Assembly (NCBI RefSeq): GCF_003581425.1
Contig: NZ_QXTG01000001.1
Location: 1,302,001-1,366,000, forward strand
Source: Amnibacterium setariae
Lineage (GTDB): Bacteria > Actinomycetota > Actinomycetes > Actinomycetales > Microbacteriaceae
Reading direction: 5' to 3'
Length of the DNA: 64,000 nt
This document shows positions 1-64,000 of this stretch, piece after piece. The translations under genes and the position numbers were made by a program. Position 1 is the stretch's first letter; every line of letters starts with the position of its first letter. The notes below the pieces were generated by a model. It made no database searches and was not told where the DNA came from. It worked only from the letters and a program-made list of their open reading frames with translations.

Positions 1-1358
1 AGCTCGTGCAGCACCACCTCGACCGCATCGAGCGCCTCGACCCCGCGCTCGGCGCCTTCGCCCGCGTCGACCGGGACGCCGCCCTCGCGACCGCGGCCGC
101 CGTCGACGAGGCGGGCCAGGGCGCCGCGCCGCTCGGCGGCGTCCCGATCGCCGAGAAGGAGCTCGTCCGCCGCGTCGGCGCGGTGTGGGGCGCCTCCCGC
201 CTGTTCGCCGACGAGGTCGTCGCGGAGTCCGACGAGGTCGCCGCGGCGACGGACGCGACCGGCGCCGTCGTGCTCGGGGCGACGACCGCGCCCGAGTTCG
301 GGCTGACCGGCTTCACCGAGCCCGCGGGCCGCCCGCCGGCGCGCAACCCGTGGGACCTTCAGACGGGCGCCGGCGGCTCGAGCGGCGGGGCCGCCGCGGC
401 GGTCGCGGCCGGGCTCGCGCCGTTCGCGGTCGGCTCCGACGGCGGCGGCTCGATCCGGATCCCCGCGGCCTGGTGCGGCGTCGTCGGGATCAAGCCCTCC
501 CGCGGGCGGGTGCCGGCGCAGGGGGGCCAGGGCTCGCTCGCCGGCCTGGTGACCGCGGGGCCGATCGCCCGGACCGTCGCGGACGCCGCCATGCTGCTCG
601 ACGCGCTCGTGCGGCCGCACGGCCGCACGCGCTCCGCCGGCTACGCCACCGCGCCGGGCGGCGAGGACGAGCCGTTCCTCGGGGAGGCGGTGCGCGGCGA
701 GGGCCGCTACTCGGTCGGGGTCCTCGAGGGCTCCGTCTGGGACGACGCCGTCGACGTCCGCCTCGACGCGGGCATCGCCGCGGCCGTCGAGCGGACGAGC
801 GGGCTGCTCGACGTGCTCGGGCACGGCCTCGAGCCCGTGCGGCTGCCGGGGGAGGCGTACCCGGAGTTCTTCCGCGTGCTCTGGCAGGCGGGCGCGGCGA
901 CGATCCCCGCCCGCACCGATGCGCAGCTCGCGCGCCTCGAGCCGTACACGCGCGAGCTCGTCGAGCGCGGGCGGGCGCTGCCCGCCGAGCGGGTCGTCGC
1001 CGCCCTGCTCGCGGCCGCCGCGTTCGAGCGGCGGACGATCGCCGCCTTCGCGCCGTTCGACGCGGTGCTCACCCCGACCACGGCGCTGCCGCCCCGGCCG
1101 ATCGGCTGGTACGCGGAGGACGGCGCCGGCGCGGACGCCGAGTTCGACCGGCAGGTGCAGGCCGCGCCGTACACGTCGTTCGTCAACGTCGCCGGGCTGC
1201 CCGCGATCACGGTGCCGATCGGGGCGACGGACGAGGGCGCCCCGTCCGGCGTGCAGCTGATCGGCCGCCCGGGCGGCGAGGCGGCGCTGCTCGCGATCGC
1301 CCGGCAGCTGGAGCGCCGCGTCGGGTGGGCCCGCCGCCACCCGCCCGCCTTCTGGTGA
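1..1358 (+). CDS. Amidase signature family hydrolase, 5' truncated
   Basis: The protein hydrolyses carboxamide bonds in the cytoplasm; the substrate cannot be told from sequence. The frame is open to the window edge, and the first visible GTG at base 6 falls inside the usual N-terminal helix (HLDRIERLDPAL), so the true start lies upstream. Numbering from base 6, the Ser-cisSer-Lys triad is visible: Lys51 in PIAEKE, the Gly/Ser-rich signature GGSSGGAAAA at 123-132, and the nucleophile Ser149 in DGGGSIRIP. The C terminus (NVAGLPAITVPIG, then GVQLIG) is typical of the family. The motif around Lys51 is AEKE rather than the commoner AxKD, a small departure. It ends one base before the convergent permease gene. 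Confidence 0.9.
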   Translation, partial: LVQHHLDRIERLDPALGAFARVDRDAALATAAAVDEAGQGAAPLGGVPIAEKELVRRVGAVWGASRLFADEVVAESDEVAAATDATGAVVLGATTAPEFGLTGFTEPAGRPPARNPWDLQTGAGGSSGGAAAAVAAGLAPFAVGSDGGGSIRIPAAWCGVVGIKPSRGRVPAQGGQGSLAGLVTAGPIARTVADAAMLLDALVRPHGRTRSAGYATAPGGEDEPFLGEAVRGEGRYSVGVLEGSVWDDAVDVRLDAGIAAAVERTSGLLDVLGHGLEPVRLPGEAYPEFFRVLWQAGAATIPARTDAQLARLEPYTRELVERGRALPAERVVAALLAAAAFERRTIAAFAPFDAVLTPTTALPPRPIGWYAEDGAGADAEFDRQVQAAPYTSFVNVAGLPAITVPIGATDEGAPSGVQLIGRPGGEAALLAIARQLERRVGWARRHPPAFW

Positions 1359-1359
1359 C

Positions 1360-2520
1360 CTAGACCAGCAGCAGCGACAGCGTCGCGAGACCGACGGTGA
1401 GCGGCGCCGCGATCAGGCCGAGCCCGGCGAAGCGCCACCAGGAGATCTCGACGTCGGCGGCGCGCAGCCGCGCGTGCCAGAGCAGGGTCGCGAGCGACGC
1501 CCACGGCGTGATGAGGGGGCCGGCGTTCACCGCGACGAGCAGGGCGAGGAGGCGGTGCTCGCTGCCCGCGACGGGCTCGAGCGCGAGGTAGGCGGGCAGG
1601 TTGTCGGCGAGGTTCGCCGCGACCGTGCCGACGCCGGCGAGCCGGAGGAGGGCGAGCGGCCCCTCGCCGGTGCCGGCGGCGGCGGTGAGCGCCTCCGTCA
1701 GCCCCAGCCGGCCGAGCGCGGTGACGGCGAGGAACAGGCCGCACACGAACAGCACGAGCGGCACGGGCAGCAGGTGGAGGGACAGCGCGCTCGGCTTCCG
1801 GACGGCCGCGACGACGACGAGCACCGCGGCGGCGATCGTCGCCGGCACCCAGACGGGCACGTGCAGGACCGGGTCGCCGATCGCGAGGGCGGGCACGAGG
1901 AGGGCGACGACGACCGCGGCGACCCGGAACAGCACGGGGTCGGCGACCGGGTCGGGGGCGGGCGGCTCGTAGCGGTGCGCCAGCGCCTTCCGCGAGACCA
2001 CTGCGAGGATGGCGACGGGCACGAGCACGGCGATCGTCGCGGGCAGCCAGGACCGGGCGATGTACGCGGAGCCGAAGGCCGGGTCCGACTCGGCGAGCAG
2101 GTTCGTCAGGTTCGACACGGGCAGCAGGAGCGAGCCGGTGTTCGCCAGCCAGACGGTCGTCAGCGCGAACGGGATCGGCGAGAGGCCGACCCGGCGGGCG
2201 AGCGTCACGACGACCGGCGTCAGCAGCACCGCGGTCGTGTCGAGCGAGAGGAAGACGGTCGACGCGACGGCGACGACCACCACGAGCAGCCAGAGCAGCG
2301 CCCCGCGGCCGCGCGCGACGCGGGCGGCGGTCGCGGCGAGCCGGTCGAACAGCCCCGCCTCCGCCGCGATGGCGGCGACGATCGTGATCGCGACGACGAA
2401 GCCGAGCACGGGGGCGATCCGCCCGCCGAGTGCGGCGGCATCGGCGGCCGGCAGGATCCCGGTCGCCACCGCGACCAGGCCCAGGACGAGCAGGCCGCCA
2501 CCGAGCACGGCCAGCACCAC
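1360..2520 (-). CDS. ArsB/SLC13-type ion permease
   Basis: This is an integral membrane protein of 386 residues with about ten to eleven hydrophobic segments, matching the ArsB/NhaD/CitMHS (SLC13-like) fold. The two conserved re-entrant signatures are visible: SLDTTAVLLTPVVV near residue 110 and ANTGSLLLPVSNLTNLL near 150. In this superfamily they line the ion path. The substrate (arsenite, dicarboxylate or sodium/proton) cannot be decided from sequence, and no arsR or arsenate reductase gene is adjacent, which weakens an arsenic role. A strong hairpin separates it from the upstream SDR gene, so it is probably transcribed on its own. It converges on the amidase with a one-base gap. Confidence 0.85.
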   Translation of the reverse strand: MVLAVLGGGLLVLGLVAVATGILPAADAAALGGRIAPVLGFVVAITIVAAIAAEAGLFDRLAATAARVARGRGALLWLLVVVVAVASTVFLSLDTTAVLLTPVVVTLARRVGLSPIPFALTTVWLANTGSLLLPVSNLTNLLAESDPAFGSAYIARSWLPATIAVLVPVAILAVVSRKALAHRYEPPAPDPVADPVLFRVAAVVVALLVPALAIGDPVLHVPVWVPATIAAAVLVVVAAVRKPSALSLHLLPVPLVLFVCGLFLAVTALGRLGLTEALTAAAGTGEGPLALLRLAGVGTVAANLADNLPAYLALEPVAGSEHRLLALLVAVNAGPLITPWASLATLLWHARLRAADVEISWWRFAGLGLIAAPLTVGLATLSLLLV

Positions 2521-2532
2521 GACGGAGAACCT

Positions 2533-2557
2533 AGCGGTTCCGTGCAGCGGAACCGCT
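2533..2557 (-). terminator. Hairpin terminator after the SDR gene
   Basis: A perfect 10-bp stem (AGCGGTTCCG pairing with CGGAACCGCT) encloses a 5-base loop and touches the SDR stop codon. There is no T-run, as is common in high-GC actinobacteria. It would separate the flavoprotein/SDR unit from the permease. Confidence 0.7.
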
Positions 2558-3387
2558 CAGCGTGCGCTCACGAGCCGCTCGCTCGCCTCCCAGAGCCCGC
2601 GCGCGAGGTCCGCGTCGCCGGCCTGCCGCGCCGTCCGGCCCGGCGCGCGCAGCCGGTCGAAGTAGTTGCCGGAGGGCGCCGGGACGCGGGCCGCGGCCGC
2701 CAGCCGGACGAGCGGCTGCGCGCCCTGCTCCGGCGACAGCGCGAAGGCGCGCTGGAGCGCGGAGATCAGCGGTCCGTCGCCGCCGAAGCGCGTCGCGACG
2801 AACCCGGGGTGGAACGCGTAGGCGCTCACCCCGGCCCCCGCGAGCCGTCGGGCGAGCTCGCGCGTGAGCAGGACGTTCTCGAGCTTGCCCGCGCCGTAGG
2901 CGCCCCAGCCGCCGAGCCACCGCCCGCGCCGGTTCTCGAGGTCGTCGAGCCGGACCCGGCCCGACAGGGACGCCGCGCTCGAGGTCTGCACGATCCGCAC
3001 GGAGCCCTCCGGCGCGCTCGCCGCCGTCTCCCGGAGCCGGTCGAGCAGCAGGGTCGTCAGCAGGAAGGGCGCGAGGTGGTTCCGCTGGAACGTCAGGTCG
3101 TGCCCGTCCGGCGTCTCGGCCCGCTCCGCCATCCCGCCCGCGTTGTTCGCGAGGACGTGGATCGCCGGGAAGGCGTCGAGCAGGGCGGCCGCCAGCTCCC
3201 GGACCGAGTCGAGGCGGTCGTAGTCGACGAGGAAGGCGCGGCCGCCGGTCGCCGCCGCGACGGCCTCCGTGCGCTCGCGGTTCCGGCCGACGACCGCGAC
3301 CTCGGCGCCGAGCAGCGCGAGCTCCGTCGCCGCGGCCCGGCCGATGCCCGAGCTCGCGCCCGTGATCACGACCGTGCGCCCCTCCAT
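2557..3387 (-). CDS. Short-chain dehydrogenase/reductase (SDR)
   Basis: The predicted cytosolic NAD(P)-dependent oxidoreductase has 276 residues. The cofactor motif TGASSGIG lies at residues 9-16, followed by NNAG near 90, a catalytic Ser in VQTSSAAS and the Tyr-Lys pair in YGAGK. The layout resembles retinol dehydrogenase or protochlorophyllide-reductase-like SDRs; the substrate is unknown. The ATG at 3387 puts the Rossmann motif at the usual distance. An in-frame GTG at 3417 overlaps the upstream stop as GTGA and would add ten residues (MSVLLPHPSR); either start is possible, and neither has a clear Shine-Dalgarno. It is probably co-transcribed with the preceding flavoprotein. Confidence 0.88.
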   Translation of the reverse strand: MEGRTVVITGASSGIGRAAATELALLGAEVAVVGRNRERTEAVAAATGGRAFLVDYDRLDSVRELAAALLDAFPAIHVLANNAGGMAERAETPDGHDLTFQRNHLAPFLLTTLLLDRLRETAASAPEGSVRIVQTSSAASLSGRVRLDDLENRRGRWLGGWGAYGAGKLENVLLTRELARRLAGAGVSAYAFHPGFVATRFGGDGPLISALQRAFALSPEQGAQPLVRLAAAARVPAPSGNYFDRLRAPGRTARQAGDADLARGLWEASERLVSAR

Positions 3388-3413
3388 GCGGGAGGGGTGC
3401 GGCAGCAGGACGC

Positions 3414-4844
3414 TCACGCGCGGCCGTCGGTCTCGAGCAGGCGGAGCCAGATCTCGCTGAGCGTCGGGTACGCGGGGACCGCGTGCCAGAGCCGCTGCAC
3501 CGGGATCCGCCCCACGATCGCGTGCGTCGCCGACTGCAGCATCTCGCCGACGTCGTAGCCGACGAAGGTCGCGCCGATCGGCACGTCGGTCTCGTCGTCG
3601 ATGACGAGCTTCGCCCGCCCGACGTAGGCGTCGTCGTAGACGCTCGCGCCCGCGACCCACGACATGTCGTACTCGCTCGTGCGGATGCGGCGGCCGGCCT
3701 TCTTCGCGGCGTCCTCGGTGAGGCCGACGGAGGCGACCTCCGGGTCGGTGAACGTCACCTGCGGCACGGCGTCGTGGTCGGCCGTCGCCGTGTAGCGGCT
3801 CCAGGGGCCCGTGTCGGGGGACTCGCCCTTCGCGCGGGCGGCGATGACCCGGCCGGCGGCGCGCGCCTGGTACTTGCCCTGGTGGGTGAGCAGGGCGCGC
3901 CGGTTCACGTCGCCGACCGCGTAGAGCCACGGCTCGTCCGCGTTCGTGCCCGCGTCGACGAGCAGGGTGTCGTCGACGGACAGCCACTCGCCGTCCTCGA
4001 GGCCGACGGAGGCGAGGCCGAGGCCGTCGGTGCGCGGGGTGCGGCCGGTGGCGACGAGGATCTCGTCCGCCTCGACCGTCGAGCCGTCGTCGAGCGTCGC
4101 GGTCACCGTGCCGCCGTCGCGCACGACCTTCGTGATGCCCGCGCCGAGCCGGACGTCGGCGCCCTCATGCCGCAGGGACTCCGCGACCATCTCGCCCGCG
4201 AAGGGCTCCATGCCGCCGAGCAGGCCGCCGCGGACCACCATCGTGACCTTCGAGCCGAGCGAGGTGTACGCGGTCGCCATCTCCGCGCCGACGACGCCGC
4301 CGCCGAGCACGATCAGTCGGCCGGGCGCGGCGCTGGCGCTCGTCGCCTCCCGCGAGGTCCACGGCTTCGCGTCGGCGAGGCCCTCGATCGGCGGGATCAG
4401 AGCGGCGCTGCCCGTGCAGACGGCGACGGCGGCGCGCGCCTCGAGCACGACCTCGGAGCCGTCGGGCGCCGTGACGACGACCCGCTTCGGCCCGTCGAGG
4501 CGGCCCTTGCCGCGCACGAGGTCGATGCCCGCGGAGTCGAGCCAGGAGACCTGGCCGGTGTCGTCGAAGTTCGAGACGGTCGAGTCGCGGCGGGCGAAGA
4601 CCGCGGCGGCGTCCAGGCCGCCGGTCACCGCCTGCTTCGCGCCGGCGACGTGCCGGGCGCCGCGCAGCGCCGCACCGGGTCGCAGCAGCGCCTTCGACGG
4701 CATGCAGGCCCAGTACGAGCACTCGCCGCCGACGAGCTCGGACTCCACGACGACGACGCTCAGACCCTCCTTGTGCGCGTAGTCGGCGACGTTCTCGCCG
4801 ACCGGGCCCGCGCCGATGACGACGAGGTCGTAGGTCTCCGCCAT
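3414..4844 (-). CDS. Pyridine nucleotide-disulfide oxidoreductase family flavoprotein
   Basis: This 476-residue FAD/NAD(P)-binding protein belongs to the lipoamide dehydrogenase/mercuric reductase family. It has the N-terminal FAD motif IGAGPVGENVA at 10-20, the redox-active pair Cys42/Cys47 in GGECSYWACMPSK, a second nucleotide motif (VLGGGVVGAEMA) mid-protein, and a C-terminal dimerisation domain. In lipoamide and mercuric reductases that domain supplies a catalytic His in HPTLSE; here the region reads VPAYPTLSE, so the usual His is missing. The substrate is therefore uncertain, although the disulfide pair is intact. It lies upstream of the SDR with overlapping ends, suggesting an operon. 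The ATG at 4844 is preceded by AGGAGACC, a good ribosome site. Confidence 0.9.
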   Translation of the reverse strand: MAETYDLVVIGAGPVGENVADYAHKEGLSVVVVESELVGGECSYWACMPSKALLRPGAALRGARHVAGAKQAVTGGLDAAAVFARRDSTVSNFDDTGQVSWLDSAGIDLVRGKGRLDGPKRVVVTAPDGSEVVLEARAAVAVCTGSAALIPPIEGLADAKPWTSREATSASAAPGRLIVLGGGVVGAEMATAYTSLGSKVTMVVRGGLLGGMEPFAGEMVAESLRHEGADVRLGAGITKVVRDGGTVTATLDDGSTVEADEILVATGRTPRTDGLGLASVGLEDGEWLSVDDTLLVDAGTNADEPWLYAVGDVNRRALLTHQGKYQARAAGRVIAARAKGESPDTGPWSRYTATADHDAVPQVTFTDPEVASVGLTEDAAKKAGRRIRTSEYDMSWVAGASVYDDAYVGRAKLVIDDETDVPIGATFVGYDVGEMLQSATHAIVGRIPVQRLWHAVPAYPTLSEIWLRLLETDGRA

Positions 4845-4931
4845 GGTCTCCTCCGCTTCCGCGGCGAGCCCGACCGGCTCCCGCTGATCGGCACCGTAGC
4901 CGCCCGCGCCGCAGGCCGCGCTGGGCGCGGG

Positions 4932-5786
4932 TCAGCGCGGGGCGCGCGTGGAGGCGGTGAGGGCGCTGACGATGCGGAGGACGGTGCCCTGGTCCTCCAC
5001 GACGTCGTCGGGGGAGGCGGGCGCGAACATGGTGAGGCCGGCGCCGACCACGCGGCGGCCCGCGGACGCGGCGGCGATCGCGGCCGTGACGTCCGCGGCG
5101 CTCGCGCCGAACGGCTGCGGGTCGATGATGCCCGCGAGCTCGCCGGGGTCGAGCACGTCGAGGTCGACGTGGAGGTAGACCTCGTCGACGTCGAGCGCAT
5201 CGACCGCGGCGCCGAGCGCCGTGCCGAGCGCGTCAGCGCCGACGACCGCGACGCCCGCCGTCTCGAGGAAGGCGGCCTCCTGGTCGTCCATCGTCCGGGT
5301 GCCGGCGAGCACGACCCGCGACGGGTCGAGCGGGGCGGCCGAGACGAGGCCCTCCGCGCCCTCCCCGAGCAGCGCCCGCAGCACCATGCCGCAGAACGCG
5401 CCGCTCGGGCTGGTGGCCGGGGTGTTCAGGTCGGGGTGCGCGTCGAACCACACGAGCCCGAGCCGGGCGCCGCGCGCCGCGGCGGACTCGGCCGCCCGCT
5501 CCACCGCCGCGAGCTCGACGCCGCAGTCGCCGCCGACCACGACGGGCAGGTCGCCCTCCGGAACCGCGTCGAGCGCGTTCCGGACGCGCTCCCGCACGGT
5601 CGCGACGGACGAGTAGCGGGCGACGCCGGTGCCGACCGCGTCCCCGGCGCCCAGCGGCACCTCGATCGCGGTGGTCGCGCTGTGCGGCAGGTCGCCGCGG
5701 ATCGCCTCCGCGCCGTCGATCAACCGCATCGCGCGGCTCGACGCCGCGCCCTGCCACTGCGGGACGACGAGGAACTTGGCGGGCAT
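4932..5786 (-). CDS. Arginase/agmatinase (ureohydrolase) family protein
   Basis: The 284-residue protein has the binuclear Mn fold of arginases, agmatinases and formimidoylglutamases, which hydrolyse guanidino or amidino groups. Metal-binding motifs visible are DAHPD at 115-119 and DLDVLD at 208-213. The first motif reads GGDC at 85-88 instead of the classical GGDH, replacing one His ligand with Cys; this variant exists in some bacterial family members, but activity on arginine should not be assumed. No other arginine-catabolism gene is nearby. It precedes the next flavoprotein gene by 87 bases on the same strand. Confidence 0.85.
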   Translation of the reverse strand: MPAKFLVVPQWQGAASSRAMRLIDGAEAIRGDLPHSATTAIEVPLGAGDAVGTGVARYSSVATVRERVRNALDAVPEGDLPVVVGGDCGVELAAVERAAESAAARGARLGLVWFDAHPDLNTPATSPSGAFCGMVLRALLGEGAEGLVSAAPLDPSRVVLAGTRTMDDQEAAFLETAGVAVVGADALGTALGAAVDALDVDEVYLHVDLDVLDPGELAGIIDPQPFGASAADVTAAIAAASAGRRVVGAGLTMFAPASPDDVVEDQGTVLRIVSALTASTRAPR

Positions 5787-5806
5787 GCCGCGAGCCTATG
5801 CCGCCG

Positions 5807-6154
5807 TCAGCGGCGGGGCCGGGTGTCGCACTCGCGGCAGATGACGCGGGTCGAGTGCGGCGAGATGCCCGCGGGCGTCATCGCGTAGAAGGGCACCTCG
5901 TACATGCTCACGCGGTTGCAGCGGTCGCACGTCTCGCCGGTGCGCTTCGCGTCGCCGTTCGTGATCGTCGCCTTCGCGGCGGGCTTCGTCTCGCAGACGC
6001 AGAACACCCGCTCGCCGACCTGGCGCGGCCCGTCCATCGTCAGCACGAACAGCGGGATCGAGAAGACGCCCTCCCGCTTGCAGCGGAGGCAGACCGCGTC
6101 GACCGGCACGGGGCTGCCGGAGACGATCTCGGAGGAGGTGCGGGGCTCGGCCAT
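5807..6154 (-). CDS. Cys-rich zinc-ribbon-like hypothetical protein
   Basis: This 115-residue protein contains eight cysteines in four pairs: C22/C25, C52/C54, C76/C79 and C106/C109. The two halves resemble each other (CLRCKREGVFSIPLF and CDRCNRVSMYEVPFY, each closed by a second Cys pair), so the protein looks like an internal duplication of a zinc-ribbon-like unit of about 50 residues. I do not recognise a named family. Metal binding is inferred from the spacing. It sits 20 bases upstream of the arginase-family gene on the same strand and is divergent from the hydrolase at 6256, with a large hairpin between them. Confidence 0.75.
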   Translation of the reverse strand: MAEPRTSSEIVSGSPVPVDAVCLRCKREGVFSIPLFVLTMDGPRQVGERVFCVCETKPAAKATITNGDAKRTGETCDRCNRVSMYEVPFYAMTPAGISPHSTRVICRECDTRPRR

Positions 6155-6193
6155 GGCTCACAGTCGCCCGCGGTCGGGCCGCGGGGAGGAACA

Positions 6194-6227
6194 CACCCTG
6201 TGTGTTCGCCGCAGGCGAACACGGGTG
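6194..6227. repeat. Long bulged hairpin in divergent promoter region
   Basis: Arms CACCC-GTGTTCGCC and GGCGAACAC-GGGTG pair over 14 bp around a GCA loop, with a three-base TGT bulge in the left arm. It lies between two divergent gene starts, so it is better placed for a regulator site or transcript leader than for a terminator. Confidence 0.6.
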
Positions 6228-6255
6228 CACGGACGGCCGTGCTCCACTGGCTCCC

Positions 6256-7029
6256 GTGGAGCGCACCCTGTCCGCCGACGGCACCCGGATCGCCTACGAG
6301 CCGATCGGTTCCGGCACCCCGGTGGTGATCGTCGGCGGCGCCTTCTCGACCGCCGACGCCGGGCGCCCCCTCGCGGGCGCGCTCGCCGAGCTCGGGCTGC
6401 AGGGCGTCGTGTACGACCGCCGCGCCCGGGGCGGCAGCGGCGACACCCCGCCCTCCGCGCCGTTCCGGGAGGCGGAGGACCTGACCGCCGTGATCGAGGC
6501 GGTCGGCGGCCGCGCCGCGGTGCTCGGCCACTCGTCCGGCGCGGTCCTCGCCCTCTACGCCGCGGGCGAGGGCGCGCCCGCCTCCCACCTGTTCCTCTCC
6601 GAGCCGCCGTTCCGCTTCGGGCAGGGCGACCCCGAGGACCTGGCCGGCCGCCTGCAGGCCCTCGTCGACGAGGGCCGGCCCGAGGACGCGGTGACGCTGT
6701 TCCAACGGGAGGGCGTCGGCCTGCCCGACCCGGTGATCGAGCAGATCCGGTCGAGCCCGATGTTCGCCGGCCTCGTGCCGCTCGCGCAGTCGACGGTCTA
6801 CGACGCGGCCCTCACGGCGGCGGTCTCGACGCCGACCGCCGCGATGACCGGCGTCGGCCAGCCGGTGGTGATCCTCCGCGGCGAGCCGACCTTCCCGTTC
6901 CTCGTCGCCGCGGCCGAGCGGCTCGCGGCCTCGATGCCCGGGGCGGACCTCGTCGTCGTGCCCGAGTCGCACGACCACGCCGTCGACCCGCCGGCCACCG
7001 CGCGCCTCGTGCGCGAGCGCATCGCCTGA
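6256..7029 (+). CDS. Alpha/beta-fold hydrolase
   Basis: This predicted cytosolic hydrolase of about 257 residues has the nucleophile elbow GHSSG (Ser93), an oxyanion-region glycine run (VVIVGGAF) and a C-terminal catalytic His candidate in PESHDH. The substrate is not evident. The GTG at 6256 gives the normal family N terminus (VERTLSADGTRIAYE); an in-frame upstream ATG at 6202 would begin inside the hairpin and add a non-conserved 18-residue tail. The TRIC-type channel gene follows 35 bases downstream on the same strand. Confidence 0.85.
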   Translation: MERTLSADGTRIAYEPIGSGTPVVIVGGAFSTADAGRPLAGALAELGLQGVVYDRRARGGSGDTPPSAPFREAEDLTAVIEAVGGRAAVLGHSSGAVLALYAAGEGAPASHLFLSEPPFRFGQGDPEDLAGRLQALVDEGRPEDAVTLFQREGVGLPDPVIEQIRSSPMFAGLVPLAQSTVYDAALTAAVSTPTAAMTGVGQPVVILRGEPTFPFLVAAAERLAASMPGADLVVVPESHDHAVDPPATARLVRERIA

Positions 7030-7064
7030 CCCGTCGGCGGGCGCGGACGGGGGACGATGTCCTC

Positions 7065-7778
7065 GTGCAGTCCGCGTTCGTCATCCCGCTCTGGGCCGAC
7101 CTCACGGCCGTCGGGCTCGGCGGGGTGCAGGGCGCGCTGTTCGCCTCCGGCTTCCGGGGGCAGCGCCGGCTCGACCTGCTCGGCGTCGTCGTCATCGGCA
7201 CGCTGATCGGCATGGGCGGAGGCCTGATCCGCGACCTGCTGCTCGGCGTCGCCCCGGCGACGCTGCAGAGCGACTGGTACCTGATCACCGCCGTGCTCTC
7301 GTCGCTCGCCGGCATGCTGCTCGCGCCCCTGCTGCAGCGGCTCTCCGGCGTCATCGTCGGCCTCGACGCCGTGGTCATCGGGCTGTTCGGCGCCTTCGGC
7401 ACGAGCAAGGCGCTCGTCCTCGGGCTGCCCGCGGTGCCGGCGGTCTTCGTCGGCGTCGTCGCGGCCGTCGGCGGCAGCGTGCTGCGGGACGTGATCATGG
7501 GGCTCCCCGTCGCCGTGATGCACGTCGGCTCCCTCTACGCGGTCGCGGCGGCGAGCGGGTCGGCGGCGCTCGCGCTGCTCGCCGCCGTCGGCGTGCCGCT
7601 GCCGCTCGCCGCGACCCTCGGCGTCGCGGTGACGGCGGTCGTGCGGCTGCTCGCGGTCGTGTTCGACGTGTCGCTGCCGGAGCAGCGGAACCTGCACCGC
7701 CGGCGCGTGGCCGCCGAGACGGGCGTCATCCCCGTCATGCCGCGCTCGGAGCGCGGGCGCACGGCCGGCCGGGGCTAG
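7065..7778 (+). CDS. TRIC/UPF0126 family membrane channel protein
   Basis: The 237-residue membrane protein has about seven transmembrane segments built from two similar halves, each with a Gly-rich bend before Arg-Asp (GMGGGLIRD near residue 50 and AVGGSVLRD near 140). This duplicated pattern defines the bacterial UPF0126/TRIC family, homologues of trimeric intracellular cation channels that conduct potassium. The GTG at 7065 was chosen because it opens directly into the first membrane segment. The C-terminal tail is basic and probably cytosolic. It is likely co-transcribed with the following small membrane protein. Confidence 0.88.
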   Translation: MQSAFVIPLWADLTAVGLGGVQGALFASGFRGQRRLDLLGVVVIGTLIGMGGGLIRDLLLGVAPATLQSDWYLITAVLSSLAGMLLAPLLQRLSGVIVGLDAVVIGLFGAFGTSKALVLGLPAVPAVFVGVVAAVGGSVLRDVIMGLPVAVMHVGSLYAVAAASGSAALALLAAVGVPLPLAATLGVAVTAVVRLLAVVFDVSLPEQRNLHRRRVAAETGVIPVMPRSERGRTAGRG

Positions 7779-7787
7779 CGTCGACGG

Positions 7788-7997
7788 GTGCTCGGCCGCC
7801 CCTCCCGCCCCGGCGTCGCCCTCCTGCTCGGCGGGGTGCTCGTGCTGTTCGTCAGCGTCATCGCGCAGCTCGCCGTGACGGACGGGCTCGCGGAGACCCT
7901 GTGGGTCGCGGCCTCGATCGGCGGCGCGCTGCTGATCGTCGCCGGGATCGCGGTGCTCGTGCGGCACCAGCGCACGACGCGGCCGCCCGAGGACTGA
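7788..7997 (+). CDS. Small two-transmembrane protein
   Basis: This 69-residue protein has two hydrophobic segments (about 9-27 and 37-58) and a short charged tail, HQRTTRPPED. It starts at GTG nine bases after the TRIC-like gene stops, so they probably share a transcript. I recognise no family. Short proteins of this shape are common in Microbacteriaceae and often lack any assigned role. Confidence 0.65.
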   Translation: MLGRPSRPGVALLLGGVLVLFVSVIAQLAVTDGLAETLWVAASIGGALLIVAGIAVLVRHQRTTRPPED

Positions 7998-8013
7998 GCT
8001 CAGGGGACCGGGC

Positions 8014-8361
8014 TCAGCCGCCGAGCAGGCGCTGCCAGTCCGCCGGGACGCGCTCCGCCGGCCCGGGCGCCGACTGCGCGAGCGGCCGGCTCTGCGGGTC
8101 GGCGAGGCGGGGACCCGCGACGAGCGAGCGGCTCCGGAAGTCCCAGAACCAGTCCTCGCCCGGCTCGAAGCTCTGCTCGACGGGATGGCCCGTCGCGGCG
8201 AAGTGGCCGGTCGCGTGCCGGTTCAGGGAGTCGTCGCAGCAGCCGACGTGGCCGCACGCGGCGCAGCGGCGGAGGTGGACCCACCAGGAGTCCGTCGCCT
8301 CGCACTCGACGCAGCCCGTGCCGCTCGGCGGGACGGAGGGATCGATGCCGGGGATGGTCAT
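8014..8361 (-). CDS. UBP-type zinc finger domain protein
   Basis: The 115-residue protein carries a ZnF-UBP domain at about 12-62. Zinc ligands are visible in CVECEATD, RRCAACGHVGCCDDS and the histidines of NRHATGHFAATGHP. After the finger comes EPGEDWFWDF, typical of the short bacterial ZnF-UBP proteins. In eukaryotes the domain binds ubiquitin C termini; the bacterial role is unknown, and no protease or ubiquitin-like partner is seen nearby. The ATG at 8361 is the first in-frame start before the domain. Confidence 0.85.
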   Translation of the reverse strand: MTIPGIDPSVPPSGTGCVECEATDSWWVHLRRCAACGHVGCCDDSLNRHATGHFAATGHPVEQSFEPGEDWFWDFRSRSLVAGPRLADPQSRPLAQSAPGPAERVPADWQRLLGG

Positions 8362-8482
8362 GGGGCGATGATGCCCGGGTCGTGGCGGCGTCGCCAGGTC
8401 GACGCCGGCCGGGAACGAACGGGCGCCCCGGGCTGTTGACACCTCCGAGGGCCGCAGCCGGCGGTCCCGGACAGGAGACGTC

Positions 8483-8980
8483 ATGACCACCAGCACCGAC
8501 TCGGCCGCCACCCGCTGGCGCAGGAGCCCGGACGCGGTCGCCCGCCTCTCGCGCAGCGAGTACGCGGTCACCCAGGAGAACGCGACCGAGCCCGCGTTCC
8601 GCAACCGCTACTGGGACAACCACGAGAAGGGGATCTACGTCGACGTGGTGTCCGGCGAGCCGCTCTTCGCGTCCGCCGACAAGTACGACAGCGGCTGCGG
8701 CTGGCCCAGCTTCACGCGGCCGATCCCCGGTTCGAGCGTCGTCGAGAAGACGGACCGCAGCTACGGCATGGTCCGCGTCGAGGTCCGCTCCGGCGCCGCC
8801 GACAGCCACCTCGGCCACGTCTTCGACGACGGCCCGGTCGCCGAGGGCGGCCTGCGCTACTGCATCAACTCCGCCGCGCTCCGGTTCGTGCCGGAGGCCG
8901 AGCTGGAGGCCCAGGGCTACGGCGGGTACCGCGCCCTGATCGACACGACGGCGTCCGACCACAACGAGAAGGAGTCCTGA
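8483..8980 (+). CDS. msrB: Peptide-methionine (R)-S-oxide reductase MsrB
   Basis: MsrB reduces the R epimer of methionine sulfoxide in proteins, repairing oxidative damage in the cytosol. In 165 residues the family motifs are CGWPSF at 72-77, [11 protein letters not shown] near 108 and RYCINSAAL with the catalytic Cys127; Cys72 is a possible resolving residue. The two CxxC zinc pairs of zinc-type MsrB are absent, so this is the zinc-less form. AGGAG lies five bases before the ATG. A TTGACA at 8436-8441 could be a -35 element, but I see no convincing -10. It is followed two bases later by msrA, so the two form an operon covering both epimers. Confidence 0.96.
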
Positions 8981-8982
8981 CC

Positions 8983-9498
8983 ATGGCGACCGAGACCGCG
9001 ATCCTCGCCGGCGGATGCTTCTGGGGCGCGCAGCAGCTGCTGCGCCGCCGCCCGGGCATCGTCTCCACCCGCGTCGGCTACTCCGGCGACGAGTCCACCC
9101 CGAACGCGACCTACCGCCGCCACGGCGACCACGCCGAGGCCGTCGAGGTCGTCTTCGACCCCGAGGTGATCTCCTACCGCGACATCCTCGAGTTCTTCTT
9201 CCAGATCCACGACCCGTCGACGAGGAACCGGCAGGGGAACGACGTCGGCCGCAGCTACCGCTCGGCGATCTTCTTCACGTCCGAGCAGCAGAAGCAGGTC
9301 GCGCTCGACACGATCGCCGACGTCGACGCCTCCGGCCTCTGGCCCGGGAAGGTCGTCACCGAGGTCGAGCCCGCCGGCGCCTTCTGGCAGGCCGAGGAGG
9401 AGCACCAGGACTACCTGGAGAAGAATCCCTACGGCTACACGTGCCACTACGTGCGCCCGGGCTGGAAGCTGCCGCACCGCGAGCAGCAGCCCGCGTAG
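8983..9498 (+). CDS. msrA: Peptide-methionine (S)-S-oxide reductase MsrA
   Basis: MsrA reduces the S epimer of methionine sulfoxide, complementing the MsrB encoded just upstream. The catalytic motif GGCFWGAQ places the nucleophile at Cys12. The core ([25 protein letters not shown]) and the 171-residue length match the family. AAGGAG in the end of msrB provides the ribosome site. A strong hairpin begins 13 bases after the stop and ends the operon. Confidence 0.96.
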
Positions 9499-9511
9499 GG
9501 ATCCGCACCCC

Positions 9512-9545
9512 GCAGCGCCCGTCGGCTCCGGCCGGCGGGCGCTGC
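9512..9545 (+). terminator. Terminator of the msrBA operon
   Basis: A 15-bp stem with one G-T wobble (9512-9526 with 9531-9545) and a TCCG loop follows msrA. It lacks a T-run, as expected for a high-GC actinobacterial terminator. Confidence 0.75.
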
Positions 9546-9587
9546 CGCGTCTCGACCCGCGTCGGTCCGCCCTCCTACCCTCGCGGC

Positions 9588-10673
9588 ATGACGCCCCACC
9601 GGCTCTCGCGCGACGAGGCGCGCCGCCTCGCCGTGCGCGCGCAGCTGCTCGACGCCGACCGGCCCGGCGACCCCGTCGAGGTGGCGGAGCAGGTCGGCTG
9701 GATCAAGATCGACCCGACCGCCGTGATCGCGCCGTGCGAGCACACGATGCTGTGGGCGCGGATCGGCGAGGGCTACGAGCCCGCGCACCTGCGGAAGGCC
9801 GTCGAGCGCGACCGGCTGCTCGTCGAGCTCGACGGCGCGTTCCACCCCGTCTCGGCCCTGCCGGCCCTCCTCGTCCAGCTCCGCCGGCACGCCGAGCACC
9901 CGCGGGCGACGGAGTGGCTCGCGGTCAACGCCCGGTTCCGCACCGAGGTGCTCGCACGGCTCCGCGCGGAGGGCCCGCTGCTCGCCTCCGCGATCCCGGA
10001 CACCGCGGAGGTGGCCCGGTCGAACGACAGCGGCTGGTGGAGCGACAACCAGGTGCCGCGGATGCTCGAGCTGCTCTCGTACCGAGGCGAGGTCGCGATC
10101 GTGCGCCGCGAGGGGCGCAGCAAGGTCTGGGACCTCGCCGAGCGGGTCTACCCGGCGGCGCCCGAGCCGACGCCGGAGGAGGCGGAGCGCGACATCGCGG
10201 CACGCCGGCTCCGCGCCGCCGGTGTCGCGAAGCACTCCGCTTGGACGCCGGTGCACGACGCGGGCGAGCCCGTCGAGATCGAGGGGCTGAAGGGCGCCTG
10301 GCGGGTGGACCCGGAGGCGCTCGCCGCGCTCGACGACGACCCGGGCGGTCGCGTCGCCCTCCTCAACCCCTACGACGCGATGCTGTACGACCGGCCGCGC
10401 CTCGAGGCCGTCTTCGGCTTCCGCTACGTGCTCGAGCAGTTCAAGCCGAAGCCCGAGCGGCGCTACGGCCTCTTCGCCCACCCGATCCTGATCGGCGACC
10501 GCTTCGCCGGGATGCTCGAGGCGGCGGTCGACCGCAGGGAGGGCGCCCTGCACGTGCAGGCCGTCCACGAGCTCCTGCCGTTCGAGGAGGAGGAGCGCGA
10601 GATGGTCCGCGCGGAGGTCCTGGACCTGGCGCGCTGGCTCGGCGTCCCGCTGACCGACACCAGCGACGTCTGA
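9588..10673 (+). CDS. AlkZ/YcaQ-like winged-helix DNA glycosylase family protein
   Basis: The 361-residue protein belongs to the HTH_42 family, which includes Escherichia coli YcaQ and Streptomyces AlkZ, glycosylases that unhook DNA crosslinks. The N-terminal region WIKIDPTAVIAPCEHTMLWAR corresponds to the family segment carrying the Q-x-Q/D active motif; here it reads KID, so the first glutamine is replaced. The C-terminal block (LNPYDAMLYDR, FGFRYVLEQF, YGLFAHPILIGDR) matches YcaQ closely. Many actinobacteria encode several paralogues without a proven lesion, so substrate and activity are unknown. The ATG at 9588 gives the normal N terminus. Confidence 0.85.
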   Translation: MTPHRLSRDEARRLAVRAQLLDADRPGDPVEVAEQVGWIKIDPTAVIAPCEHTMLWARIGEGYEPAHLRKAVERDRLLVELDGAFHPVSALPALLVQLRRHAEHPRATEWLAVNARFRTEVLARLRAEGPLLASAIPDTAEVARSNDSGWWSDNQVPRMLELLSYRGEVAIVRREGRSKVWDLAERVYPAAPEPTPEEAERDIAARRLRAAGVAKHSAWTPVHDAGEPVEIEGLKGAWRVDPEALAALDDDPGGRVALLNPYDAMLYDRPRLEAVFGFRYVLEQFKPKPERRYGLFAHPILIGDRFAGMLEAAVDRREGALHVQAVHELLPFEEEEREMVRAEVLDLARWLGVPLTDTSDV

Positions 10674-10695
10674 CGGGCGGGGCCCGTCAGATGTC
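10665..10695. terminator. Bidirectional terminator between the AlkZ-like gene and kup
   Basis: A 14-bp stem with one G-T wobble (10665-10678 with 10682-10695) and a GGG loop spans the facing stop codons of the two convergent genes, so it can serve transcripts from both sides. Confidence 0.8.
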
Positions 10696-12711
10696 GACGT
10701 CGCTGCCCATCGTGACCGTGCGGGTCGAGGGCAGCTGGAAGCGCGCGGCCGGGTCGGCGGCGTTGCGGGCGAGCCCGACGAACAGGCTCTTCCGCCACTT
10801 CGCCATGCCGTGCGCCCGCGTGCGGCGGATGGCGCCGCGCGAGATGAAGAACGACGCCCGGTCCATCGCGTCCGGCTCGAGGTCGAGCACGTCGGCGACG
10901 CACGCCGCCCGCAGCGCCGCGGGCACGTCCGGCGTCTCGGAGAAGCCGAACCGGATGGTGAGGTGCTCGATGCCGTCGTCGGCGTAGTCGAGCGGGTCGT
11001 ACTCGTACCGCTTGTGCAGCGGCACCTGCGGGATGCCGATCGTCTGGATCGAGACGACGATGACCCGCTCGTGCAGCACGTGGTTGCGGTCGACGTTGGC
11101 GCGCAGCGCGAGCGGCACCGTCTCGCGGTTCGGGTGCGGGAACACCGCGACGCCCGGGACCCGCACGAGGTGCTGCTCGCGGACCTCGTCGACGAACTCG
11201 GCGAGCGACCCCTCCTTCTCCCGCCGGTCGTCGGACACGAGCTGGCGGCCGCGGCGCCACGTGGTCATCACCGTGATGACGGCCGCGGCGATGAGCAGCG
11301 GCACCCAGCCGCCGTGCACGACCTTCGACAGGTTGCCGGCGAGGAAGGTGACCTCGAGGCCGCCGAAGGCGACCGCGGCCAGCACGATCTGCCAGGCCTT
11401 CCAGTGCCACAGCCGGGGCGCGACGAGCAGGAGCAGCAGCGTGTCCACGACGAGCGCGCCGGTGACCGAGACCCCGTAGGCCGTCGCGAGCCGCGACGAC
11501 GACTGGAACACGAACATCACGGCGAGCACGCCGATGAAGAGCAGCGCGTTCACGACGGGCAGGTAGATCTGCCCGCTCTCCGACTGCGACGTCTGCCGGA
11601 TCGACAGCGGCGGGAGGATCCCGAGCTGCACCGCCTGGCGGGACAGGGAGAAGGCGCCCGAGATGACGGCCTGGCTCGCGATGATCGTCGCGACGGTCGC
11701 GAGCAGCACGACGGGCAGCTGCAGCGCCTCGGGGAACAGCAGGAGGAACGGGTTGTTCCGGGCGCCCGGCCGGTTCAGCACGAGCGCGGCCTGGCCGAGG
11801 TAGTTGAGGGTCAGCGCGGGGAAGACGACGAAGAACCACGCGCGCCGGATCGGCGACCGGCCGAAGTGGCCCATGTCGGCGTAGAGCGCCTCCGCGCCAG
11901 TGATCACGAGGACCACCGCGCCCATCGCGACGAAGGCGATGCCCGGATGCGCGACGACGAAGACGACCGCCCAGGTGGGGGAGAGGCCCTGCAGCACGGA
12001 GGGGTGCTGCACCACGGTGCCGATGCCCGCCGCCGTGAGCACGAGGAACCACAGGATCATCACGGGGCCGAAGAGGTTGCCGACCTTCCCCGTCCCGAAG
12101 CGCTGCACGGCGAACAGGAGCGTGAGGATCACCGCGGCGATCGGAACCGTGAGGTGGGAGACCGCGGGCGCGGCGACCTCCACCCCCTCCACCGCGGAGA
12201 GCACGCTGACCGCGGGCGTGATGATCGAGTCGCCGTAGAACAGGGCGACGCCGACGATGCCGATCACGATGAAGACGCCGGTGTGGCGACGCCGGTGCTT
12301 GTAGAGGCGCTGCGCGAGGGCCGCGAGGGCCATCACGCCGCCCTCGCCGTCGTTGTCGGCCCGCATCAGGACGCCGAGGTACTTGATCGACACGATGATC
12401 GTGACGCTCCAGAACATGAGCGACACGACGCCGTACACGTCGCCGGGCGTGGCCCGGACGACGCCGCCGTCGATCGTGAAGACGGTCTTCAGCGCGTAGA
12501 GCGGGCTGGTGCCGATGTCGCCGAAGACGACACCGAGCGCCGCGAGCGCCGCTGCGGCGAGGCCGCGCCCGACGGGGCCGGCCTTGTCGCTCGGGTCCTC
12601 CTGCGGCGGCTCGTCCTCGGCGGGCTCGGGCGACTCGGGGTCGGCCGGCTCGACGACGTCCTGCCCTTCGGTGGCCGAGGTGCCCGCGGACGCGGCGTCG
12701 TCACGGTTCAC
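10687..12711 (-). CDS. kup: KUP-type potassium transporter
   Basis: KUP proteins import potassium, probably with protons, across the cytoplasmic membrane. This 674-residue protein begins with an acidic cytosolic tail (about 60 residues), then the signature GVVFGDIGTSPLYALKTVF, about twelve membrane segments up to about residue 470, and a soluble C-terminal domain (EHLTIRFGFSETPDVPAAL). The GTG at 12711 was chosen because AGAGGA precedes it by about six bases and it yields the usual length. Upstream there is about 320 bp of noncoding DNA with repeats. It ends in a terminator shared with the convergent glycosylase-like gene. Confidence 0.95.
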   Translation of the reverse strand: MNRDDAASAGTSATEGQDVVEPADPESPEPAEDEPPQEDPSDKAGPVGRGLAAAALAALGVVFGDIGTSPLYALKTVFTIDGGVVRATPGDVYGVVSLMFWSVTIIVSIKYLGVLMRADNDGEGGVMALAALAQRLYKHRRRHTGVFIVIGIVGVALFYGDSIITPAVSVLSAVEGVEVAAPAVSHLTVPIAAVILTLLFAVQRFGTGKVGNLFGPVMILWFLVLTAAGIGTVVQHPSVLQGLSPTWAVVFVVAHPGIAFVAMGAVVLVITGAEALYADMGHFGRSPIRRAWFFVVFPALTLNYLGQAALVLNRPGARNNPFLLLFPEALQLPVVLLATVATIIASQAVISGAFSLSRQAVQLGILPPLSIRQTSQSESGQIYLPVVNALLFIGVLAVMFVFQSSSRLATAYGVSVTGALVVDTLLLLLVAPRLWHWKAWQIVLAAVAFGGLEVTFLAGNLSKVVHGGWVPLLIAAAVITVMTTWRRGRQLVSDDRREKEGSLAEFVDEVREQHLVRVPGVAVFPHPNRETVPLALRANVDRNHVLHERVIVVSIQTIGIPQVPLHKRYEYDPLDYADDGIEHLTIRFGFSETPDVPAALRAACVADVLDLEPDAMDRASFFISRGAIRRTRAHGMAKWRKSLFVGLARNAADPAARFQLPSTRTVTMGSDVDI

Positions 12712-12865
12712 GGCGTTCCTCTCGAGGCGGCGGGGCTGCTCGCCATCGAGCGGTCGACCGGACGCGAGGCTACGACACCCCCGCCGGGAGCCCGCACACG
12801 GTCCCCGCTCCGCCCCGTCGTCCTCCCGCGAGGTGGTTTCGGCACGGGCGCGGAGCGCCCGGCTC

Positions 12866-13016
12866 GACCACCGTGGTCCATGGATCGACCTGCGAGCAAA
12901 GCGAGCATCGAGACCACCGTGGTCCGCCGGCCGAGGCCGAGCGCACCGCGCCTCGAGGCCACCCCACCGCCACCCCCGCTGGTCGAGGTGCGAGCGCAGC
13001 GAGCCTCGAGACCACC
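12866..13016. repeat. Palindromic repeat cluster upstream of kup
   Basis: The 323-base gap between kup (start 12711) and the HNH gene (end 13035) holds no gene. Two identical 13-bp palindromes GACCACCGTGGTC lie at 12866-12878 and 12912-12924, flanking a degenerate copy of the recurrent element. A good copy (GGTCGAGGTGCGAGCGCAGC onward to CTCGAGACC) lies at about 12981-13013. No promoter could be assigned with confidence. Confidence 0.7.
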
Positions 13017-13034
13017 CCGCGCATACGAGCTCGG

Positions 13035-14411
13035 TCAGGCCGACAGGTTCACCGGTGGGATGGGCCCGCCCGGGCGGCGCCTTCCCCGTGGATCGACATG
13101 GGGCGGTGGGGTCCACCACCAGCGCCCGTCCTTCCTGGTCACCTGCCATCCGTGCTCATCGTGAAGGCGGTGGCATCGCCAGCACAGCAGGATCCCGTTC
13201 TCGATCGAGGTGGGCCCGTACCCGGCGGGGTCGATGTGGGCGGCGTCGCACCACGAGAGCGGCGCGTCGCAGTTCGGGCCCGCGCAGCCCTGATCCCGGA
13301 CGGCCATCGCTCGCCGCTGAGCCTCGGAGAAGAACCGACGGCCGGTCCCGAGGTCGAGCGGCTGGCTGTCGCCGCCGAGCACGACGGGGATGATCTCGGC
13401 CTCCGCGGCGAGCATGCGCGCGGTGGCGGCCGAGATCGTCTCCGTGCAGCCCGGCAGCAGCGCATGCCCGACCCCCCTGCGGAGGGCTTCCTCGGAGATC
13501 GTGACGAGCATCGTCACGGCCGTGCCGGCGACGTGCCCGTCGTCGATCTTGAGGACCTTCTTCGCGATCCGCTGCACCCCGTCGACCCGGCGCTTGTTGA
13601 GCGGCCGCAAGTCCTTGTCGTCGAGCTTCGCTGCGTCGTCGAGCACGAGCTGGAACCGCCGCTGCGACGTGTTCGCGTCGAGCGCGGTCTCGAAGAACCC
13701 CGCGGTCAGCGGGTCGAGGTCGAGGACCCACCGGGTGAGACCGTTGTCGAGCTTGCGCTTCGACACGGTCGCCTGACCCGCGAGCTCGCCGTCCTTCGGC
13801 CCGTTCCCCTTTGGATGCGCGTACGCGGGCACGAGGCGGAAGTGCTCGAGGAGTTCATCGGCGGTGTACCCCTCCTGCGTGCGCTCGACCAGCTGCCGCT
13901 CCAGCCCCTCCAGCTCGAGCGGGGTCAGGCCGTTCTCGACCTTCTTCAACGACCGCACGAGCGCGGCCGCGACCGACACGTCGAGGCAGCCGCCGTTCAG
14001 TGCTGCCGCGACGTGCGCCCGCTTGGCGGGCAGCGGCGTCCCGTCGATCGCCTCGCGCGGACGGACCGCTGTCGCGAGGGCCGTGATCGTGCCGGCCTCC
14101 TCGCGCGGGACGCCCGCGACCTGAGCGAGCAGCGCGGCGGGGCTCGCGGCACCCATGGTTCTTGCGAGGTTCGTCTCGTCGCGGATCACGCTGCGCCGCG
14201 CGATCTCGCCCGCGAGCTGCGTCCGCTCCGCCGCCAGGAGCCGGATCGCGCGGCTCGCCGCGGCGGTCGCTTCCAGCAGCTCCCGATCGGACAGCAGCCG
14301 CACCGGACCGTCTGACGACGCGTCGTCGAAGCGGCCGCTCTCGGACACGCGATCGAACCCGCGGACGTACGCGTCGACCTGCTCCAGCAGGGCCTCCGCG
14401 TTCCGGTTCAT
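13035..14411 (-). CDS. DUF222 and HNH endonuclease domain protein
   Basis: The 458-residue protein has an N-terminal alpha-helical DUF222 region (about 20-330) and a C-terminal HNH nuclease domain. The latter shows paired cysteines (GCAGPNCDAP and CWRCHRLHDEHG) and the central AAHIDP. These proteins are abundant, often in many copies, in Actinobacteria such as Mycobacterium (13E12 repeat family) and Microbacteriaceae. They are suspected to be mobile or selfish, but no function is established. Recurrent palindromic repeats lie on both sides of it. The ATG at 14411 gives the standard start MNRNAEALLEQVDAYV. Confidence 0.9.
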   Translation of the reverse strand: MNRNAEALLEQVDAYVRGFDRVSESGRFDDASSDGPVRLLSDRELLEATAAASRAIRLLAAERTQLAGEIARRSVIRDETNLARTMGAASPAALLAQVAGVPREEAGTITALATAVRPREAIDGTPLPAKRAHVAAALNGGCLDVSVAAALVRSLKKVENGLTPLELEGLERQLVERTQEGYTADELLEHFRLVPAYAHPKGNGPKDGELAGQATVSKRKLDNGLTRWVLDLDPLTAGFFETALDANTSQRRFQLVLDDAAKLDDKDLRPLNKRRVDGVQRIAKKVLKIDDGHVAGTAVTMLVTISEEALRRGVGHALLPGCTETISAATARMLAAEAEIIPVVLGGDSQPLDLGTGRRFFSEAQRRAMAVRDQGCAGPNCDAPLSWCDAAHIDPAGYGPTSIENGILLCWRCHRLHDEHGWQVTRKDGRWWWTPPPHVDPRGRRRPGGPIPPVNLSA

Positions 14412-14532
14412 GCCCGTATTCGAGCACGAGCCACCGACATCGCATCCAGCTCCGAGCCAGGCCTTTTCCGCACAATGGAACGGCGTGTCCTAGTGCGGTG
14501 GAAACGGACGAATGCGGTTGAGACGGACCGAC

Positions 14533-14587
14533 TTGCTCCGGATTCCTGCCGCTTCGCCGGCGTCAGTGCGGCACGAATCCGGAGCAA
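14533..14587. repeat. Large inverted repeat/hairpin
   Basis: Arms TTGCTCCGGATTC and GAATCCGGAGCAA pair perfectly. After one C-C mismatch they extend through TGCCGC/GCGGCA, giving 20-base arms around a 15-base loop. It lies between the starts of two divergent genes, so it is not in the expected place for a terminator. Confidence 0.7.
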
Positions 14588-14595
14588 CTTGAAGG

Positions 14596-14630
14596 GTCTC
14601 AAGGCTCGCTGCGCTCGCACCTCGAGGAGC
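14596..14630 (-). repeat. Recurrent palindromic element, copy B
   Basis: The sequence reads AAGGCTCGCTGCGCTCGCAC followed by CTCGAGGAGCG. It is the reverse-orientation form of the element also found at about 12981, 20907, 20953 and 27428. It sits just downstream of the large hairpin at 14533-14587. Confidence 0.7.
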
Positions 14631-14666
14631 GGGGCGGGCGGGAGCGGATAGACGCGCGCGGTCCGC

Positions 14667-14697
14667 TTGACTTCAAGCGCTTGAGGTCTGGTGTGCT
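14667..14697 (+). promoter_or_regulatory. MerR-type promoter and operator
   Basis: TTGACT at 14667-14672 is a good -35. A near-perfect 20-bp dyad (GACTTCAAGC-GCTTGAGGTC, 14669-14688) fills the spacer, and TGTGCT at 14692-14697 is a weak -10 after 19 bp. A long spacer occupied by a dyad is the hallmark of MerR-regulated promoters. The predicted start site falls at or next to the ATG at 14704, implying a leaderless mRNA. Confidence 0.7.
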
Positions 14698-14703
14698 GGC
14701 CGC

Positions 14704-15144
14704 ATGAGTGCATTGACCATCCAGGAGGTGGAGCGGCAGACGGGTCTCAGCGGCCCGACGCTCCGCTACTACGAGGAGATCGGGCTGATCGGGCCGATCG
14801 CCCGGGACGACAGCAGCGGGCACCGCCGCTACGGGGAGGCCGACCTCGACGCGCTGCAGGCGCTCGCCTGCCTCCGCGCGATGGGCGTCGGCATCGAGGA
14901 CATGCGGACCTACCAGGCGAACCGCGCCCTCGGCCGGGTCGCCGCAGGGGAGCAGCGCGACCTGCTCACCCGCCACGCGCACCGGATCGAGGCCGAGATC
15001 GAGCGGCTGCAGGTGCACCTCGTCTACCTCGAGGCGAAGGCCGCGTTGTGGGACGCCCGCGACCGCGGCGACGCGGCAGATGAGGCCGCGGCGAGCGACC
15101 GCGTGGAGGCCGTCCTCCCGGCTCTCGAGGGAGCGATCCGATGA
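14704..15144 (+). CDS. MerR family transcriptional regulator
   Basis: This 146-residue regulator has the N-terminal MerR helix-turn-helix (IQEVERQTGLSGPTLRYYEEIGLI, about 6-29) with the wing DSSGHRRYGEADL. A dimerisation coiled coil (about 80-120) and a short acidic C terminus without metal-binding cysteines follow. It therefore resembles MerR proteins that sense organic compounds or redox stress rather than metals, though the ligand is unknown. An excellent MerR operator overlaps its own promoter, so it should autoregulate together with the SDR reductase, whose ATG overlaps its stop codon (ATGA). No Shine-Dalgarno precedes the ATG, in keeping with a leaderless start. Confidence 0.92.
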   Translation: MSALTIQEVERQTGLSGPTLRYYEEIGLIGPIARDDSSGHRRYGEADLDALQALACLRAMGVGIEDMRTYQANRALGRVAAGEQRDLLTRHAHRIEAEIERLQVHLVYLEAKAALWDARDRGDAADEAAASDRVEAVLPALEGAIR

Positions 15145-16118
15145 GCGCCGTCCTCGTCACCGGCGGCTCGGGCTACCTCGCGACCCGGCTGATCGCCGAC
15201 CTGCTGCGGAGCGGCGTCGAGGTGCGCACGACCGTCCGGTCGCTCGCGAGCGAGCCGGAGGTGCGGGAGGCGGTCCGCCGGGCGGGCGCCGACGACGGCG
15301 GCCTGCAGGTGGTCACGGCCTCGCTGACGGCGGACGACGGCTGGGCCGAGGCGTTGGCCGGCGTCGAGGACGTGCACCACCTCGCCTCGCCGATGATCCA
15401 GTCCTCGGACCCCGACGAGGTCGTGGTCCCGGCCCGCGACGGGGCGCTGCGCGTGCTCCGCGCGGCGCGGGACGCGGGCGCCCGCAGGGTCGTGCTCACC
15501 TCCTCCTTCGCCGCCGTCGGGTACTCCCCGAAGCCGGTCCGGGACTACACGGAGGACGACTGGACCGACCCCGCGACGCCGGGCCTGCCGGCGTACCCGC
15601 TCTCGAAGGCGGTCGCCGAGCGCGCCGCGTGGGACTTCGTGGCGCAGGAGGGCGGCGGGCTCGAGCTCGTCGCGCTGAACCCGACCTGGATCGCCGGGCC
15701 GACCCTCACGACCGCCGCCCGGTCCTCCCTCGCGTTCTTCACCGCGCAGCTCGAGGGCCGGATGCCGGTCGTGCCGCGGCAGCGGTTCGGCATCGCTGAC
15801 GTGCGCGACGTCGCCGACGCCCACCGCGCGGCCATGGTGACCCCGGAGGCGGCCGGCCGCCGCTACCTGCTGCTCGCCGACGGCCCGACCCGCACCTTCC
15901 TCGAGGTCGCGGCGGTGCTCCGCGACCGGCTCGGCGCGCTCGCCTCGCGGGTGGCGACGGAGGAGGCGCCGGGGGAGGAGGCGCCGCCGCTCGTCATCCA
16001 CAACGACCGGGCGAAGGCCGAGCTCGGCTTCCGGCCGCGGCCGGCGGAGACGACGATCGTCGAGACCGCGGAGAGCCTCCGCGACCTCGGGCTGCTCGCC
16101 GAGCCGGACCGCCCCTAG
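15141..16118 (+). CDS. NAD-dependent epimerase/dehydratase family reductase
   Basis: This extended SDR of 325 residues resembles dihydroflavonol-4-reductase/cinnamyl-type reductases acting on aldehydes or ketones. It has the N-terminal motif VTGGSGYLATRL (about 5-16), a catalytic Ser in LTSSFAAVG and the pair YPLSK (Tyr...Lys). The substrate is unknown. It is translationally coupled to the MerR gene, which argues that its expression is induced by the regulator's ligand, possibly a toxic carbonyl compound. Its TAG stop lies in a CTAG that also serves as the stop of the convergent gene. Confidence 0.9.
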   Translation: MSAVLVTGGSGYLATRLIADLLRSGVEVRTTVRSLASEPEVREAVRRAGADDGGLQVVTASLTADDGWAEALAGVEDVHHLASPMIQSSDPDEVVVPARDGALRVLRAARDAGARRVVLTSSFAAVGYSPKPVRDYTEDDWTDPATPGLPAYPLSKAVAERAAWDFVAQEGGGLELVALNPTWIAGPTLTTAARSSLAFFTAQLEGRMPVVPRQRFGIADVRDVADAHRAAMVTPEAAGRRYLLLADGPTRTFLEVAAVLRDRLGALASRVATEEAPGEEAPPLVIHNDRAKAELGFRPRPAETTIVETAESLRDLGLLAEPDRP

Positions 16119-17773
16119 GCGGAGACGGGGTCCGCGTCCGGCGCCGGGGTCCAGGCGAGGGCCCGGTGCACGGACGCGACCGCGCTCGAGCCCTCGCCGA
16201 CCGCGGCGGCGACCCGCTTCATCGACCCGCTGCGGGTGTCGCCCGCCGCGAAGACGCCCGGCGTGCTCGTCTCGAACGGGAGCGGTTCGCGCCCGATCGC
16301 GGCGAGCATCGCCGCGGCGTGGTCGAGCGGCACGTCGTTGCCGGTCAGGAGGTAGCCGCGCTCGTCCTTCGCCGGCTGCTCGAGCCACGCGGTCGGCGGC
16401 TCCGCGCCGATGAAGCAGAACAGGCCGGCGCACGCCACCTCCCGCCCGGAGGAGAGGGTCACGCCCGAGAGGTCGTCGTCGCCGTGCAGCGCGTGCACCT
16501 CCGACTCCGTGTGCACCTCGATCCCGGGGTGCTCGAGCAGCCGCTCGACCAGGTAGCTCGACATCGTCGCGCGGAGGTCCGGCCGGCGCACGACGAGGTG
16601 CACGTCGCAGCTGAGGCCCGCGAGGTAGAGCGCCGCCTGACCGGCCGAGTTCGCGCCGCCGACCACGACCACGGACGAGCCGGCGACCTGCCGCGCCTCC
16701 AGGGCGGTGGCCGCGTAGTAGATGCCGGCGCCCTCGAACTCCGCCCACCGGTCCAGCGGGAGGCGCCGGTAGGCCGCACCGGTCGCGACGACGACGGAGC
16801 GGGCCCGGACCGCGGCGCCGTCCGCGAGCGTCACGGTCAGGTCCGGGCCCGCGCCGTCGAGCGCGACGGCCTCGCACGGGGCGAAGACCCGCACCCCGAA
16901 CTTCAGCGCCTGCAGCTGGGCGCCGTCGATGAGGCTGCCGCCGCTGACGCCGTACGGGAACCCGAGGTAGTTCTCGATCCTCGAGGTGGAGGCGGCCTGG
17001 CCGCCGGGCGCGACGCCGTCGATGAGCACGGTCCGCAGCCCCTCGGACGCGCCGTAGATCGCGGCGGCGAGCCCGCCCGGTCCCGCGCCGATGACGGCGA
17101 GGTCGACCGCGAGGTCCTCGGACTCGGAGTAGGCGAGCCCGAGCCGCTCGGCGAGCACGCCCGGGGTCGCGTTCGGGACCGGCTCGCCCTGCACGAACAC
17201 GATCGGCAGGTCGGCGGGCGCGACGTCGTGGGCGGCGCAGTACGCGTCGTCGGCGTCGACCCAGGTGTGCACGAGGTCGAGCCGTGCCGCGTAGGTGCGC
17301 AGGGCGAGGGCCTCCCGGGAGTGCTCGTGCCCGACGATCTTCAGGGTGAGCGCCGCGGGGCCGGCGGTCAGGGACGTCCGCCGCTGCCAGAGCGCGTGCA
17401 GCAGCAGGTCGCCGAGCTCGTCGTCCTCGGCCAGGAGGCGGCGGACCGCGTCGGTCTCGAACCGGAGCACCCGGCCCCTGCCCGTCGCCCGCACCGTCAG
17501 GAACGCGCGCTGCCCGCTCAGGACCCCGAGCTCGCCGATGAACCGGCGGTCCTGCGGCGCGTCCGCGAGCGTCTCGGGGAACCAGCGGTTCGCGGGCCGC
17601 ACCACCTCGACCGCGCCGCCGTCGACGGCGAGCAACGGGTACCAGCGGTCGCCCGCCGCGACGAGCACGCGGCCGGCCGCGAGGTCGACGGCCGTGCCGT
17701 GGCGCTCGAGGCGCCGCCACTGGTCCTCGCTCAGCTCGGGCGGCTGCGGAAGGGGGCTCGTCGGCGTCTCCAC
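16115..17773 (-). CDS. Cyclic nucleotide-binding domain / thioredoxin reductase-like fusion
   Basis: The 552-residue protein combines a cNMP-binding-like domain (about 15-140, with GELGVLSGQRAFLTVRA), a thioredoxin/glutaredoxin-like segment (about 145-215, IVGHEHSREALALRTYAARL) and a two-domain flavoprotein similar to thioredoxin reductase (FAD motif IGAGPGGLAAAIYG near 230, NAD(P) motif VVGGANSAGQAA near 370, and AAGDTRSGSMKR at the end). The redox CxxC of thioredoxin reductase is missing: that segment reads IYYAATALEARQV. It probably transfers electrons by another route, possibly gated by nucleotide binding. This architecture is known in actinobacteria without a settled function. It shares its stop codon bases with the convergent reductase. 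Confidence 0.85.
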   Translation of the reverse strand: METPTSPLPQPPELSEDQWRRLERHGTAVDLAAGRVLVAAGDRWYPLLAVDGGAVEVVRPANRWFPETLADAPQDRRFIGELGVLSGQRAFLTVRATGRGRVLRFETDAVRRLLAEDDELGDLLLHALWQRRTSLTAGPAALTLKIVGHEHSREALALRTYAARLDLVHTWVDADDAYCAAHDVAPADLPIVFVQGEPVPNATPGVLAERLGLAYSESEDLAVDLAVIGAGPGGLAAAIYGASEGLRTVLIDGVAPGGQAASTSRIENYLGFPYGVSGGSLIDGAQLQALKFGVRVFAPCEAVALDGAGPDLTVTLADGAAVRARSVVVATGAAYRRLPLDRWAEFEGAGIYYAATALEARQVAGSSVVVVGGANSAGQAALYLAGLSCDVHLVVRRPDLRATMSSYLVERLLEHPGIEVHTESEVHALHGDDDLSGVTLSSGREVACAGLFCFIGAEPPTAWLEQPAKDERGYLLTGNDVPLDHAAAMLAAIGREPLPFETSTPGVFAAGDTRSGSMKRVAAAVGEGSSAVASVHRALAWTPAPDADPVSA

Positions 17774-17815
17774 CCCTCCACCCTGGCCGATCCGGCGCCG
17801 CTGCGGCAGGCCCGG

Positions 17816-18178
17816 CTACTCGCCCGTCGGCTGCCAGAGCTCGACGCGGTTGCCCTCCGGGTCGACGACCCAGCCGAAGCGGCCGAAGTCGTAGGTCTCG
17901 CGCTTCGGGTCGACCTCGACGCCCTCCTCGATCAGCCGGTCGAGGACGGCGTCGAGGTCGTCGACCTGCAGGTTCACCATCGCCGGCTGCGCGGGCGGGA
18001 AGTACACGTCCTCGCGGTCGAAGAACGCGAAGACGACCTGGTCGTGGGCCCTCGGCGCGGGGAACGCGGTCGCGCCGTCCTCGTTCGACAGGCCCAGGTG
18101 CTCCGAGTACCAGCGGGCGAGGGCGATCGGGTCGTCCGCGCGCAGGAAGACGCCGCCGAAGCCGGTGATGGAAGCCAT
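17816..18178 (-). CDS. VOC/glyoxalase family protein
   Basis: This 120-residue single vicinal-oxygen-chelate module has the typical opening GGVFLRADDPIALARWYSEHLGL and closing FGWVVDPEGNRVELWQP, with a metal-ligand Glu in the latter. The family includes lactoylglutathione lyases and antibiotic-binding proteins; this sequence does not allow a specific substrate. It lies 42 bases upstream of the fusion flavoprotein on the same strand and may share its transcript. Confidence 0.88.
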   Translation of the reverse strand: MASITGFGGVFLRADDPIALARWYSEHLGLSNEDGATAFPAPRAHDQVVFAFFDREDVYFPPAQPAMVNLQVDDLDAVLDRLIEEGVEVDPKRETYDFGRFGWVVDPEGNRVELWQPTGE

Positions 18179-18338
18179 GGAGCGAGCGTAGGGATCAGAT
18201 CGCGCGATGCGGAACCTGAGCGCGCGCCGCGCGCTGGGAAGTCAACCCCCTCCCCGAAACCGGGTTCCGACCAGGCGAGTTTCCTAGCGTGCCTCGGACC
18301 AGTGCGGCGGGGACGGCCCGTCGGATGAGAGGGGTGAC

Positions 18339-19226
18339 ATGTTCTTCCACAAGCAGGAGCTGCAGTTCACGGCGAAGCCGGACAAGCCGGATGCGATCTA
18401 CGCCCGGCGGATGCAGGAGGTCCTCGGCGGCCAGTACGGGGAGATCTCCGTGGCCATGCAGTACGCGTTCCAGGGCTGGAACATGCACCTGCCGGGCAAG
18501 TACCGCGACCTGGTGTTCGGCATCGCCGCCGAGGAGTTCGGGCACGTCGAGATGCTCGCCGTGATGATCGCGCAGCTCTACGAGAAGCTGCCGGTCGAGC
18601 AGTCCGAGGTCGCGGCGAAGTCCGACCCGGTGCTCGGAGCGATCATCGGCGGCACGGACGTGCAGGCAGCGATCGTCGCCGGCGCCGGCGTGCGGCCGGT
18701 CGACAGCAACGGCAACCCGTGGCAGGGGTCCTACATCACGGCGTCCGGCAACCTGCTCGCGGACTTCACCGCGAACGCGAATGCCGAGATGCAGGGTCGG
18801 CTCCAGGCCGCCCGGATCTACCAGATGACCGACGACAAGGGCGTGCGCGACCTGCTCTCGTTCCTGCTCGCCCGCGACACGATGCACCAGAACCAGTGGA
18901 CGGCGGCAGCGGCCGAGCTCCGCGCCGAGGGCTACGAGGACCTGCCCGTACCGAGCAACTTCCCGATCTCGAAGGAGGTGCAGGACGTGGAGTACAAGTA
19001 CATCAACTTCTCGGACGGCGCCGCCGCGAAGGAGGGCACGTGGGCGAACGGCCCGACGCCCGACGGCCGCGGCACCTTCTCCTACGAGGACGCGCCCTAC
19101 CCGAAGGACACGGCGGCGTTCCCGCCCCCGACGCAGCCGGACGAGCGGTACTACGGCACGACGCCGAAGCCGAACCTCGTCGAGAAGGCCGCCGGGACCG
19201 TGAAGGACGCGGTCAGCAAGAAGTAG
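18339..19226 (+). CDS. Manganese catalase
   Basis: The enzyme dismutates hydrogen peroxide using a dimanganese centre. In 295 residues the ligand pattern of Mn catalases is visible: Glu35 in GEISVAMQY, Glu66/His69 in EEFGHVEM, Glu150 in NAEMQG and His183 in RDTMHQNQW. The C-terminal tail (about 230-295) is extended and ends in a Lys-rich VEKAAGTVKDAVSKK, common in actinobacterial members. GAGAGGGGTGAC before the ATG supplies the ribosome site. Promoter elements in the 160-base upstream gap could not be fixed. A strong terminator follows. Confidence 0.93.
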   Translation: MFFHKQELQFTAKPDKPDAIYARRMQEVLGGQYGEISVAMQYAFQGWNMHLPGKYRDLVFGIAAEEFGHVEMLAVMIAQLYEKLPVEQSEVAAKSDPVLGAIIGGTDVQAAIVAGAGVRPVDSNGNPWQGSYITASGNLLADFTANANAEMQGRLQAARIYQMTDDKGVRDLLSFLLARDTMHQNQWTAAAAELRAEGYEDLPVPSNFPISKEVQDVEYKYINFSDGAAAKEGTWANGPTPDGRGTFSYEDAPYPKDTAAFPPPTQPDERYYGTTPKPNLVEKAAGTVKDAVSKK

Positions 19227-19237
19227 CGAGGATGCCT

Positions 19238-19274
19238 GCCGCCCGCTGCCGCTCGTCGAGCGACGGCGGGCGGC
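19238..19274 (+). terminator. Terminator after Mn catalase
   Basis: An imperfect stem of up to 18 bp, with GCCGCCCGC pairing with GCGGGCGGC at the base and a loop around CTCGTCGAG, starts 12 bases after the stop codon. Confidence 0.7.
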
Positions 19275-19296
19275 TCGCTGCGCAGGAGGGACGGGG

Positions 19297-19998
19297 ATGA
19301 GGGGAGCGCGCCCGACGTGCTCGGTGGTGGTGCCGGTGAAGGACGACGGCGACCCGCTCGAGCGGTGCCTCGTCGCGCTCGACGCGCAGCGGCTGCGGCC
19401 GGACGAGGTGATCGTCGTCGACAACGGGTCGAGCGACGCGTCCGTCGCCGTCGCGGAGGCGCACGGTGCGCGGGTCGTGCGGGAGGCGCAGCCCGGCATC
19501 GCGGCCGCGGCCTCCGCCGGGTACGACGCGGCGCGGAGCGACCTGATCCTGCGGCTCGACGCCGACAGCCGGCCGCCCGCCGACTGGACGCAGCGGGTGG
19601 TCGACCGGTTCGTCGCGGACCCCGCGCTCGACGCGCTCTCCGGGCCCGGCGAGTTCATGGTCGTGCCGCGGCCGCTCCGGCGCGCGCTCACCGGCTGGTA
19701 CTGGTACGCCTACTTCGAGCGGATCGGGCGGAAGGTCGGCGGGCCGCCGCTGTTCGGCTCCAACCTCGCGATGCGCCGGGCCGCCTGGGAGCGGGTCGCC
19801 GACCGCGTCCACCGGGAGGACCAGGGTATCCACGACGACCTCGACCTCACCGTGCACCTGCGGGAGGCCGGCTGCCGGCTCGAGGTCGACCCCGCCCTGC
19901 TCGTCCCCGTGTCCGCCCGACCGCTGCTCCACCCCGTCGGCCTGATCGGCCGCGCCCGCAAGGCGGAGCACACGATCGCGCTGCACCCCGCGCGCTGA
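19297..19998 (+). CDS. Family 2 glycosyltransferase
   Basis: The 233-residue protein has a GT-A fold opening (CSVVVPVKDDGDPLERCLVAL), an ExxVVDNGSSD motif for nucleotide binding and a DxD-type motif in LRLDADSRPP for metal-sugar nucleotide. The conserved HREDQGIHDDLDLTVHLREAG (ED motif) is a typical GT2 acceptor-site region. No C-terminal membrane segment is evident, so it is probably cytosolic or peripheral. The acceptor (cell wall or lipid) is unknown. GGAGGGACGGGG precedes the ATG. Confidence 0.9.
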   Translation: MRGARPTCSVVVPVKDDGDPLERCLVALDAQRLRPDEVIVVDNGSSDASVAVAEAHGARVVREAQPGIAAAASAGYDAARSDLILRLDADSRPPADWTQRVVDRFVADPALDALSGPGEFMVVPRPLRRALTGWYWYAYFERIGRKVGGPPLFGSNLAMRRAAWERVADRVHREDQGIHDDLDLTVHLREAGCRLEVDPALLVPVSARPLLHPVGLIGRARKAEHTIALHPAR

Positions 19999-20035
19999 TC
20001 CGAGCGGGAGCGACGCGGAGGAGGATGGCTCCGCC

Positions 20036-20875
20036 ATGACGCCGATCCTCATCGCCCCCGCCGAGCTCGCCGCGCTGCAGGCCGAGCGACCCGTCCGCGT
20101 GCTCGACGTGCGCTGGCGGCTCGACCGGCCGGACGGCCGCGCGGACCACCGCGCCGGCCACGTCCCGGGCGCCGTGTACGTGGACCTCGACGGCGAGCTG
20201 GCCCGGCACGGTCGCCCGGACGAGGGCCGGCACCCGCTGCCGTCGCGGGAGTCGCTGCAGGCGGCCGCGCGCCGGTGGGGGATCCGGGACGGCGACACGG
20301 TGGTCGTCGCCGACGATCTGCAGGGCCTCTCCGCGGCGCGCGCGTGGTGGCTGCTGCGGGCCGCGCGACTGCCCGACGTGCGGCTGCTCGACGGCGGGCT
20401 CGCCGCCTGGCGCGAGGCGGGGCTGCCGCTCGAGACCGGCGACGTCGCCCCGGAGCCGGGCGACGTCGACCTCGGCTCCGGCGCGCTGCCCGTCATCGAC
20501 CTCGACGGGGCGGCCGCGTTCCCCGAGCACGGCGTCCTGCTGGACGCGCGGGCGCCGGAGCGGTACCGCGGCGATGTCGAGCCGATCGACCCGCGGGCCG
20601 GTCACGTGCCCGGCGCGGTGAGCGCGCCGACGACCGGGAACCTCGGCGCCGACGGCCGCTTCCTCCCGCCCGACGCCCTCCGGGAGCGCTTCGCCGCGCT
20701 CGGGGTCCGCGACGACGCGCCCGTCGCCGCGTACTGCGGGTCCGGCGTCACCGCCGCGCACGAGGTCGTCGCGCTGATGCTCGCCGGCTTCTCGCCCGCG
20801 CTGTACCCGGGCTCGTGGAGCGAGTGGTCGAACCACCCGGACCGCCCCGTCGCGACGGGCCCCGCTCTCGCCTGA
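20036..20875 (+). CDS. Two-domain rhodanese sulfurtransferase
   Basis: This 279-residue thiosulfate/3-mercaptopyruvate sulfurtransferase-type protein has two rhodanese domains. The N-terminal one (about 5-125) is non-catalytic; the C-terminal one (about 150-275) has the active loop YCGSGVTA with the persulfide-forming cysteine. CGSGVTA is common in thiosulfate sulfurtransferases and 3-MSTs of actinobacteria. It probably acts in sulfane-sulfur transfer in the cytosol. It begins 37 bases after the glycosyltransferase and ends before a pair of inverted repeats. Confidence 0.92.
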   Translation: MTPILIAPAELAALQAERPVRVLDVRWRLDRPDGRADHRAGHVPGAVYVDLDGELARHGRPDEGRHPLPSRESLQAAARRWGIRDGDTVVVADDLQGLSAARAWWLLRAARLPDVRLLDGGLAAWREAGLPLETGDVAPEPGDVDLGSGALPVIDLDGAAAFPEHGVLLDARAPERYRGDVEPIDPRAGHVPGAVSAPTTGNLGADGRFLPPDALRERFAALGVRDDAPVAAYCGSGVTAAHEVVALMLAGFSPALYPGSWSEWSNHPDRPVATGPALA

Positions 20876-20906
20876 GGCGGCTCGTGACCGCGCCTCGATC
20901 ATCCCC

Positions 20907-20990
20907 GTCGGTCGAGGTGCGAGCGCCAGCGAACCTCGAGACCATCCCGAGCCTGATCTCGAGGCTCGCTGCGCTCGCACCTCGATCAGC
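20907..20990. repeat. Facing pair of recurrent palindromic elements
   Basis: A forward copy (GGTCGAGGTGCGAGCGCCAG onward, 20911-20944) and a reverse copy (TGATCTCGAGGCTCGCTGCG onward, 20954-20988) face each other between the convergent rhodanese and FMN-binding genes. Together they can fold into one long stem, plausible as a bidirectional terminator. Confidence 0.75.
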
Positions 20991-21016
20991 GACGGCGGCG
21001 ATCGCGCAGCCGCGGG

Positions 21017-21583
21017 TCAGTGGCCGAAGCCGCCGGACTCCTGGATGCTCGACACGTCGGTGCTCGCGGTCGAGCCGTCGGGGGCCGTGTAGCCGGCGGT
21101 GTCGAGCGCGGACTGGAGCGACGCCTCGTAGGCGGCCGTCGTGTACGTCGCGCCGCTCACCGTGTCGACGGCGGCGGTCTGCTTCGCGAGGACCTCGGAC
21201 CGGAGGGTCGGCGCCGCCTCCTCGCTGATCTGCAACGACCGCGGGTCCGCCTGGTTCAGCTGCACGGTCGTGACCTCGGTGATTCTCCCGCCCGAGATAG
21301 TGACCTCGACCTGCGTCGTGCCGAAGCGCGTCGTCTCGGCCGTGCCCGTGTACGTGCCGTCCTTCGCCGTTGTCGATCCCGATGATGGGGAGGACGACGA
21401 GAAGCCCGACGCCGACGGGGAGGACCCGCTCGACGCCTGCCCGGACGACCCCGACGAGGACGAGGAGGACCCGCTGTCGTCGGCGGTCGCGCTCGCGACC
21501 GTGCCGGGGGAGAGGGGCCTGAAGAGCAGCACCCCGGCCGTGCCGAGCACGGTCGCGGTGATCACGATGGGCGCGCGTCGCAT
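21017..21583 (-). CDS. Exported FMN-binding domain protein
   Basis: The 188-residue protein has an N-terminal signal or anchor (about 5-22), a long Ser/Gly-rich linker (about 35-72) and a C-terminal FMN-binding domain (about 75-165). The flavinylation motif DTVSGAT places the covalently modified Thr at 146. In this family the flavin is attached extracytoplasmically by ApbE, which is encoded two genes upstream in the same operon. It is predicted to accept electrons from the membrane reductase encoded immediately upstream (13-base gap) and pass them on outside the membrane. Confidence 0.92.
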   Translation of the reverse strand: MRRAPIVITATVLGTAGVLLFRPLSPGTVASATADDSGSSSSSSGSSGQASSGSSPSASGFSSSSPSSGSTTAKDGTYTGTAETTRFGTTQVEVTISGGRITEVTTVQLNQADPRSLQISEEAAPTLRSEVLAKQTAAVDTVSGATYTTAAYEASLQSALDTAGYTAPDGSTASTDVSSIQESGGFGH

Positions 21584-21596
21584 GAGGGGCTCCTGA

Positions 21597-22976
21597 TCAG
21601 AAGGCGAAGGACTCGAAGTGGATGCGGGCCGCGGGCACGCCCGCGTCGCGGCAGGCCGCGGCGATCCCGGCCGTGAATGCCGCGGGCCCGCAGATGAAGA
21701 CGTCGCGGTCGGGGAGGTCCGGCAGCGCCCGGCGGAGGGTGTCGGCGGTCACGGCGATGCGGTCGCGCGACCCCAGCGCCTCCCAGTACCGCCCCCCGCG
21801 CCGCTCGACCTCGCCCGCGATCTCGTCGCGGAGGGCGATCGCCGTGCCCGTGCCGCCGCGGAGCAGCACGGCTACGTCCGCGTGCTCGTCGAGGTCGTCG
21901 AGCAGGCTCCGCAGGGGCGTCGTGCCGACGCCGGCGCCGACGAGCAGGACGCGGTGGCCGGTCGCGGCGTCCGCCGTGAAGCGCCCGTACGGGCCCTCGA
22001 CGAAGACGGGCGTGCCGGGCCGCAGGGTCGCGAGGTCGCGGCTGTGGTCCCCGAGGTCCTTGACGGTGATCCGCATCCGGTCCGCGCGCGGCACGGCGGA
22101 GAGGGAGAACGGGTGCGCCTGCCACCACTGGCCGCGGGTCAGGAACCGCCACTGGAAGAACTGGCCGCCCGCGACGGGAAGCCGGTCGAGGCGCCGGCCC
22201 TCGAGCACGATCGACACGACGTCCGCCGACTCCCGCCGCACGTCGACCACGCGGACGCGGTGCCGGAGCGAGCGGACGACGGGCAGCAGGACCCGCCAGC
22301 CGACGACCGCGGCGAGCAGCGCGACCCAGAGCGCCGTCCACCACGCGGTCGCCAGCGGGTGGCCGGCGAAGGAGGCGCCGGTGTCGACCTGGTGCTGGAA
22401 CGCGAGGAGCAGGGCGAGGTAGGTGTACAGGTGCACCGCCCACCACGTCTCGTACCGGAGCCGCCGCCGCGCCTTCCGGTAGGACGTGACCCCGGCGAGG
22501 AGCAGCAGGGCGGTGCCGACCGCAGCGCCGAGCATGCCGGGGTAGGTCAGCACCAGGTCCCACGCCTGCGCGAGCACCCCGGTCTGCGCGACGCCGGCGT
22601 AGCCGAGCACGATCAGCACGACGTGGGCGAGCAGCAGCCAGAGGCCCCACGGACCGAGCGCGCGGTGCCAGCGGATCAGCCGGTCCTGCCCGATGGCGCG
22701 CTCGAGCGGCCCGATCCGGGCCGACAGGGCGACGGTGACGAGCATCGCGTAGCCGGCGAGCAGCCCCGCCATCCGTCCCGCCGCGGTGAGGAGGCCGGGG
22801 AGGGTGCCGATCGAGGCGAGGGTCTGCGCCTCGATCGCGAGGGCGATCGTGACGCCGAGACCGAGCCCCGCCGCGGCGGCGAGCAGGTCGACCACGAGCG
22901 GGCGGCCGCGCCGGGGGAGCCGGCGCGGCGGGGGCGGCGGCGCGGACCGGGTCGGCCGCGGCATCGTCGCGGTCAC
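21597..22976 (-). CDS. Ferric reductase-like transmembrane flavoprotein
   Basis: This 459-residue protein has six or so membrane segments (about 25-235) carrying the ferric-reductase-like haem core, with histidines in RWHRALG, LLAHVVL and AVHLYTYLALLLAFQHQ. They are followed by a cytosolic FAD/NAD(P)H module: FAD-binding HPFSLSAVP, pyridine-nucleotide motif GAGVGTTPLRSLL and the terminal FICGPAAF. It should move electrons from NAD(P)H across the membrane. The GTG at 22976 overlaps the apbE stop as GTGA, so translation is coupled. Its partner acceptor is probably the FMN-binding protein encoded next. Confidence 0.9.
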   Translation of the reverse strand: MTATMPRPTRSAPPPPPRRLPRRGRPLVVDLLAAAAGLGLGVTIALAIEAQTLASIGTLPGLLTAAGRMAGLLAGYAMLVTVALSARIGPLERAIGQDRLIRWHRALGPWGLWLLLAHVVLIVLGYAGVAQTGVLAQAWDLVLTYPGMLGAAVGTALLLLAGVTSYRKARRRLRYETWWAVHLYTYLALLLAFQHQVDTGASFAGHPLATAWWTALWVALLAAVVGWRVLLPVVRSLRHRVRVVDVRRESADVVSIVLEGRRLDRLPVAGGQFFQWRFLTRGQWWQAHPFSLSAVPRADRMRITVKDLGDHSRDLATLRPGTPVFVEGPYGRFTADAATGHRVLLVGAGVGTTPLRSLLDDLDEHADVAVLLRGGTGTAIALRDEIAGEVERRGGRYWEALGSRDRIAVTADTLRRALPDLPDRDVFICGPAAFTAGIAAACRDAGVPAARIHFESFAF

Positions 22977-23791
22977 CGCGCTGCTCCGGCCAGGTCGTCC
23001 GCCGGCGCGGTGCGCACCGGCACCCCCTCCACGACGCGCGGGAAGCCGCTCGTGGCCACGACGCGGCCGTCGTCGAACGCGGTCCACGCCTCGTACCCGG
23101 CGAGCCCGGCGATCCACGCAGGGCCGTCCTCGCCCAGCACGAGCGCGGCGGTCGCGAAGCCGTCGGCGAGGGCGAGGTCGGGGCCGCAGACGGTCACCGC
23201 CGCGGCACCCGTCGCCGGCCGGCCGGTGCGCGGGTCGACGACGTGGTCGCCGCGCTCGTAGCGCCCGGAGGTGGCGACCGCGAGGTCGTGCGCGAGCAGC
23301 ACGGTCGCGAGCGCCGTCGGGTCGCTCGGGTGCCGAACCCCGACCCGCCACGGGGCGCGGTCGCGGTCCGACGAGGCGACCAGCACGTCGCCCCCGGCGT
23401 TGATCGCGAAGTCCGCGCAGCCCTGCTCGCGGAGCAGTCGTGCCGAGCGCTCCACCGACCAGCCCTTCACGTACCCGGAGGGGTCGAAGCGCCCGTCCCG
23501 CACCGCCGAGAACGCGCCCGCCGACCAGTCCTCGAGGGCGTCGCACGCGGTGATCACCTCCGCGAGGTCCTCGGAGACCTCGTCGAGCGGCAGCTCGCCG
23601 CGGTCGACGCGGGACACCTCGCTGCCGTACCTGTAGGGGCTGAACCGCGCGTCCACCTCGTGGAACCAGCGGACGGCCGCGTCGATCGCCGCGGCGTGGT
23701 CGCCGGGCCCCCGCACGTCGAAGGAGACGACGGTGCCCATCACCCGTTCCGCGCGGACGGTGCGCGGCCTGCGGTCGCTCGAGCTCGTCAT
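22973..23791 (-). CDS. apbE: FAD:protein FMN transferase (ApbE)
   Basis: ApbE transfers FMN from FAD to a Thr/Ser in exported FMN-binding domains. The 272-residue protein shows the family blocks FSPYRYGSEVSRVDRGE, FDPSGYVKGWSVERSA, INAGGDVLV, the active-site TSGRYERGDHVVDPRTGRPA and the Asp of ALADGFATAALVLG. No lipobox or obvious signal peptide is present at the N terminus, which is basic (RRPRTVRAERVMGT); either export uses another route or the start is further upstream. It is the first gene of the three-gene flavin operon and diverges from the OmpR-type regulator. Confidence 0.93.
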   Translation of the reverse strand: MTSSSDRRPRTVRAERVMGTVVSFDVRGPGDHAAAIDAAVRWFHEVDARFSPYRYGSEVSRVDRGELPLDEVSEDLAEVITACDALEDWSAGAFSAVRDGRFDPSGYVKGWSVERSARLLREQGCADFAINAGGDVLVASSDRDRAPWRVGVRHPSDPTALATVLLAHDLAVATSGRYERGDHVVDPRTGRPATGAAAVTVCGPDLALADGFATAALVLGEDGPAWIAGLAGYEAWTAFDDGRVVATSGFPRVVEGVPVRTAPADDLAGAAR

Positions 23792-23817
23792 GGCCCCATG
23801 GTGCGGAGGCGGCGCGG

Positions 23818-23863
23818 TCGGATCCGATGCCTCCGCTGTGCACCCTCCATGAAGCGGATCCGC
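23818..23863. promoter_or_regulatory. Paired palindromes between apbE and the response regulator
   Basis: Two 10-bp palindromes, TCGGATCCGA (23818-23827) and GCGGATCCGC (23854-23863), share the core CGGATCCG and sit 36 bp apart in the 146-base divergent intergenic region. They are candidate operator sites for a regulator of one or both transcripts, possibly the adjacent OmpR-type protein. Confidence 0.4.
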
Positions 23864-23937
23864 GATCTTCGGGTCCTCGAAGGGAACGCGCCGACCCGTC
23901 GCCCGCGGGCGCCCGCCGTCTGCCAGGCTTCCGGGCT

Positions 23938-24612
23938 GTGGCGGACGTGCTGGTGGTCGAGGACGACCCGCGGATGCGGACCCTCCTCGCGCAGTCGCTC
24001 GAGGGGGAGGGGCACCGCGTCGAGACGGCGGCGGACGGCCTGGCCGGGCTGATCGCGCTCCGAGGACGCGCTTTCGACGCCGCCGCGATCGACATCGGCC
24101 TGCCCGGCATGAGCGGCGTCGAGCTGTGCCGGCACGCGCGTCGGGAGGGGCTGCTGGTCCCGATCGTGCTCGTCACCGCGCGCGACGGGGTGGCCGACCG
24201 GGTCCTCGGGCTGGACTCGGGAGCCGACGACTACCTCGTGAAGCCCTTCGCCCTCGAGGAGCTCGCCGCCCGCCTCCGGGCGCTGCTCCGCCGCTCCGCG
24301 TCGGCGGGCGGCCGGGTCGAGGTCGGCGACCTCGTGCTCGACCCGCCGGCCGTGCGCGCGACCGTGCTCGGCCGCACGGTGCCGCTCAGCGTCAAGGAGT
24401 TCGGCGTGCTCCGCGCCCTCGCCGCCCGGGCCGGCGACGCGGTCGACCGGAGGACGCTGCTCACCGAGGTGTGGGGCGACCCGGACCGGTTCGACGGCGC
24501 GATCGTCGACCAGTACGTCAGCTACGTGCGGAAGAAGCTCGCCGCCGCCGGCGCGGGCCCGATGGTGGAGACCGTGCGCGGCGTCGGGTACCGCCTCGTC
24601 GCCCCGGCATGA
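23938..24612 (+). CDS. OmpR/PhoB-type response regulator
   Basis: The 224-residue protein has an N-terminal receiver domain (phosphoacceptor Asp52 in AIDIGLPGMSG; acidic pocket EDD at 8-10; Lys in LVKPFAL) and a C-terminal winged-helix DNA-binding domain (about 130-222, ending TVRGVGYRLV). The GTG at 23938 gives the exact family N terminus (VADVLVVEDD). It is translationally coupled (ATGA overlap) to the sensor kinase. Its position, divergent from the apbE operon with paired palindromes between, makes that operon a plausible target. Confidence 0.95.
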   Translation: MADVLVVEDDPRMRTLLAQSLEGEGHRVETAADGLAGLIALRGRAFDAAAIDIGLPGMSGVELCRHARREGLLVPIVLVTARDGVADRVLGLDSGADDYLVKPFALEELAARLRALLRRSASAGGRVEVGDLVLDPPAVRATVLGRTVPLSVKEFGVLRALAARAGDAVDRRTLLTEVWGDPDRFDGAIVDQYVSYVRKKLAAAGAGPMVETVRGVGYRLVAPA

Positions 24613-25961
24613 GACGACCGGTCCGCCACTGGTCGCTGCGGGTGCGCCTGGCGGTCGGCGCGGCCGCGGTCGCGGCGGTGCTGCTCGGCTCCCTGGCGGC
24701 CCTCGTCGCGGTGCAGGTGCGGGACGTGGCGCTCGAGTCGGCGACGCAGCTCGCCGCCGACGACCTCCGCCCGTACGCGGTCGACCTCCGCTTCGACCCG
24801 GAGGAGCGGCCCGACCCGTCGTCGCCCGGTCTGCTCATCCTCGTGGTGGACCCGGAGGGCCGGGTCGCGCACAGCTCGATGCCCCGTCCGCTCGCGGCCG
24901 CGGTGGCGACCGTGCAGGACGTCGGCACCGTCCGGACCTCGATCGGGCACTTCCGCGTCGTCCACCTCGCCGTGGACGCGCGTCGCGGGCAGTGGCGGCT
25001 CTGGGCCGCGCGCGACCTCACCGCGGGCGACGCGCTCGTCGGCGGCACCATGCTCACGCTCGCGATCGGCACCCCGGTCGCGGTCGTCCTCATCGGCGTC
25101 GCCGCCTTCCTCATCGCGGGCGCCGCGCTCCGGCCCGTCGACCGCATGCGGGCCTCCGCGGACCGGCTCCGCGCCGAAGGCGGGGCGGGCGCCCTGCCCG
25201 TCGAGGGCGGCGGTGAGCTCGTCGCGCTCGGCGTCACGCTGAACGGCCTGATCGACGACCTCCGGGCGCTCGCGGAGCACGAGCGGCGCGTGACCGCGGA
25301 CGCCGCGCACGAGCTGCGCACGCCGATCGCGGTGCTCGCCGCCCAGGCGGAGCTCGCGGAGCGCCGTGCCCCCTCCGCCGACCTCGTCGAGATCCGGCGG
25401 TCGGTCGACCGCCTCGCGCGGCTCGCGGACGAGCTGCTCGTGCTGTCGCGCGCCGAGGGCGCCGCGGCGGAGCCGACGGGCTCCTCCTCCGTCGCCGACC
25501 TGATCACGGAGGCGATGGCGGAGGTCGACCGCGCCCGCCTGCTCGCCGGTCCCGTCGTCGTGGACCTCGAGCTCGCGGACGGCGTCGACGAGACGGCCGA
25601 GGTCGCCATCGACCCCGCGGCCTTCGGCCGGGTGCTCGCGAACCTGACGCGGAACGCGCTCGCCGCCGAGCCCGCCTCCGCCGTCCGCATCCGCGTCGCG
25701 AGCGACGTCGACGCGCTGCGGGTCGAGGTGGTCGACGACGGGCGGGGCGTGCCCGAGTCGTTCCTGCCGTTCGCCTTCGACCGGTTCGCGCGGCCGGAGG
25801 AGGCCCGGGGGAGCGGGTCGCAGGGCGCCGGCCTCGGGCTCGCGCTCGTGCGCCGCCTCGTCGAGCGCGCGGGCGGCCGGGTCGTCCTGCGGAACGGCCC
25901 GGACGGCGGCGCGGTGGCCGAGGTCGTCCTGCCGCTGCAACGGGGGCGCGGCCGGGTCTGA
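24609..25961 (+). CDS. Membrane sensor histidine kinase
   Basis: This 450-residue kinase has a first membrane segment (about 15-37), an extracytoplasmic sensor region (about 38-142) that is short and lacks a recognisable ligand domain, and a second membrane segment (about 145-172). A HAMP-like linker, a HisKA domain with phospho-His234 in AAHELRTPIAVL and a HATPase domain (NLTRNAL, DDGRGVP, GLGLALVRR) complete it. It should phosphorylate the regulator encoded upstream. The signal is unknown. A strong hairpin begins about 20 bases after its stop codon. Confidence 0.95.
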   Translation: MRRPVRHWSLRVRLAVGAAAVAAVLLGSLAALVAVQVRDVALESATQLAADDLRPYAVDLRFDPEERPDPSSPGLLILVVDPEGRVAHSSMPRPLAAAVATVQDVGTVRTSIGHFRVVHLAVDARRGQWRLWAARDLTAGDALVGGTMLTLAIGTPVAVVLIGVAAFLIAGAALRPVDRMRASADRLRAEGGAGALPVEGGGELVALGVTLNGLIDDLRALAEHERRVTADAAHELRTPIAVLAAQAELAERRAPSADLVEIRRSVDRLARLADELLVLSRAEGAAAEPTGSSSVADLITEAMAEVDRARLLAGPVVVDLELADGVDETAEVAIDPAAFGRVLANLTRNALAAEPASAVRIRVASDVDALRVEVVDDGRGVPESFLPFAFDRFARPEEARGSGSQGAGLGLALVRRLVERAGGRVVLRNGPDGGAVAEVVLPLQRGRGRV

Positions 25962-25979
25962 AGGCCCTGGGAGGAGCGG

Positions 25980-26003
25980 GCGCATTCGAGGGTTCGAATG
26001 CGC
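25980..26003 (+). terminator. Perfect hairpin after the sensor kinase gene
   Basis: A 10-bp perfect stem (GCGCATTCGA with TCGAATGCGC) and a GGGT loop lie 19 bases after the kinase stop. It is nested inside a 9-bp outer inverted repeat, CCTGGGAGG (25966-25974) and CCTCCCAGG (26051-26059). The right outer arm overlaps the Shine-Dalgarno AGGAAGG of the next gene, so the whole could be a terminator or a translation-controlling leader. Confidence 0.6.
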
Positions 26004-26069
26004 CTGGCGCTCGGCGTGCACGCCGCGCGCCGCAGGGTGGTGCTCGACCGCCTCCCAGGAAGGACCTCG

Positions 26070-26498
26070 ATGTCCGTCACCCGCCCCGCCGCGACCCCGG
26101 GCGCACGCCGCGCCTACGCGATCCTCACCGGCATCGCGACCCTCTTCGTCTTCATCCAGTTCTTCACCTCGAGCGAGTTCATCCGCACGAAGGGCCACGG
26201 CGCGGAGGCCTGGACGGAGATCCACGGGTGGACCGCCTACGGTCTGCTCGTGCCCGCGCTCCTCGCGGCGGTCGTCGCCGTCGTCGCCCTCCGCCGGGCG
26301 GCCCCCGTGCTGACGGTCGTCGCCGTCGTCCTCTTCGTCGCCTCGGTCGGGCAGTGGGGCAGCGGGCACCTGATCAGCACCCTCGGCATGGACGGCTGGA
26401 CGCCCTTCCACGTCTTCTTCTCGTCGGTGGTCCTGGCGCTCGCGGTCTGGGCCTCCATCCGATCCGCGGCGCTGCGGCGGAGCGGCGCGAGCCGATGA
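26070..26498 (+). CDS. Small integral membrane protein (DUF6220-like)
   Basis: The 142-residue protein has four hydrophobic segments (about 15-35, 50-68, 78-95 and 108-128) and a His/Trp-bearing loop between the first two (EAWTEIHGWTAYG). The pattern, with a conserved His in a helix start and a second in PFHVFFSSVVL, resembles small haem- or quinone-associated membrane proteins of the DUF6220 type; this is a tentative likeness only. AGGAAGGA precedes the ATG at 26070. Its stop overlaps the start of the PAP2 phosphatase gene (ATGA), so the two are coupled. Confidence 0.75.
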   Translation: MSVTRPAATPGARRAYAILTGIATLFVFIQFFTSSEFIRTKGHGAEAWTEIHGWTAYGLLVPALLAAVVAVVALRRAAPVLTVVAVVLFVASVGQWGSGHLISTLGMDGWTPFHVFFSSVVLALAVWASIRSAALRRSGASR

Positions 26499-27316
26499 CC
26501 GACCCGGACGACGGCGCGCGGGCCCCCGTCGACCGGGAGCTGCCCGCGCCGGTGCGCCGAGCCGTCGTCCGACCGGCCGTGGACCTCGGCCGCCGCGTCG
26601 GCGCCCGACCCGCGCTCGCGCTGACCCTCGTCGTCGGCGCCGCGGTGGCGGCGCTGCTCGCGTTCCTCGTGGCGCGCGTCTACGACGCGGTGACCGACCG
26701 CGACGGCGTCTCCGCGCTCGACCTGCCCGTCCTGAAGGCCTTCGCGCACCTCCGGAACCCCGCGACCGACGGGTTCTCCGCCGGCGTCGCGTACCTCTTC
26801 GGCCCCGTCGGCATGCCGATCATGGCGCTCGCCGCCGTCGCGCTGCTCTGCGCGACCCGCCGCTCGTGGACGCCCGCGATCCTCGTCGTCGGGGCCGGGC
26901 TCGGCTCGCTGCTCATGACGATCGCCGGGAAGGACATCATCGACCGGTCCCGCCCGGCGCGGTCCCTCGCGATCCCGCCGTTCGAGACGTCGCCGTCGTT
27001 CCCGAGCGGCCACACGCTCAATGCGACGGTGATCGCCGGGATCGTCGCCTACCTGCTCTGGATCAACCGGCGGACGATCACCGGCCGCGTCGTGACCGTG
27101 GTCGTGCCCGTCGTCATCGCGGTCGTCGTCGGCCTGACCCGGGTGCTGCTCGCCGCGCACTGGTTCACCGACGTGCTCGCGGGCTGGCTGCTCGGCGCGA
27201 CCTGGCTCGCCATGATCATCACCGCGCACCGCCTGTTCCTCATCGCGCGCCGCCACGGAGCCCCGCTCGAGCCGCCCGGCCTCCGCGCCCGCGTCGCCGC
27301 CCGCTCGCACCGCTGA
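26495..27316 (+). CDS. PAP2 family membrane phosphatase
   Basis: This 273-residue membrane protein has about six transmembrane segments and all three PAP2 motifs: KDIIDRSRP, PSFPSGHTLN and TRVLLAAHWFTDVLAG. The catalytic His lies in the third and the proton-donor His in the second. Relatives dephosphorylate undecaprenyl pyrophosphate, phosphatidic acid or PG-phosphate. The choice cannot be made here, although BacA-independent C55-PP recycling is common for this type in actinobacteria. It ends just before a 29-bp tandem repeat array. Confidence 0.92.
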   Translation: MTDPDDGARAPVDRELPAPVRRAVVRPAVDLGRRVGARPALALTLVVGAAVAALLAFLVARVYDAVTDRDGVSALDLPVLKAFAHLRNPATDGFSAGVAYLFGPVGMPIMALAAVALLCATRRSWTPAILVVGAGLGSLLMTIAGKDIIDRSRPARSLAIPPFETSPSFPSGHTLNATVIAGIVAYLLWINRRTITGRVVTVVVPVVIAVVVGLTRVLLAAHWFTDVLAGWLLGATWLAMIITAHRLFLIARRHGAPLEPPGLRARVAARSHR

Positions 27317-27466
27317 TCGAGGTGCCGGCGGAGCCTCCCCGCTGATCGAGGTGCGAGCGGTCCCTTCCCGCTGATCGAGGTGCGAGCGGTCCCTTCCCGC
27401 TGATCGAGGTGCGAGCGGTCCCTCCCCGCTGATCGAGGTGCGAGCGCAGCGAGCCTCGAGATCACC
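27312..27466 (+). repeat. 29-bp tandem repeat array (five units)
   Basis: Units starting GCTGATCGAGGTG begin at 27312, 27341, 27370, 27399 and 27428, an exact 29-base period. Units 2-4 are nearly identical (GCGAGCGGTCCCTTCCC filler); the first is diverged. The last continues into a full copy of the recurrent palindromic element (GCGAGCGCAGCGAGCCTCGA). The first unit overlaps the end of the PAP2 gene. The array fills the space between two convergent genes. Confidence 0.9.
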
Positions 27467-27471
27467 CCGCG

Positions 27472-27846
27472 TCAGGCGTTCGGCCCGAGCGGCTTCGACG
27501 CGGACTCCATGTACCACTCGGTGAACGCGCTCGCCCGGCCGTCGTCAACGAGGTCGACGACCCAGAGGTTCTCGTAGACGCGGCCGTCGGCGTACGTCGT
27601 CCGTCCCTGCACGAAGTGCCGCCCGCCGTCCGCGCCGAGCAGGTGCCAGCTGAACCCGTGGTCGTCGGGCTCGTCGGCCGTGCGCTCCCACATGGCGAGG
27701 ATCGCGTCGTGCCCCTCGGCGGGCTCCAGCCAGGGCGCCGTGCGGTACTCGGCCGACTCCGTGAACAGCGCGCGGACGTCGTCCGGCGCGTTCGTCGACC
27801 AGGCGCGCACGTAGCCGTCCATCCAGCGGTCGATGGCTCCCGTCAT
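27472..27846 (-). CDS. SnoaL/NTF2-like fold protein
   Basis: This 124-residue alpha+beta barrel protein of the NTF2/SnoaL superfamily has the helix IDRWMDGYVRAWSTNAPDDVRALFTESAEY at its N terminus (split into conserved pieces) and a final strand ENLWVVDLVDDGRASAFTEWYME. Members include ketosteroid isomerase-like enzymes and many uncharacterised proteins. No catalytic Asp/Tyr set can be assigned with confidence. It lies 37 bases downstream of the SDR gene on the same strand and may be co-transcribed. Confidence 0.85.
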   Translation of the reverse strand: MTGAIDRWMDGYVRAWSTNAPDDVRALFTESAEYRTAPWLEPAEGHDAILAMWERTADEPDDHGFSWHLLGADGGRHFVQGRTTYADGRVYENLWVVDLVDDGRASAFTEWYMESASKPLGPNA

Positions 27847-27883
27847 GGCGCGACAGTAGGCCGCGGGTCGATGCGTCGCCAGA

Positions 27884-28714
27884 TCAGGCGTCGAAGTCGG
27901 TGCTCCGGCTCAGCGCCTCCCACTCGTCGACCTCGGCGCGGAGCGCGTCGAGCGCGGCTCGGAACCCGTCCGACGCGTCGTTGCCGAGCAGCAGCATGTA
28001 CGGCGGCCGGCCCGAGTCGACCGCGGTGACGAGCGCCTCCGCGCCCTTGCGCGGGTCGCCGGGCTGCGTGCCGTGGGCGGTGTCGTGCTCCTTGCGCCGG
28101 CGCCCCGCGGTGTCCGCGTAGTCCGCGATCGGCGTCGCGGACTGGGTCAGCGAGCGCCCGGCGAAGTCGGTGCGGAAGCCCCCGGGCTCGACGACGGTGG
28201 CCGAGACGCCGAGGGGCGCGAGCTCCTTGCGCAGCGACAGCGTCAGCGCCTCGATCGCGGCCTTCACGGCGGCGTAGTAGCCGGAGCCCTCCGGCGCGAT
28301 GCGGGCGCCGATGGAGGAGAGGTTGACGATCGCGCCGGAGCGGCGGGAGCGCATGCCGGGCAGCACCGCCTTGATCGTGCGGACCGTGCCGTCGAAGTGG
28401 GTGTCGAAGAGGCGCCGCACGGCGTCGTCCTCGCCCTCCTCGACCGCGGCGCGGTAGCCGTAGCCGGCGTTGTTGACGAGCACGTCGACGTGGCCGAACC
28501 GCTCCTCGGCGGCGCGGACGGCGCCCGACACCTGCGCGTCGTCGGTGACGTCCAGGGCGAGCGGGAGCACGTGCTCGGGGTTCGCGTCCGCGAGGTCCTG
28601 CACGGCGGCCGCGTCGCGGGCGGTCGCGACGACGTCGTGCCCGTGCGCGAGCGCCGCCTCCGCGAAGGCGCGACCGAGCCCGGTCGAGCAGCCGGTGATG
28701 AGCCAGGTGGACAT
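27884..28714 (-). CDS. Short-chain dehydrogenase/reductase
   Basis: The 276-residue classical SDR has TGCSTGLGRAF at 8-18, NNAGYGY near 88, a catalytic Ser in NLSSIGARIA and YYAAVKAAIE carrying the Tyr-x3-Lys pair. The C-terminal region (RRKEHDTAHGTQPGDPRKGAEAL) is typical of the oxidoreductase subfamily annotated as SDRs of unknown substrate. The ATG at 28714 directly precedes the Rossmann strand (MSTWLITG). Confidence 0.92.
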   Translation of the reverse strand: MSTWLITGCSTGLGRAFAEAALAHGHDVVATARDAAAVQDLADANPEHVLPLALDVTDDAQVSGAVRAAEERFGHVDVLVNNAGYGYRAAVEEGEDDAVRRLFDTHFDGTVRTIKAVLPGMRSRRSGAIVNLSSIGARIAPEGSGYYAAVKAAIEALTLSLRKELAPLGVSATVVEPGGFRTDFAGRSLTQSATPIADYADTAGRRRKEHDTAHGTQPGDPRKGAEALVTAVDSGRPPYMLLLGNDASDGFRAALDALRAEVDEWEALSRSTDFDA

Positions 28715-28814
28715 GGGGCCTCGTTCTCTGCGGTGCGGGTGCGGCGCATCGACGCTACGGGTCGGGCCTGGACGCTGCCGCGGGGTCGCGCGATACTCGC
28801 CGTCGGGAGGCCCC

Positions 28815-28928
28815 GTGCTCGACGACCAGGACGACCGGCCGTGCGGCTGCCGGCACTGCGCCGGCAGGTCCGCCGCCGACCGCGCGGCCGTCGATCGGCC
28901 AGCCGTCGACCGGGCCGAGCGGCCGTGA
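28815..28928 (+). CDS. 37-residue Cys-containing microprotein
   Basis: A GTG preceded by GGGAGG (five-base spacing) opens a 37-codon frame with a CGCRHC motif at 10-15 and a tail rich in Ala/Asp/Arg with repeated AAVDR/PAVDR. Its stop overlaps the next GTG start (GTGA), which supports translation of both. The three cysteines and one histidine could bind a metal. I recognise no family. Confidence 0.5.
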   Translation: MLDDQDDRPCGCRHCAGRSAADRAAVDRPAVDRAERP

Positions 28929-29176
28929 CCGCGGTCGAGCGGACCGCGCAGGCGCTGTGGCGGCAGGCGCTGCACGAGGAGCAGGCGGCGCGGACGATCG
29001 CGGACGACCGGGAGGCCGCCGCGGTGCGCAAGCGGATGCGCGGGCTCGCGCGGGCCGCGAGCGTCGGCGTCCGGACCGCGCGTCTGGGCACGACCGTCGT
29101 CGTGGTCCGGGTCGACGCGGCGGTCTGGCACGAGAGCGCCGCGACGATGCGCCGGAAGCTCGCGCCGCAGGACTGA
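28925..29176 (+). CDS. Small hypothetical protein
   Basis: The 83-residue protein starts at a GTG that overlaps the stop of the microprotein gene. It has an N-terminal amphipathic helix (ERTAQALWRQALHEEQAARTIADDREAAAVRKRM) and a short beta-like segment (TTVVVVRVDAAVWHESAATM). There is no membrane segment, signal or known motif. The helix could form a coiled coil. The role is unknown. Confidence 0.65.
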   Translation: MTAVERTAQALWRQALHEEQAARTIADDREAAAVRKRMRGLARAASVGVRTARLGTTVVVVRVDAAVWHESAATMRRKLAPQD

Positions 29177-29204
29177 CGACCGGCGGGCGCCGTCAGGCCG
29201 TCAG

Positions 29205-29660
29205 CTAGGCCGTCAGCGCCCGGTCCCGCAGCACCCGGCCGAACGCCGCCGCGGTGGCCGCGCCGAGCACGAGGACGATCGGTACCGGCAGCAGGTCGGA
29301 CCCCGTGCCCTCGATCGCGAGGAGCGCGACGTACAGGTCGCTCGGCTGCGCGGTCGGCTGGATCGAGGCCAGCCGCTCGCCCAGCACGCGCAGGCCGACC
29401 GCGAGCGTCAGGGTGACGGCCGCGGCCGCGAGGAGGACGCCGGCGGCTCCGCGACGGCGGGCGCCGGCGAGCACGCCCGTCGCCGCGCCGAGCAGCGCGA
29501 CGCCGAGGGCGAGTCGGTTCGCGACCTGCAGCGCGTCCCACCCCGTGGCCGACGGACCGCCGGACAGGGACGCGAGCGCCACGACGTACAGCGCCGCGTC
29601 CGCCGCGGCCGAGACCGCTCCGAGCACGGCGACGGTGACGAGGGCCCGCCCGATGCGCAT
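29205..29660 (-). CDS. Four-transmembrane hypothetical protein
   Basis: The 151-residue protein has four hydrophobic segments (about 5-32, 44-66, 72-93 and 122-142). An extracytoplasmic loop between the third and fourth holds SIQPTAQPSDLYVALLAIEGTGSD. No cofactor ligands or family signature are recognised. It converges on the small gene at 28925 and is followed upstream by the two-transmembrane gene at 29726. Confidence 0.7.
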   Translation of the reverse strand: MRIGRALVTVAVLGAVSAAADAALYVVALASLSGGPSATGWDALQVANRLALGVALLGAATGVLAGARRRGAAGVLLAAAAVTLTLAVGLRVLGERLASIQPTAQPSDLYVALLAIEGTGSDLLPVPIVLVLGAATAAAFGRVLRDRALTA

Positions 29661-29725
29661 CCCTCGACACTCGAGCGCCGAGCGGTCCGGGGGGAGCCCC
29701 ACTGCGGGTGCCGGCAGGACCGGAA

Positions 29726-30010
29726 TCAGGCGGGGAAGCGCCGCGCGGTCCTCCGCAGGATCCGCGCGACGACGGCGACGGCCGCCGCGGCGATCCCGGC
29801 GCTCGCCACGACGGCGACGACGAGCGGGCGGCTCACGTCCACCGGCTCGCCGATCTCGCCGCCGCGCACGACGCCGCCGCCGACGAGCAGCACGATCGCG
29901 GCGAGCGCGACGCCCGCGGCGACGACCGCGGTCGGCATCGCGACCAGCAGCGCCACGAGCTCGCGGTCGCTCATCGGCTCCGGGGTCCGCGCCGGGGCCG
30001 GCCCGGTCAC
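29726..30010 (-). CDS. Two-transmembrane hypothetical protein
   Basis: This 94-residue protein starts at a GTG whose bases overlap the stop of the PHP phosphatase gene (GTGA), so it is translationally coupled to it. Two hydrophobic segments (about 21-47 and 62-83) flank a short loop containing RGGEIGEPVDV. No family is recognised. Confidence 0.7.
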   Translation of the reverse strand: MTGPAPARTPEPMSDRELVALLVAMPTAVVAAGVALAAIVLLVGGGVVRGGEIGEPVDVSRPLVVAVVASAGIAAAAVAVVARILRRTARRFPA

Positions 30011-30861
30011 CGGGTCCACAGGTCCTCCGCACGGCGCCCCGCCCGGAAGCCGACCTGCTCGACCATCGCCACGGCCTCGGGGAAGCCGCCCGCGATGCCC
30101 TCGTGCGCGTCGTGGGCGTCGCTGCCGAAGCTGATCGCGCGCCCGCCCTCCTCCGCCCACCACCGCGGCAGCCACGGCTCCAGCCGTCGCGTGTTCATCT
30201 CGAGCGCCCTGCCGGAGCCGGCGATCGCCCGGAGCGCGACGCGGAACGGCTCCTCGAACCGGGTCGCCTCGAAGGGGCCCGCCGTCCCGACGGGCCAGGC
30301 GCGGGCGGCGTAGTCGAGGTGGGTGACGACCGCGAACGAGTCGGAACCGGCGACCATCCGCGGCACCTCGAGCAGGTACGCGATGACGACGTCGTCGGGC
30401 GCCCAGGACCGGTAGAGGGTGCCCGGCTCGGCCCGCTCGTCGCCGTCCGCGAGCGTGTGCAGCGACCCGTTGACGCGGTCGAGCCCGTCGAGGTCGAGCA
30501 GGGCGCGCGCCTCCGCGTCGAACAGGTGCGGCTGCCCGAACTCGACGCCGGTGAGGATCCGCAGCTCGGGGAAGCGGTGCCGGCAGCGGTCGATCGACTC
30601 GAGGTAGCCGGCGACGTCGAGCGGCGGCACCACCAGGTGACCGCTCGCGTCGAGGTACTTGCGCTGCTGCGGGAGCAGGTCGTCGGGATGGAACCGGACC
30701 CGGCCGTTGAAGTCGAGGTGCTCGGTGAACGCGATCGCCGGGAGCCCGATGCGGACCGCCCGCTCGCACATCGCCGCCATCCGGCCCGCGTTCTCCGGCA
30801 CCGGGCCGCCGGTGTCCCACGACCACTCGCTGTGGACGTGGGTGTCGGCGGGGAGGCGCAC
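30007..30861 (-). CDS. PHP-domain phosphoesterase (histidinol-phosphatase-like)
   Basis: The 284-residue PHP domain protein has metal-binding motifs DTHVHSEWSWD near residue 6, AFTEHLDFNG near 42, GVEFGQPH near 105, NGSLHTL near 130 and GSDAHDAHEG near 250. These match HisK-type histidinol phosphatases, which use a trinuclear metal centre. Since no other his genes are near, a housekeeping phosphatase with another substrate is equally possible. The GTG at 30861 puts the first metal motif at the usual distance; an in-frame ATG at 30945 would add 28 non-conserved residues. Confidence 0.88.
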   Translation of the reverse strand: MRLPADTHVHSEWSWDTGGPVPENAGRMAAMCERAVRIGLPAIAFTEHLDFNGRVRFHPDDLLPQQRKYLDASGHLVVPPLDVAGYLESIDRCRHRFPELRILTGVEFGQPHLFDAEARALLDLDGLDRVNGSLHTLADGDERAEPGTLYRSWAPDDVVIAYLLEVPRMVAGSDSFAVVTHLDYAARAWPVGTAGPFEATRFEEPFRVALRAIAGSGRALEMNTRRLEPWLPRWWAEEGGRAISFGSDAHDAHEGIAGGFPEAVAMVEQVGFRAGRRAEDLWTR

Positions 30862-30884
30862 GGGTCGAGCCTGACGGCCGCTGG

Positions 30885-30953
30885 GCAGAACGGCAACGGG
30901 TGGGGCGAGCCGGTCCTTCGTTCTGCAGGCACTCGCGTTCTGCACGCACTCGC
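30885..30953. promoter_or_regulatory. Repeated CGTTCTGC motifs in a divergent intergenic region
   Basis: CGTTCTGC occurs at 30919-30926 and 30936-30943 inside a 17-bp tandem duplication (30920-30936 and 30937-30953, one mismatch). Its complement GCAGAACG lies at 30885-30892. Three copies within 60 bp between divergent genes suggest a regulator-binding site. The remainder of the 227-base gap shows nothing clear. Confidence 0.4.
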
Positions 30954-31088
30954 TGCCGACGAGACGACGTGCTCGGGACCTCGAAGTGCTCGGGCGCCGC
31001 TCGACGAACGTCCAGCCCGCTCGGCGGTTCGGCCAGGCCCGCCGTCTATGGTCCGACCAACCCGATCGATCGACCGCGGAGGCACCGC

Positions 31089-31577
31089 ATGGCGGACAGC
31101 AGCACCACGATCCCCCTCCCGTTCCGAGCGGGCATGCTCGGCGTGCTCAGCGGCGCGCGGTCCATGACCCCGCTCGCGATGCTCGCCCTGTACCGCGACC
31201 GGTCGTCGCTCGACGGCGCGTGGAAGGACTGGCCGGTGCTCCGGTCGCCCGCCGGCCGCCTCGCGCTCGTGCTCGCGGCTGCGGGGGAGCTCGTCGCGGA
31301 CAAGCTGCCGGCGACCCCCGCGCGCACGAAGCCGGGACCGCTGCTCGGCCGGATCGGCACCGGAGCGATCGCGGGGGCCGCCATCGCGACGATCGCCGGG
31401 CGCGACGGCTGGAAGGGCGGCGTGCTGCTCGGTGCGATCGGCGGCGCGGTCGGCAGCTACGCCGGCATGTGGCTCCGCACGGGCGGCGCCGCGACGGGCC
31501 TGCCCGATGCGGTGTTCGCGCTCGTCGAGGACGCCGCGACGATCGCCTGCGCGGCCGCGGTGGTCGCCGCCGACTGA
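31089..31577 (+). CDS. DUF4126 family membrane protein
   Basis: This 162-residue membrane protein matches the DUF4126 pattern: GVLSGARSMTPLAMLAL near the N terminus, AGELVADKLPATPARTKPGPLLGRI mid-protein (in pieces), then Gly/Ala-rich helices with AGAAIATIAG and GAIGGAVGSYAGMWLR. About four to five membrane helices are predicted. The function is not known. The ATG at 31089 follows a GGAGGCACCGC ribosome site. Confidence 0.85.
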   Translation: MADSSTTIPLPFRAGMLGVLSGARSMTPLAMLALYRDRSSLDGAWKDWPVLRSPAGRLALVLAAAGELVADKLPATPARTKPGPLLGRIGTGAIAGAAIATIAGRDGWKGGVLLGAIGGAVGSYAGMWLRTGGAATGLPDAVFALVEDAATIACAAAVVAAD

Positions 31578-31650
31578 CCTCGCGGCTGCCGCGATCACGA
31601 TCCGGCGCAGGTCCTTGAGAGGACGGCGCGCCCGGAGGACAGTGCTCGGC

Positions 31651-32517
31651 ATGAGGATCCTCGGCGTCGTCGCCGTCGGCGCGGCCGCCCTGCTGCTCTC
31701 CGGCTGCGGCGCGGGCGGGCTCCGGATCAGCGACGACGTGCCGGCCGAGCGGACGCCGTACACCGGTCCGCTCGTCGCCACGCCGTCGGCGGCCGATCGG
31801 AGGACGCCGTGGGAGTGGCCGGGCGCGGCCGGGCGCGTCGTGTCCTGCTCGAGCGCGCCCCGGGGGCAGACCGTGGTGGGTCGGAACGACGAGGGCGCGG
31901 TGGCGGCGGACCCGCAGGCGGCGATCGAGGTCAAGCGGGGGGAGGGGCTGTTCCTCTCGTCCCCGACCGACGCGCTGGTCCGTGAGCGGGACGACGGCGA
32001 CCGCGTGCTGTTCACGACCTCGTACGACGGGGTCGCGCGCCAGGCGATCATCGTGCGCGACGGGCCCTCCGGCCCGGGGACGGGCGCGAAGGACGGGCAC
32101 GGCTGGTACGTCGAGTCGTTCGCGACGTGCGACCTCGCCGACTTCCCGGAGTCGGTGAGCCGCGCACGCGGCGTCCAGGTCTGGACCGACGCCGACGGCA
32201 CCCGGGTGCCGACCTCGACCGTCGTCTCCGCGGACGGGCCCGCCCACTGCGCCTGGCAGTCGATGACGTTCCTCACCCTCGGCGACGGGACGAAGGATCC
32301 CGTGAGCTACGTCGCGCGTCCGCTGCAGGAGCTGGGGGAGTACTTCGACCGGCCGTACCGGGAGCACGTCCGCGTCCCGAGCGATGCGCGCGACACGGGA
32401 TGGCGGCGGGAGGGGCGCCGGATCTGGATCGCCGCCGACGGCCGCTCCGCCTACGTCGGCGCCGAGGACGACGCGGCGGCGTGGCCGCGACCCGCCAGAC
32501 CGCTGGGCTGCGCCTGA
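31651..32517 (+). CDS. Lipoprotein of unknown function
   Basis: The 288-residue protein carries a lipoprotein signal: a basic start, hydrophobic helix and lipobox LLLSGC with the modified Cys at 19. Four further cysteines (in VVSCSSA, FATCDLAD, AHCAW and the penultimate residue) could form disulfides outside the membrane. No enzymatic motif is recognised. CGGAGGACAG before the ATG gives a ribosome site. It converges on the exported nuclease-like gene at 32542. Confidence 0.8.
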   Translation: MRILGVVAVGAAALLLSGCGAGGLRISDDVPAERTPYTGPLVATPSAADRRTPWEWPGAAGRVVSCSSAPRGQTVVGRNDEGAVAADPQAAIEVKRGEGLFLSSPTDALVRERDDGDRVLFTTSYDGVARQAIIVRDGPSGPGTGAKDGHGWYVESFATCDLADFPESVSRARGVQVWTDADGTRVPTSTVVSADGPAHCAWQSMTFLTLGDGTKDPVSYVARPLQELGEYFDRPYREHVRVPSDARDTGWRREGRRIWIAADGRSAYVGAEDDAAAWPRPARPLGCA

Positions 32518-32541
32518 CGCGCGGGACCGACGGCGCCCGGG

Positions 32542-34227
32542 TCAGCGGACCGGATCGCCGATCCCGACCTCCGCGAGCTGCATGTTGTGGTCCGACCCCT
32601 GCAGCGCGCCGTCGAAGCGGTCGCCCGCCGTCGGCACGAGGTTCCGGTACGAGATCGGGTGCGGCGAGTTCTTCAGCATGATGTAGTCGATCCGGCTCGT
32701 CGGGTATTTGTGCGGCGTCAGGAACGCGGGGTAGTCCGCGTCCACGCCGCCGGCCCCGTTGCTCTGGTTCGCCGTGCTGAAGTTCAGGCCGGTCCGGTCC
32801 GCCGTCGCGGCCGCGTCCAGGTAGCCGGTCGCGAGGAGCCGGAGGCTGCCGGCGTCCGCCTCGCGCGCGCCGTTGTCGTTGAAGTCGCCGACGAACACGA
32901 TCGGCAGCGAGGTGCCGTCGGCCTGGCGCGCCTTCCCGTCCATGAACCGGGCGATCGCCGCCGCCTCCGCCCGCCGGACCGCGCCCTCGTCCCCGGCCGG
33001 GAGGTGGATGGACACGGCGAGGAAGCCGCGCCCGACCGCTCCGGTGCCGTCGAGGATCCCGAAACGCGCCCACATGCCCGCCTCGTTCGGCATGGACGAC
33101 GGCCACGCGCTGCCGAGCAGGTCGCGCGGCGAGACGTAGCCCGAGTCCTGCACGGTCAGCCGCGCGGGGTCGTAGAAGAGGTGCGAGTCGACGTAGGAGC
33201 CGGGGTTCGCGTAGACCCAGGCGTTCGCGTCGCTGCGCGCGTCGCGGTAGGGGGTCGGGGCGGACGCGAGCGCGGTCTCGAGGGTCTGGTACTGCTCGAC
33301 GCAGAGGTACTGCCCGCGCGGGTTGAGGCAGTCGGGCTCGACGCGCGCCGTGGTCAGCTCCTGCAGCCCGATGAGGGCGGGCGCGTGCGCCTCGATGTTC
33401 GCGACGACCTTCGGCAGTCGGGCGGCCCAGCGGTTCTGCACCGCGTAGCCGGCGCTGGCGGTGATGCTCTGCACGTTCCAGGTCGCGACGCTGAGGCGGG
33501 TCGTGTCGCCGCCGGCGGCCGCCATGCCCGCCAGCGACCAGGTGCCGGACGGCGTGAGCCGGTACTTGTCGCGGAGCGAGAAGGCGTACGCGTCCTTCGG
33601 GTTCGCCGCGCGGGAGTTCGTCTGCGCGACCTTGACGAAGACGACGTTGCCGGTGCCGCCGCCGAGGACGCCTCGGAGCGAGCGCGGCACGGTCACGACG
33701 GCGGAGCGCACCGCGGCGGGCAGCCACCCGGTGCTGAAGTGGTGCGCCTCGGTGATGCTGTCGGCGCCCGCGAGCACCTTCACGCTGCGGGCCTGGCCGC
33801 CGCCCGACCACGTGACCCGGATGCGGTCCGGGCCGTCCGGCACCGCGCGCACGCTCGTGATGGAGGTGGGCACGTACGGCACGGGGCGCACGGACCGCCG
33901 CGCGCTGCTCGCGGCGACGCCGAGCGCGGACACCCGCACCGAGTAGGTCCTCCGGTTCGTCACCTTCGGGATGCGCACGGACAGCCCGGTGGTGCGGAGC
34001 GTCCGGTTCGTCCTGGACCCCTCGCCCCACTGCACGACGTAGCCGGTCGCGCCCGGGACGGCGCTCCACGCGGCGCTGAGCTGCGCGTCGCCGCCGATGA
34101 CCGTGATCGCCAGGGGCGCGGGCGCCGCGATCGCCGCGGGCGCGGCGGCGGCAGCGGCGAGGCCCGACGCCGCGAGCGCGCCGAGCAGCAGCGGCAGCCG
34201 GAACCGCCGGGACGAGGACGGACGCAT
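32542..34227 (-). CDS. Secreted endonuclease/exonuclease/phosphatase with FnIII domains
   Basis: The 561-residue protein has a signal peptide (about 1-35, AAIAAPAP cleavage region), two fibronectin type III-like domains (about 36-110 and 112-215) and a C-terminal EEP domain (about 245-561). Catalytic motifs of the DNase I/inositol phosphatase fold are present: SVATWNVQS, GLQELT, FVGDFNDNG, and the final SDHN. The substrate could be extracellular DNA or a phosphodiester. A GGGGGGG tract before the ATG at 34227 provides the ribosome site. Confidence 0.9.
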   Translation of the reverse strand: MRPSSSRRFRLPLLLGALAASGLAAAAAAPAAIAAPAPLAITVIGGDAQLSAAWSAVPGATGYVVQWGEGSRTNRTLRTTGLSVRIPKVTNRRTYSVRVSALGVAASSARRSVRPVPYVPTSITSVRAVPDGPDRIRVTWSGGGQARSVKVLAGADSITEAHHFSTGWLPAAVRSAVVTVPRSLRGVLGGGTGNVVFVKVAQTNSRAANPKDAYAFSLRDKYRLTPSGTWSLAGMAAAGGDTTRLSVATWNVQSITASAGYAVQNRWAARLPKVVANIEAHAPALIGLQELTTARVEPDCLNPRGQYLCVEQYQTLETALASAPTPYRDARSDANAWVYANPGSYVDSHLFYDPARLTVQDSGYVSPRDLLGSAWPSSMPNEAGMWARFGILDGTGAVGRGFLAVSIHLPAGDEGAVRRAEAAAIARFMDGKARQADGTSLPIVFVGDFNDNGAREADAGSLRLLATGYLDAAATADRTGLNFSTANQSNGAGGVDADYPAFLTPHKYPTSRIDYIMLKNSPHPISYRNLVPTAGDRFDGALQGSDHNMQLAEVGIGDPVR

Positions 34228-34309
34228 GAACCCCCCCAGCACGTGCGTGAGCGCCCACGGTAGGCCGCCCGGACCGCCCGGCACACGTCCCCGAAGGGGG
34301 AGCGCCTGA

Positions 34310-35014
34310 TCAGACGCCGGTCAGCACCTCGGGGTGGATGAGGCGGATCGCGGCGGCGAGCCGCAGGCCGAGGTACTGCTGCCCGGCCGGCGTCGGGTGC
34401 TTCGTGATCGCGCCGAGCACCGCGGAGGCCCGCGCGGCGGGGATCCAGTCCTCGTCGAGCATGGAGACGTAGGGGACGCCCTGCGCCGTCACCGCGCGAC
34501 GGAGGGCGGCGTCGACGGCGCGCTGGTCGGCGTCGACGGGTTCCGGGTCGGGGCCCGGCCCGAGCGCGAGCAGGCGAGCGGCGGGGAACCGGCGGGCGAG
34601 CGTCCGCCAGGTCCCGGTCGCGGCGGCGGCGATCGCGTCGAGGTCCTCGCCGACGTCGTTGCTGCCGCCCTGCACGATGACGAGGCGGTGGCGGCCGCTC
34701 GCCTCCTGCGCGCGCTGCAGGTAGTCCTCGGCACCCGCCGTCGCGACGTAGCCGGTGCCGGAGATCGCGTCGACCGTGATGGTCATGCCGAGGGCGGCCG
34801 CGGCGACCTGGCCGAGCGCGTGGGAGGGGTCGGCGAAGAGTCCGGCGGCCCAGGAGTCGCCGATCAGGTGGATGGCGCGCGTGCTGGGCACGGACGCGGC
34901 GGTGCGGCCGATCGCCGCGGGTGCCGTCGCGGAGACGCCGGCGAGGCCGACGGCCGCCCCGACCGCGAGCAGTCCGCCGCGCCGGCTGAGCCGTGCGCGC
35001 CGGTCCTGCTGCAT
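34310..35014 (-). CDS. Exported SGNH/GDSL hydrolase
   Basis: This 234-residue esterase/lipase-type protein has an N-terminal twin-arginine-like signal (SRRGGLLAVGAAVGLAG, about 10-26). SGNH blocks follow: LIGDSWAAG with nucleophile Ser54, a Gly block (SGTGYVAT), QGGSNDVGE with the Asn, and the C-terminal HPTPAG with the catalytic His. It probably deacylates a surface or extracellular ester. It lies 82 bases downstream of the nuclease gene's start, on the same strand. Confidence 0.88.
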   Translation of the reverse strand: MQQDRRARLSRRGGLLAVGAAVGLAGVSATAPAAIGRTAASVPSTRAIHLIGDSWAAGLFADPSHALGQVAAAALGMTITVDAISGTGYVATAGAEDYLQRAQEASGRHRLVIVQGGSNDVGEDLDAIAAAATGTWRTLARRFPAARLLALGPGPDPEPVDADQRAVDAALRRAVTAQGVPYVSMLDEDWIPAARASAVLGAITKHPTPAGQQYLGLRLAAAIRLIHPEVLTGV

Positions 35015-35105
35015 CCGACGAGGATGCGGCCTCCGCGCAAGACGGACCTGTGCGAACGGCGAGAGCCCGTTCGGGGCCGGCTGCACGTCCGCGAGCGGTA
35101 CGGGG

Positions 35106-35231
35106 CTACTCGACGCGGACCGCGAGCGGCACCGCCTCCACCGCTCGGTCGCGCTGCGCGGTCATCCGTGCCCCATCCCTCCAGGGCGCCTCGAGCCGGA
35201 TCCGCCAGGGTGCTGCGCGCGGCGTGATCAC
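35106..35231 (-). other. Doubtful 41-codon frame in a 260-base gap
   Basis: Between the SGNH gene and the DUF4288 gene a GTG-started 41-codon frame (VITPRAAPWRIRLEAPWRDG...RVE) has third positions that are mostly G or C but no good ribosome site. It may be a small gene, the tail of a decayed one, or chance. Nothing else was seen in the gap. Confidence 0.25.
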
Positions 35232-35274
35232 CGCCTGAACGCATCCGGGACGGGCGCTGCGGGACGAGCCGAAT

Positions 35275-35631
35275 TCAGACCGTCGACTCGTGCTCGTCGC
35301 CGGTGTCGAAGAACCGGTCGATGTACGCACCGGGCGGGAGGTCGCTGTCGCGCATCAGGGAGAAGACCTCCGCGCCGTGGCCCGGCTCGTCGTCGAGCAC
35401 GTACGTCTGCGCGAACCCGATGTACTCGTTCTGCCCGTCCGGGCTCGAGAGGACGGCGGCGTACTCGCGCGCCTCCGCCTCCGCCAGGGCGATCGCCTGG
35501 TCGAAGTCGCGCGCTCGCCAGAGGGTGACGCGCTCCTCGTAGACGTCCCCGTGGTGCCGGAACAGACAGCGCACGCCGAACCAGGAGAGCGTCTGCGGGT
35601 CCTCGGCGGCGGGCACGCCCGAGGCTCTCAC
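35275..35631 (-). CDS. DUF4288-like protein
   Basis: The 118-residue soluble protein has the pattern LSWFGVRCLFRH, YEERVTLWRARDFDQAIALAEAEA and GFAQTYVLDDEPGHGAEVFSLMRDS, resembling DUF4288 proteins of unknown function. The GTG at 35631 overlaps the LysR stop (GTGA), implying coupled translation; the GTG at 35616 is an alternative. Its tight link to the LysR regulator is notable because the obvious regulatory target is the divergent transporter. Confidence 0.75.
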   Translation of the reverse strand: MRASGVPAAEDPQTLSWFGVRCLFRHHGDVYEERVTLWRARDFDQAIALAEAEAREYAAVLSSPDGQNEYIGFAQTYVLDDEPGHGAEVFSLMRDSDLPPGAYIDRFFDTGDEHESTV

Positions 35632-36560
35632 GGGACGGGGCCGTGCCGGGGCGGGGGGACCTGCCGCGAGAGCCGTGCGGCCACCCGGGTGAGCGCGGTG
35701 AGCACGGTGCGGACCGAGCGCAGCGCCACCGCGTCGGGGCGCGCGAGTACGTCGACGTGCCGGACGAGGTCGAGCCCGCGGACGGGCCGCAGCACCATCC
35801 CCGACCCCGCGAGCGGGGCGGCGGTGACGCGCGGCATGACCGCGACCGCGCCGCCGCGGCGCACGACCTCGGCGGCGACGAAGAACTCGTTGATCCGGTG
35901 CTCGATGCGCAGCGGAGCGCCCGCGAGCGCGCCGAGGTGGTCGAGCACCCCGGCGAGCGGGAAGCCCGCCTGCACGGAGATCCACCGCTCGTCCCGGAGG
36001 AGCTCGGGGTCGACGGCGGGCAGCGCGGCGAGCGGGTGGTCCTCGGGCAGGGCGACGTCGAACGGCTCGACGAGGAGCGGCGCGACGACGAGCCGTCGAT
36101 CCGGCCACGGCGGGTCGTGCGCGAGCCGGTGCGCGACCACGAGGTCGTGGTCCGCGGTGAGGCCGGGGAAGTCGGCACGGGCGACGTCCGCGTCGCGCAG
36201 CGAGACCGGCGGGCCGCCGGCCAGCTCCGCGAGCAGCGGACCGAACAGCGCGTGGCCCGCGCTGTGGAAGGCGGCGACGCCGACCACCCGATCGTCGCGC
36301 TCGGCGAAGGAGCCGAGCGCGTCCCGCGCGGCCGCCAGCGCCTCCTCGACCCGCATCCCCGCGTCGGCCAGGACCTGACCCGCTTCGGTGAGCACGAGGT
36401 TCCGGCCGCGCCGCTCCGTGAGCGGGACGGCGACGCCGGCCTGCAGGACGGCGAGCTGCTGCGAGACGGCGGAGGGGCTGACGTGCATCGCCGCAGCGAC
36501 GGCGGCGACGCTGCCCCGGTCCGCGAGCTCGCGGAGCAGGCGGAGGCGGGCGGGATCCAT
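35628..36560 (-). CDS. LysR family transcriptional regulator
   Basis: The 310-residue regulator has an N-terminal winged helix (LRLLRELADRGSVAAVAAAM, HVSPSAVSQQLAVLQ, about 5-60) and a periplasmic-binding-protein-like effector domain (about 88-300). The ligand is unknown. It is transcribed away from the EamA-type transporter at 36632 across a 71-base gap, the usual arrangement for a LysR protein controlling an exporter. Confidence 0.92.
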   Translation of the reverse strand: MDPARLRLLRELADRGSVAAVAAAMHVSPSAVSQQLAVLQAGVAVPLTERRGRNLVLTEAGQVLADAGMRVEEALAAARDALGSFAERDDRVVGVAAFHSAGHALFGPLLAELAGGPPVSLRDADVARADFPGLTADHDLVVAHRLAHDPPWPDRRLVVAPLLVEPFDVALPEDHPLAALPAVDPELLRDERWISVQAGFPLAGVLDHLGALAGAPLRIEHRINEFFVAAEVVRRGGAVAVMPRVTAAPLAGSGMVLRPVRGLDLVRHVDVLARPDAVALRSVRTVLTALTRVAARLSRQVPPPRHGPVP

Positions 36561-36631
36561 GAGGTTCGGCTCAATCGTCGGTGAAGGACTCGGGCGTTGT
36601 TCTTCATCGAGGGTATGCCCACAGTGGTCGC

Positions 36632-37573
36632 GTGCCCGTCCGATCCCGTCCCGCCGCCGACCTGCTGCTCGTCGCCGTCGCCGCGGTGTGGGGCGCCAGC
36701 TTCCTCGCCGCGAAGGACCTGTCGGCGGTCGTCGGGGTGCCGTCCGCGATCGCGCTCCGCTTCCTCGTCGCCGCGCTGGCCTGCGGCGGCCTCTGCCTCC
36801 TGCGCCGCGAGCGCCTGCCGCGCGGGCGCGGGCTGGCCGTCGCCCTCCTGCTCGGCTGCTCCCAGGCGGCCGTGATCGGACTGGAGACCTGGGGCGTGCA
36901 CCTCACCTCGGCGACGAACGCGGGGCTGCTGATCAGCCTCGCCCTGGTCTTCACGCCGGTGCTGGAGGGGCTGGCGTCGCGGGCGTGGCTGCCGCCCGCG
37001 TTCTTCGTCGCCGCGACCGGCGCGCTGGCGGGCGTCGCCCTCCTGGTGTCGGACGGCGGCTTCCGCACGCCGAACGCGGGGGACCTGCTGGTCGTGGCCG
37101 CCGCGGTGGTCCGCGCCGCCCACGTGACGGCCAGCGCGCGGCTCACCCGCGGTCGCGCCGACGGCGTGCTCGGCGTGGTGCTCGTGCAGCTGCTCGTCTG
37201 CGCGGCGACCTCCTCCGTCGCCGCGGGCGCGGCGCTCCCGGCGGCCGCGTCGCGCCTGACCGCGGCCGGGTGGTCCGACGTGCTGTTCCTCGGCCTGCTC
37301 TGCTCGGTGTTCGCGTTCGTCGTGCAGCTGTGGGCGGTCCGCCGCACGTCGGCGGCGCGAGCGAGCATCCTGCTCGGCACGGAGCCGGTGTGGGCGCTGC
37401 TCGTCGGGGTCGTGATCGCGGGTGAGGCGATCGGCCCGGTCGGGCTGGTCGGCGCCCTGCTGGTGATCGCGGCCGCCTACGTCGCGCAGGGCGTGGAGCG
37501 ACGGCACCGCACGGCGGCGTCGGGCTCGGGCCGGCCGTCGCGGTCGAGCGCTCAGGCGGTGGGGATCCAGTAG
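36632..37573 (+). CDS. EamA/DMT superfamily transporter
   Basis: This 313-residue protein has ten transmembrane segments arranged as two EamA repeats (about 10-140 and 150-295). Signature pieces are AAVWGASFLAAKDLS in the first half and SILLGTEPVWALLVGVVIAGE in the second. Members export amino acids, cofactors or small metabolites. The GTG at 36632 gives the standard N terminus; the ribosome site is weak. It ends with a 22-base overlap with the convergent GNAT gene. Confidence 0.9.
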   Translation: MPVRSRPAADLLLVAVAAVWGASFLAAKDLSAVVGVPSAIALRFLVAALACGGLCLLRRERLPRGRGLAVALLLGCSQAAVIGLETWGVHLTSATNAGLLISLALVFTPVLEGLASRAWLPPAFFVAATGALAGVALLVSDGGFRTPNAGDLLVVAAAVVRAAHVTASARLTRGRADGVLGVVLVQLLVCAATSSVAAGAALPAAASRLTAAGWSDVLFLGLLCSVFAFVVQLWAVRRTSAARASILLGTEPVWALLVGVVIAGEAIGPVGLVGALLVIAAAYVAQGVERRHRTAASGSGRPSRSSAQAVGIQ

Positions 37574-38073
37574 CGGCGGTGCCCCTGGCGCGAGTCCTCG
37601 TACCGTCCGCCCGCACCCTCGATCACGGCCCGGGAGCCGGCGTTGTCCTCGAGGCAGCAGACGAGCACCGGATCGATGCCGAGCCCGTGCGCGATCGGCA
37701 GTGCGGCGCGGAGGGCGGCGGAGGCGTGGCCGCGGCGCCGCGCGGAGGGCCGCACGCTGTAGCCGATGTGCCCGCCCTGCTCGAGCAGGAAGGGCGTCAG
37801 GCGGTGCCGGATCTGCAGGAAGCCCAGGAGCTCGTCGCCCTCCACGATCCAGAGCGCGGTCGCCGGGACGCGGTCGGCCGCGCGCGGCGTCGCCTCGAGG
37901 GCGTCCGCCCGGAGCCGATCGACCAGGGCCGAGAACGTCGCGGCGTCGATCGGCTCGGACCGCGGCGGCAGCAGGTCGCTCGCTCCGTCGAGGTGCGCGT
38001 CGCCGAACTCGGCCACGGCACGCACGAACGAGGCGTGGAAGCGGACGTCGGGACGGACCAGCTCGGTGACCAC
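37552..38073 (-). CDS. GNAT family N-acetyltransferase
   Basis: The 173-residue acetyltransferase has the acetyl-CoA binding motif A as SVRPSARRRGHASAALRAAL (Q/RxxGxG/A type) and a preceding strand GHIGY. The C-terminal strand pair is VLVCCLEDNAGSRAVIEGAGG and the end RYWIPTA. The acceptor is unknown. Its last 22 bases overlap the convergent transporter gene. Confidence 0.92.
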   Translation of the reverse strand: MVTELVRPDVRFHASFVRAVAEFGDAHLDGASDLLPPRSEPIDAATFSALVDRLRADALEATPRAADRVPATALWIVEGDELLGFLQIRHRLTPFLLEQGGHIGYSVRPSARRRGHASAALRAALPIAHGLGIDPVLVCCLEDNAGSRAVIEGAGGRYEDSRQGHRRYWIPTA

Positions 38074-38133
38074 GACGCAAGTCTGGTCGCGCCGGGGCCG
38101 CGCCGACGAGCCTCGAGCCCCCGCCCCCTCGAA

Positions 38134-38186
38134 TCCGTTTTGAAGGACTTCTTCGCCCGAGCCGGCGAGAACTCCTTCAAAACGGA
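38134..38186. repeat. Large, locally AT-richer inverted repeat
   Basis: Arms TCCGTTTTGAAGGA (38134-38147) and TCCTTCAAAACGGA (38173-38186) are perfectly complementary. The stem continues inward through TTCT(T)CGCC/GGCGAGAA with one bulged T, leaving a six-base loop. It occupies the 287-base gap between the GNAT gene start and the serine hydrolase end, where nothing else is seen. Its position about 60 bases upstream of the GNAT start also allows a regulatory role. Confidence 0.8.
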
Positions 38187-38360
38187 AGCGGTCACCCCGT
38201 CGGGCGGTCCGGGCGGCGGGCGCGGTCCGCCTGCGGCCACCGGGTCCCGAGCAGGGGGTCGTGCTGGAGTCAGGAACGCGGTACCCGCACGCGCGTTCCT
38301 CCGCCCTCGCCGAGCTCGCCCGACTCCTGCTCCGTCACGCGCTCACCCCGGCCACGGCCG

Positions 38361-39710
38361 TCAGACCGCGCGCTCGCCGAAGCCGAGCGGCTCACGCGTG
38401 AAGCGATACGTCGCCCAGCTCAGGAGGCGGACGGAGCCGTCCTCGCGGCGTCGCACGACGAGCCGCTCGCCGCGCTCGCGGCCGGCGACCGTGCGGAAGG
38501 CGTCGGGCCCGTCGGGCTCGAACACCGAGGGCGGCGTGCTCGGGTCGGCGCCGCCGACGACCGCCTCGAGGCGACCCGCACGGATCCGGAGCTCGAACGC
38601 GGAGCCCTCCGAGAACCACACGCCGACGAGCGGCAGCAGCTCGGGCGCAGGCGTCGGCCCCGGCGTCCACGGCGCCGGCAGCGGCGCGTCGTGGAGCGCG
38701 ACCTCCTCCCCGAGCCGGATCGCGGTGCCCTCCGGCGTCTTCGCGACGCTGTTGTTCATGAGCACCACCCCGGTCAGGCCGCTCTCGCGGTCGGAGTACG
38801 CGCCGGTGATGCCGCCGGGCGCGCCGCCGGTGTGGCCGAACCAGGTGCGGCCCTCCTTGCGCACGAGGGCGAAGCCGAGCCCCTGCGCGCCGTTGAACCG
38901 GTCGTCGCGGAGGACCTGCGGCTCGAGCATCTCCGCCACGGTGTCGTGCCGCAGCACCGCGTCGTCCGGGTCGAGCAGGAACGCGTGCCACCGGACGAGG
39001 TCCCCGACCGTGCTGGAGAGCCCGCCCGCGGCCGCGAGGATGCCGGTGAAGAGCACCGGCTCCTCCACCGGCACGTCCGAGTACGGCGGCACGTAGTAGA
39101 GGCCGGCCTTCGGCGCCCGCGCCTGCAGGGTCGTGTCGCGGAGCCCCACCGGGTCCAGGAGGCGGGCCTGGAGGCTCTCCGCCCACGACCGGCCGTCCTT
39201 CGCCGCGACGACCTGACCGAGCGCGATGTAGCCGAGGTTGCTGTAGTGCCAGGAGCGGTGCGGCTCGAGCACCCGCTCGGTCGCGTTCCAGTCCTCGACG
39301 AACCGGTCCGTCGGCGGCACCTCGAGGGTGTCCCAGAACTCGGCGGCGACCGGCTCCCGCTGCATCCCGCTCGAGTGCGCGAGCAGCTGCCGGATCGTCA
39401 CGCCGGGATGGGCGCTGCCGGGGAGGTGCTCGTCGACCGGGTCGTCGAGCCGCAGGCGGCCCTCGTCGCGCAGCTGGAGCACCATCACGGCGGTGAACGT
39501 CTTCGTGTTGGAGGCGATTGCGAACTGCGTGTCGACGCCCAGCGGCACGCCCGGATCGGCGAGGTCCGCCGTGCCGACGCCGGCGGACCAGAGCAGGTCG
39601 CCGCGGTGCGCGACGCCCGCGGCCAGGGCGGGCGTTCGGCTGTCCCGCTGCGCCTCCACCGCGATCCGGTCCAGAGCGCGGCGGGTGGCGTCGAGGAGGA
39701 CGTGGGGCAT
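38361..39710 (-). CDS. Serine hydrolase, class C beta-lactamase/DD-peptidase family
   Basis: This 449-residue protein has an N-terminal beta-lactamase-like domain (about 10-340) with SxxK as SNTK (Ser67/Lys70), the YxN motif as YSN in HYSNLGYIALG, and HTGG in place of KTG. A C-terminal beta-rich domain (about 350-449, LVGVWFSEGSAFELRIRAG) is like those of EstB and D-aminopeptidase relatives. No signal peptide is evident, so it is probably cytosolic. The likely reaction is esterase or peptidase rather than antibiotic hydrolysis. It diverges from the repeat-peptide gene. Confidence 0.9.
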   Translation of the reverse strand: MPHVLLDATRRALDRIAVEAQRDSRTPALAAGVAHRGDLLWSAGVGTADLADPGVPLGVDTQFAIASNTKTFTAVMVLQLRDEGRLRLDDPVDEHLPGSAHPGVTIRQLLAHSSGMQREPVAAEFWDTLEVPPTDRFVEDWNATERVLEPHRSWHYSNLGYIALGQVVAAKDGRSWAESLQARLLDPVGLRDTTLQARAPKAGLYYVPPYSDVPVEEPVLFTGILAAAGGLSSTVGDLVRWHAFLLDPDDAVLRHDTVAEMLEPQVLRDDRFNGAQGLGFALVRKEGRTWFGHTGGAPGGITGAYSDRESGLTGVVLMNNSVAKTPEGTAIRLGEEVALHDAPLPAPWTPGPTPAPELLPLVGVWFSEGSAFELRIRAGRLEAVVGGADPSTPPSVFEPDGPDAFRTVAGRERGERLVVRRREDGSVRLLSWATYRFTREPLGFGERAV

Positions 39711-39837
39711 GGGCCGATGCTACGAGCGGCGCGCCGCGCGCTCGCCGGTCGGCCGCATCGGGGCGGCTGCCGTTCGTTCGAGCGCGGGGCGTAGCATCCG
39801 CGCGACCGCGCTTCACTCGACCTCCGGAGGACCGCCA

Positions 39838-40095
39838 ATGGCCATCGACGACGACGACATCACGAGCAGCACCCCGAGCAGCGGCGAGGGCCCTGCCGAC
39901 GGCGGCGCGAACCCGAACGGGCACGACGGCGGCGCCGACGGCCCGGCCGACGCGGGCGAGGGCCCGGCGGACGGCGGGGCGAACCCGAACGGGCACGACG
40001 GCGGTGCGGACGGCTCGGCCGACGCGGGCGAGGGCCCGGCGGACGGCGGGGCGAACCCGAACGGGCACGACGGCGGCGCCGACGGCAGCGCCTGA
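39838..40095 (+). CDS. Triple-repeat Asp/Gly/Asn/His-rich peptide, candidate modified-peptide precursor
   Basis: This 85-residue peptide has a short acidic head (MAIDDDDITSSTPSS) followed by three near-identical 24-residue repeats at 16-39, 40-63 and 64-85. Each contains GGANPNGHDGGADG, so His recurs at 29, 53 and 77 and Asn at 25/27, 49/51 and 73/75. It has no Cys, aromatic, Lys or Arg residues, no signal peptide and no membrane segment. GGAGG lies eight bases before the ATG, a strong ribosome site. The oxygenase gene starts 11 bases after its stop. A leader plus repeated identical core next to a tailoring-type enzyme is the standard layout of multi-core RiPP precursors. That role is inference; a low-complexity acidic protein of other function is the alternative. 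Confidence 0.75.
   Translation: MAIDDDDITSSTPSSGEGPADGGANPNGHDGGADGPADAGEGPADGGANPNGHDGGADGSADAGEGPADGGANPNGHDGGADGSA
39883..40092 (+). repeat. 72-bp in-frame tandem repeat (three units)
   Basis: Units at 39883-39954, 39955-40026 and 40027-40092 encode the 24-residue peptide repeats, the last one truncated by two codons. Nucleotide identity between units is very high; the differences seen are a Pro/Ser codon change and a few silent ones (for example GGCGCC versus GGTGCG). Recent duplication or homogenisation is likely. Confidence 0.9.
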
Positions 40096-40106
40096 GACCT
40101 GCCGAC

Positions 40107-41363
40107 GTGCACGCTCCTCACGGGACCGTGACGACTGAGGGCGAGCCGAGCGATCGGCCCGCCCTCAGCCGCTGCATCGCCGTTCCCGCCGACCGCTTCG
40201 CCGCCGAGATCTGGGGCCGGCGCGCGCTCCTCAGCCCCGCGGAGGACCTGTCCCGCGGCTTCGACGACCTGCTGACCGCCGACGCCGTCGACGAGCTGCT
40301 CGCGGATCGGGCGCTGCGGACGCCGTTCATCCGCATGGCCAAGGAGGGCGTCGTCCTGCCGCCGTCCGCCTACACGGCTCCGGGCGGCTTCGGCGCCGAG
40401 GTCGCCGACCAGGTGAGCACCGACCGCGTGCTCGCCGAGTTCGCTGCCGGGGCCACGATCGTGCTGCAGGGGCTGCACCGCACCTGGAAGCCGCTGCGCG
40501 ACTTCAGCCGCCAGCTGATCCTGGACCTCGGTCACCCCGTCCAGATCAACGCGTACATCACGCCCGCGCAGTCGCGCGGGTTCGATCCGCACTACGACGT
40601 GCACGACGTCTTCGTGCTGCAGATCAGCGGCGAGAAGCGCTGGGTCGTGCACGAGCCCGTGCGCGAGCACCCCTTCGCGGACGAGCCGTGGTCCCAGCGC
40701 GCGGCCGCGGTCGCCGCCCGCGCCGCCGAGACGCCGGCGATCGAGACGGTCCTCCGGCCGGGCGACGCGCTCTACCTGCCGAGCGGGTGGATCCACTCCG
40801 CCGTCGCGCAGGGCGGGACGACCGTGCACATCACCGTCGGGATGCCGGCGCTGACGCTCGCGGACGTCGGCAGGGACCTCATGGAGACCGCGCTGCGCAG
40901 CGACCCACTGCGCGAGCCGCTGCCCGTCGGGGTCGACGTGCGCGACCCCGCGCAGCTCGCCGACGCGATCCGCCGCGCCGCGGACGCGCTGGTCGCGGCG
41001 CTCGCCGAGCCCGCCGATCCCGGTCGCGCCGCCGAGGTGCTGGGCCGCCGCCTGACCCGGATGACGCGGCCGGAGCCCGTGCGACCGCTCGCGACCGTCG
41101 ACGCCCTGGCCGCGCTCCATCCGGACGCGACCGTGCGCTGGCGGCACGGGCTGCGCACCGAGGTCGAGTCGACCGCGGCGGAGGTCGCGCTGCGCCTGCC
41201 CGACCGCGTGCTGCACCTGCCGCCGCAGACGGCCGCCGCCATCGACGCCCTCCGCTCCGGCCGTGCGGCCGAGGCGGGCGCGCTGGCGGAGCTCGACGAG
41301 CACGACTCGCTCGTCGTCGCCCGACGGCTGCTCCGTGAGGGCGTGCTGGTCGTCGACGCGTGA
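40107..41363 (+). CDS. JmjC/ROX-type cupin oxygenase (Cupin_4)
   Basis: The 418-residue protein matches the bacterial ribosomal-oxygenase (ROX, YcfD/RoxA-like) family of Fe(II)/2-oxoglutarate dioxygenases. The iron triad is visible as His162-x-Asp164 in DPHYDVHD and His230 in PSGWIHSAV; Lys177 in GEKRW is a candidate 2-oxoglutarate contact. The JmjC core spans about 30-245, and a helical/winged-helix-like C-terminal region (about 250-418) follows. Known relatives hydroxylate Arg in ribosomal protein L16 (YcfD) or His in Rpl27a and Rpl8 (MINA53, NO66). Here the adjacent gene encodes a repeat peptide with recurring His and Asn, a plausible substrate. It starts at GTG 11 bases after that gene, and the [2Fe-2S] protein gene follows seven bases later. 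Confidence 0.88.
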   Translation: MHAPHGTVTTEGEPSDRPALSRCIAVPADRFAAEIWGRRALLSPAEDLSRGFDDLLTADAVDELLADRALRTPFIRMAKEGVVLPPSAYTAPGGFGAEVADQVSTDRVLAEFAAGATIVLQGLHRTWKPLRDFSRQLILDLGHPVQINAYITPAQSRGFDPHYDVHDVFVLQISGEKRWVVHEPVREHPFADEPWSQRAAAVAARAAETPAIETVLRPGDALYLPSGWIHSAVAQGGTTVHITVGMPALTLADVGRDLMETALRSDPLREPLPVGVDVRDPAQLADAIRRAADALVAALAEPADPGRAAEVLGRRLTRMTRPEPVRPLATVDALAALHPDATVRWRHGLRTEVESTAAEVALRLPDRVLHLPPQTAAAIDALRSGRAAEAGALAELDEHDSLVVARRLLREGVLVVDA

Positions 41364-41370
41364 GCCCGCG

Positions 41371-42375
41371 ATGAGCGGCATCCGCTCCACGGTGCCGCGG
41401 GGGAGCCTCAGCCCGCACCGCGACGGCGGTCCGGCGTGCAGCGCCGCCTCCCGCCTCCTCGACGAGTCCCTCGTCGCGACGGCTGCGCCCGGCACCCGCT
41501 GGCTGCTCGTCGAGGTCGCCGGCGCGTGGGGCTGGAACGCGTTCACCGAGTCGCCCGTGCTGGACCCCGAGGTCGGCAGGGCGCTCGCGGCGCGCACCCA
41601 CCGCGCGGGCGTCCGCCTCCTCGCCATCCGCCGCCCCGGCCGCGCGCGCGGCCCGGTGCGGTGGCGCTGGGCGGTCGTCGACAGCCGGGAGGGGGCGGAG
41701 GGCGTCCGGTGGGGCGAGGCCGCCGCTGCGCGGGACCTGCTCGACGTGCCGCTCGACGGGTCCACCGGCGAGCCCTCGGACGAGCCGATCCTCGCCGTCT
41801 GCGCGCAGGGCCGTCACGACGAGTGCTGCGCCGTGCGCGGGCGCCCGGTCGCAGCCCGCCTCGCCGCGCGCTTCCCCGAGGCGACCTGGGAGTGCTCGCA
41901 CATCGGCGGCGACCGCTTCGCGGCCACGATGATCCTGTTCCCGCACGCGCTCACGTACGGCCGCATCGATGACGGCGACCCGGTGCACGTCGTGACCGAG
42001 TACCGCGCGGGCCGGATCGCGCCCGAGGGGTTCCGCGGTCGCGCCAGCGTCCCGCGGATCGTGCAGGCGGCGCAGTCGGCCGCGATGGCCGCCACCGGGA
42101 ACCGCGCGCTCGACGCGCACGCGCCGCTCGCGCTGGACGAGCGCCCGGGGGCCTGGCTCGTCGACCTCGCCGGCGAGCCGCCGACGCGCGTGCTGGTGGA
42201 GGGCGTGCAGGAGGGGCCGCTGTTCACGACCTGCCTCGCGACCGTGCCCGTGACCGTCGCGGGCTTCCGGGCCGCGGTCGAGCCCGGCGGCGACGCCCCG
42301 ATCCGGCAGCCGCCGGATCCCGCGCACCGTCCGCACGACTCCGGCCTCCGCTCGACCGGCGGCGCGCCGGACTGA
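41371..42375 (+). CDS. Sucrase/ferredoxin-like [2Fe-2S] protein
   Basis: The 334-residue protein belongs to the Suc_Fer-like (thioredoxin-fold ferredoxin) family. Cluster ligands are suggested by CAQGRHDECCAVRG near residue 147 and ECSHIGGDRFA near 180, as in thioredoxin-like ferredoxins. The N-terminal half has a related fold with CSAASRLLDESL. Family members in actinobacteria lack a proven role. Its immediate link to the cupin oxygenase suggests an electron-transfer or partner role in the same pathway, although 2-oxoglutarate oxygenases do not strictly need a reductase. The Pro/Arg-rich tail (about 310-334) is disordered. Confidence 0.85.
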   Translation: MSGIRSTVPRGSLSPHRDGGPACSAASRLLDESLVATAAPGTRWLLVEVAGAWGWNAFTESPVLDPEVGRALAARTHRAGVRLLAIRRPGRARGPVRWRWAVVDSREGAEGVRWGEAAAARDLLDVPLDGSTGEPSDEPILAVCAQGRHDECCAVRGRPVAARLAARFPEATWECSHIGGDRFAATMILFPHALTYGRIDDGDPVHVVTEYRAGRIAPEGFRGRASVPRIVQAAQSAAMAATGNRALDAHAPLALDERPGAWLVDLAGEPPTRVLVEGVQEGPLFTTCLATVPVTVAGFRAAVEPGGDAPIRQPPDPAHRPHDSGLRSTGGAPD

Positions 42376-42393
42376 GCTCGCTCCTCGCCGCAG

Positions 42394-42431
42394 GGTTGCT
42401 CAACCGCCGGGCAAGTGAAATGCTCAACCGC
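42394..42431 (+). promoter_or_regulatory. Direct repeat operator candidate
   Basis: TGCTCAACCGC occurs at 42397-42407 and again at 42421-42431, 24 bp apart. The first copy is part of the palindrome GGTTGCTCAACC (42394-42405). A -10-like TGAAAT lies at 42416-42421, which would place transcription start within a few bases of the ATG at 42432. The wHTH regulator encoded in this operon is the likely binder. Confidence 0.5.
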
Positions 42432-42914
42432 ATGGAAAGCGATGGGTGGGGGCAGGACGCGACCGGCGGGGCGACGCCCGAGGAGGCGCGTGAGGCGTTG
42501 CGCGCGCTGCAGCACGACCGGGTCGCGCTCGCGGCGCGGGTCCGTGCTCCGTGGTGGTACCACCCGGTGCTCGGCGCGATCGTGGGTGCCTTCATCGCGT
42601 CGCCCGCCGTCGGCAGCACCAGCGCGCGCTCGACCCTCGTGACCTTCGGTTGCGTGGGCCTCGTCTTCCTGATGCTCGCCTACCGGCGCGTGACGGGGTT
42701 CTCGGTGAGCGGCGCAGCGGGCCCCCGCAGCCGCGCCCGGATGCTCGCCGTCCTCGCGATCGTGCTGCTGCTCTTCGTCGCCTCGATGGTCCTCGCCGCG
42801 ACCGGCAACGAGCCGTGGGTGGTGGCGACCGTCCTCGCGGCCTTCGTCGCGGTGGTCGTCGGCGGTCGCCGCTTCGAGCGCATGCACGGCGAGGAGCTCC
42901 GCGGTGGCCGCTGA
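42432..42914 (+). CDS. Membrane protein paired with a wHTH regulator
   Basis: This 160-residue protein has a cytosolic N-terminal helix (TPEEAREALRALQHDRVALAARV), then four hydrophobic segments (about 42-58, 66-83, 98-117 and 123-142) and a basic end. No function is known. The pairing of such a membrane protein with a small MarR/ArsR-like regulator that overlaps it is common in actinobacteria. The ATG at 42432 was preferred over in-frame TTG 42396 and ATG 42420 because those lie inside the repeated operator-like sequence. Confidence 0.75.
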   Translation: MESDGWGQDATGGATPEEAREALRALQHDRVALAARVRAPWWYHPVLGAIVGAFIASPAVGSTSARSTLVTFGCVGLVFLMLAYRRVTGFSVSGAAGPRSRARMLAVLAIVLLLFVASMVLAATGNEPWVVATVLAAFVAVVVGGRRFERMHGEELRGGR

Positions 42915-43215
42915 GCCGGCGTTCGACGAGGCCATCCACGCGCCGAGCCGGCTGCGCCTCTGCGGGCTGCTCCGCCCCGTCGAGGATGCGGAGTTCTCCG
43001 CGTTGCGGGCGACGCTCGACATGTCCGAGGCGAACCTCTCGAAGACCGTGAAGGCCCTCGTCGAGCTCGGGTACGCGCAGGTGAAGAAGGAGTCGTCCGC
43101 GTCCCGCTCCGACCGGCGCCGGACGACGAGCGTCAGTCTGACTGCGCGCGGGAAGCGGGCCTTCGACGGTCACGTGGCGGCGCTGCAGCGGTTGGCCGCC
43201 GGCGTCGTCGTCTGA
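42904..43215 (+). CDS. Winged-helix transcriptional regulator
   Basis: The 103-residue regulator has a single winged helix-turn-helix (APSRLRLCGLLRP, FSALRATLDMSEANLSKTVKALVELGYAQ, then wing DRRRTTSVSLTARGKRAF), resembling the HTH_27/MarR-like group. It overlaps the membrane protein gene by 11 bases, so the two are co-translated. Direct repeats upstream of the operon are its probable binding site, giving negative autoregulation; the effector is unknown. Confidence 0.88.
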   Translation: MAAEPAFDEAIHAPSRLRLCGLLRPVEDAEFSALRATLDMSEANLSKTVKALVELGYAQVKKESSASRSDRRRTTSVSLTARGKRAFDGHVAALQRLAAGVVV

Positions 43216-43243
43216 GGCGCGGGACGCGGCCCGGACGGGGGTC

Positions 43244-43258
43244 GGGCGGGACCCGCCC
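43244..43258 (+). terminator. GC-rich hairpin after the regulator gene
   Basis: A perfect inverted repeat GGGCGGG-A-CCCGCCC lies 28 bases after the stop codon. The loop must open at least one base pair. It could terminate the membrane protein/regulator transcript. Confidence 0.5.
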
Positions 43259-43315
43259 CGAGGTGTACCGTCGGCGCACCCGACCGGTGTCGGCAGGAAT
43301 GGTTCAGGAGCAGCG

Positions 43316-43480
43316 ATGAAGCGCGAACGATCCGACGTCTCCGACGTGGAGCCGCACGTCTTCGATCAGACGAACGGCGTCGTCGACCTGGGGGCGAACG
43401 GCCCCGATCCCGACGGCGCCGGCACGCCCGGCCGCGGGCCCGTGGCGGGCATCGCGATGCTGTCCACGCAGAAGCCCTGA
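43316..43480 (+). CDS. 54-residue peptide gene
   Basis: An ATG with AGGAG six bases upstream opens a 54-codon frame. The peptide begins with a charged, leader-like part (MKRERSDVSDVEPHVFDQ) and continues with a Gly/Pro/Asp-rich stretch (DLGANGPDPDGAGTPGRG) and an end AGIAMLSTQKP. It has no Cys and no membrane segment. The compositional likeness to the repeat peptide 3.5 kb upstream is suggestive but not homology. It lies 121 bases before the two-component genes. It could be a precursor or signalling peptide; this is unproven. Confidence 0.6.
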   Translation: MKRERSDVSDVEPHVFDQTNGVVDLGANGPDPDGAGTPGRGPVAGIAMLSTQKP

Positions 43481-43601
43481 CGTCGGGCTCGCGCGGGGCT
43501 CGAGGGCATCGGCGGCGCGGGCGAGCTGCGCGTAGTCCGTTCGGACCATCTTCCGCGCTCGGCCCTACTGCCGGTCTGATCCGCGGCCGTACCGTGCGGC
43601 C

Positions 43602-44882
43602 ATGAAGTCGTTGCTGTGGCTCGTGAAGGCCTCGGTGCTGCCCGTGCTGGCGCTCGCGCTGCTGGCGTGGTGGTCGTCGGCCGCGATCGTCCGGACCGGC
43701 GGCGAGGGCATGGCCTGGTGGGCATGCGTGCTGCTGTTCGGCGGGCTCGGCATCTCGGCGCTCCTGCCGCGCGTCGCCGTCCTGGCTCTCTACGGCGCGT
43801 TCGTGCTGCAGCTCGTCCGCGCCGACTCCCGGTTCGACCAGGCGGGATGGCTGCCGTACGCCGCCGTGTTCCTGGTCGCCGCGGTCCTCGCGGCACGGAC
43901 CCCGACGGCGAGAGCACGCCGGGTCCTCGTCGCGCTGCTCCCGCTCGGCGTGCTGATCGGGCTGTTCACCAACCTGCCGAGCCTCGGGCCCGTCGTGTGG
44001 ATGAACGACGACGGGTCCTTCCGGCCCGCCTACAGCGGCGCCTCCGGTCTCGTGAACGGCAAGTCGTGGGCGCCGATCACCTCCATCGAGGGGATGGAGC
44101 TGCTGGTCGGGCTGCTCGTCTGGTCGGCCGGCTCGGTGCTGCTGGTCGTCGCCGGCTGGATGGCCGGATCGACCTACCGGGCGCGGCGGCTGCAGTGGGA
44201 GGCGGAGGCGGCGTCCGCGGCCGCCCGAGCCGCACTGTCGGCGAGCGAGCACCGGCTGCAGGTGACGGAGGAACGCGACCGGATCGCGCAGGACGTGCAC
44301 GACATCACGGCCCACTCGCTGAGCGTGATCCTGGCGCAGGCCGACGGGGCCGCCGCGCACGTCACCGACGCGACCGCACGCTCGGCCCTCAGCACGATCG
44401 CGAGCAGCGCCCGAGTGGCGCTGACGGAGCTGCGCGGGCTGCTCGAGCACCTCGAGCAGCAGACCGACGGGGACACCGCCCGCTCCACCGCCGACCTGCC
44501 GGAGCTCGTCGCGACCGTCCGCGCGACCGGTCGCGCGGTCGAGTACGTCGAGTCGGGGAGCGCGGTACCGCTGACGAGGGCGGCGGGGCTCGCGGCCTAC
44601 CGGATCGTGCAGGAGGCGTTGACGAACGCGATCCGCCACGGCACCGGGACGGGGCCGATCCGCGTCGTCCTGGACTGGACGCGCGACGGCGTCGCGATCA
44701 CGGTGACCTCGTCGGTCGACCCACGGCGGGGCGGAGAGCGCGCCGCACCCGGGCGGGGCCTCGTCGGCATGCAGCAGCGGGCCCGTCTCGCAGGTGGCTG
44801 GCTCACCTCCGGGGTGGACGACGAGACCGCCCGCTACCTCGTGACCGCGCACCTCCCGGCGACCGCGGCGGTGGTCGCGTGA
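43602..44882 (+). CDS. NarL-type sensor histidine kinase
   Basis: This 426-residue kinase has an N-terminal membrane region of about five segments (about 8-30, 38-56, 60-73, 86-99 and 107-124) and an external loop rich in Trp and Ser (VWMNDDGSFRPAYSG). A further membrane segment (about 165-188), a coiled coil and a HisKA_3 domain with phospho-His233 in IAQDVHDITAHSLSV follow. The HATPase ends with GRGLVGMQQRARLAGG. It works with the LuxR-type regulator whose GTG overlaps its stop codon. The signal is unknown; its closeness to the peptide gene raises the possibility of peptide sensing. Confidence 0.93.
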   Translation: MKSLLWLVKASVLPVLALALLAWWSSAAIVRTGGEGMAWWACVLLFGGLGISALLPRVAVLALYGAFVLQLVRADSRFDQAGWLPYAAVFLVAAVLAARTPTARARRVLVALLPLGVLIGLFTNLPSLGPVVWMNDDGSFRPAYSGASGLVNGKSWAPITSIEGMELLVGLLVWSAGSVLLVVAGWMAGSTYRARRLQWEAEAASAAARAALSASEHRLQVTEERDRIAQDVHDITAHSLSVILAQADGAAAHVTDATARSALSTIASSARVALTELRGLLEHLEQQTDGDTARSTADLPELVATVRATGRAVEYVESGSAVPLTRAAGLAAYRIVQEALTNAIRHGTGTGPIRVVLDWTRDGVAITVTSSVDPRRGGERAAPGRGLVGMQQRARLAGGWLTSGVDDETARYLVTAHLPATAAVVA

Positions 44883-45547
44883 CGACCTCGGTGCTCGTCG
44901 TCGACGACCAGCCGCTGTTCTGCTCCGGGATGCGGCTGCTTCTCGAGGGGCAGCGGGACCTCGCGTTCGCGGGCGCCGCGCACTCCGGCGCCGAGGCCGT
45001 CGAGACCGCGGTGCGCACGCGGCCGGACGTCGTGCTCATGGACCTCCGCATGCCCGACGGCAACGGACTGACCGCCACGCGGCTGATCCTCGAGCGTCTG
45101 CCCGCGACGAGGATCGTGGTCCTGACGACGTTCCGCGACCAGGGCGCCGTCCAGCGCGCGCTCGACGCCGGCGCTGCGGGCTTCATCACCAAGGACGCGA
45201 CACCGGACGAGCTGCTCCGCGCCGTCCGGGACGTCGCAGCGGGCCGGCCGGTGACGCAGGCGGCGCGCGTGACGCCGATGCTGCCCGACCCGCTCTACGC
45301 GGCCGTGCCCGAGGTCGAGGCGATCGAGGTGCTGACGCCGCGGGAGCAGGAGATGTTCCTCCACGTCGCGCGGGGGCTCAGCAACGCCCAGATCGCCTCG
45401 CTGGCCGGCATCAGCGAGAACACGGTGCGCAACCACGTCAGCTCACTGCTGCAGAAGCTCGACCTCCCGACGCGGAACCAGGTGCCCTCCTTCGCGCACC
45501 GTCACGGTCTGCTGCCGGCGCCGCTGCGGATCCGCTCCGGCGGCTGA
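44879..45547 (+). CDS. LuxR/NarL-type response regulator
   Basis: The 222-residue protein has a receiver domain (phospho-Asp55 in VVLMDLRMPDGNG; Lys in FITKDATPDEL) and a C-terminal LuxR helix-turn-helix (about 152-205, LTPREQEMFLHVARGLSNAQIA and SENTVRNHVSSLLQKL in two blocks). It is the output of the overlapping kinase gene. Its targets are not evident from the sequence, though the membrane proteins on either side are candidates. Confidence 0.95.
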   Translation: MTTSVLVVDDQPLFCSGMRLLLEGQRDLAFAGAAHSGAEAVETAVRTRPDVVLMDLRMPDGNGLTATRLILERLPATRIVVLTTFRDQGAVQRALDAGAAGFITKDATPDELLRAVRDVAAGRPVTQAARVTPMLPDPLYAAVPEVEAIEVLTPREQEMFLHVARGLSNAQIASLAGISENTVRNHVSSLLQKLDLPTRNQVPSFAHRHGLLPAPLRIRSGG

Positions 45548-45586
45548 TCCGCGAGGTGCGGGACCGCGGCGGTCGCCGCGCGACCT

Positions 45587-45874
45587 TCAGCCGGTCGGCG
45601 GCGCCGTTCGCGCGGACCGCGACGGGCGACGGAGGACGAGCGCCGCGAGCGCGGCTCCCGCGGACCCGGCGCCGACCGCGAGGAGGAGGAAGCCGATCCT
45701 CGGCGCCCACACCAGCCAGACCGGGTCGATCGGCCGGTACCGCTCGCCCGAGAGCGGGGAGTAGGCGGTCCAGCCGAACGTCGCGGGCTGGAACGGGTTC
45801 CCTCCGACGACGACGCCGATCCCGGCGCACACCACTCCTGCGACGAGGAGGACGACGAGCGGCCAGCGCTTCAT
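45587..45874 (-). CDS. Two-transmembrane hypothetical protein
   Basis: The 95-residue protein has two hydrophobic segments (about 5-24 and 53-80) separated by an external Tyr/Pro-rich loop (FQPATFGWTAYSPLSGERYRPIDP). The motif FGWTAYSPL resembles small membrane proteins widespread in Micrococcales. The function is unknown. The ATG at 45874 was chosen because it directly precedes the first membrane helix. Confidence 0.75.
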   Translation of the reverse strand: MKRWPLVVLLVAGVVCAGIGVVVGGNPFQPATFGWTAYSPLSGERYRPIDPVWLVWAPRIGFLLLAVGAGSAGAALAALVLRRPSRSARTAPPTG

Positions 45875-45956
45875 GGCTCGACCGTAGCGACCGGTCGACG
45901 GCACGCTCGTCGGATGCGTAGGGGCCGTCGGCCGTCGATGCGGCGCGCGGTTCCGA

Positions 45957-46073
45957 TCACCCGTCCCGGTCGGCCCGACCGGATGCGACCGCGCGACGGA
46001 CGACCCAGTACAGCCCGTAGAGGCCGGCCGCGGCGACGGTGACCGTGAGGGCGAGGGCCGAGAACGGGTCCAT
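45957..46073 (-). CDS. 38-residue single-pass membrane peptide
   Basis: An ATG at 46073 opens a 38-codon frame with one hydrophobic segment (about 6-25, ALALTVTVAAAGLYGLYWVV) followed by a basic then acidic tail. It lies upstream of the two-transmembrane gene on the same strand (82-base gap). Codon use is GC-rich like real genes here, but there is no clear ribosome site, so it remains tentative. Confidence 0.45.
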   Translation of the reverse strand: MDPFSALALTVTVAAAGLYGLYWVVRRAVASGRADRDG

Positions 46074-46206
46074 CGCCGAACGGTACCGGCGCTCGCAGCC
46101 GCGGGAAAGGCCGAGCCGTCGTCGTGATGGGCGCTCGTGCTCCACGAGCGGCGTCGACGGCGCGGAGCGGGTCTCGCGCAGCGAACGGTTGAGACGCGAG
46201 CCGCCC

Positions 46207-46232
46207 GGTCGCACACTCTCGGGTGTGCGACC
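46207..46232. terminator. Perfect 10-bp hairpin
   Basis: GGTCGCACAC and GTGTGCGACC pair perfectly around a TCTCGG loop. It lies about 80 bases downstream of the gene ending at 46313 (minus strand) and could terminate it. The rest of the 239-base gap shows nothing clear. Confidence 0.55.
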
Positions 46233-46312
46233 TCCAGTCCGATGGCTCACCTGGACGGTCGCGCTCGCGCGCGCCTCCCTCGACGGCTCCTGATCGAAGC
46301 GACCAGGCGCCG

Positions 46313-46663
46313 TCAGCGCGGCAGGATCCCGAGCGGGACGATCGCCTGGCCGAGTGCCGTCAACCCGATGACGACCAGAACGGCGATCGAGGCCGCGCCC
46401 GCGGTCGGCCGACCGCGACCCGCGCTCCAAGCGATCGCCGCGAGCATGACGACGCTCACGACCGCCGGTCCATAGGCCCCGAGGCCGACACCGAGATCGA
46501 CCAGGCCCGTGCACCGGTCCTCCGGACCGGCGCAGGTCGACACCGGGCGCAGGAAGAGCTGTCCGGCGGTCGCGTAGAGGGCGGACCAGACGAGCACGGC
46601 GCCGGCGAGGACCACGGTGAGCACGCGGTCCGCGATTCGGCGCGTCGGCGCTGCCATCGCCAT
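46313..46663 (-). CDS. Three-transmembrane hypothetical protein
   Basis: The 116-residue protein has three hydrophobic segments (about 12-32, 53-76 and 86-110). An external loop between the first two carries two cysteines (STCAGPEDRCTG) that could form a disulfide. No family is recognised. It lies 101 bases downstream of the large membrane gene at 46765 on the same strand. Confidence 0.65.
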   Translation of the reverse strand: MAMAAPTRRIADRVLTVVLAGAVLVWSALYATAGQLFLRPVSTCAGPEDRCTGLVDLGVGLGAYGPAVVSVVMLAAIAWSAGRGRPTAGAASIAVLVVIGLTALGQAIVPLGILPR

Positions 46664-46764
46664 CGGTCTCCTCCCGCCCCGGCCCCGACCGAGCAGCGGA
46701 TGCGGCCGGAGGGTTGGAGGTCATCCTGCCGTTGGAACGGCCCACGGAGCCGGCGGCGAGGCGT

Positions 46765-48339
46765 TCAGCGCTGCTCGCCGCGGCACCGTTGGACGGAGGT
46801 GTAGTCGACGTCCTCCGGCGATGCGCCCGCTCGTTCCACGCTCTGCAGCACCTCGCTCCGAAGCGTCGCGTCGACGGCCTCGAAGTACTCCACATCGGGG
46901 TTGTAGTTGCCGGTACCGGCGCCGTACCGGATGTCGACGCCCCAGAAGTTCCTCCACGTGTTCTGCCGCGAGGGGTTGTCCTTGATCGCCGCGCGGAGGC
47001 GCTCGCGGTCCAGGAGCGTGCCGTCCGCGGCGCCCTCGGCGAGCGCCGCGCGTGCGGTGTCGGCCGCGGCGCGGTCTGGCCTCGGGCCGGAGGACGTGTC
47101 GGTGATGGCGACCCGGATCGTGCAGGACCCTCCGTGCGGCAGCGCGTAGGTGAGCGTGGCGTCCGGGTGGTGAGCGAAGTCGGGCAACGGGCCGGTCGCA
47201 GTGGTCCGCCAGTAGTCGGACCAGCTCATGCCCACCGGATGCGTCCAGTCGAGTCCGGACGCGGTGAGCGCTCCGGCGGTGCCGCCGAGGATGACGATCG
47301 GCACCGCGACGCCGACCGCTCGTCCGGAGCGTCGCCGTCGCTCGGGTGCGACGGCATGACCGCGCACCCGGCCGCCGCTGGCGGTCGCACGATGCGACGT
47401 GACCACGAGGACGATCACGCCGAGGACGACAGGCAGGGCGACCAGCACCTCGCCCGCGATCGGCTCGGCCCAGTCGAACGCGATGAAGGTCGCCTCGAGC
47501 CCGGCGGCGAGGGGAACGACCGACAGCAGGAGGGCGGCGGCGGGCAGCGCGAACCGAGCCAGCGCGAAGACCGCGGCCACGGCGAGTGCGAGGGCGACCG
47601 TCCAGCTGGTCCGAGCGGGGTCGCCGAGGAGGAAGCCGGTCGGGCTGCCCGTGGAGTCGATCGCCGTGAGCAGCTCGAACGCGTGCGCCACGGCGGCCAG
47701 ACCGGCCCAGCCGACGGCCGCGGCGACGAGGGGCGTGCGGGTGCGCGGCGTGCCGAGCACCGTGATCAGCGCGGCTGTGGCGGAGAGCGTCAGCACCCTC
47801 GGGTCGAGGCTGACGAACTGCGGCGGCGCGAGCAGGGCCTCGAGCGGATGCAGGAGCACCGCTGCGAGCACCGAGACGAGCAGGGCGACGCGGCCGATCG
47901 ACCACCGGCCCACGAGCGCGCTCAGGAGGGCGACGATCCACAGGGCGGTGAGCACCGGACCCGCGTCGAAGAACGGTCCGAACGCGCGGATGCGGCCGTC
48001 CTCGCCGGTGCTCCACGGCGCCCAGCTCTCGACCACGAAGGTGGTGAGCGCGATGCCGACGCCTGCGGAGAGCAGGACCGTCGCCGCCGCGTCCCGGACC
48101 CGCCGCGGTGCGAACCGGTCCAGCCGCGCTTCGAGGCCGGCGGCGGCGAAGTGCCGCCACTCGCCGGGCTCCATCGTGAAGCGGTCGGTGTCGTCCGCCT
48201 CGTCCAGCAGGGTGCCGATCAACGCGTCGCCGTGGGCGGTCCGCCACGGCTTCGGGTACCAGCGGAGCTGGCGCCGGTAGTCCCGCTCGAGCAGCGTGAG
48301 CAGGTCCGCGTCGGTGGCGCGCTCCAGGACGGCGGTCAC
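46765..48339 (-). CDS. Polytopic membrane protein coupled to a PadR regulator
   Basis: This 524-residue protein has an N-terminal cytosolic domain typical of PadR-linked membrane proteins (LLTLLERDYRRQLRWYPKPWRTAHGDALIGTLLDEADD in conserved pieces), then about ten membrane segments (roughly 75-360). An extracytoplasmic C-terminal domain (about 375-524) contains two cysteines (GGSCTIRV and the terminal QRCRGEQR). The function is unknown; such proteins often respond to envelope stress or drugs through the PadR partner. The GTG at 48339 overlaps the padR stop as GTGA, so expression is coupled. Confidence 0.85.
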   Translation of the reverse strand: MTAVLERATDADLLTLLERDYRRQLRWYPKPWRTAHGDALIGTLLDEADDTDRFTMEPGEWRHFAAAGLEARLDRFAPRRVRDAAATVLLSAGVGIALTTFVVESWAPWSTGEDGRIRAFGPFFDAGPVLTALWIVALLSALVGRWSIGRVALLVSVLAAVLLHPLEALLAPPQFVSLDPRVLTLSATAALITVLGTPRTRTPLVAAAVGWAGLAAVAHAFELLTAIDSTGSPTGFLLGDPARTSWTVALALAVAAVFALARFALPAAALLLSVVPLAAGLEATFIAFDWAEPIAGEVLVALPVVLGVIVLVVTSHRATASGGRVRGHAVAPERRRRSGRAVGVAVPIVILGGTAGALTASGLDWTHPVGMSWSDYWRTTATGPLPDFAHHPDATLTYALPHGGSCTIRVAITDTSSGPRPDRAAADTARAALAEGAADGTLLDRERLRAAIKDNPSRQNTWRNFWGVDIRYGAGTGNYNPDVEYFEAVDATLRSEVLQSVERAGASPEDVDYTSVQRCRGEQR

Positions 48340-48674
48340 GCCAGGCCCTTCGCGGCGCGGAAGCCCGCGAGGTTCGACCGGGCGGCGCGGACCTTCGACT
48401 CCAGCAGGTCGGTGTCCGCACGCAGCCGCCCAGCGCCGTCGTCGGTGAGCCGGTAGTAGCGCCGCGTCCGGCCGTCGACGACCTCCTCCCCGTCCTGCTG
48501 CACGAGGCCGTCCAGCTCGAGCCGCTCGAGCACCGCGTAGAGCGTCGTGGCCTTGAGCCGCACCTCGCCGTCGGACGCGGTCGTCGCCTCCTGCACGATC
48601 GCGTACCCGTGCCGCCGGCCCGCCGCGAGCGCGGTGAGGATCCAGAACGCCGACTCGCCCAGTGGTTGCGCCAT
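48336..48674 (-). CDS. PadR family transcriptional regulator
   Basis: The 112-residue regulator has the PadR winged helix (FWILTALAAGRRHGYAIVQE, TTLYAVLERLELDGLV, then wing RTRRYYRLTDDGAGRL) and a short C-terminal dimerisation helix. PadR proteins usually repress the adjacent membrane gene and are released by small molecules. Here that target is the overlapping polytopic membrane protein gene. The operator could not be fixed in the 109-base upstream gap. Confidence 0.92.
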   Translation of the reverse strand: MAQPLGESAFWILTALAAGRRHGYAIVQEATTASDGEVRLKATTLYAVLERLELDGLVQQDGEEVVDGRTRRYYRLTDDGAGRLRADTDLLESKVRAARSNLAGFRAAKGLA

Positions 48675-48783
48675 GGTCGGCAGTATAGGCCCGGCTCGGG
48701 CATATGGGCAGCGTCGTCCGACGTGTCGGACCGGTCATGCGTCTCCGAGCACGCTCCGTCCCGCGCGGGGCCATGCTGACCGG

Positions 48784-49776
48784 GTGCGCGCTCCCATCGT
48801 CCCCGCTCGACTCCGCGCCGGGAACGAGGTGCGCGTGGTCGCGCCCTCGCGCAGCCGTTCGATGGTGACGGAGTTCGACCACACCGCGCTGGTCGAGGAG
48901 CGCTTCCGTGCGATGGGCCTCACGCTGACCTACGGGCGCCACGTCGACGAGCGCGACGCGTTCGACTCGACGTCGATCGCCGCACGCGTGGAGGACCTGC
49001 ACGACGCCTTCGCCGATCCCGCGGTCGCCGGCATCCTGACCGTCATCGGCGGCTACAACGCGAACGAGCTGCTGCCCCACCTCGACTGGGACCTCATCGC
49101 CCGCAACCCGAAGGTCTTCTGCGGCTACTCGGACATCACGGTCCTGCAGGCCGCGATGCTCGCCCGCACGGGCCTGATCACGTACTCGGGGCCCCACTGG
49201 TCGAGCTTCGGCATGCGCGACCACTTCGAACCGACGATGGAGTGGTTCCGGCGGGCCGTGATGACGGATGAGCCGGTCGACCTCGAGCCGGCGACGGAAT
49301 GGACCGACGACCTCTGGTTCATGGATCAGGACGCGCGGTCACCGATGCCGAACGACGGCTGGTGGGTGCTTCGCCCCGGGGAGGCGGAGGGCGCGATCGT
49401 CGGAGGGAACCTCTGCACCGTCAACCTCCTGCAGGGCACGGCATGGATGCCCGACGTCGAGGACGCGGTCCTGTTCGTCGAGGACAGCGCGCTGCACGAC
49501 CCGCCGACCGTCGCCCGCGATCTGACGTCGCTGCTGCAGGCCGTCGATCCGCTGCAGGTGCGAGCCCTGGTGATCGGCCGGTTCCAGCGCGCGACCGGCA
49601 TGACCCGCGAGCTCCTCGAGGAGATCGTCCGGCGACAGCCGTTCGTCGCCGGCGTCCCGGTGATCGCGAACGTCGACTTCGGCCACACGAGCCCGCAGGC
49701 GACGATCCCGATCGGCGGCCGTGCGTCCGTCTCCGCCGGGGGAGCGACGGCTCGGCTGACGCTGCGCTCGACCTGA
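48784..49776 (+). CDS. S66 family peptidase (LD-carboxypeptidase/MccF-like)
   Basis: The 330-residue serine peptidase is of family S66. The GGYNANELLPHLD segment, the nucleophile elbow GYSDITVL (Ser), the Glu in VLFVEDS and the His in VDFGHTSPQ form the recognisable Ser-Glu-His set. Family members cleave the LD bond of cytosolic muropeptides (LdcA) or inactivate microcin C-type aminoacyl nucleotides (MccF). GGYNANELL and the family-typical GGNLCTVNLLQGT do not decide between them. The GTG at 48784 gives the normal start. It is divergent from padR. Confidence 0.88.
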   Translation: MRAPIVPARLRAGNEVRVVAPSRSRSMVTEFDHTALVEERFRAMGLTLTYGRHVDERDAFDSTSIAARVEDLHDAFADPAVAGILTVIGGYNANELLPHLDWDLIARNPKVFCGYSDITVLQAAMLARTGLITYSGPHWSSFGMRDHFEPTMEWFRRAVMTDEPVDLEPATEWTDDLWFMDQDARSPMPNDGWWVLRPGEAEGAIVGGNLCTVNLLQGTAWMPDVEDAVLFVEDSALHDPPTVARDLTSLLQAVDPLQVRALVIGRFQRATGMTRELLEEIVRRQPFVAGVPVIANVDFGHTSPQATIPIGGRASVSAGGATARLTLRST

Positions 49777-49788
49777 GACGAGTGCTCG

Positions 49789-50337
49789 TCACCGCTCCTG
49801 GCGCAGCGCTGCGAGTCGATCGAGCACCTCCCGCACCCCGGTGCTCGGATCGCCGTCCGTGGACATCGGGATGTGCCTGCCCGGCAGCAGCCCGTACTCG
49901 ACGACCGGATCGGGCTCGACGAGCTGCCGGCGGTCCGCCTCGGCATGGACCGGATGACGGGTGCGCGCCCGGATGCGGCGCTCTCGTTCGGCCCGGTCCG
50001 CCGCGCAGATCACGCAGACCAGGTCGAGGTCGAACGTCTCCTGCCAACGGCGGAGGAGGACCCAGTCGGCCGGCACGTGCATGATCGCCTCGATGACGAG
50101 GTCGACGCGGTTCGACAGCTGCTGCTCGACCAGGGTCCGGAACACGTCGAACGACCGCGCCGTCACGATGCCGGCGTCGTGCAGCGCGGTCTTGACGTCG
50201 TCCTTGTGCAGGCACGCGACGTCCAGCTCGCGGGCGAGGCCGTCGGCCAGCGTCGTCTTGCCCGACCCGCCGAGACCGCAGACGAGGATCAGGCGCGCGC
50301 GTCGCCCTGAGCCCTCGGTGCGTCGTGCGCCGTCCAC
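49789..50337 (-). CDS. P-loop kinase/AAA_33-type ATPase
   Basis: This 182-residue protein has a Walker A motif GLGGSGKTTLA near residue 20, a KDDVKTALHD segment like those of small-molecule or polynucleotide kinases, and a Walker B-like hydrophobic strand DLVIEAIM. A lid region rich in Arg (RAERERRIRARTRHP) follows. It probably phosphorylates a small molecule or nucleic acid end; the substrate is unknown. It converges on the S66 gene with a 12-base gap. Confidence 0.85.
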   Translation of the reverse strand: MDGARRTEGSGRRARLILVCGLGGSGKTTLADGLARELDVACLHKDDVKTALHDAGIVTARSFDVFRTLVEQQLSNRVDLVIEAIMHVPADWVLLRRWQETFDLDLVCVICAADRAERERRIRARTRHPVHAEADRRQLVEPDPVVEYGLLPGRHIPMSTDGDPSTGVREVLDRLAALRQER

Positions 50338-50385
50338 CCCGCGACGCTAGGACGTGTGCGTCCGCCGCCGTTGCACAGCACCGCG

Positions 50386-50925
50386 CTACCGATCGGATTC
50401 GGAGCCGCCGAGTGCGAATCGAAGACTCTCCTCCACGATCGCGAGCACGACCGTCAGCTCTTCCTCCGTCCGCGGTCCGTAGACCATGAACTCGGTGCCG
50501 AGCTCCGCGAACTGGTGCGGCTCCGCCCAGCCGAGCTCGACGAGTTCCCGACCGCGCTCAGCGGGGAGGCAGAGGTGCACGCTCGTGTCCTCGAACCCGT
50601 GCACGTGCACGGGCTCGAGCCGCCGTCCGGGAGCGAGCGAGGTCCCGGGCGCGCCTTCGGGCTCGTCGGCGCTCAGGAACACTGCGCGAGAGGAGATCGG
50701 GGAGACCTGGCTGCGGCCCTCGAGGGTGCCGGGCAGCGAGAACACGCTCGCCACGAGCCGGCCCCAGAGCTCCGGCGGCGCGATCTGGTCCAGCTGTCGA
50801 TGCGGTCCCTCGGTCGACGTCCTCGGGCGCGGGCCGGGCCGACCGGCGACGGGCGGCGGGACGGTCCGCGAGGATGCTGCGCCCGAGTCGTGCTCGGCCC
50901 CGACCTCGTCCACGTGCTCCTTCAC
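50386..50925 (-). CDS. DUF5519 (luciferase-family) protein
   Basis: The 179-residue protein has a variable N-terminal part and a C-terminal DUF5519 domain. The domain shows FSLPGTLEG, ARAVFLS-like SSRAVFLSADEPEG, EPVHVHGFEDTSVHLCLP, VELGWAEPHQFAELG and VMVYGP-like MVYGPRTEEEL. Despite the historical family name it is unlikely to be a light-emitting enzyme; the function is not established. The GTG at 50925 overlaps the stop of the HIT-like gene (GTGA), so the two are translationally coupled. Confidence 0.8.
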   Translation of the reverse strand: MKEHVDEVGAEHDSGAASSRTVPPPVAGRPGPRPRTSTEGPHRQLDQIAPPELWGRLVASVFSLPGTLEGRSQVSPISSRAVFLSADEPEGAPGTSLAPGRRLEPVHVHGFEDTSVHLCLPAERGRELVELGWAEPHQFAELGTEFMVYGPRTEEELTVVLAIVEESLRFALGGSESDR

Positions 50926-51404
50926 CGCTCGACCTCGCGGGTCAGGGTCTTCAGCTCGGCGGTGATGCGCGCGCGCAGCGGATCGTGCGCGGGGGAGAGC
51001 GCGGTCGCGGGGTCGCTCCACCGGTCCGGAGGATGGAGCCACACGGGTCTCGCCCTCAGGTGCTCCCCCTCCCACTCGTATCGGGGCCAGACGTGCGCGT
51101 GCAGGAACGCGTCGGTGTTGCCGAGGATCTCGAGGTTGATCCGGCGGAACCCGGAGTCGAGGGCGCTGCACGCGCGCTCCACCGCTTCGCCGAGCGCCTC
51201 CGCACTGGCGAGGAAGCGGATCCGGTCGCCGCGAGGGAGATCGGTGAGCCGGTCGACGCCGGGCCGGTCGGTGATCGCGACGCAGTAGCCGGGCAGGAAC
51301 TGCACGTCGCCGATCACCGCGAACGCGGCCGGCAACCGCTGGAGGACCGTCGGGTTCGTGCCGGCCAGCGCACTGCCGACGCGGTCGCTCCGCCACTCGT
51401 GCAT
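50922..51404 (-). CDS. HIT-like nucleotide hydrolase family protein
   Basis: This 160-residue HIT-like protein has LNSGFRR-type substrate residues (DSGFRRINLEILGNTD) and the histidine motif as LHAHVWPRYEWE. In classical HIT enzymes the motif is HxHxHxx; here the third His is Trp, as in some diadenosine-tetraphosphate hydrolase-like actinobacterial members. Activity on nucleotides is likely but the exact substrate is not clear. It is the first gene of a two-gene unit with the DUF5519 protein. Confidence 0.82.
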   Translation of the reverse strand: MHEWRSDRVGSALAGTNPTVLQRLPAAFAVIGDVQFLPGYCVAITDRPGVDRLTDLPRGDRIRFLASAEALGEAVERACSALDSGFRRINLEILGNTDAFLHAHVWPRYEWEGEHLRARPVWLHPPDRWSDPATALSPAHDPLRARITAELKTLTREVER

Positions 51405-51460
51405 CGAGCAACCGTACGATTCCTCCTCCGCGCTCGCCGCTCGAGCTCTACGGTCATGGC

Positions 51461-52168
51461 ATGGTCGGTCGCGCGCTCGACGTGCCGGGTCTGCACAACG
51501 CGCGGGACCTGGGCGGACTGCCCCTCGTGGCGGGCGGCACGACGCCGAGCGGGATCTTCATCCGCGCAGAGAGCCCGGACCTCGTGACCGTCGAGGGGTG
51601 GGAGCACCTCCGCGCCCGCGGCGTCCGGACCGTGATCGATCTGCGCCGCCCGGACGAGCGGGCCCGGGACCGCACGAGGAGACCCGACTGGGCGACCGTC
51701 GTGCACGTGGACCTCGACGACCCCGGGTTCGCGGACCGGCACGGAGCCGAAGGGCTGGACGGGGCGGCGCTGCACTACCTCGACCGGCTGCGGGAGTCCC
51801 CGGCCGCCGTCGCGGCCGCGCTCGGCGCGATCGGCGACGCCGAACCGGGTGCGGTGCTGATCCACTGCGTCGGCGGTCGGGATCGGACCGGCCTCGTGGC
51901 CGCGCTCCTGCTCGTCCTCGCCGTGGCGGAGCCCGAGGCGATCGTCGCGGACTACCTGGAGACGGTCGGCAACGCTCCGCGCCTGGCTGCCGCGCAGGGC
52001 GTGCCGAACTGGGAGCCGGGCGTCGACCGGCTGCTCGCGCGGCTCGGCACGACGACGGAGGCCTCCTTCCGCGCGTTCCTCGCCGGCCTCGACGTGGAGC
52101 CGCTCCTCGGTGCGATGAGCCCCGATCAGGCGACCGCCCTCCGCACCTGGCGAGGCGCCCTCGGCTGA
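51461..52168 (+). CDS. Tyrosine/lipid phosphatase of the DSP superfamily
   Basis: The 235-residue phosphatase has the P-loop HCVGGRDRTG with nucleophile Cys136 and Arg142. The general-acid region is near DLDDPGF, and the N-terminal motif NARDLGGLPL is typical of bacterial protein tyrosine phosphatases of the LipA/PtpB type, which may also hydrolyse phosphoinositides. No signal peptide is present, so it may act in the cytosol or be secreted by another route, as M. tuberculosis PtpB is. Confidence 0.9.
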   Translation: MVGRALDVPGLHNARDLGGLPLVAGGTTPSGIFIRAESPDLVTVEGWEHLRARGVRTVIDLRRPDERARDRTRRPDWATVVHVDLDDPGFADRHGAEGLDGAALHYLDRLRESPAAVAAALGAIGDAEPGAVLIHCVGGRDRTGLVAALLLVLAVAEPEAIVADYLETVGNAPRLAAAQGVPNWEPGVDRLLARLGTTTEASFRAFLAGLDVEPLLGAMSPDQATALRTWRGALG

Positions 52169-52222
52169 CGTGTCGCAGGGTCGACGTCGCCCGGAGCGAC
52201 GGCGAGGCGGTTGACTGCCCGG

Positions 52223-52504
52223 ATGGAGCTCGCCGAGCCCTCGCCCCGCCCGCTGGCGAAGCGGGACGCGGCCGCGCTCATCGGCGTGATCGCGATCCTG
52301 ACGGGCGAGAGCATGCTCGGCCGGCTCGATCCCGAGCTGGCGGCTCGCGTCGCAGCCCGCCTCGCGCGGGAAGGGCTGATCGCGGAGCCCGCGACCGACC
52401 GGGCGCTGCAGCTCGCACTGAGCGACCTCGTCGAGCGGCTCCGCTACTCCCTCGGCGAGTACGCGACGCCGCCGCTGCCGGTCCGCTTCGACGACGCGGA
52501 CTGA
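52223..52504 (+). CDS. Small hypothetical helical protein
   Basis: This 93-residue, mostly alpha-helical protein (KRDAAALIGVIAILTGESMLG, PELAARVAARLAREGLI, LALSDLVERLRYSLG) ends in an acidic tail (RFDDAD). The family is not recognised. The ATG at 52223 is preferred over a TTG at 52211. It follows the phosphatase gene by 54 bases on the same strand and may be co-transcribed. Confidence 0.65.
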   Translation: MELAEPSPRPLAKRDAAALIGVIAILTGESMLGRLDPELAARVAARLAREGLIAEPATDRALQLALSDLVERLRYSLGEYATPPLPVRFDDAD

Positions 52505-52594
52505 GCCCGCGAGCGGCGGAGGCGGCGCCCGCCGTCGGAACGAGGCCGTCCGGTGCAGGAGGTGCCGGGCGGACCTCCGCACTCGGGGTCCGGT

Positions 52595-53122
52595 TCAGCG
52601 CGACAGCTGCTCGTGGGCCCGTTCGAGCCGTGCCTGCGCGCGATCGAGCGGAAGACGGCCGCTCGCTCCCAGCGTCGCGAGACCGTGCAGCGTCGCCCAC
52701 GCGAGCTCGGCGCGGGTGTCGTCGGCGTCGGGCACGGCGTCGCGGACGGCGGTGAACGCGTGCAGGAGCGACTCCTGGGTGGACGCGCCGAACCGCAGGT
52801 CCGACGGCATCGAGAACATCGCGGCGTAGATCGCCGGGTGCGCGGCAGCGAAGTCCAGGTACGCCTGCATGCGGGGTCGCAGGTCGGCATCCGTCGCCTC
52901 GAGGGCCTCAGCGAGCGCCCCGAAGCCGGCCAGGGCGACCGCGTCGATGAGCGCCTGGCGGCCGGCGAAGGCGGTGTACAGCACCGGCTGCGTGACGCCC
53001 AGCTCGCCGGCGATCCGCCGCATCGTGACCGCGGGCCACCCCTCCGTCTCGGCGATGCGCCAGGCGGTCCGCGTGATCAGGTCGCGACGGACGTCGAGGT
53101 CCGGCGCCGGGCGAGGAGGCAT
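52595..53122 (-). CDS. TetR family transcriptional regulator
   Basis: The 175-residue regulator has an N-terminal helix-turn-helix (ITRTAWRIAETEGWPAVTMRRIAGELGVTQPVLYTAFAGRQALID in conserved segments) and a TetR_C-type ligand domain (about 60-170). It is divergent from the SnoaL-like gene across a 134-base gap containing repeat-type operator candidates, so repression of that gene and of itself is likely. The ligand is unknown. Confidence 0.92.
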   Translation of the reverse strand: MPPRPAPDLDVRRDLITRTAWRIAETEGWPAVTMRRIAGELGVTQPVLYTAFAGRQALIDAVALAGFGALAEALEATDADLRPRMQAYLDFAAAHPAIYAAMFSMPSDLRFGASTQESLLHAFTAVRDAVPDADDTRAELAWATLHGLATLGASGRLPLDRAQARLERAHEQLSR

Positions 53123-53150
53123 GGCAGCAGGGTACCGGAGGTCTGTTACC

Positions 53151-53194
53151 TAACGCCAGTAGACAAACGTGACCGTTGTGGCCTAACGTCGTTA
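53151..53194. promoter_or_regulatory. TetR-region promoter and operator candidates
   Basis: CCTAACG occurs at 53149-53155 and 53182-53188. The second is part of an 11-bp palindrome TAACGTCGTTA (53184-53194); the first is a degenerate version, TAACGCCAGTA (53151-53161). TAGACA (53160-53165) and TAACGT (53184-53189), 18 bp apart, are plausible -35 and -10 elements for the plus-strand gene. A repressor bound to either copy would block them. Confidence 0.5.
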
Positions 53195-53256
53195 TGCAAC
53201 GGATCGAGCAGCACGCGATCCTCCTCCCGCAGTACCGACAGCAGACAAGGACTCCC

Positions 53257-53721
53257 ATGAGCACGCAGGACCAGAGCAGCACGGCCGGCCGCGCGGACAT
53301 CGTCGAGATCGTCGAGGCGTTCTCCGAGCCGTTCCGGACCGGTGACACCGCGATCTACGACGAGGTCCTCGCCGAGGGCTGGATCGACATCCCGCTCGCG
53401 CCGGGCCAGGAGCAGGGACCGGGCGGCATGGCGGCTCAGATCGCCCTGTTCCGGTCGGCGATGCCGGACTACTCGGTGCACCACGAGGACGTCCTCGTCG
53501 ACGGGGACCGCGTCGCCGTCCGCAACACCGTCTCCGGCACCCACCAGGGCGCATTCATGGGGCATCAGCCGACCGGTCGGCGCATCGAGATGCGGACGAT
53601 GGACGTCCATCAGGTCCGCGACGGGAGGATCGTCACGACCTGGCACCTCGAGGACTTCGCCGGCCTGATGGCCCAGCTGTCCGCACCGGCCGACGCCCCG
53701 AGCCGTCCCGCCTGGGGCTGA
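53257..53721 (+). CDS. SnoaL-like ester cyclase family protein
   Basis: This 154-residue NTF2-fold protein is of the SnoaL-like polyketide cyclase group, with IVEAFSEPFRTGDTAIYDEVLAEGWIDIP, FRSAMPDYSVHHEDVLVDGDRVAVRNTVSGTHQG and the end HQVRDGRIVTTWHLEDFAGLMAQL (given here as separate blocks). Despite the family name, most members are not polyketide cyclases, and none of the surrounding genes are polyketide genes. It is probably regulated by the divergent TetR protein. AAGGA precedes the ATG at 53257. Confidence 0.85.
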   Translation: MSTQDQSSTAGRADIVEIVEAFSEPFRTGDTAIYDEVLAEGWIDIPLAPGQEQGPGGMAAQIALFRSAMPDYSVHHEDVLVDGDRVAVRNTVSGTHQGAFMGHQPTGRRIEMRTMDVHQVRDGRIVTTWHLEDFAGLMAQLSAPADAPSRPAWG

Positions 53722-53892
53722 TCGAGGGGAGGAGCACGTCGCCGATCCCCTCCTGTGCGCAGGACCGCCGTCGACCCGCCGTGCTCGGCGGTGCGGGCGG
53801 CAGTCCGGTCCTCGGCGCGAGTCGTCCGAGCAGTGCCGAGCACGGAGCATCGGCCTCGCCGCCGGGCCCGCACCGGCACCGCGGCCGCGCGA

Positions 53893-54570
53893 TCAGACGG
53901 AGTAGGTGCTGCCGCTCCCGGTCGCTCCGTCGTAGAACGTGCCGCGACCGTCCTGGGTGTCGCGCACGATGACGGACCAGTGCTGCCGATCCGTGCCGGA
54001 GATGGTCACGGATCCGCGGTACTCGTGCGAGTGGATCGCGACGACCGAGTCGAAGTCGGGCTTCGCGCCGTCGGGCAGGGTCTGGAGGTAGTCGAGGACC
54101 TGCCCGATGTTCGTCTCGACGTCGGCGTCGACCGACTCCAGCCGGAGACTCTTCAGGTACTGCGCCTTCGCCCGCGCAGCGGTGACGGTGAGGGCCCGGT
54201 GCTTCGCGGCGCGGAACGCCGAGACCGTGGCGAAGCGGTGGTCGCTGAAGGCGGTGGCGATGACCGTCTGCTTGTACAGGTGCCGCTCGACCCGGTCGAT
54301 GACGTGCCCGTGGTCGTCCGTGAAGGTCAGCCGGTACCGGCTCCAGACGGTGCCCGAGTGCTGGCCGACGTGGATGGTCTGCTGCTCCTGACCGATGGCG
54401 ACCTCTCGCAGCGTCCAGGGCTTGCCTGCGACGGTGAAGCGGACGGTGTCGGTCCGCTCGTGGTCCCACGTCCGTGCCTCGGCGGGCGCGGCGGCCGCGA
54501 GGACTCCGCACGCGACGAGCGCAGCGGTGAGCAGCACGGCCACGCGGGTGCGGGTACGGATCTGCGGCAT
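53893..54570 (-). CDS. Exported hypothetical protein
   Basis: The 225-residue protein has a Sec-type signal peptide (MPQIRTRTRVAVLLTAALVA and on to AAAPAEA, cleavage after about residue 34). The mature domain has many beta-strand-like segments, a central helix rich in Ala/Lys (FRAAKHRALTVTAARAKAQYL) and a C-terminal Gly/Ser/Thr end. No family is recognised. AGGAAGGA is placed seven bases before the ATG at 54570, a strong ribosome site. It is probably secreted. Confidence 0.75.
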   Translation of the reverse strand: MPQIRTRTRVAVLLTAALVACGVLAAAAPAEARTWDHERTDTVRFTVAGKPWTLREVAIGQEQQTIHVGQHSGTVWSRYRLTFTDDHGHVIDRVERHLYKQTVIATAFSDHRFATVSAFRAAKHRALTVTAARAKAQYLKSLRLESVDADVETNIGQVLDYLQTLPDGAKPDFDSVVAIHSHEYRGSVTISGTDRQHWSVIVRDTQDGRGTFYDGATGSGSTYSV

Positions 54571-54758
54571 CGGAGGTTCCTTCCTGCGGCGAGCAGTCGC
54601 CCGCCGGTCGTGGTGACGGCCGCGGAGGAGCGGTCGCATACCGAGGACTGTCCGCATCGACCGGGATGTGACAGCGGATCCGCCACGATCCGCGGTCCGG
54701 ATGCCTCCGCTCGCCCGGGTGCGCCCTGCGAGGACTTCGCAGGCGCGTCGGTGGCGGC

Positions 54759-55144
54759 CTAGTTGATGATCTCGCCGGTGATCGCCGCGAGCCGCGCCCG
54801 CCACTGCCGCAGCTCCTCCGGCGTCAGCCGTCGCCAGTCGTCCACCTCGCCGGTGATCAGCAGGGGCTCCGCGCTCCGGTAGGAGCGGGTCGGGTTGCCT
54901 TCTTGTCCGTGACGTTCGGGTCGTCCTCGAACGCGCCCGTCGGCCGCACCTCGTACACGCGCGGGCGTCCCTCGCCTCGAGCGAGCTCGGCCGCGAGGCC
55001 CGCGCCGTCCCGCAGCGCCGTGAAGTAGACGTGGTTCATGACGACGTCCGGCCGGTAGTTCGACCGGAAGCCCGGGGTCAGCAGCGCTCCGACCTGCAGC
55101 GCAGCGCGCGTGCCGTGGAAGAACGGTCCCGGATCGAGCGGCAT
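54759..55144 (-). pseudogene. arr: Frameshifted rifampin ADP-ribosyltransferase (arr)
   Basis: Arr inactivates rifamycins by transferring ADP-ribose from NAD. The upstream frame from ATG 55144 encodes the conserved FFHGTRAALQVG, LTPGFRSNYRP, MNHVYFTALRDG and FEDDPNVTDKK. The rest (NPTRSYRSAEPLLITGEVDDW, in pieces, to the end GEIIN) continues in another frame. Intact Arr proteins read NVTDK-x-(F/L)PG-NPTRSYR across this point. Here the bases for about FPG are missing and the join falls at 54897-54899, as if seven bases were deleted. Both halves are otherwise well preserved, so the loss looks recent. A sequencing error is possible but unlikely for a seven-base change. Confidence 0.85.
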
Positions 55145-55197
55145 GAGTCGGAATCCTGCCGCTCCGACCCCGATCGGCGCGAGTGCTGCCGCGACGC

Positions 55198-55692
55198 TCA
55201 GCCGAGGTCGCCCTCCCGTCGGCGCGCATCCCGCCGACGGGGAACGGCGGCGATGCTCAGCATCGCGAGGAGCGCGAGCACGCCGAGCGCGACGCCGGCG
55301 ACGGCCGCGGACCGCACGAGCGGCCACGATCCGATGACGACCGCCGGAACCGGGGCGGCGGCCCGCCCGTCGGCGCCGCCGTACGCGAGCGCGGCCTCGC
55401 CCAGCCACCCCCGCATCAGCCAGGCGAGGATCAGGCCGCCCAGGACGAGGGCGACCGCGAGGAGCACCGCCCGCGGTCGCAGCCCCTGACCGCGCCAGTG
55501 CTGCCGCAGGCCCGCGACGACGATCACGAGCGCGACGCCGAGCCCGAGCCACAGCGCGGCGGCGATCCCGGCACTCGCGGGCGTGAGACCGGCGACCAGG
55601 TACATGGCCTGCGCGCCACCCGGCGGGACGTCGACGCACGCGCGCCCCGGGAAGCACAGCGGGAGGTCCCGGACGAGGGTCGGCACGAGCAC
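55198..55692 (-). CDS. Multi-transmembrane hypothetical protein
   Basis: This 164-residue protein has a short N-terminal extracytoplasmic part with two cysteines (LCFPGRACVD) and four hydrophobic segments (about 28-62, 75-95, 115-130 and 132-150). It ends in a very basic Arg-rich tail (RRRDARRREGDLG). No family is recognised. It lies upstream of the arr pseudogene on the same strand (53-base gap). Confidence 0.65.
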   Translation of the reverse strand: MLVPTLVRDLPLCFPGRACVDVPPGGAQAMYLVAGLTPASAGIAAALWLGLGVALVIVVAGLRQHWRGQGLRPRAVLLAVALVLGGLILAWLMRGWLGEAALAYGGADGRAAAPVPAVVIGSWPLVRSAAVAGVALGVLALLAMLSIAAVPRRRDARRREGDLG

Positions 55693-55859
55693 CTGCTCAG
55701 CGTCCGCCGCCGGGGGAACCTCCGCCTCCGTCGATCGGGTGAGATCCGCGCCGGACGGATGAACAGTCGGCTGCGTGCCGCGCCCTCCCGCCCATCAGGA
55801 GTGCTCGGAGTGCGAGGAGCGCGCGGTCGGTCGGGCGCCTGCTCGGCGACGATGTCGAG

Positions 55860-56765
55860 GTGGCTGTCTCGAGTCCGTTCCGAGCCCGTCTGTTCGAGGT
55901 GCTGTCGGGCGACGCCTCCGGTGAGCCGGAGTGGGTCCGCGCGCTCGGACGGGGGAGCGGCCCGGGCTTCTTCCCCGTCGGCAGCGCGGCGTGGGAGGTG
56001 CATCGGGACGCGACGACGCTCGTGGCGGGCCCGAGGGCGCTGCTGATGCAGGCGCTGCACCCGGGGGCGATGGCCGGGGTCCACGACTGGTCGCGGTACC
56101 GGGAGGACCCGCTCGGGCGGTTGCAGGGGACGATCCGCTGGATAACGACGGTGACCTACGGCACGGTCGACCAGGCGCGGGCGGCGTCCGGCGCGGTGCA
56201 GCACCTGCACCAGCGCGTCCAGGGCGCCTACGAGGGCGCCGACGGCGCGCGGATCGCCTACGCCGCGAGCGACCCCGATCTCGCGGCCTGGGTGCACATC
56301 GCCTTCATGGACTCGTTCCTGCGCGCCTACCAGCGGTACGGCAGGAGGCCGATCCCGAGCGGCCCGGACGCCTACGTGGCGCAGTGGGCGACCGCCGGCG
56401 AGCTGATGGGCCTGCGGGAGCCGCCACGGACGGTGGACCAGCTGGAGCGGCGGCTCGACGCCTTCCGAGCCTCCGGCGTCCTGCGGGCCGACGACCGCGT
56501 GCGGGAAGCGGTGGAGGTCATCCGGCGCCCTCCGCTGCCGGCCCTCGTCCGGCCCGCCTACCCCGCGATCGTCTCGGGCTCCGTCGCGACCCTGCCCGGC
56601 TGGGCGCGGGACCTGCTCGGGCTGCGACGGCCCGGTCCCGCGGCGGAGGCGACCACGCGCCTCGTCCTCCGGGCGTGCGCCCACCTGCTCGGCGAGGCGC
56701 CGACCGCGCGTCACGGGCGGGAGCGCACCGAGGCGGGCAAGCGAACCGCGGCGATCCCGGACTGA
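55860..56765 (+). CDS. MpaB-family (DUF2236) oxygenase
   Basis: The 301-residue protein has the DUF2236/latex-clearing-protein-like fold. The signature WEVHRDATTLVAGPRALLMQALHPGAMAGVHDWSRYREDPLGRL is present in consecutive blocks, with the conserved His in LHPGAMAGV and a later HIAFMDSFLRAYQRYG. Related proteins are haem-b dependent (Lcp) or act in fungal mycophenolate biosynthesis (MpaB). The substrate here is unknown. The start at GTG 55860 is inferred from the family N terminus. Confidence 0.88.
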   Translation: MAVSSPFRARLFEVLSGDASGEPEWVRALGRGSGPGFFPVGSAAWEVHRDATTLVAGPRALLMQALHPGAMAGVHDWSRYREDPLGRLQGTIRWITTVTYGTVDQARAASGAVQHLHQRVQGAYEGADGARIAYAASDPDLAAWVHIAFMDSFLRAYQRYGRRPIPSGPDAYVAQWATAGELMGLREPPRTVDQLERRLDAFRASGVLRADDRVREAVEVIRRPPLPALVRPAYPAIVSGSVATLPGWARDLLGLRRPGPAAEATTRLVLRACAHLLGEAPTARHGRERTEAGKRTAAIPD

Positions 56766-56824
56766 GCGTGCGGCTGCGACGCCACGGGCCGGCCGTGGGC
56801 GCCCTCCGCTGCGGACTCGTCGTC

Positions 56825-57109
56825 CTACCCGCTCGCCGGGCCGCTCCTGCTCGACCAGTCGGCGGGGATCCACTCGCCGAACAGGTTCCCGATGCTGAGC
56901 ACCTGGCCGTCCGGATCCCACAGCAGGACGACACCGTCCCTGAGCACGCTCGCGAGCGCCGTGAGGCCGGCCGCCGTCGTCGGAACGCTGTGCCGCCGCT
57001 CGTCCTCGGTCACGACGAGGAGCTCGAACGAACCGTCACCGCCGGAGGCCGGGGTCCAGTTCGCGTTGAGGTGGGTGACGCGCCGCGTGGCGCTGCTCGC
57101 TCCGGTCAT
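56825..57109 (-). CDS. Small hypothetical protein
   Basis: The 94-residue soluble protein is rich in beta-strand-like segments (FELLVVTEDERRHSVP, GVVLLWDPDGQVLSIGNLFGEW), with no membrane segment or signal. The family is not recognised. It faces the MpaB-like gene (convergent). Upstream, 176 bases separate it from the LacI-like gene, with nothing clear in between. Confidence 0.65.
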   Translation of the reverse strand: MTGASSATRRVTHLNANWTPASGGDGSFELLVVTEDERRHSVPTTAAGLTALASVLRDGVVLLWDPDGQVLSIGNLFGEWIPADWSSRSGPASG

Positions 57110-57285
57110 CGCGACAGCGTGCGCGGGGCAACCGCGACCCGCACGAGTTCCGTGCGCGGACGAAAGGTGTCTCAGATCCGGGGTGACGCGAGCACGGTGG
57201 GACCGTGAGCCGGCGTCGCCGCTTCCCCGCCGTGCGGCGCTTCGACGTCCTGCCGATTCGCAGGACCAGGTGCGGAGGTGAGGCT

Positions 57286-58146
57286 TCAGCGGAGCATCGG
57301 GCTCCGGCCCGTCGCGGCGCGGGCCCGGCCGGTGCTGCCGCGGGTGACGAGGGTGCTGGGGTGGAGGTGGGACCGGCTCGGGTCGAGACCCGGCGTGAGC
57401 CCGGAGAGCAGCATGTCGACCGCCGCCGCCCCCATCTCGGCCGGTCGGATCCTGGTGGTCGTGAGGTCCTCGGCGAGCGCTTCAGGCTGGTCGTTGAAGC
57501 CGACGACCGAGAGGTCCTGCCCGGGCTGCAGGCCGAGCTCGCGTGCGGCTTCGAGCACCCCGATGGCGATGTCGTCGGTCACGCCGAACACCGCGGTGGG
57601 GCGGCTCGGGGAGGTCAGCACCCTCCGCGCCGCCTCGTAGGCGGCGGTCTGGTCGAGCTCGTGCTCGACGACGACGGGTTCGAGCCCGCCGGCCTCCATG
57701 GCGAGCCGGTACCCCTTGGCGCGCCGCCGGATGATCAGGTGCCCGGCCTGGTGCTCCGTCGACGTGGTGAAGTGCGCGATGCGGGTGTGGCCGAGACCGC
57801 GCAGGTGCTCCGTGGCGGTCCGCGACGCGGTCAGGTCGTCGATCATCACGGTCGGGAAGCCGAGAGCGCTCCCGCCGACGAGCACCAGCGGCCGAGCCCA
57901 CGACGTCCCGACGGTCTGCGCATCGGCGCGGTAGCGGAAGCCCGCGGCGACCGCCCCGATGCTGTCCTGGTCGCGGAAGTCGGCCTGGATCGCGGCGGTC
58001 GCGACTGCCGTCGACTCCTCGGCGAGCGCGACCCGGTGGATTCGCGGTCCGTGCCCCTTCGCGAGGGCCTGCTGCTCGGCACCCCGCACGATCTCGGTGA
58101 AGTACCACCGCTCGATGGCGGGTACCGCGATCGAGATCACACCCAT
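57286..58146 (-). CDS. LacI-type effector-binding protein lacking its DNA-binding domain
   Basis: This 286-residue protein matches the periplasmic-binding-protein-like effector domain of LacI/GalR regulators: GVISIAVPAIERWYFTEIVRG at the N terminus, VDD-type VTDDIAIGVLEAARELG, and the standard VVGFNDQPEALAEDLTTTRI. A complete LacI protein begins with a helix-turn-helix of about 55 residues. Here that part is absent, and the frame is closed by a TAA about 35 codons upstream of the ATG at 58146. No HTH was found in the other two frames upstream. It is probably a decayed regulator, or a free-standing sugar sensor. Neighbouring sugar genes are absent. Confidence 0.8.
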   Translation of the reverse strand: MGVISIAVPAIERWYFTEIVRGAEQQALAKGHGPRIHRVALAEESTAVATAAIQADFRDQDSIGAVAAGFRYRADAQTVGTSWARPLVLVGGSALGFPTVMIDDLTASRTATEHLRGLGHTRIAHFTTSTEHQAGHLIIRRRAKGYRLAMEAGGLEPVVVEHELDQTAAYEAARRVLTSPSRPTAVFGVTDDIAIGVLEAARELGLQPGQDLSVVGFNDQPEALAEDLTTTRIRPAEMGAAAVDMLLSGLTPGLDPSRSHLHPSTLVTRGSTGRARAATGRSPMLR

Positions 58147-58327
58147 GCGGCTCTCCTCCAGTGCTCCGCGTCGGCCACGAGCGCTCGCGTCGGCTGCGCC
58201 GGCGAGGTCGTCCCCGCCTCGACGTTACGTGCACACGCAGGTCGCGGCGTTCACCGATGAGGGCGTGGGCGCGGCTCGGTCGAGCGTTCATGCCGCCGAC
58301 AGGGCACCCTCATGAGGACCGGGCGGA

Positions 58328-58447
58328 TCAACCGCCCGGGCAGTAGCCGGTGGTGCCGAAGCACGGCGGGCGCAGCAGCGGACGGTCCTCCGCGCCGTCC
58401 ACGTGGACGCGGTCGGCGCGCTGCAGGGCCTCGGAGAACGTCGGTCA
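58328..58447 (-). other. Coding-like extension beyond an in-frame TGA
   Basis: After the TGA at 58447-58445 the same frame runs on for 38 sense codons (PTFSEALQRADRVHVDGAED and then RPLLRPPCFGTTGYCPGG) to a second TGA at 58330-58328. Nearly every third position is G or C, as in real genes here. The extension therefore looks like the original C terminus of the gene, cut off by a stop. Confidence 0.6.
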
Positions 58448-58942
58448 GGTGATGTCCAGTGCGGTCCACGTCGTGGCGTCGATCGCCAGCACCGGGAGCT
58501 CGACGCGGTAGCAGCCGACCCACGGCCGTCCCTCTCGCGCGAAGAATCCGCTGCTCTGCCCGCGGGTCACGACGCTCTGCACCAGGTCGACGGCCACCCC
58601 GCTGGCCCCGACCCGGTGCACCCCGATCAGCACGAGCCCTCCGCCGCCCGGATCGGCGGTGGCGCGGACCTCCGCGCGCGACATGGACGGGACGCCGAGG
58701 ACCGCAGCGACCTTCGTCGTGGACGCGCCGCGATCGACCGAGGCGCGGACCCGATCGTTCCGAAGCGTGTAGGCGATCTCGCGGAGCGAGCTCGTGACGC
58801 CGGCGTCGTCGGCGGAGGGCGTCGGCGCCGGGCTGGAGAGCCACCACCAGAGCAGGAACGGTGCCGCCACGACGACCAGGGCCGTGATCGCGATGGCCCA
58901 CAGCACGACCCGTCCGACCACGCCTCCGACCGACGTGCTCAC
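58445..58942 (-). CDS. Membrane-anchored protein, probably truncated by a premature stop
   Basis: This roughly 165-residue protein has one N-terminal membrane segment (about 10-35, VLWAIAITALVVVAAPFLLW) and an extracytoplasmic domain resembling DUF4853-type proteins in shape (TSSLREIAYTLRNDRV, VLIGVHRVGASGVAVDLVQS, WVGCYRVELPVLAIDATTW). The GTG at 58942 is the most likely start. The stop TGA at 58445 is followed in frame by 38 codons that look coding, so the gene is probably a pseudogene with a recent nonsense change (for example CGA or TGG to TGA), or a sequencing error. I recognise no function. Confidence 0.65.
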   Translation of the reverse strand: MSTSVGGVVGRVVLWAIAITALVVVAAPFLLWWWLSSPAPTPSADDAGVTSSLREIAYTLRNDRVRASVDRGASTTKVAAVLGVPSMSRAEVRATADPGGGGLVLIGVHRVGASGVAVDLVQSVVTRGQSSGFFAREGRPWVGCYRVELPVLAIDATTWTALDIT

Positions 58943-59138
58943 CTCACCATCAGGGCACACGCCGGTCGTGGTCGTCAACGCGCAGCGGGGGCGCGACCCG
59001 CAGAACCAGAGGACGGGCGCCGATGACCACCGCGCGAGCCCGACCGGGCGTCGCTGACGAGCCGCCTCCTCGTGCGCGAGCGAGCCGTCTCGCGAGCAGG
59101 GGGTGGGAGGCGAGGGAGTCGGTGTGCGGGAGCGGCCG

Positions 59139-59303
59139 CTACTCGGGAAGCAGCCCGGCGGCGATCACCGGATGCGCGGCCTCGTTGTGCTCGTCGACGC
59201 GCACGCCTGCGCCGATCGTGTCGTCGCCCCAGTCCTCCTCGAGCCCGCATTCGACGTCGACGACGAAGATGCCGTCGGGGTCGTGCCGGAGTTCCGCTGC
59301 CAC
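59139..59303 (-). CDS. 54-residue hypothetical protein
   Basis: A GTG at 59303, preceded by AAGGCAGG, opens a 54-codon frame on the minus strand. It encodes a soluble acidic protein, VAAELRHDPDGIFVVDVECG through DEHNEAAHPVIAAGLLPE. The content is that of a real protein, with a regular alternation of hydrophobic and acidic residues. The same frame is open for 20 further codons upstream but lacks a start there. The family is unknown. Confidence 0.6.
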   Translation of the reverse strand: MAAELRHDPDGIFVVDVECGLEEDWGDDTIGAGVRVDEHNEAAHPVIAAGLLPE

Positions 59304-59684
59304 GAGAGCCTGCCTTCGTCGGCTGGTGCCGTCGGCGCAACCGTAGACCTCGGGGAATGGGGCGCTTCACCTCGGGTCACGGCTCGAAGAGAAGCCGAGC
59401 CTGAAGAGGTGGAGGCCCAAGACCGTGTTCACGCCCTGATCACGGGCCGCATTCGGGCGCGCCATGACGGGTTTCGAACTCGGGCCTCGGCTTCCGAAGA
59501 GCGATCTGCGCTCTCGTGGTCGCGTCCGACCGCTGCTTCCTCCGCATGACCACGGGACCGCCGACTCACGCGGCAGTGACGGGACCGGCGGCGTGGACCA
59601 GCTCGGCGGGCTCGTCCGTCACGTCGCCAGGACATCCCGGCTCGTGCGCGCTCGGCGCACGCTCTCCTGCGCAGGCCTGGTCGG
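59304..59684. other. Gap without a supported gene
   Basis: No frame in this 381-base gap has both a start with a ribosome site and protein-like content. A T-loop-like GTTCGAA motif near 59470 was examined as tRNA remnants and could not be supported. The sequence may be decayed. Confidence 0.5.
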
Positions 59685-60233
59685 TCAGCGGTCTCGGCTC
59701 GCGTTCGTGCGCCACTGCTCCTTCGTGAGGGCGTATCGCCGCTCCTGGCTGGAGCGGTTCTGCAGCTGCATGCCGATCCGCTCGAGAAGCCCCCACGATC
59801 GGGCGTTCGCCTCGTCGCAGGACGCGGTCACCAGGTCGACGCCGAGGTCGAGGAACGCGACGTGCAGCAAGGCCTGCACCGCTTCCCGCGCGTACCCGTG
59901 GCCGTGATAGGCCGGATCGAGCTGGAAGCCGAGGTCCCCGACGACCGGACCACCGTTCTCCGCCGGCCTCCAGAGGCCGAGGTCGCCGATCACCCGCCGA
60001 TCCCCGATGTGCTCGATGACCTGGCCGTGCCACGCGTCGCGCTCGTCGGAACGCAGTCGAACCTGCTCGGCCACGAACTCTGCTGCCTGCGCCGGGGTCA
60101 TCGTCGTGCCCTGCTGGTGCTCCCGGACCGCGGGATGCCCCTGGTAGGCGAGGAAGTCGGGAAGGTCCGCCTCTGCGAACCGTCGGACGACGACACGTCC
60201 GCGCCTCGTCGGCGTCATGGACGAGTCCGTCAT
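59685..60233 (-). CDS. GNAT family N-acetyltransferase
   Basis: The 182-residue acetyltransferase is of the RimJ/RimL-like (Acetyltransf_3) type. It has RFAEADLPDFLAYQGHPAV at the N terminus, the acetyl-CoA motif FQLDPAYHGHGYAREAVQALL (HGxGxA form) and the later ASCDEANARSWGLLERIGM. The acceptor may be a ribosomal protein, tRNA or antibiotic. The ATG at 60233 with GAGG upstream was chosen over the ATG at 60218. Confidence 0.92.
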   Translation of the reverse strand: MTDSSMTPTRRGRVVVRRFAEADLPDFLAYQGHPAVREHQQGTTMTPAQAAEFVAEQVRLRSDERDAWHGQVIEHIGDRRVIGDLGLWRPAENGGPVVGDLGFQLDPAYHGHGYAREAVQALLHVAFLDLGVDLVTASCDEANARSWGLLERIGMQLQNRSSQERRYALTKEQWRTNASRDR

Positions 60234-60469
60234 CTCGTTCGCCTCGTGGCGAACGAGTGGACCTCTCCTTGAGCCACGGCGGGAGATGCGGAACGACTGC
60301 GGTCCGGCAGCGACAGCGATGAAGCGAGGTACCTCGGGAGCACCCGCTCATCCTGCGGCAGGACCCGGAGGCGCGGGCGCCGCGGTCGGCCACAGCGTCT
60401 CGCGAGCAGGGTCGCGAGAGCGCGGCGCCCGCGCGCTCCGCATGGCCCGTCGTCGCCACCCTGGTCGCG

Positions 60470-60745
60470 ATGATCGCGACCGCGTTCGTGCTGCTGCCGC
60501 TCCGCGACTCGTGCGACGAGCCGGGCGACCTCGTGCTCTGCGACTCCCGAGCGAGTGCGGCCGGCCTGCTGTTCGCGCGCACCGGTCCTCCCCGCGGGAT
60601 GGTCGGGCACGGCTCCTTCACCATCGTGCTGGAGCCCCGTGCCTCACGATCTCCGGGCGCGGTCGTTCGGACGGGCCGTCCGCCGAGCGAATCCTGCTCT
60701 GACCGCCATCCGCGAGGGACGGACGGCTTCAGGCGGCTCGAGTGA
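60470..60745 (+). CDS. Possible membrane-anchored protein with unclear start
   Basis: The frame encodes a hydrophobic segment (VVATLVAMIATAFVLLPL, starting about eight codons before the ATG at 60470) and an external part with two cysteines (DSCDEPGDLVLCDS). It looks coding, and the same frame remains open for 49 codons upstream, but no ATG, GTG or TTG is seen there. Either the start is the internal ATG, or the gene is a 5'-damaged remnant. Sequence 60234-60470 shows nothing else. Confidence 0.35.
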   Translation: MIATAFVLLPLRDSCDEPGDLVLCDSRASAAGLLFARTGPPRGMVGHGSFTIVLEPRASRSPGAVVRTGRPPSESCSDRHPRGTDGFRRLE

Positions 60746-60932
60746 CCGACACCTCGATCGATTTCGGATCGACGATCTCGAGTCCGGCCTCCCACGCGTG
60801 CCCCTGGATCAGGCGGGTGAGCGCCTCGGCGTACCGGCTTTCATCGACCCCGCCCAGCCTGCTCGGATCGGTGATCCGCACGTCGACGTTCACGCTGACG
60901 TGGAACGGGCCGGCGGCCGCTGCATCGCTCAT
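60729..60932 (-). CDS. Small hypothetical protein
   Basis: This 67-residue soluble protein has a beta-strand (FHVSVNVDVRITD), a helix (SRYAEALTRLIQGHAWEAG) and a final strand (LEIVDPKSIEVSVTRAA). The compact alpha/beta pattern and codon use look real. No family is recognised. The 270 bases upstream (60933-61202) contain no other supported gene. Confidence 0.65.
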   Translation of the reverse strand: MSDAAAAGPFHVSVNVDVRITDPSRLGGVDESRYAEALTRLIQGHAWEAGLEIVDPKSIEVSVTRAA

Positions 60933-61202
60933 GATCCGGAGCGTACGTGGGCGGCTCGAACGCAGGCCGGACGGACCTGGCAGCGCTCGACCCGTGGTCA
61001 ATCTGTTCCTCTCGCTCAGGGATCGTCGGCTCGGGCGGTGGTGACGCCTCCGGGATGCCTCGAACGGCTTCATGTGCTGGGACTGCTCGCCCCGCGGAGG
61101 GACCCGACGGCCGTGCGAGCACGAGTCTCACGAGCAGGGGAGGGAGACGTCCCGCGACCGGAGTGGCGAGCCTGCGACCTCCTGAGCTGCCCGCCCCTTC
61201 GC

Positions 61203-61871
61203 TCAGCGCGGTGAGCCGGTGGGTGCCGGTGTGGCGAAGGCCATGGATTTCGCGACGTACTTCGGGTGTCCGGAGGTGGCCACGACCTGCAGGTCTGCGG
61301 CTTGCTTCTGGTTGCTCAGCAGGGCGGTGAGATCGATGGGGCCGAGCGTGGAGAGCGTGTCGCAGTCGAGGGTGAGGTCCGGCCTGTCGGAGACACGGAT
61401 CGCGATCGAGCCGCCTCCTTCGCAGGCAGCGGCGATGAACAGGTCCCGCCCGCTCGTGTCGATCGCGCCGCCGGATGCGCCGGGGCTCTGCTCCGTCCAG
61501 GTGAGGGCCGACTTCTGGCGCACGGGGACGACACCGTCGGCGACGGTGTCCAATGTCGAGAACACGGCGTCCTCCAGTCTCGTGTCGGTGGCCACGGAGG
61601 GAGCGGGCCCGGCTCCGGTGCTCTGCGGCACGGCTCGGATCGCAAGGATCGTGCCGGTCACGACCGCCGCCGCGACGAGTCCGGTGGCGACGACGGGCTT
61701 CCAGTCCCTGCTCCGGCGACCGCCAGGGCGGCCGGGGGCGGCGCTCGTCTGCTCGGACTCGACAGGGCTGCCGAGGATCTGCTGCAGCAGGTGCTCAGCG
61801 GCAGGGTCGAGCTCCTGTGCGGCACGGGTGCGAGCGGGGTCGGCGCGTCGAAGTGCTTCGGGGACGTTCAT
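61203..61871 (-). CDS. Membrane-anchored protein coupled to an ECF sigma factor (probable anti-sigma factor)
   Basis: The 222-residue protein has a cytosolic N-terminal part (MNVPEALRRADPARTRAAQE) with the conserved PARxxAAxELDPAA pattern of sigma-linked membrane proteins, one membrane segment (about 58-80) and an extracytoplasmic C-terminal domain with two cysteines (AACEGGG and LDCDTL). No zinc-binding HxxxCxxC motif is visible, so it is not a ZAS-type anti-sigma factor. The ATG at 61871 overlaps the sigma factor stop (ATGA). This coupling supports an anti-sigma or accessory role, as inference. Confidence 0.8.
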   Translation of the reverse strand: MNVPEALRRADPARTRAAQELDPAAEHLLQQILGSPVESEQTSAAPGRPGGRRSRDWKPVVATGLVAAAVVTGTILAIRAVPQSTGAGPAPSVATDTRLEDAVFSTLDTVADGVVPVRQKSALTWTEQSPGASGGAIDTSGRDLFIAAACEGGGSIAIRVSDRPDLTLDCDTLSTLGPIDLTALLSNQKQAADLQVVATSGHPKYVAKSMAFATPAPTGSPR

Positions 61872-62389
61872 GGGTGAGTCCTGGTCGGAACGATGAGGGC
61901 TTGCGGGTTCTGGTCGTGCCACGCGTGGGCGAAGGCTCGTCGGGCCCGGGTCAATCGGACCCAGACGGCGGCGGGGGTGATGCCGAGCGACTCGGCCGCT
62001 TCCGCGGCGCTGAGCCCGTCCCAGTAGGTCAGGCGCAGCAGCTCCTGCTGCGCCGCCGGGAGGGTGGCGAGAGCGGCGTGGACCTCGATGGCGTCGAAGC
62101 GCGACTCGGCGCGTGCGTCGAGTGCTTCCGCGTCGTCGAGCGGAAAGGGAGTCGGTCGGCCGGCGCGACGGCGGTACTCGTTGCCGATCAGGTTGCGGGC
62201 GACGCCGAACAGCCAGGCGCGATCGGAGCGGCGAGGCTCATCCCATCTCGACCACGCGATGCGGAACGTCTCCGCAGTCAGGTCGCGGGCGAGCTCGTAG
62301 TCGTCGACGCGGCGGAAGCAGAACGCGACGAGCGCTGCATGGTCGGCGCGGAAGACGCGCTCGAACGCTGCAGCGCGGGGTTCAGGCAT
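61868..62389 (-). CDS. ECF family RNA polymerase sigma factor
   Basis: This 173-residue sigma factor has region 2 (FERVFRADHAALVAFCFRRV, DYELARDLTAETFRIAWSRW and WLFGVARNLIGNEYRR) and region 4 (ATLPAAQQELLRLTYWDGLS and LGITPAAVWVRLTRARRAF). The ATG at 62389 with GGAG seven bases upstream gives the standard ECF length. It would direct RNA polymerase to a small regulon, possibly including itself. The overlap with the membrane protein gene resembles sigma/anti-sigma pairs. A -35-like GGAAAC (minus strand, 62429-62424) lies upstream, but I could not identify the matching -10. Confidence 0.93.
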   Translation of the reverse strand: MPEPRAAAFERVFRADHAALVAFCFRRVDDYELARDLTAETFRIAWSRWDEPRRSDRAWLFGVARNLIGNEYRRRAGRPTPFPLDDAEALDARAESRFDAIEVHAALATLPAAQQELLRLTYWDGLSAAEAAESLGITPAAVWVRLTRARRAFAHAWHDQNPQALIVPTRTHP

Positions 62390-62560
62390 CGGCGACTCCG
62401 GTCGGAAGGGGTTCACCACGCACGTTTCCGGATCGAGCGAATCCTTGCACCTGGAGCACATCCCCGCTTCGGGGGGCGAACGGCGAGACCAGGCGGACGA
62501 TGTCCCACGGGCAGGGAAGTGCAACGTCTCCGCGTGAGCGTTCGAGTCTCCGGCCCGGCG

Positions 62561-63478
62561 CTACTCCGGAGGAGTGGCGAGGGCTGTTCGAGTGGTGCCG
62601 GCGACGACGCTGCGGAACCACTGCTGTGCGGGGTCGGTGTGGAGGTGTTCCGCCCAGGAGAGCGTCGCTGCGACCGCTGCGGTCTCGAAGGGCAGCGGTA
62701 CGGCCCGGAGCCCCTGCGTGCCGAGGGCGAGGCCGACGCAGATCGCCGGCATGACGCAGATCGTCGAGTGGTCGGCCCCGAGCACGCTCAGGGCCATGCC
62801 GACCGTCGGCGTGGTCAGGTGCACCCGGCGCTGCCGCCCGAGCGCCTCGAGCGTGTCGTCGATGCGGTCTCGTGTGCGCCCGCGGCGGGAGACGACGACG
62901 TGTCGGCGGGCTGCGAAAACGTCGATGTCGAGGCCTTCGGCGGGGATCGCCGACCGGGATCCGACGACGACGAGCTCGGTCGTTCCGAGCTGCTCGTGGC
63001 GCGTTCCGGGCTGCGCCTCGCGGACCTCCCCCAGCCATGCGTCCTCCGACCCGCGCACGTGCTCGGCACTCGTCGTCGGCTCCCCGACCACCCGCAGCGT
63101 CGCGGACGGTGCGAGTGCGCTGAAGCGTTCGGAGATGCGGGGGAGCACCGCCGTCGCGAGAGCGTCGTTGGCCCGCAGGACGAACGAGCGGGTCAGCCGC
63201 TCGGGCTCGATCGTCCGGACCGGTGTCAGGACCGCCTGCCCGCGCCGGACGAGCTCGCGGACCTCGTCGCGGATGCTGTCGGCGTACGGCGTCGTGACCA
63301 TCCGTGCTCCTTCGCGGACGAGCACGGCATCACCCGTCGTCCGGCGGATCGCCGCCAGCGTGCGGCTCATCGCCGGCTGGGAGGTGTTCAGGAGCGCGGC
63401 AGCCGCGGTCACGGACCGGAGCTCGATGAGAGCGTCCAGGGCGACGAGCTGGCGCAGGTCGCTATCCACTCTCGGCAT
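62561..63478 (-). CDS. LysR family transcriptional regulator
   Basis: The 305-residue regulator has an N-terminal winged helix (LVALDALIELRSVTAAAALL, NTSQPAMSRTLAAIRR, about 8-50) and an effector domain similar to the NodD/LinR-type group (about 90-300). The divergent FAD-dependent monooxygenase gene is the probable target. A LysR-type inverted repeat overlaps the regulator's own start codon, consistent with autoregulation. Confidence 0.93.
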   Translation of the reverse strand: MPRVDSDLRQLVALDALIELRSVTAAAALLNTSQPAMSRTLAAIRRTTGDAVLVREGARMVTTPYADSIRDEVRELVRRGQAVLTPVRTIEPERLTRSFVLRANDALATAVLPRISERFSALAPSATLRVVGEPTTSAEHVRGSEDAWLGEVREAQPGTRHEQLGTTELVVVGSRSAIPAEGLDIDVFAARRHVVVSRRGRTRDRIDDTLEALGRQRRVHLTTPTVGMALSVLGADHSTICVMPAICVGLALGTQGLRAVPLPFETAAVAATLSWAEHLHTDPAQQWFRSVVAGTTRTALATPPE

Positions 63479-63498
63479 AGTAGGAGTGCGATCTATGC
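63475..63498. promoter_or_regulatory. LysR operator candidate
   Basis: GCATAG and CTATGC form an inverted repeat with a 12-base spacer in the 88-base divergent gap, overlapping the LysR start codon. This fits the LysR-type interrupted dyad pattern. Confidence 0.55.
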
Positions 63499-63566
63499 AT
63501 TGGAGGTATCTGCTGGCTCGAGCTTCGATGAGGCGAGCAGGAATCGCCGAGCATCAAGGAGTCGTC

Positions 63567-64000
63567 ATGCGGATCGTCGTCGTCGGAGCGGGTCTCGTCG
63601 GGTTGACGACCGCGGCAGTGTTCCAGCGAGCCGGGCACGAGGTCGTCGTCGTGGAGCGGGCGCCCGAGATCCGTGCGGTCGGCGCGGGGATCGGCCTGTG
63701 GCAGAACGCGTTGCAGGTGTTCGACCACCTCGGGATCGGAGGGGAGATCCGGTCGATGAGCCACGAGGTCGACACGTGGTTCTACACACCGGCCGGCGAG
63801 GCGAAGCGTGCACCTGGCACGGCCGCGCAGGACTACCGCTTCCTGCTCGTCCCACGCCCCGAGCTCAACGCGATGCTGGCGGGACTCGTCGGCGACGACT
63901 GGATCCGCACCGACGACGCGTTCGAACGGTTCGGGGAGCACGACGGCGGCGTGACGGTCAGCCTGTCCAGCGGCGCCACGATCGAAGCCGCGCTGCTCAT
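63567..64000 (+). CDS. FAD-dependent monooxygenase, 3' truncated
   Basis: The visible 144 residues form the N-terminal half of a PHBH-fold flavin monooxygenase. It shows the Rossmann motif VVGAGLVGLTTAAVFQRAG (about 4-22), a Glu at the end of the second strand (VVVERAPEIRAVGAG) and GIGLWQNALQVFDHLG, then a VPRPELNAML segment. Such enzymes hydroxylate aromatic compounds such as salicylate or 6-hydroxynicotinate. The substrate cannot be told from this part. AAGGAG lies five bases before the ATG. The gene runs off the window. Confidence 0.92.
   Translation, partial: MRIVVVGAGLVGLTTAAVFQRAGHEVVVVERAPEIRAVGAGIGLWQNALQVFDHLGIGGEIRSMSHEVDTWFYTPAGEAKRAPGTAAQDYRFLLVPRPELNAMLAGLVGDDWIRTDDAFERFGEHDGGVTVSLSSGATIEAALL

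Follow-up and report, generated by a model that had tools for sequence, protein, structure and literature searches.

The compact apbE operon of Amnibacterium setariae in the 64,000-nt stretch of DNA analysed here (the window) is, as a whole, best explained as an MsrQ-like/NOX-like flavinylation electron outlet, an assignment that we make with good confidence. Its flavin transferase ApbE carries no recognizable export signal, and on a roughly even balance of chances a cytosolic ApbE in the sampled actinobacterial flavin outlets attaches FMN before or during export of its target, the flavin-bearing chain then being translocated.

Results

Architecture of the operon

The initial annotation had read three genes at 21017–23791, and these calls are correct, all on the minus strand, with 8 nt between apbE and the membrane protein gene and 13 nt between the latter and the FMN_bind gene (Table 1). 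Pfam matches likewise bear out the identities given to them, namely ApbE, a ferric-reductase-like membrane protein, and a Ser-rich FMN-binding protein. Membership in the RNF/NQR systems is rejected, as RNF/NQR domains are absent from the operon by Pfam.

Table 1. Features of the operon and its divergent neighbours (window coordinates)
Feature	Position	Strand	Evidence
apbE (leading gene of the operon), FAD:protein FMN transferase of 272 aa	22973..23791	-	PF02424, E 1.7e-43
Transmembrane protein (455 aa) of the NOX/MsrQ-like type, FAD and NAD(P)H domains at its C-terminus	21597..22964	-	PF01794, PF08022, AlphaFold model
FMN_bind protein, predicted exported, 188 aa: hydrophobic anchor/signal, Ser-rich linker, FMN_bind domain	21017..21583	-	PF04205, E 1e-8
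Codons for the motif of flavin attachment, S-G-A-T (residues 143–146)	21146..21157	-	Sequence and alignment; counted from 21583, where the gene begins
Response regulator of the OmpR type, transcribed divergently from the operon	23938..24612	+	PF00072, PF00486; relatives recur beside the operon
Sensor histidine kinase, partner of the regulator (start inferred; scanned from 24630)	24609..25961	+	HisKA, HATPase_c; HAMP under cut-off
Pair of CGGATCCG words between the divergent genes	23819..23862	.	Not conserved, probably incidental

The membrane protein matches Ferric_reduct (PF01794) with E 1.2e-16 (61.3 bits against a cut-off of 28 bits) and FAD_binding_8 (PF08022) with E 3.4e-6, and its match to NAD_binding_1 (PF00175) reaches 20.9 bits, just below the 22-bit cut-off. 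H100, H114, H178, and H191 are invariant in all 40 aligned proteins, which comprise the window protein and those of all family loci but one (39 of 40; L066, where the protein is split, was omitted for length). C425 and a number of glycines in the FAD/NAD region are invariant as well, and a second alignment (n = 20) agrees. As two His pairs, these residues are predicted to ligate two haem b. The AlphaFold model (mean pLDDT 86.8) has its best PDB match in the Streptococcus pneumoniae NADPH oxidase SpNOX (8qt6; E 2.4e-16, 17% identity, TM-score 0.66 by query), with ferredoxin reductases also among the fold matches.

In the third gene product, FMN_bind (PF04205) covers residues 88–161 and includes the sequence DTVSGATYTT. 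The SGAT attachment site that had been noticed initially is present, and its T146 is invariant in 21 of 21 aligned FMN proteins. These proteins share an N-terminus that is basic and then hydrophobic, followed by a linker rich in Ser, Ala, Pro, and Thr. The window protein reaches a hydropathy maximum of 2.25 in its first 60 residues, and this basic, hydrophobic N-terminus would anchor the FMN domain outside the membrane. The structural model is confident over the domain only (mean pLDDT 63.7, weak elsewhere), where it matches domain 2 of SaFMN3 from Streptomyces azureus (8p2a) with a TM-score of 0.92 by target and 44% identity. According to the available text on SaFMN3, this protein acquires covalent FMN when ApbE is co-expressed (PMC10339131).

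From these domains, electrons would pass from NAD(P)H to FAD on the cytosolic domain of the membrane protein and would traverse the membrane via two haem b held by the four invariant histidines. The haems would then reduce FMN, presumably linked by a phosphoester to T146 of the membrane-anchored FMN_bind domain, as homology to SaFMN3 suggests. The covalent link would be made by ApbE, most likely in the cytosol and before export, at about even odds. The three-component flavin relay proposed in the initial annotation is well supported by the domains, the intact predicted haem and flavin sites, the folds, the conservation, and the published class.

Conservation and origin of the operon

Used as a query, the membrane protein gave matches in 82 of 120 family genomes, only 50 of them at E 1e-50 or better, and the weaker matches run mostly through the NAD domain. 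Family loci were drawn from the strong rows outside the own genome (40 of 55 rows, from 39 genomes), and 80 wider loci were taken from public genome contigs as the best 80 of at least 591 relatives. FMN_bind lies near the membrane protein gene in 39/40 family and 73/80 wider loci, and ApbE in 36/40 and 60/80, respectively, counts in which some contigs are too short to display the neighbours. Conservation in relatives, named initially as a test of the operon, is thus found in most family and wider loci. Within the genus, ApbE and FMN_bind genes occur in all seven genomes, and a membrane protein of the window type (≥75% identity) occurs in five, the own genome included; in one of these five (G016), apbE does not lie beside the membrane protein gene.

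A quick tree built from 120 membrane proteins places the window protein and two rows of the same genus in one group (SH-aLRT 99) with proteins from Streptomyces (two) and Solirubrobacterales (three), apart from the other 37 family rows. The apbE-first gene order recurs in two loci from Streptomyces and in one from Solirubrobacter; it is not found in a further Solirubrobacterales locus, L081. Horizontal transfer of the operon is likely.

Regulation

The initial annotation had suggested that an adjacent two-component system with paired palindromes may regulate the operon. The system does adjoin the operon, and such systems frequently accompany its relatives, with a regulator and a kinase gene within 3.5 kb in 26/40 family loci. 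Against a profile of relatives of the window regulator, a regulator scoring above 190 bits together with a kinase is found within this distance in 27 of the wider loci (the best 80 of at least 591 relatives) and in 15/40 family loci, the latter partly by construction, as the profile was built from them. Adjacency makes two-component control of the operon plausible, and the divergent system would probably exert it.

The palindromes exist but are not conserved. CGGATCCG stands at 23819 and 23855, 36 bp apart, and is found eight times across the window, where 6.8 occurrences are expected. The corresponding intergenic region of the same-genus locus L038 lacks the word, which is present elsewhere in that locus, and the L079 and L082 loci lack it throughout. 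The pair is therefore rejected as an operator, given its background frequency in the window and lack of conservation in the genus.

ApbE lacks an export signal

The window ApbE has neither an N-terminal signal nor a hydrophobic segment, its hydropathy maximum within the first 40 residues being 0.64. Further, the 127 in-frame codons 5′ of apbE contain no ATG, GTG, or TTG and encode an Arg/Pro-rich stretch that is not hydrophobic. This feature was overlooked in the initial annotation.

Leaders were scored as the best 15-residue Kyte–Doolittle mean with a threshold of 1.6, which is a hydropathy scan and not a trained signal predictor. The 97 ApbE rows comprise 36 family loci, 60 wider loci (from the best 80 of at least 591 relatives), and the second ApbE of the own genome, whose N-terminus was read separately because the domain matched only from inside. 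The N-termini of the window's own ApbE and FMN_bind protein were read separately from the rows. In the first scan, ApbE was read up to 70 residues ahead of the domain and the FMN proteins over the whole frame, since their long linker sets the anchor far from the domain. With an equal limit for both, a signal-like N-terminus appears at 70 residues in 0/97 ApbE and 74/112 FMN proteins, at 100 residues in 0/97 and 102/112, and at 130 residues in 1/97 and 107/112. Over the whole frame, 4/97 ApbE and 111/112 FMN proteins score positive. The four ApbE positives (L046, L058, L132, and L142) have frames of 446 to 582 aa that extend far beyond the domain start, and their signals are therefore taken as spurious; the sole FMN row under the threshold, L132, likewise has an overlong frame.

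Gene spacing bears on the same point. An FMN_bind or membrane protein gene lies upstream of ApbE on the same strand in 92 of 96 loci, and in 79 of these 92 its stop codon is at most 75 nt from the ApbE domain, which therefore leaves no space for a signal unless the genes overlap. As controls, the scan detects the segment of E. coli Ftp (1.99) and exported ApbEs in 25 of the 30 best-scoring phylum loci (L175 read on the correct strand), with 5/30 below threshold. No signal-like ApbE N-terminus is found in the class sample (0/30, highest 1.48; 30 best-scoring loci from 148 genomes) or in the genus sample (0/9, highest 1.56; nine of ten new loci, L230 left out). The class and phylum samples consist of best-scoring, not random, loci.

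A profile search of the own genome returns two ApbE genes, neither of which has a leader, and a pair of FMN_bind genes whose products each begin with a hydrophobic segment. One of these segments ends in LAGC, which we take to be lipobox-like. The mark of the canonical extracytosolic ApbEs (Ftp, FmnB), a signal peptide or lipobox on ApbE itself, is found on neither ApbE of the genome, and an EetB-type FAD exporter (PF07456) was not found in it. The second FMN_bind protein, with its lipoprotein-like signal, likewise has only leaderless ApbEs to draw on.

Ahead of the hydrophobic segment, 46/109 FMN proteins have a twin-arginine pair, and RR-x-phi-phi occurs in 25/109. At these frequencies, Tat export is unsupported as a general route for the folded flavoprotein; some FMN_bind members may be exported by Tat.

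Site of flavinylation

Because ApbE lacks an export signal, the usual extracytosolic route of flavinylation does not fit, and FMN attachment would most likely take place in the cytosol before export. Against this order, a cytosolic ApbE with a substrate outside would call for an already flavinylated chain to be exported.

That ApbE acts outside nonetheless, through a signal-less exit or with another flavin transferase that the ApbE profile misses taking its place, is the less probable reading, and a rather doubtful one. It draws on the well-studied ApbEs, which work outside and require an outside source of FAD, as stated in the available parts of the Listeria paper (PMC9973259) and of a 2025 review, in which most ApbEs seem to be secreted (PMC12052999). 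The SaFMN3 authors, too, take the transferase as outside and read the anchor as consistent with that in the text available (PMC10339131). In contrast, 0/97 ApbE rows, Streptomyces loci included, are signal-like within 70 residues, and the best-scoring class-wide loci are alike (0/30). Moreover, the own genome offers two profile-found ApbE genes that both lack a signal and has no EetB-type FAD exporter.

A leaderless ApbE could also serve another cytosolic protein, with the FMN domain binding its flavin non-covalently. The ApbE of Klebsiella, described in the available portion of the review as cytosolic, has a soluble fumarate reductase as its target (PMC12052999). However, T146 is invariant in 21/21 proteins, apbE lies nearby in 36/40 family and 60/80 wider loci (best 80 of at least 591), and the close homologue SaFMN3 carries covalent FMN with co-expressed ApbE in the published account, as far as available (PMC10339131). 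Non-covalent binding is thus very improbable.

Cytosolic flavinylation, if true, would reverse the accepted order of export followed by flavinylation outside, and export of FAD would be unneeded. If actinobacteria flavinylate inside, the membrane translocase must pass a bulky chain that carries flavin, and FAD exporters are no general requirement. The location of flavinylation would then matter more than the operon itself. Among the literature titles and abstract beginnings searched, drawn mainly from non-subscription papers, no treatment of leaderless ApbE with exported targets in actinobacteria was found, and the examined text of PMC8238504 contains no discussion of ApbE location in MsrQ-like clusters.

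Terminal acceptor

From FMN, electrons would reach an acceptor outside, for which ferric iron, oxygen, and quinone-like molecules are the likeliest candidates. An assimilatory ferric reductase, which reduces outside Fe(III) so that ferrous iron is taken up or moved by a transporter, is a tentative possibility with somewhat less than an even chance. In 18/40 family loci, a VIT1 relative is encoded no more than about 6 kb away (direct search; Pfam checked on one), and VIT1 is the most shared identified non-core neighbour there (17 by clustering). Further, the available text of Meheust et al. counts 153 MsrQ-like clusters with VIT1 (PMC8238504), and in the accessible part of PMC5449479 an iron-limitation cluster of Bifidobacterium includes an FMN-binding protein. 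However, the window has no VIT1 match, the VIT1 genes of the own genome sit on another contig, and VIT1 occurs in 0/80 wider loci (best 80 of at least 591), among them those from Streptomyces and Solirubrobacterales that fall into the window's group. The link to an iron transporter is real for part of the family and absent at the window. An aminotransferase gene is shared as widely as VIT1 in the family loci, mainly in Streptomyces, and looks like plain synteny.

Production of superoxide or peroxide outside in the manner of an NADPH oxidase, or disposal of excess reductant onto oxygen, appears less probable still. In its favour, SpNOX is the best structural match of the membrane protein. SaFMN3 can use dioxygen according to the portion of the review available (PMC12052999), and the window contains a manganese catalase gene (18339–19226) at a distance of about 1.8 kb. 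Yet manganese catalase occurs in 0/40 family loci (about 6 kb on each side), and a plain NOX would have no use for a tethered FMN protein. Manganese catalase and rhodanese were rejected as parts of the system, the latter occurring at one family locus (L067, E 4e-4).

Comparison with known systems

The membrane protein resembles SpNOX in that a membrane part is joined to an FAD/NAD domain. The two-haem arrangement of 8qt6 is presumably also like that of the window protein. The two membrane proteins share 17% identity, and the operon differs by including ApbE and a protein dedicated to accepting electrons on FMN.

Listeria EET (FmnB, PplA, EetB, FmnA) provides a parallel in a Gram-positive cell, where an outside protein flavinylated by ApbE carries electrons. 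In contrast to the window's genome, in which the EetB family was not found, Listeria employs an extracytosolic FmnB and a dedicated FAD exporter. Its electron donor, Ndh2 and quinone, is also unlike that of the window's operon.

SaFMN3 shares the FMN_bind fold, a predicted N-terminal membrane segment, and an adjoining apbE; it has three FMN domains as described in the available text, whereas the window protein has one (PMC10339131).

The closest counterpart is the MsrQ-like class. In the accessible text of Meheust et al (2021, eLife), a flavinylation cluster is assigned to it when it contains a PF01794 gene, which holds for 1797 clusters from 1468 genomes (PMC8238504). Typical partners are apbE and FMN_bind, an NAD-binding domain is found in 1437 cases without being required, and the class is broadly conserved in Actinobacteria. 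As far as this text goes, the parts list is identical: a PF01794 membrane protein gene lies between apbE and FMN_bind, all above the Pfam cut-off, and the two haem sites of the class are matched by the two invariant His pairs predicted to ligate haem, while the window differs in its apbE-first order and in having no adjoining VIT1. The export-signal feature of the class is present, by hydropathy, on the window's FMN_bind protein (2.25) and not on its ApbE (0.64). Since a class of the same make-up has been published, the operon is not new; it is one more conserved member of this flavin-outlet class.

Genes flanking the flavin operon

A small membrane protein encoded downstream of the histidine kinase (Table) could be a small haem protein belonging to the system of the flavin operon. 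It matched no family in the Pfam scan; two histidines are invariant in all five of its aligned relatives. Of the 40 loci collected from genomes of the family for their relatives of the operon's 455-aa membrane protein, 4 also carry a relative of the small protein close to this operon. On the other side of the operon, the window carries a manganese catalase gene, which was found in none of these 40 loci. At eight loci (L044, L049, L050, L051, L059, L062, L063, and L071; identity checked with Pfam at L049, one of the eight), the operon has a gene for a P-type ATPase in its neighbourhood, perhaps another hint of metal handling.

Features in the window and elsewhere in the A. setariae genome
Feature	Source	Coordinates	Remarks
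Manganese catalase gene	window	18339-19226	about 1.8 kb past the FMN_bind gene
Small membrane protein	window	25998-26498	166 aa as called; directly after the histidine kinase; four helices by eye
Second apbE	locus L006, contig C1, about 1.28 Mb	7650-8528	leaderless
Second flavin system	locus L007, contig C2, about 328-330 kb	5960-7725	

Further flavin genes in the genome and in relatives

The second flavin system comprises an FMN_bind protein with a lipoprotein-like signal and an adjoining gene for a 511-residue protein, to which Pfam assigned no family and which looks to us like NqrB/RnfD fused to an NAD-binding domain. No apbE match occurs in the 16-kb stretch around this system, and no flavin-protein neighbours were seen for the second apbE. 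In two genomes of the same genus (G097 and G402), a lipoprotein-like FMN_bind gene adjoins an apbE.

In Streptomyces loci, among them L126, L128, L130, L145, and L149, a single cluster holds tandem pairs of both components, with two genes for membrane proteins and two for FMN proteins; the second FMN protein apparently contains several FMN domains.

Follow-up and report, generated by a model that had tools for sequence, protein, structure and literature searches.

A conserved actinobacterial cassette pairing a multi-repeat peptide with a NO66-like JmjC oxygenase as a candidate RiPP-like hydroxylation system

The question raised by this locus of Amnibacterium setariae is why a small Asp/Gly-rich repeat peptide should be encoded immediately in front of a JmjC-type oxygenase and a probable [2Fe-2S] protein (Table 1; positions are those of the window, the whole 64,000-nucleotide stretch of DNA that was analyzed). 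The answer considered probable here is that the cassette consists of a RiPP-like multi-core precursor that is hydroxylated by its own JmjC enzyme, with Asp as the likeliest target.

Table 1. Features of the peptide-oxygenase cassette in the window
Feature	Positions	Strand	Basis
Shine-Dalgarno-like GGAGG of the peptide gene	39826..39830	+	Read in the sequence, 7 nt before the ATG
85-aa multi-repeat precursor peptide gene (ATG 39838, stop 40093-40095)	39838..40095	+	Translation, linkage upstream of homologues, purifying selection
Leader-like N-terminal segment MAIDDDDITSSTPSSG with conserved [IL]xDDDIxT motif	39838..39885	+	Precursor alignment; kept in divergent members
Repeat 1, EGPADGGANPNGHDGGADGPADAG	39886..39957	+	72-nt tandem repeat
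Repeat 2, EGPADGGANPNGHDGGADGSADAG	39958..40029	+	72-nt tandem repeat
Repeat 3 (shorter), EGPADGGANPNGHDGGADGSA	40030..40092	+	72-nt tandem repeat
NO66-like JmjC (PF08007) oxygenase; H162, D164, H230; probable 2-oxoglutarate ligand K177	40107..41363	+	Pfam, invariant residues, fold
C-terminal winged-helix-like domain, candidate leader binder	41103..41360	+	Model, ROX full-length match, leader-motif correlation
Suc_Fer-like (PF06999) protein, probable [2Fe-2S], accessory	41371..42375	+	Pfam, invariant residues, linkage

The peptide gene, with the strong ribosome site and the three repeats described in an earlier note on this DNA, was confirmed. After the leader-like segment come two repeats of 24 residues and a third of 21, and Tandem Repeats Finder gives a period of 72 nt (24 amino acids), 2.8 copies and a 93% match over 39883-40086. 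The family scans yielded no model for the peptide in Pfam or NCBIfam. Comparison between the named loci gives an overall pN/pS of 0.18, which falls to 0.14 when only pairs with a pS of 0.05-0.4 are taken, and the differences between repeats within the gene are mostly silent (pN 0.039, pS 0.447), indicating that the protein sequence is what selection keeps. The conserved reading frame, the ribosome site and these pN/pS values identify the peptide as the product of a genuine conserved gene. A 650-codon open reading frame lies opposite the peptide and oxygenase genes (39813-41765, minus strand); long antisense frames often occur in G+C-rich DNA, and this one is probably an artifact. The minus strand at 38361-39710 encodes a divergent beta-lactamase-fold protein (PF00144) with a DUF7586 domain, which is not a conserved neighbor.

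The oxygenase gene starts 11 nt after the peptide gene with a GTG codon, a start that is plausible, if not certain, with similarity to homologues beginning at residues 3-20. The protein matches JmjC_2 (PF08007) with an E-value of 1.2e-27 and 96 bits, and the iron triad of a complete JmjC oxygenase, His162, Asp164 and His230, proved to be invariant, together with Lys177, in 59 aligned sequences. Lys177 lies 13 residues past the triad Asp, which we take to be the 2-oxoglutarate-binding position of FIH and NO66. The AlphaFold model (pLDDT 90) aligns with NO66 over 380 residues (Z 28.9), in the full-length ROX architecture, and its other fold matches are MINA53 (Z 26.8), YcfD and YxbC (about 19) and FIH (14); NO66, which is about 24% identical, ranked first by sequence profiles too. 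The enzyme has both the HxD...H triad and the JmjC fold of the JmjC 2-oxoglutarate oxygenases, and the description of it as JmjC/ROX-type holds for the hydroxylase fold but not for a bacterial ROX of the YcfD type, the resemblance being to NO66 and MINA53 instead.

At E <= 0.001, 55 of 400 genomes of the same family match the oxygenase profile, mostly as full-length homologues; of the genomes taken across the phylum and across the class, it picks out 64 of 396 and 131 of 394, respectively. The phages searched gave no oxygenase match, and the relatives on plasmids are all distant, with an identity not exceeding about 34%. From a named genome collection, 150 oxygenase loci were matched and 80 kept, among them loci of Microbacteriaceae, Mycobacterium/Mycolicibacterium, Rhodococcus, Gordonia, Dietzia, Williamsia and Cellulomonas, and the named actinobacterial homologues are 49-65% identical. 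The peptide is encoded directly upstream in all 79 of the named loci with upstream sequence (one peptide is partly masked by N, and the remaining locus, cut at a contig end, was not counted). A strict pattern applied to 111 loci finds mostly three repeats, sometimes two and once four, the four-repeat locus (L074) having a fifth, slightly deviating unit as well. The earlier note had proposed that homologous loci be searched for an upstream repeat peptide, and this recurrent co-occurrence with two to four repeats bears it out; oxygenases without a nearby peptide, which it had named as refuting evidence, did not appear among the 79. Approached from the peptide side, exact GHDGGADG-coding DNA with at least two matches is present in 13 of 396 phylum-wide genomes, in all 13 of which the oxygenase gene adjoins the matches, and three further genomes have a single match each. 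Nor were relatives encountered that keep the oxygenase and have lost the peptide: in six other genomes of the genus, the oxygenase, the peptide motif (sought with a longer DNA pattern, a short one being too loose) and the Suc_Fer protein are all absent together. With cleaner gene calls, the recurring neighbors are only the peptide, oxygenase and Suc_Fer genes, others being lineage-specific; no protease or transporter, and no MNIO, arginase or radical SAM enzyme, is conserved among the neighboring genes of these loci. The results support the view that the cassette is a true conserved unit, with a repeat number that varies as a multi-core precursor predicts. In locus L212 (genome G1040), the genome search places an in-frame TAG in the oxygenase homologue, while the peptide and Suc_Fer genes look intact.

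The third gene begins 7 nt after the oxygenase gene, and its product matches PF06999 with an E-value of 3.7e-15 and 56.9 bits, versus a curated cut-off of 34.9. Cys23, Cys144, Cys152, Cys153 and His177 are invariant, and the protein likely carries a [2Fe-2S] cluster. A Foldseek search with its model (pLDDT 86) gave nothing with E < 0.001, and no solved relative was found; the second His of Apd1 presumably corresponds in position to Asp181. As a third member of the system this gene is usual but not universal. A homologue follows the oxygenase gene at 76 of 80 loci; Suc_Fer proteins are also found apart from the cassette, and entire lineages have the peptide and oxygenase with no adjoining Suc_Fer gene. 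It is best read as a frequent yet dispensable accessory, and the peptide-oxygenase pair thus forms the heart of the system.

The N-terminal motif of the precursor, [IL]xDDD[IM]xT, stays as the cores vary. Of 48 members with a C-domain like that in the window, 42 have it, versus 2 of 22 with a diverged one (Fisher p 2.6e-10, at a C-domain score cut-off of 35 that was picked after the scores were seen), and the motif score correlates with the C-domain score (rho 0.67) as opposed to that of the catalytic part (0.05). It should be recognized that on the tree this link comes down to a single large clade plus a small pair, and because it traces mainly to that clade the statistic is kept as suggestive only; it suggests that the C-terminal winged-helix domain may bind the motif. 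At the sequence level, no similarity of this domain to the PqqD profile was detected (hhalign probability 1%, E 0.055, 12 columns), and comparison with PDB sequences gave nothing significant.

Reading of the DNA around 100 divergent oxygenase matches indicates how far the cores can change. Wherever upstream sequence is available, an acidic peptide is encoded immediately before each clear full-length member (N-domain score above about 200). The cores include EGPADGGxxGxPGxHDGGADGG, (ADGG)n, (DADGTDGDA)n and (VDGDAADA)n; more distant oxygenases are preceded by an Asp-rich peptide that keeps an LxDDDIxT-type N terminus and has quite different repeats. L142 and L200 combine a good catalytic domain with an acidic, non-repetitive upstream peptide ending in ...EDQxxGxGPTxEPGA and have no Suc_Fer gene; their function may have changed. 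In L206, L214, L216, L217 and L220-L225, a conserved candidate precursor of 35-40 residues, MDPIEVEVEDLAEVTSRDITAGGDSDGTDSSSDFI and its variants, is encoded about 90-200 bases before the PF08007 gene, again with no Suc_Fer gene, and probably represents another JmjC-linked RiPP-like family. On plasmid pSCL4 of Streptomyces clavuligerus, a 48-residue peptide, MDDKKTSLEPDEIEVIPPVSTPDFVIADNDPSDPPIAIADPDPFDPVI, is encoded directly upstream of a PF08007 gene (L266:5757-5903) that is followed by genes for an S9 peptidase and an ABC transporter, and on plasmid pPg_03 of Pseudanabaena galeata (L265) a LanM lanthipeptide synthetase gene is located near a PF08007 gene. Short peptides near the enzyme in L170-L172 end in RSDGND in two cases and RSDMNDS in one, and the PF08007 gene of L165 is preceded by an open reading frame with what we take to be a TfuA-like look.

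The residue that would be modified can be approached through what the family retains. The most divergent set comprises 31 distinct peptides with an Asp content of 28%; His is missing from 23 of them and Asn from 21, but every one has at least 5 Asp. In the middle set, 7 of 39 distinct precursors are also without His. Distant PF08007 enzymes have unrelated short upstream open reading frames with DxDx[ST]D in 16 of 33 loci versus 0 of 268 control frames, a count that is more a description of the pattern than a test of it, since the motif was spotted prior to counting. Because His and Asn are often lost and Asp never is, and because of the DxDx[ST]D frames, Asp emerges as the shared target candidate; where His, Asn or Asp had been proposed, only Asp is common to the family. 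The best reading of these comparisons is that Asp is a likelier target than His, and the balance tilts toward Asp as the main hydroxylation site. Against this reading, NO66 and MINA53, the closest characterized enzymes and nearest folds, are His hydroxylases (PMC4543633), and 220 of 227 repeats in the clade of the window have a His in front of DGGADG. These two facts favor a version of the original proposal with His as the main target, in which the His of every GHDGG motif would be the residue that the NO66-like enzyme hydroxylates, the Asp being only structural. That version appears unlikely, given that the enzymes paired with precursors devoid of His are nonetheless homologous and that the last repeat has Ala in place of this His in all five Dietzia peptides, but specificity could differ between clades, and His may yet be the target in the window.

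Two further explanations dispense with modification of the repeats altogether. The acidity and variability of the cores could be explained by metal binding alone, and no processing genes are conserved, so the peptide might be an unmodified metal-binding or chaperone partner (for example in iron delivery or buffering) of an enzyme whose substrate is another protein. Repeated cores, a separate conserved N-terminal motif and an always adjoining JmjC gene suit a substrate better, however, JmjC hydroxylases that act on RiPP precursors are known, and there is no IdeR iron box upstream of the cassette, where the best matches are no better than shuffled sequence; this explanation is accordingly considered quite improbable. 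The ROX-like fold and domain order, together with the fact that this is the sole PF08007 gene of the genome, would also be consistent with an enzyme that modifies a ribosomal protein, the peptide being incidental or a regulatory translational leader. The linkage in every homologue with upstream sequence, the joint absence within the genus, the selection at the protein level, the independent turnover of repeats and the finding of no Rfam element in the region make this hardly credible. Scans of the region for sigma-70 promoters and terminators found nothing.

The multi-core substrate reading is thus preferred on the basis of the linkage (79 of 79 loci and 13 of 13 motif genomes), the joint absence, the selection and the conservation of only three genes. 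Cores that vary freely while the Asp content and leader motif stay also favor it, as do the full-length NO66 fold with its invariant His162, Asp164, Lys177 and His230, the acceptance of Asn, Asp and His by FIH and the hydroxylation of Orn by JmjC enzymes in biphenomycin-type RiPPs. In the proposed mechanism, a multi-core precursor, which from its sequence would comprise a short acidic N-terminal segment with [IL]xDDDIxT and then Asp/Gly-rich repeats, is hydroxylated in its repeats by the NO66-like enzyme with Fe(II), O2 and 2-oxoglutarate, a reaction suggested by family, conserved residues and linkage. Within the DGGADG part, the side chains of Asp would be the likeliest sites, and the neighboring His may be a further one. 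The winged-helix C-domain probably holds the N-terminal segment, the Suc_Fer-like protein probably acts as an electron donor or maintains the iron in its reduced state, and the hydroxylated acidic peptide may serve as a metal ligand. Confidence is high that the repeats are modified by the neighboring enzyme, whereas metal binding by the product is a doubtful guess. Dedicated proteases and exporters are common in RiPP clusters and are not strictly required; as neither a protease nor a transporter is conserved with the cassette, "RiPP-like" marks the limit of the label.

The cassette, which is found in many environmental actinobacteria, has apparently not been described before. In the open-access literature, the repeat motifs gave one match only, an unrelated recombinant antigen; subscription papers and preprints lie outside that scope, and a prior description there is possible. 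The cassette would add a widespread RiPP-like family, extending from Microbacteriaceae to deeper actinobacterial lineages and named by no Pfam or NCBIfam model, and would provide bacterial relatives of NO66 and MINA53 with a clear substrate candidate. It also makes the hydroxylation of a peptide at multiple sites simple to test, with two genes only. Because repeat number and composition vary naturally, substrate rules should be readable from genomes. A wider and distinctly tentative proposal is that there is a phylum-wide class of ribosomal poly-hydroxyaspartate peptides, made by NO66-like JmjC enzymes acting on freely evolving Asp repeats and serving as metal ligands; if it is true, human NO66 and MINA53 are cousins of bacterial peptide-tailoring enzymes.

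The oxygenase shares with NO66 (which acts on a His of RPL8), MINA53 (a His of RPL27A) and YcfD (an Arg of L16) the iron triad and, over its full length, the order of JmjC, dimerization and winged-helix domains, but it differs from all three in being genetically tied to a repeat peptide and not to a ribosomal protein; YcfD, although bacterial, is more distant in fold than NO66. FIH, which hydroxylates HIF and ankyrin repeats and accepts Asn, Asp and His (PMC4543633), is likewise a JmjC hydroxylase with repeated motifs as substrate, here a candidate one, but the similarity (Z 14) covers only the catalytic part, and the FIH substrates are folded ankyrin repeats as opposed to a short precursor peptide. 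The accessory protein resembles Apd1 and Aim32 in being of the PF06999 type with invariant Cys and His; in Apd1, a thioredoxin-like domain binds the [2Fe-2S] cluster through two Cys and two His (PMC11126956).

Among RiPP systems, JmjC/cupin hydroxylases of the biphenomycin type (PbsQ and BipG) hydroxylate Orn of a ribosomal precursor (PMC12257519, PMC12707348) and thus provide a precedent for pairing a JmjC-type enzyme with such a precursor. Their clusters also contain an MNIO, an arginase, a radical SAM enzyme, a protease and a transporter, whereas the present cassette has three genes only, and their Orn is located in a short single core in contrast to the Asp-rich multi-repeat core found here. 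Bacterial PF08007 homologues of RRE-bearing proteins were remarked in 2025 to appear in RiPP-like contexts (PMC12710340). These share with the oxygenase the Pfam family, a C-terminal domain and short peptides nearby, but their C-domain is RRE-like, whereas no sequence relation to PqqD was detected for the oxygenase; and while no precursor, repeat or system was described in that work, a precursor family, its distribution and its partner are given here.
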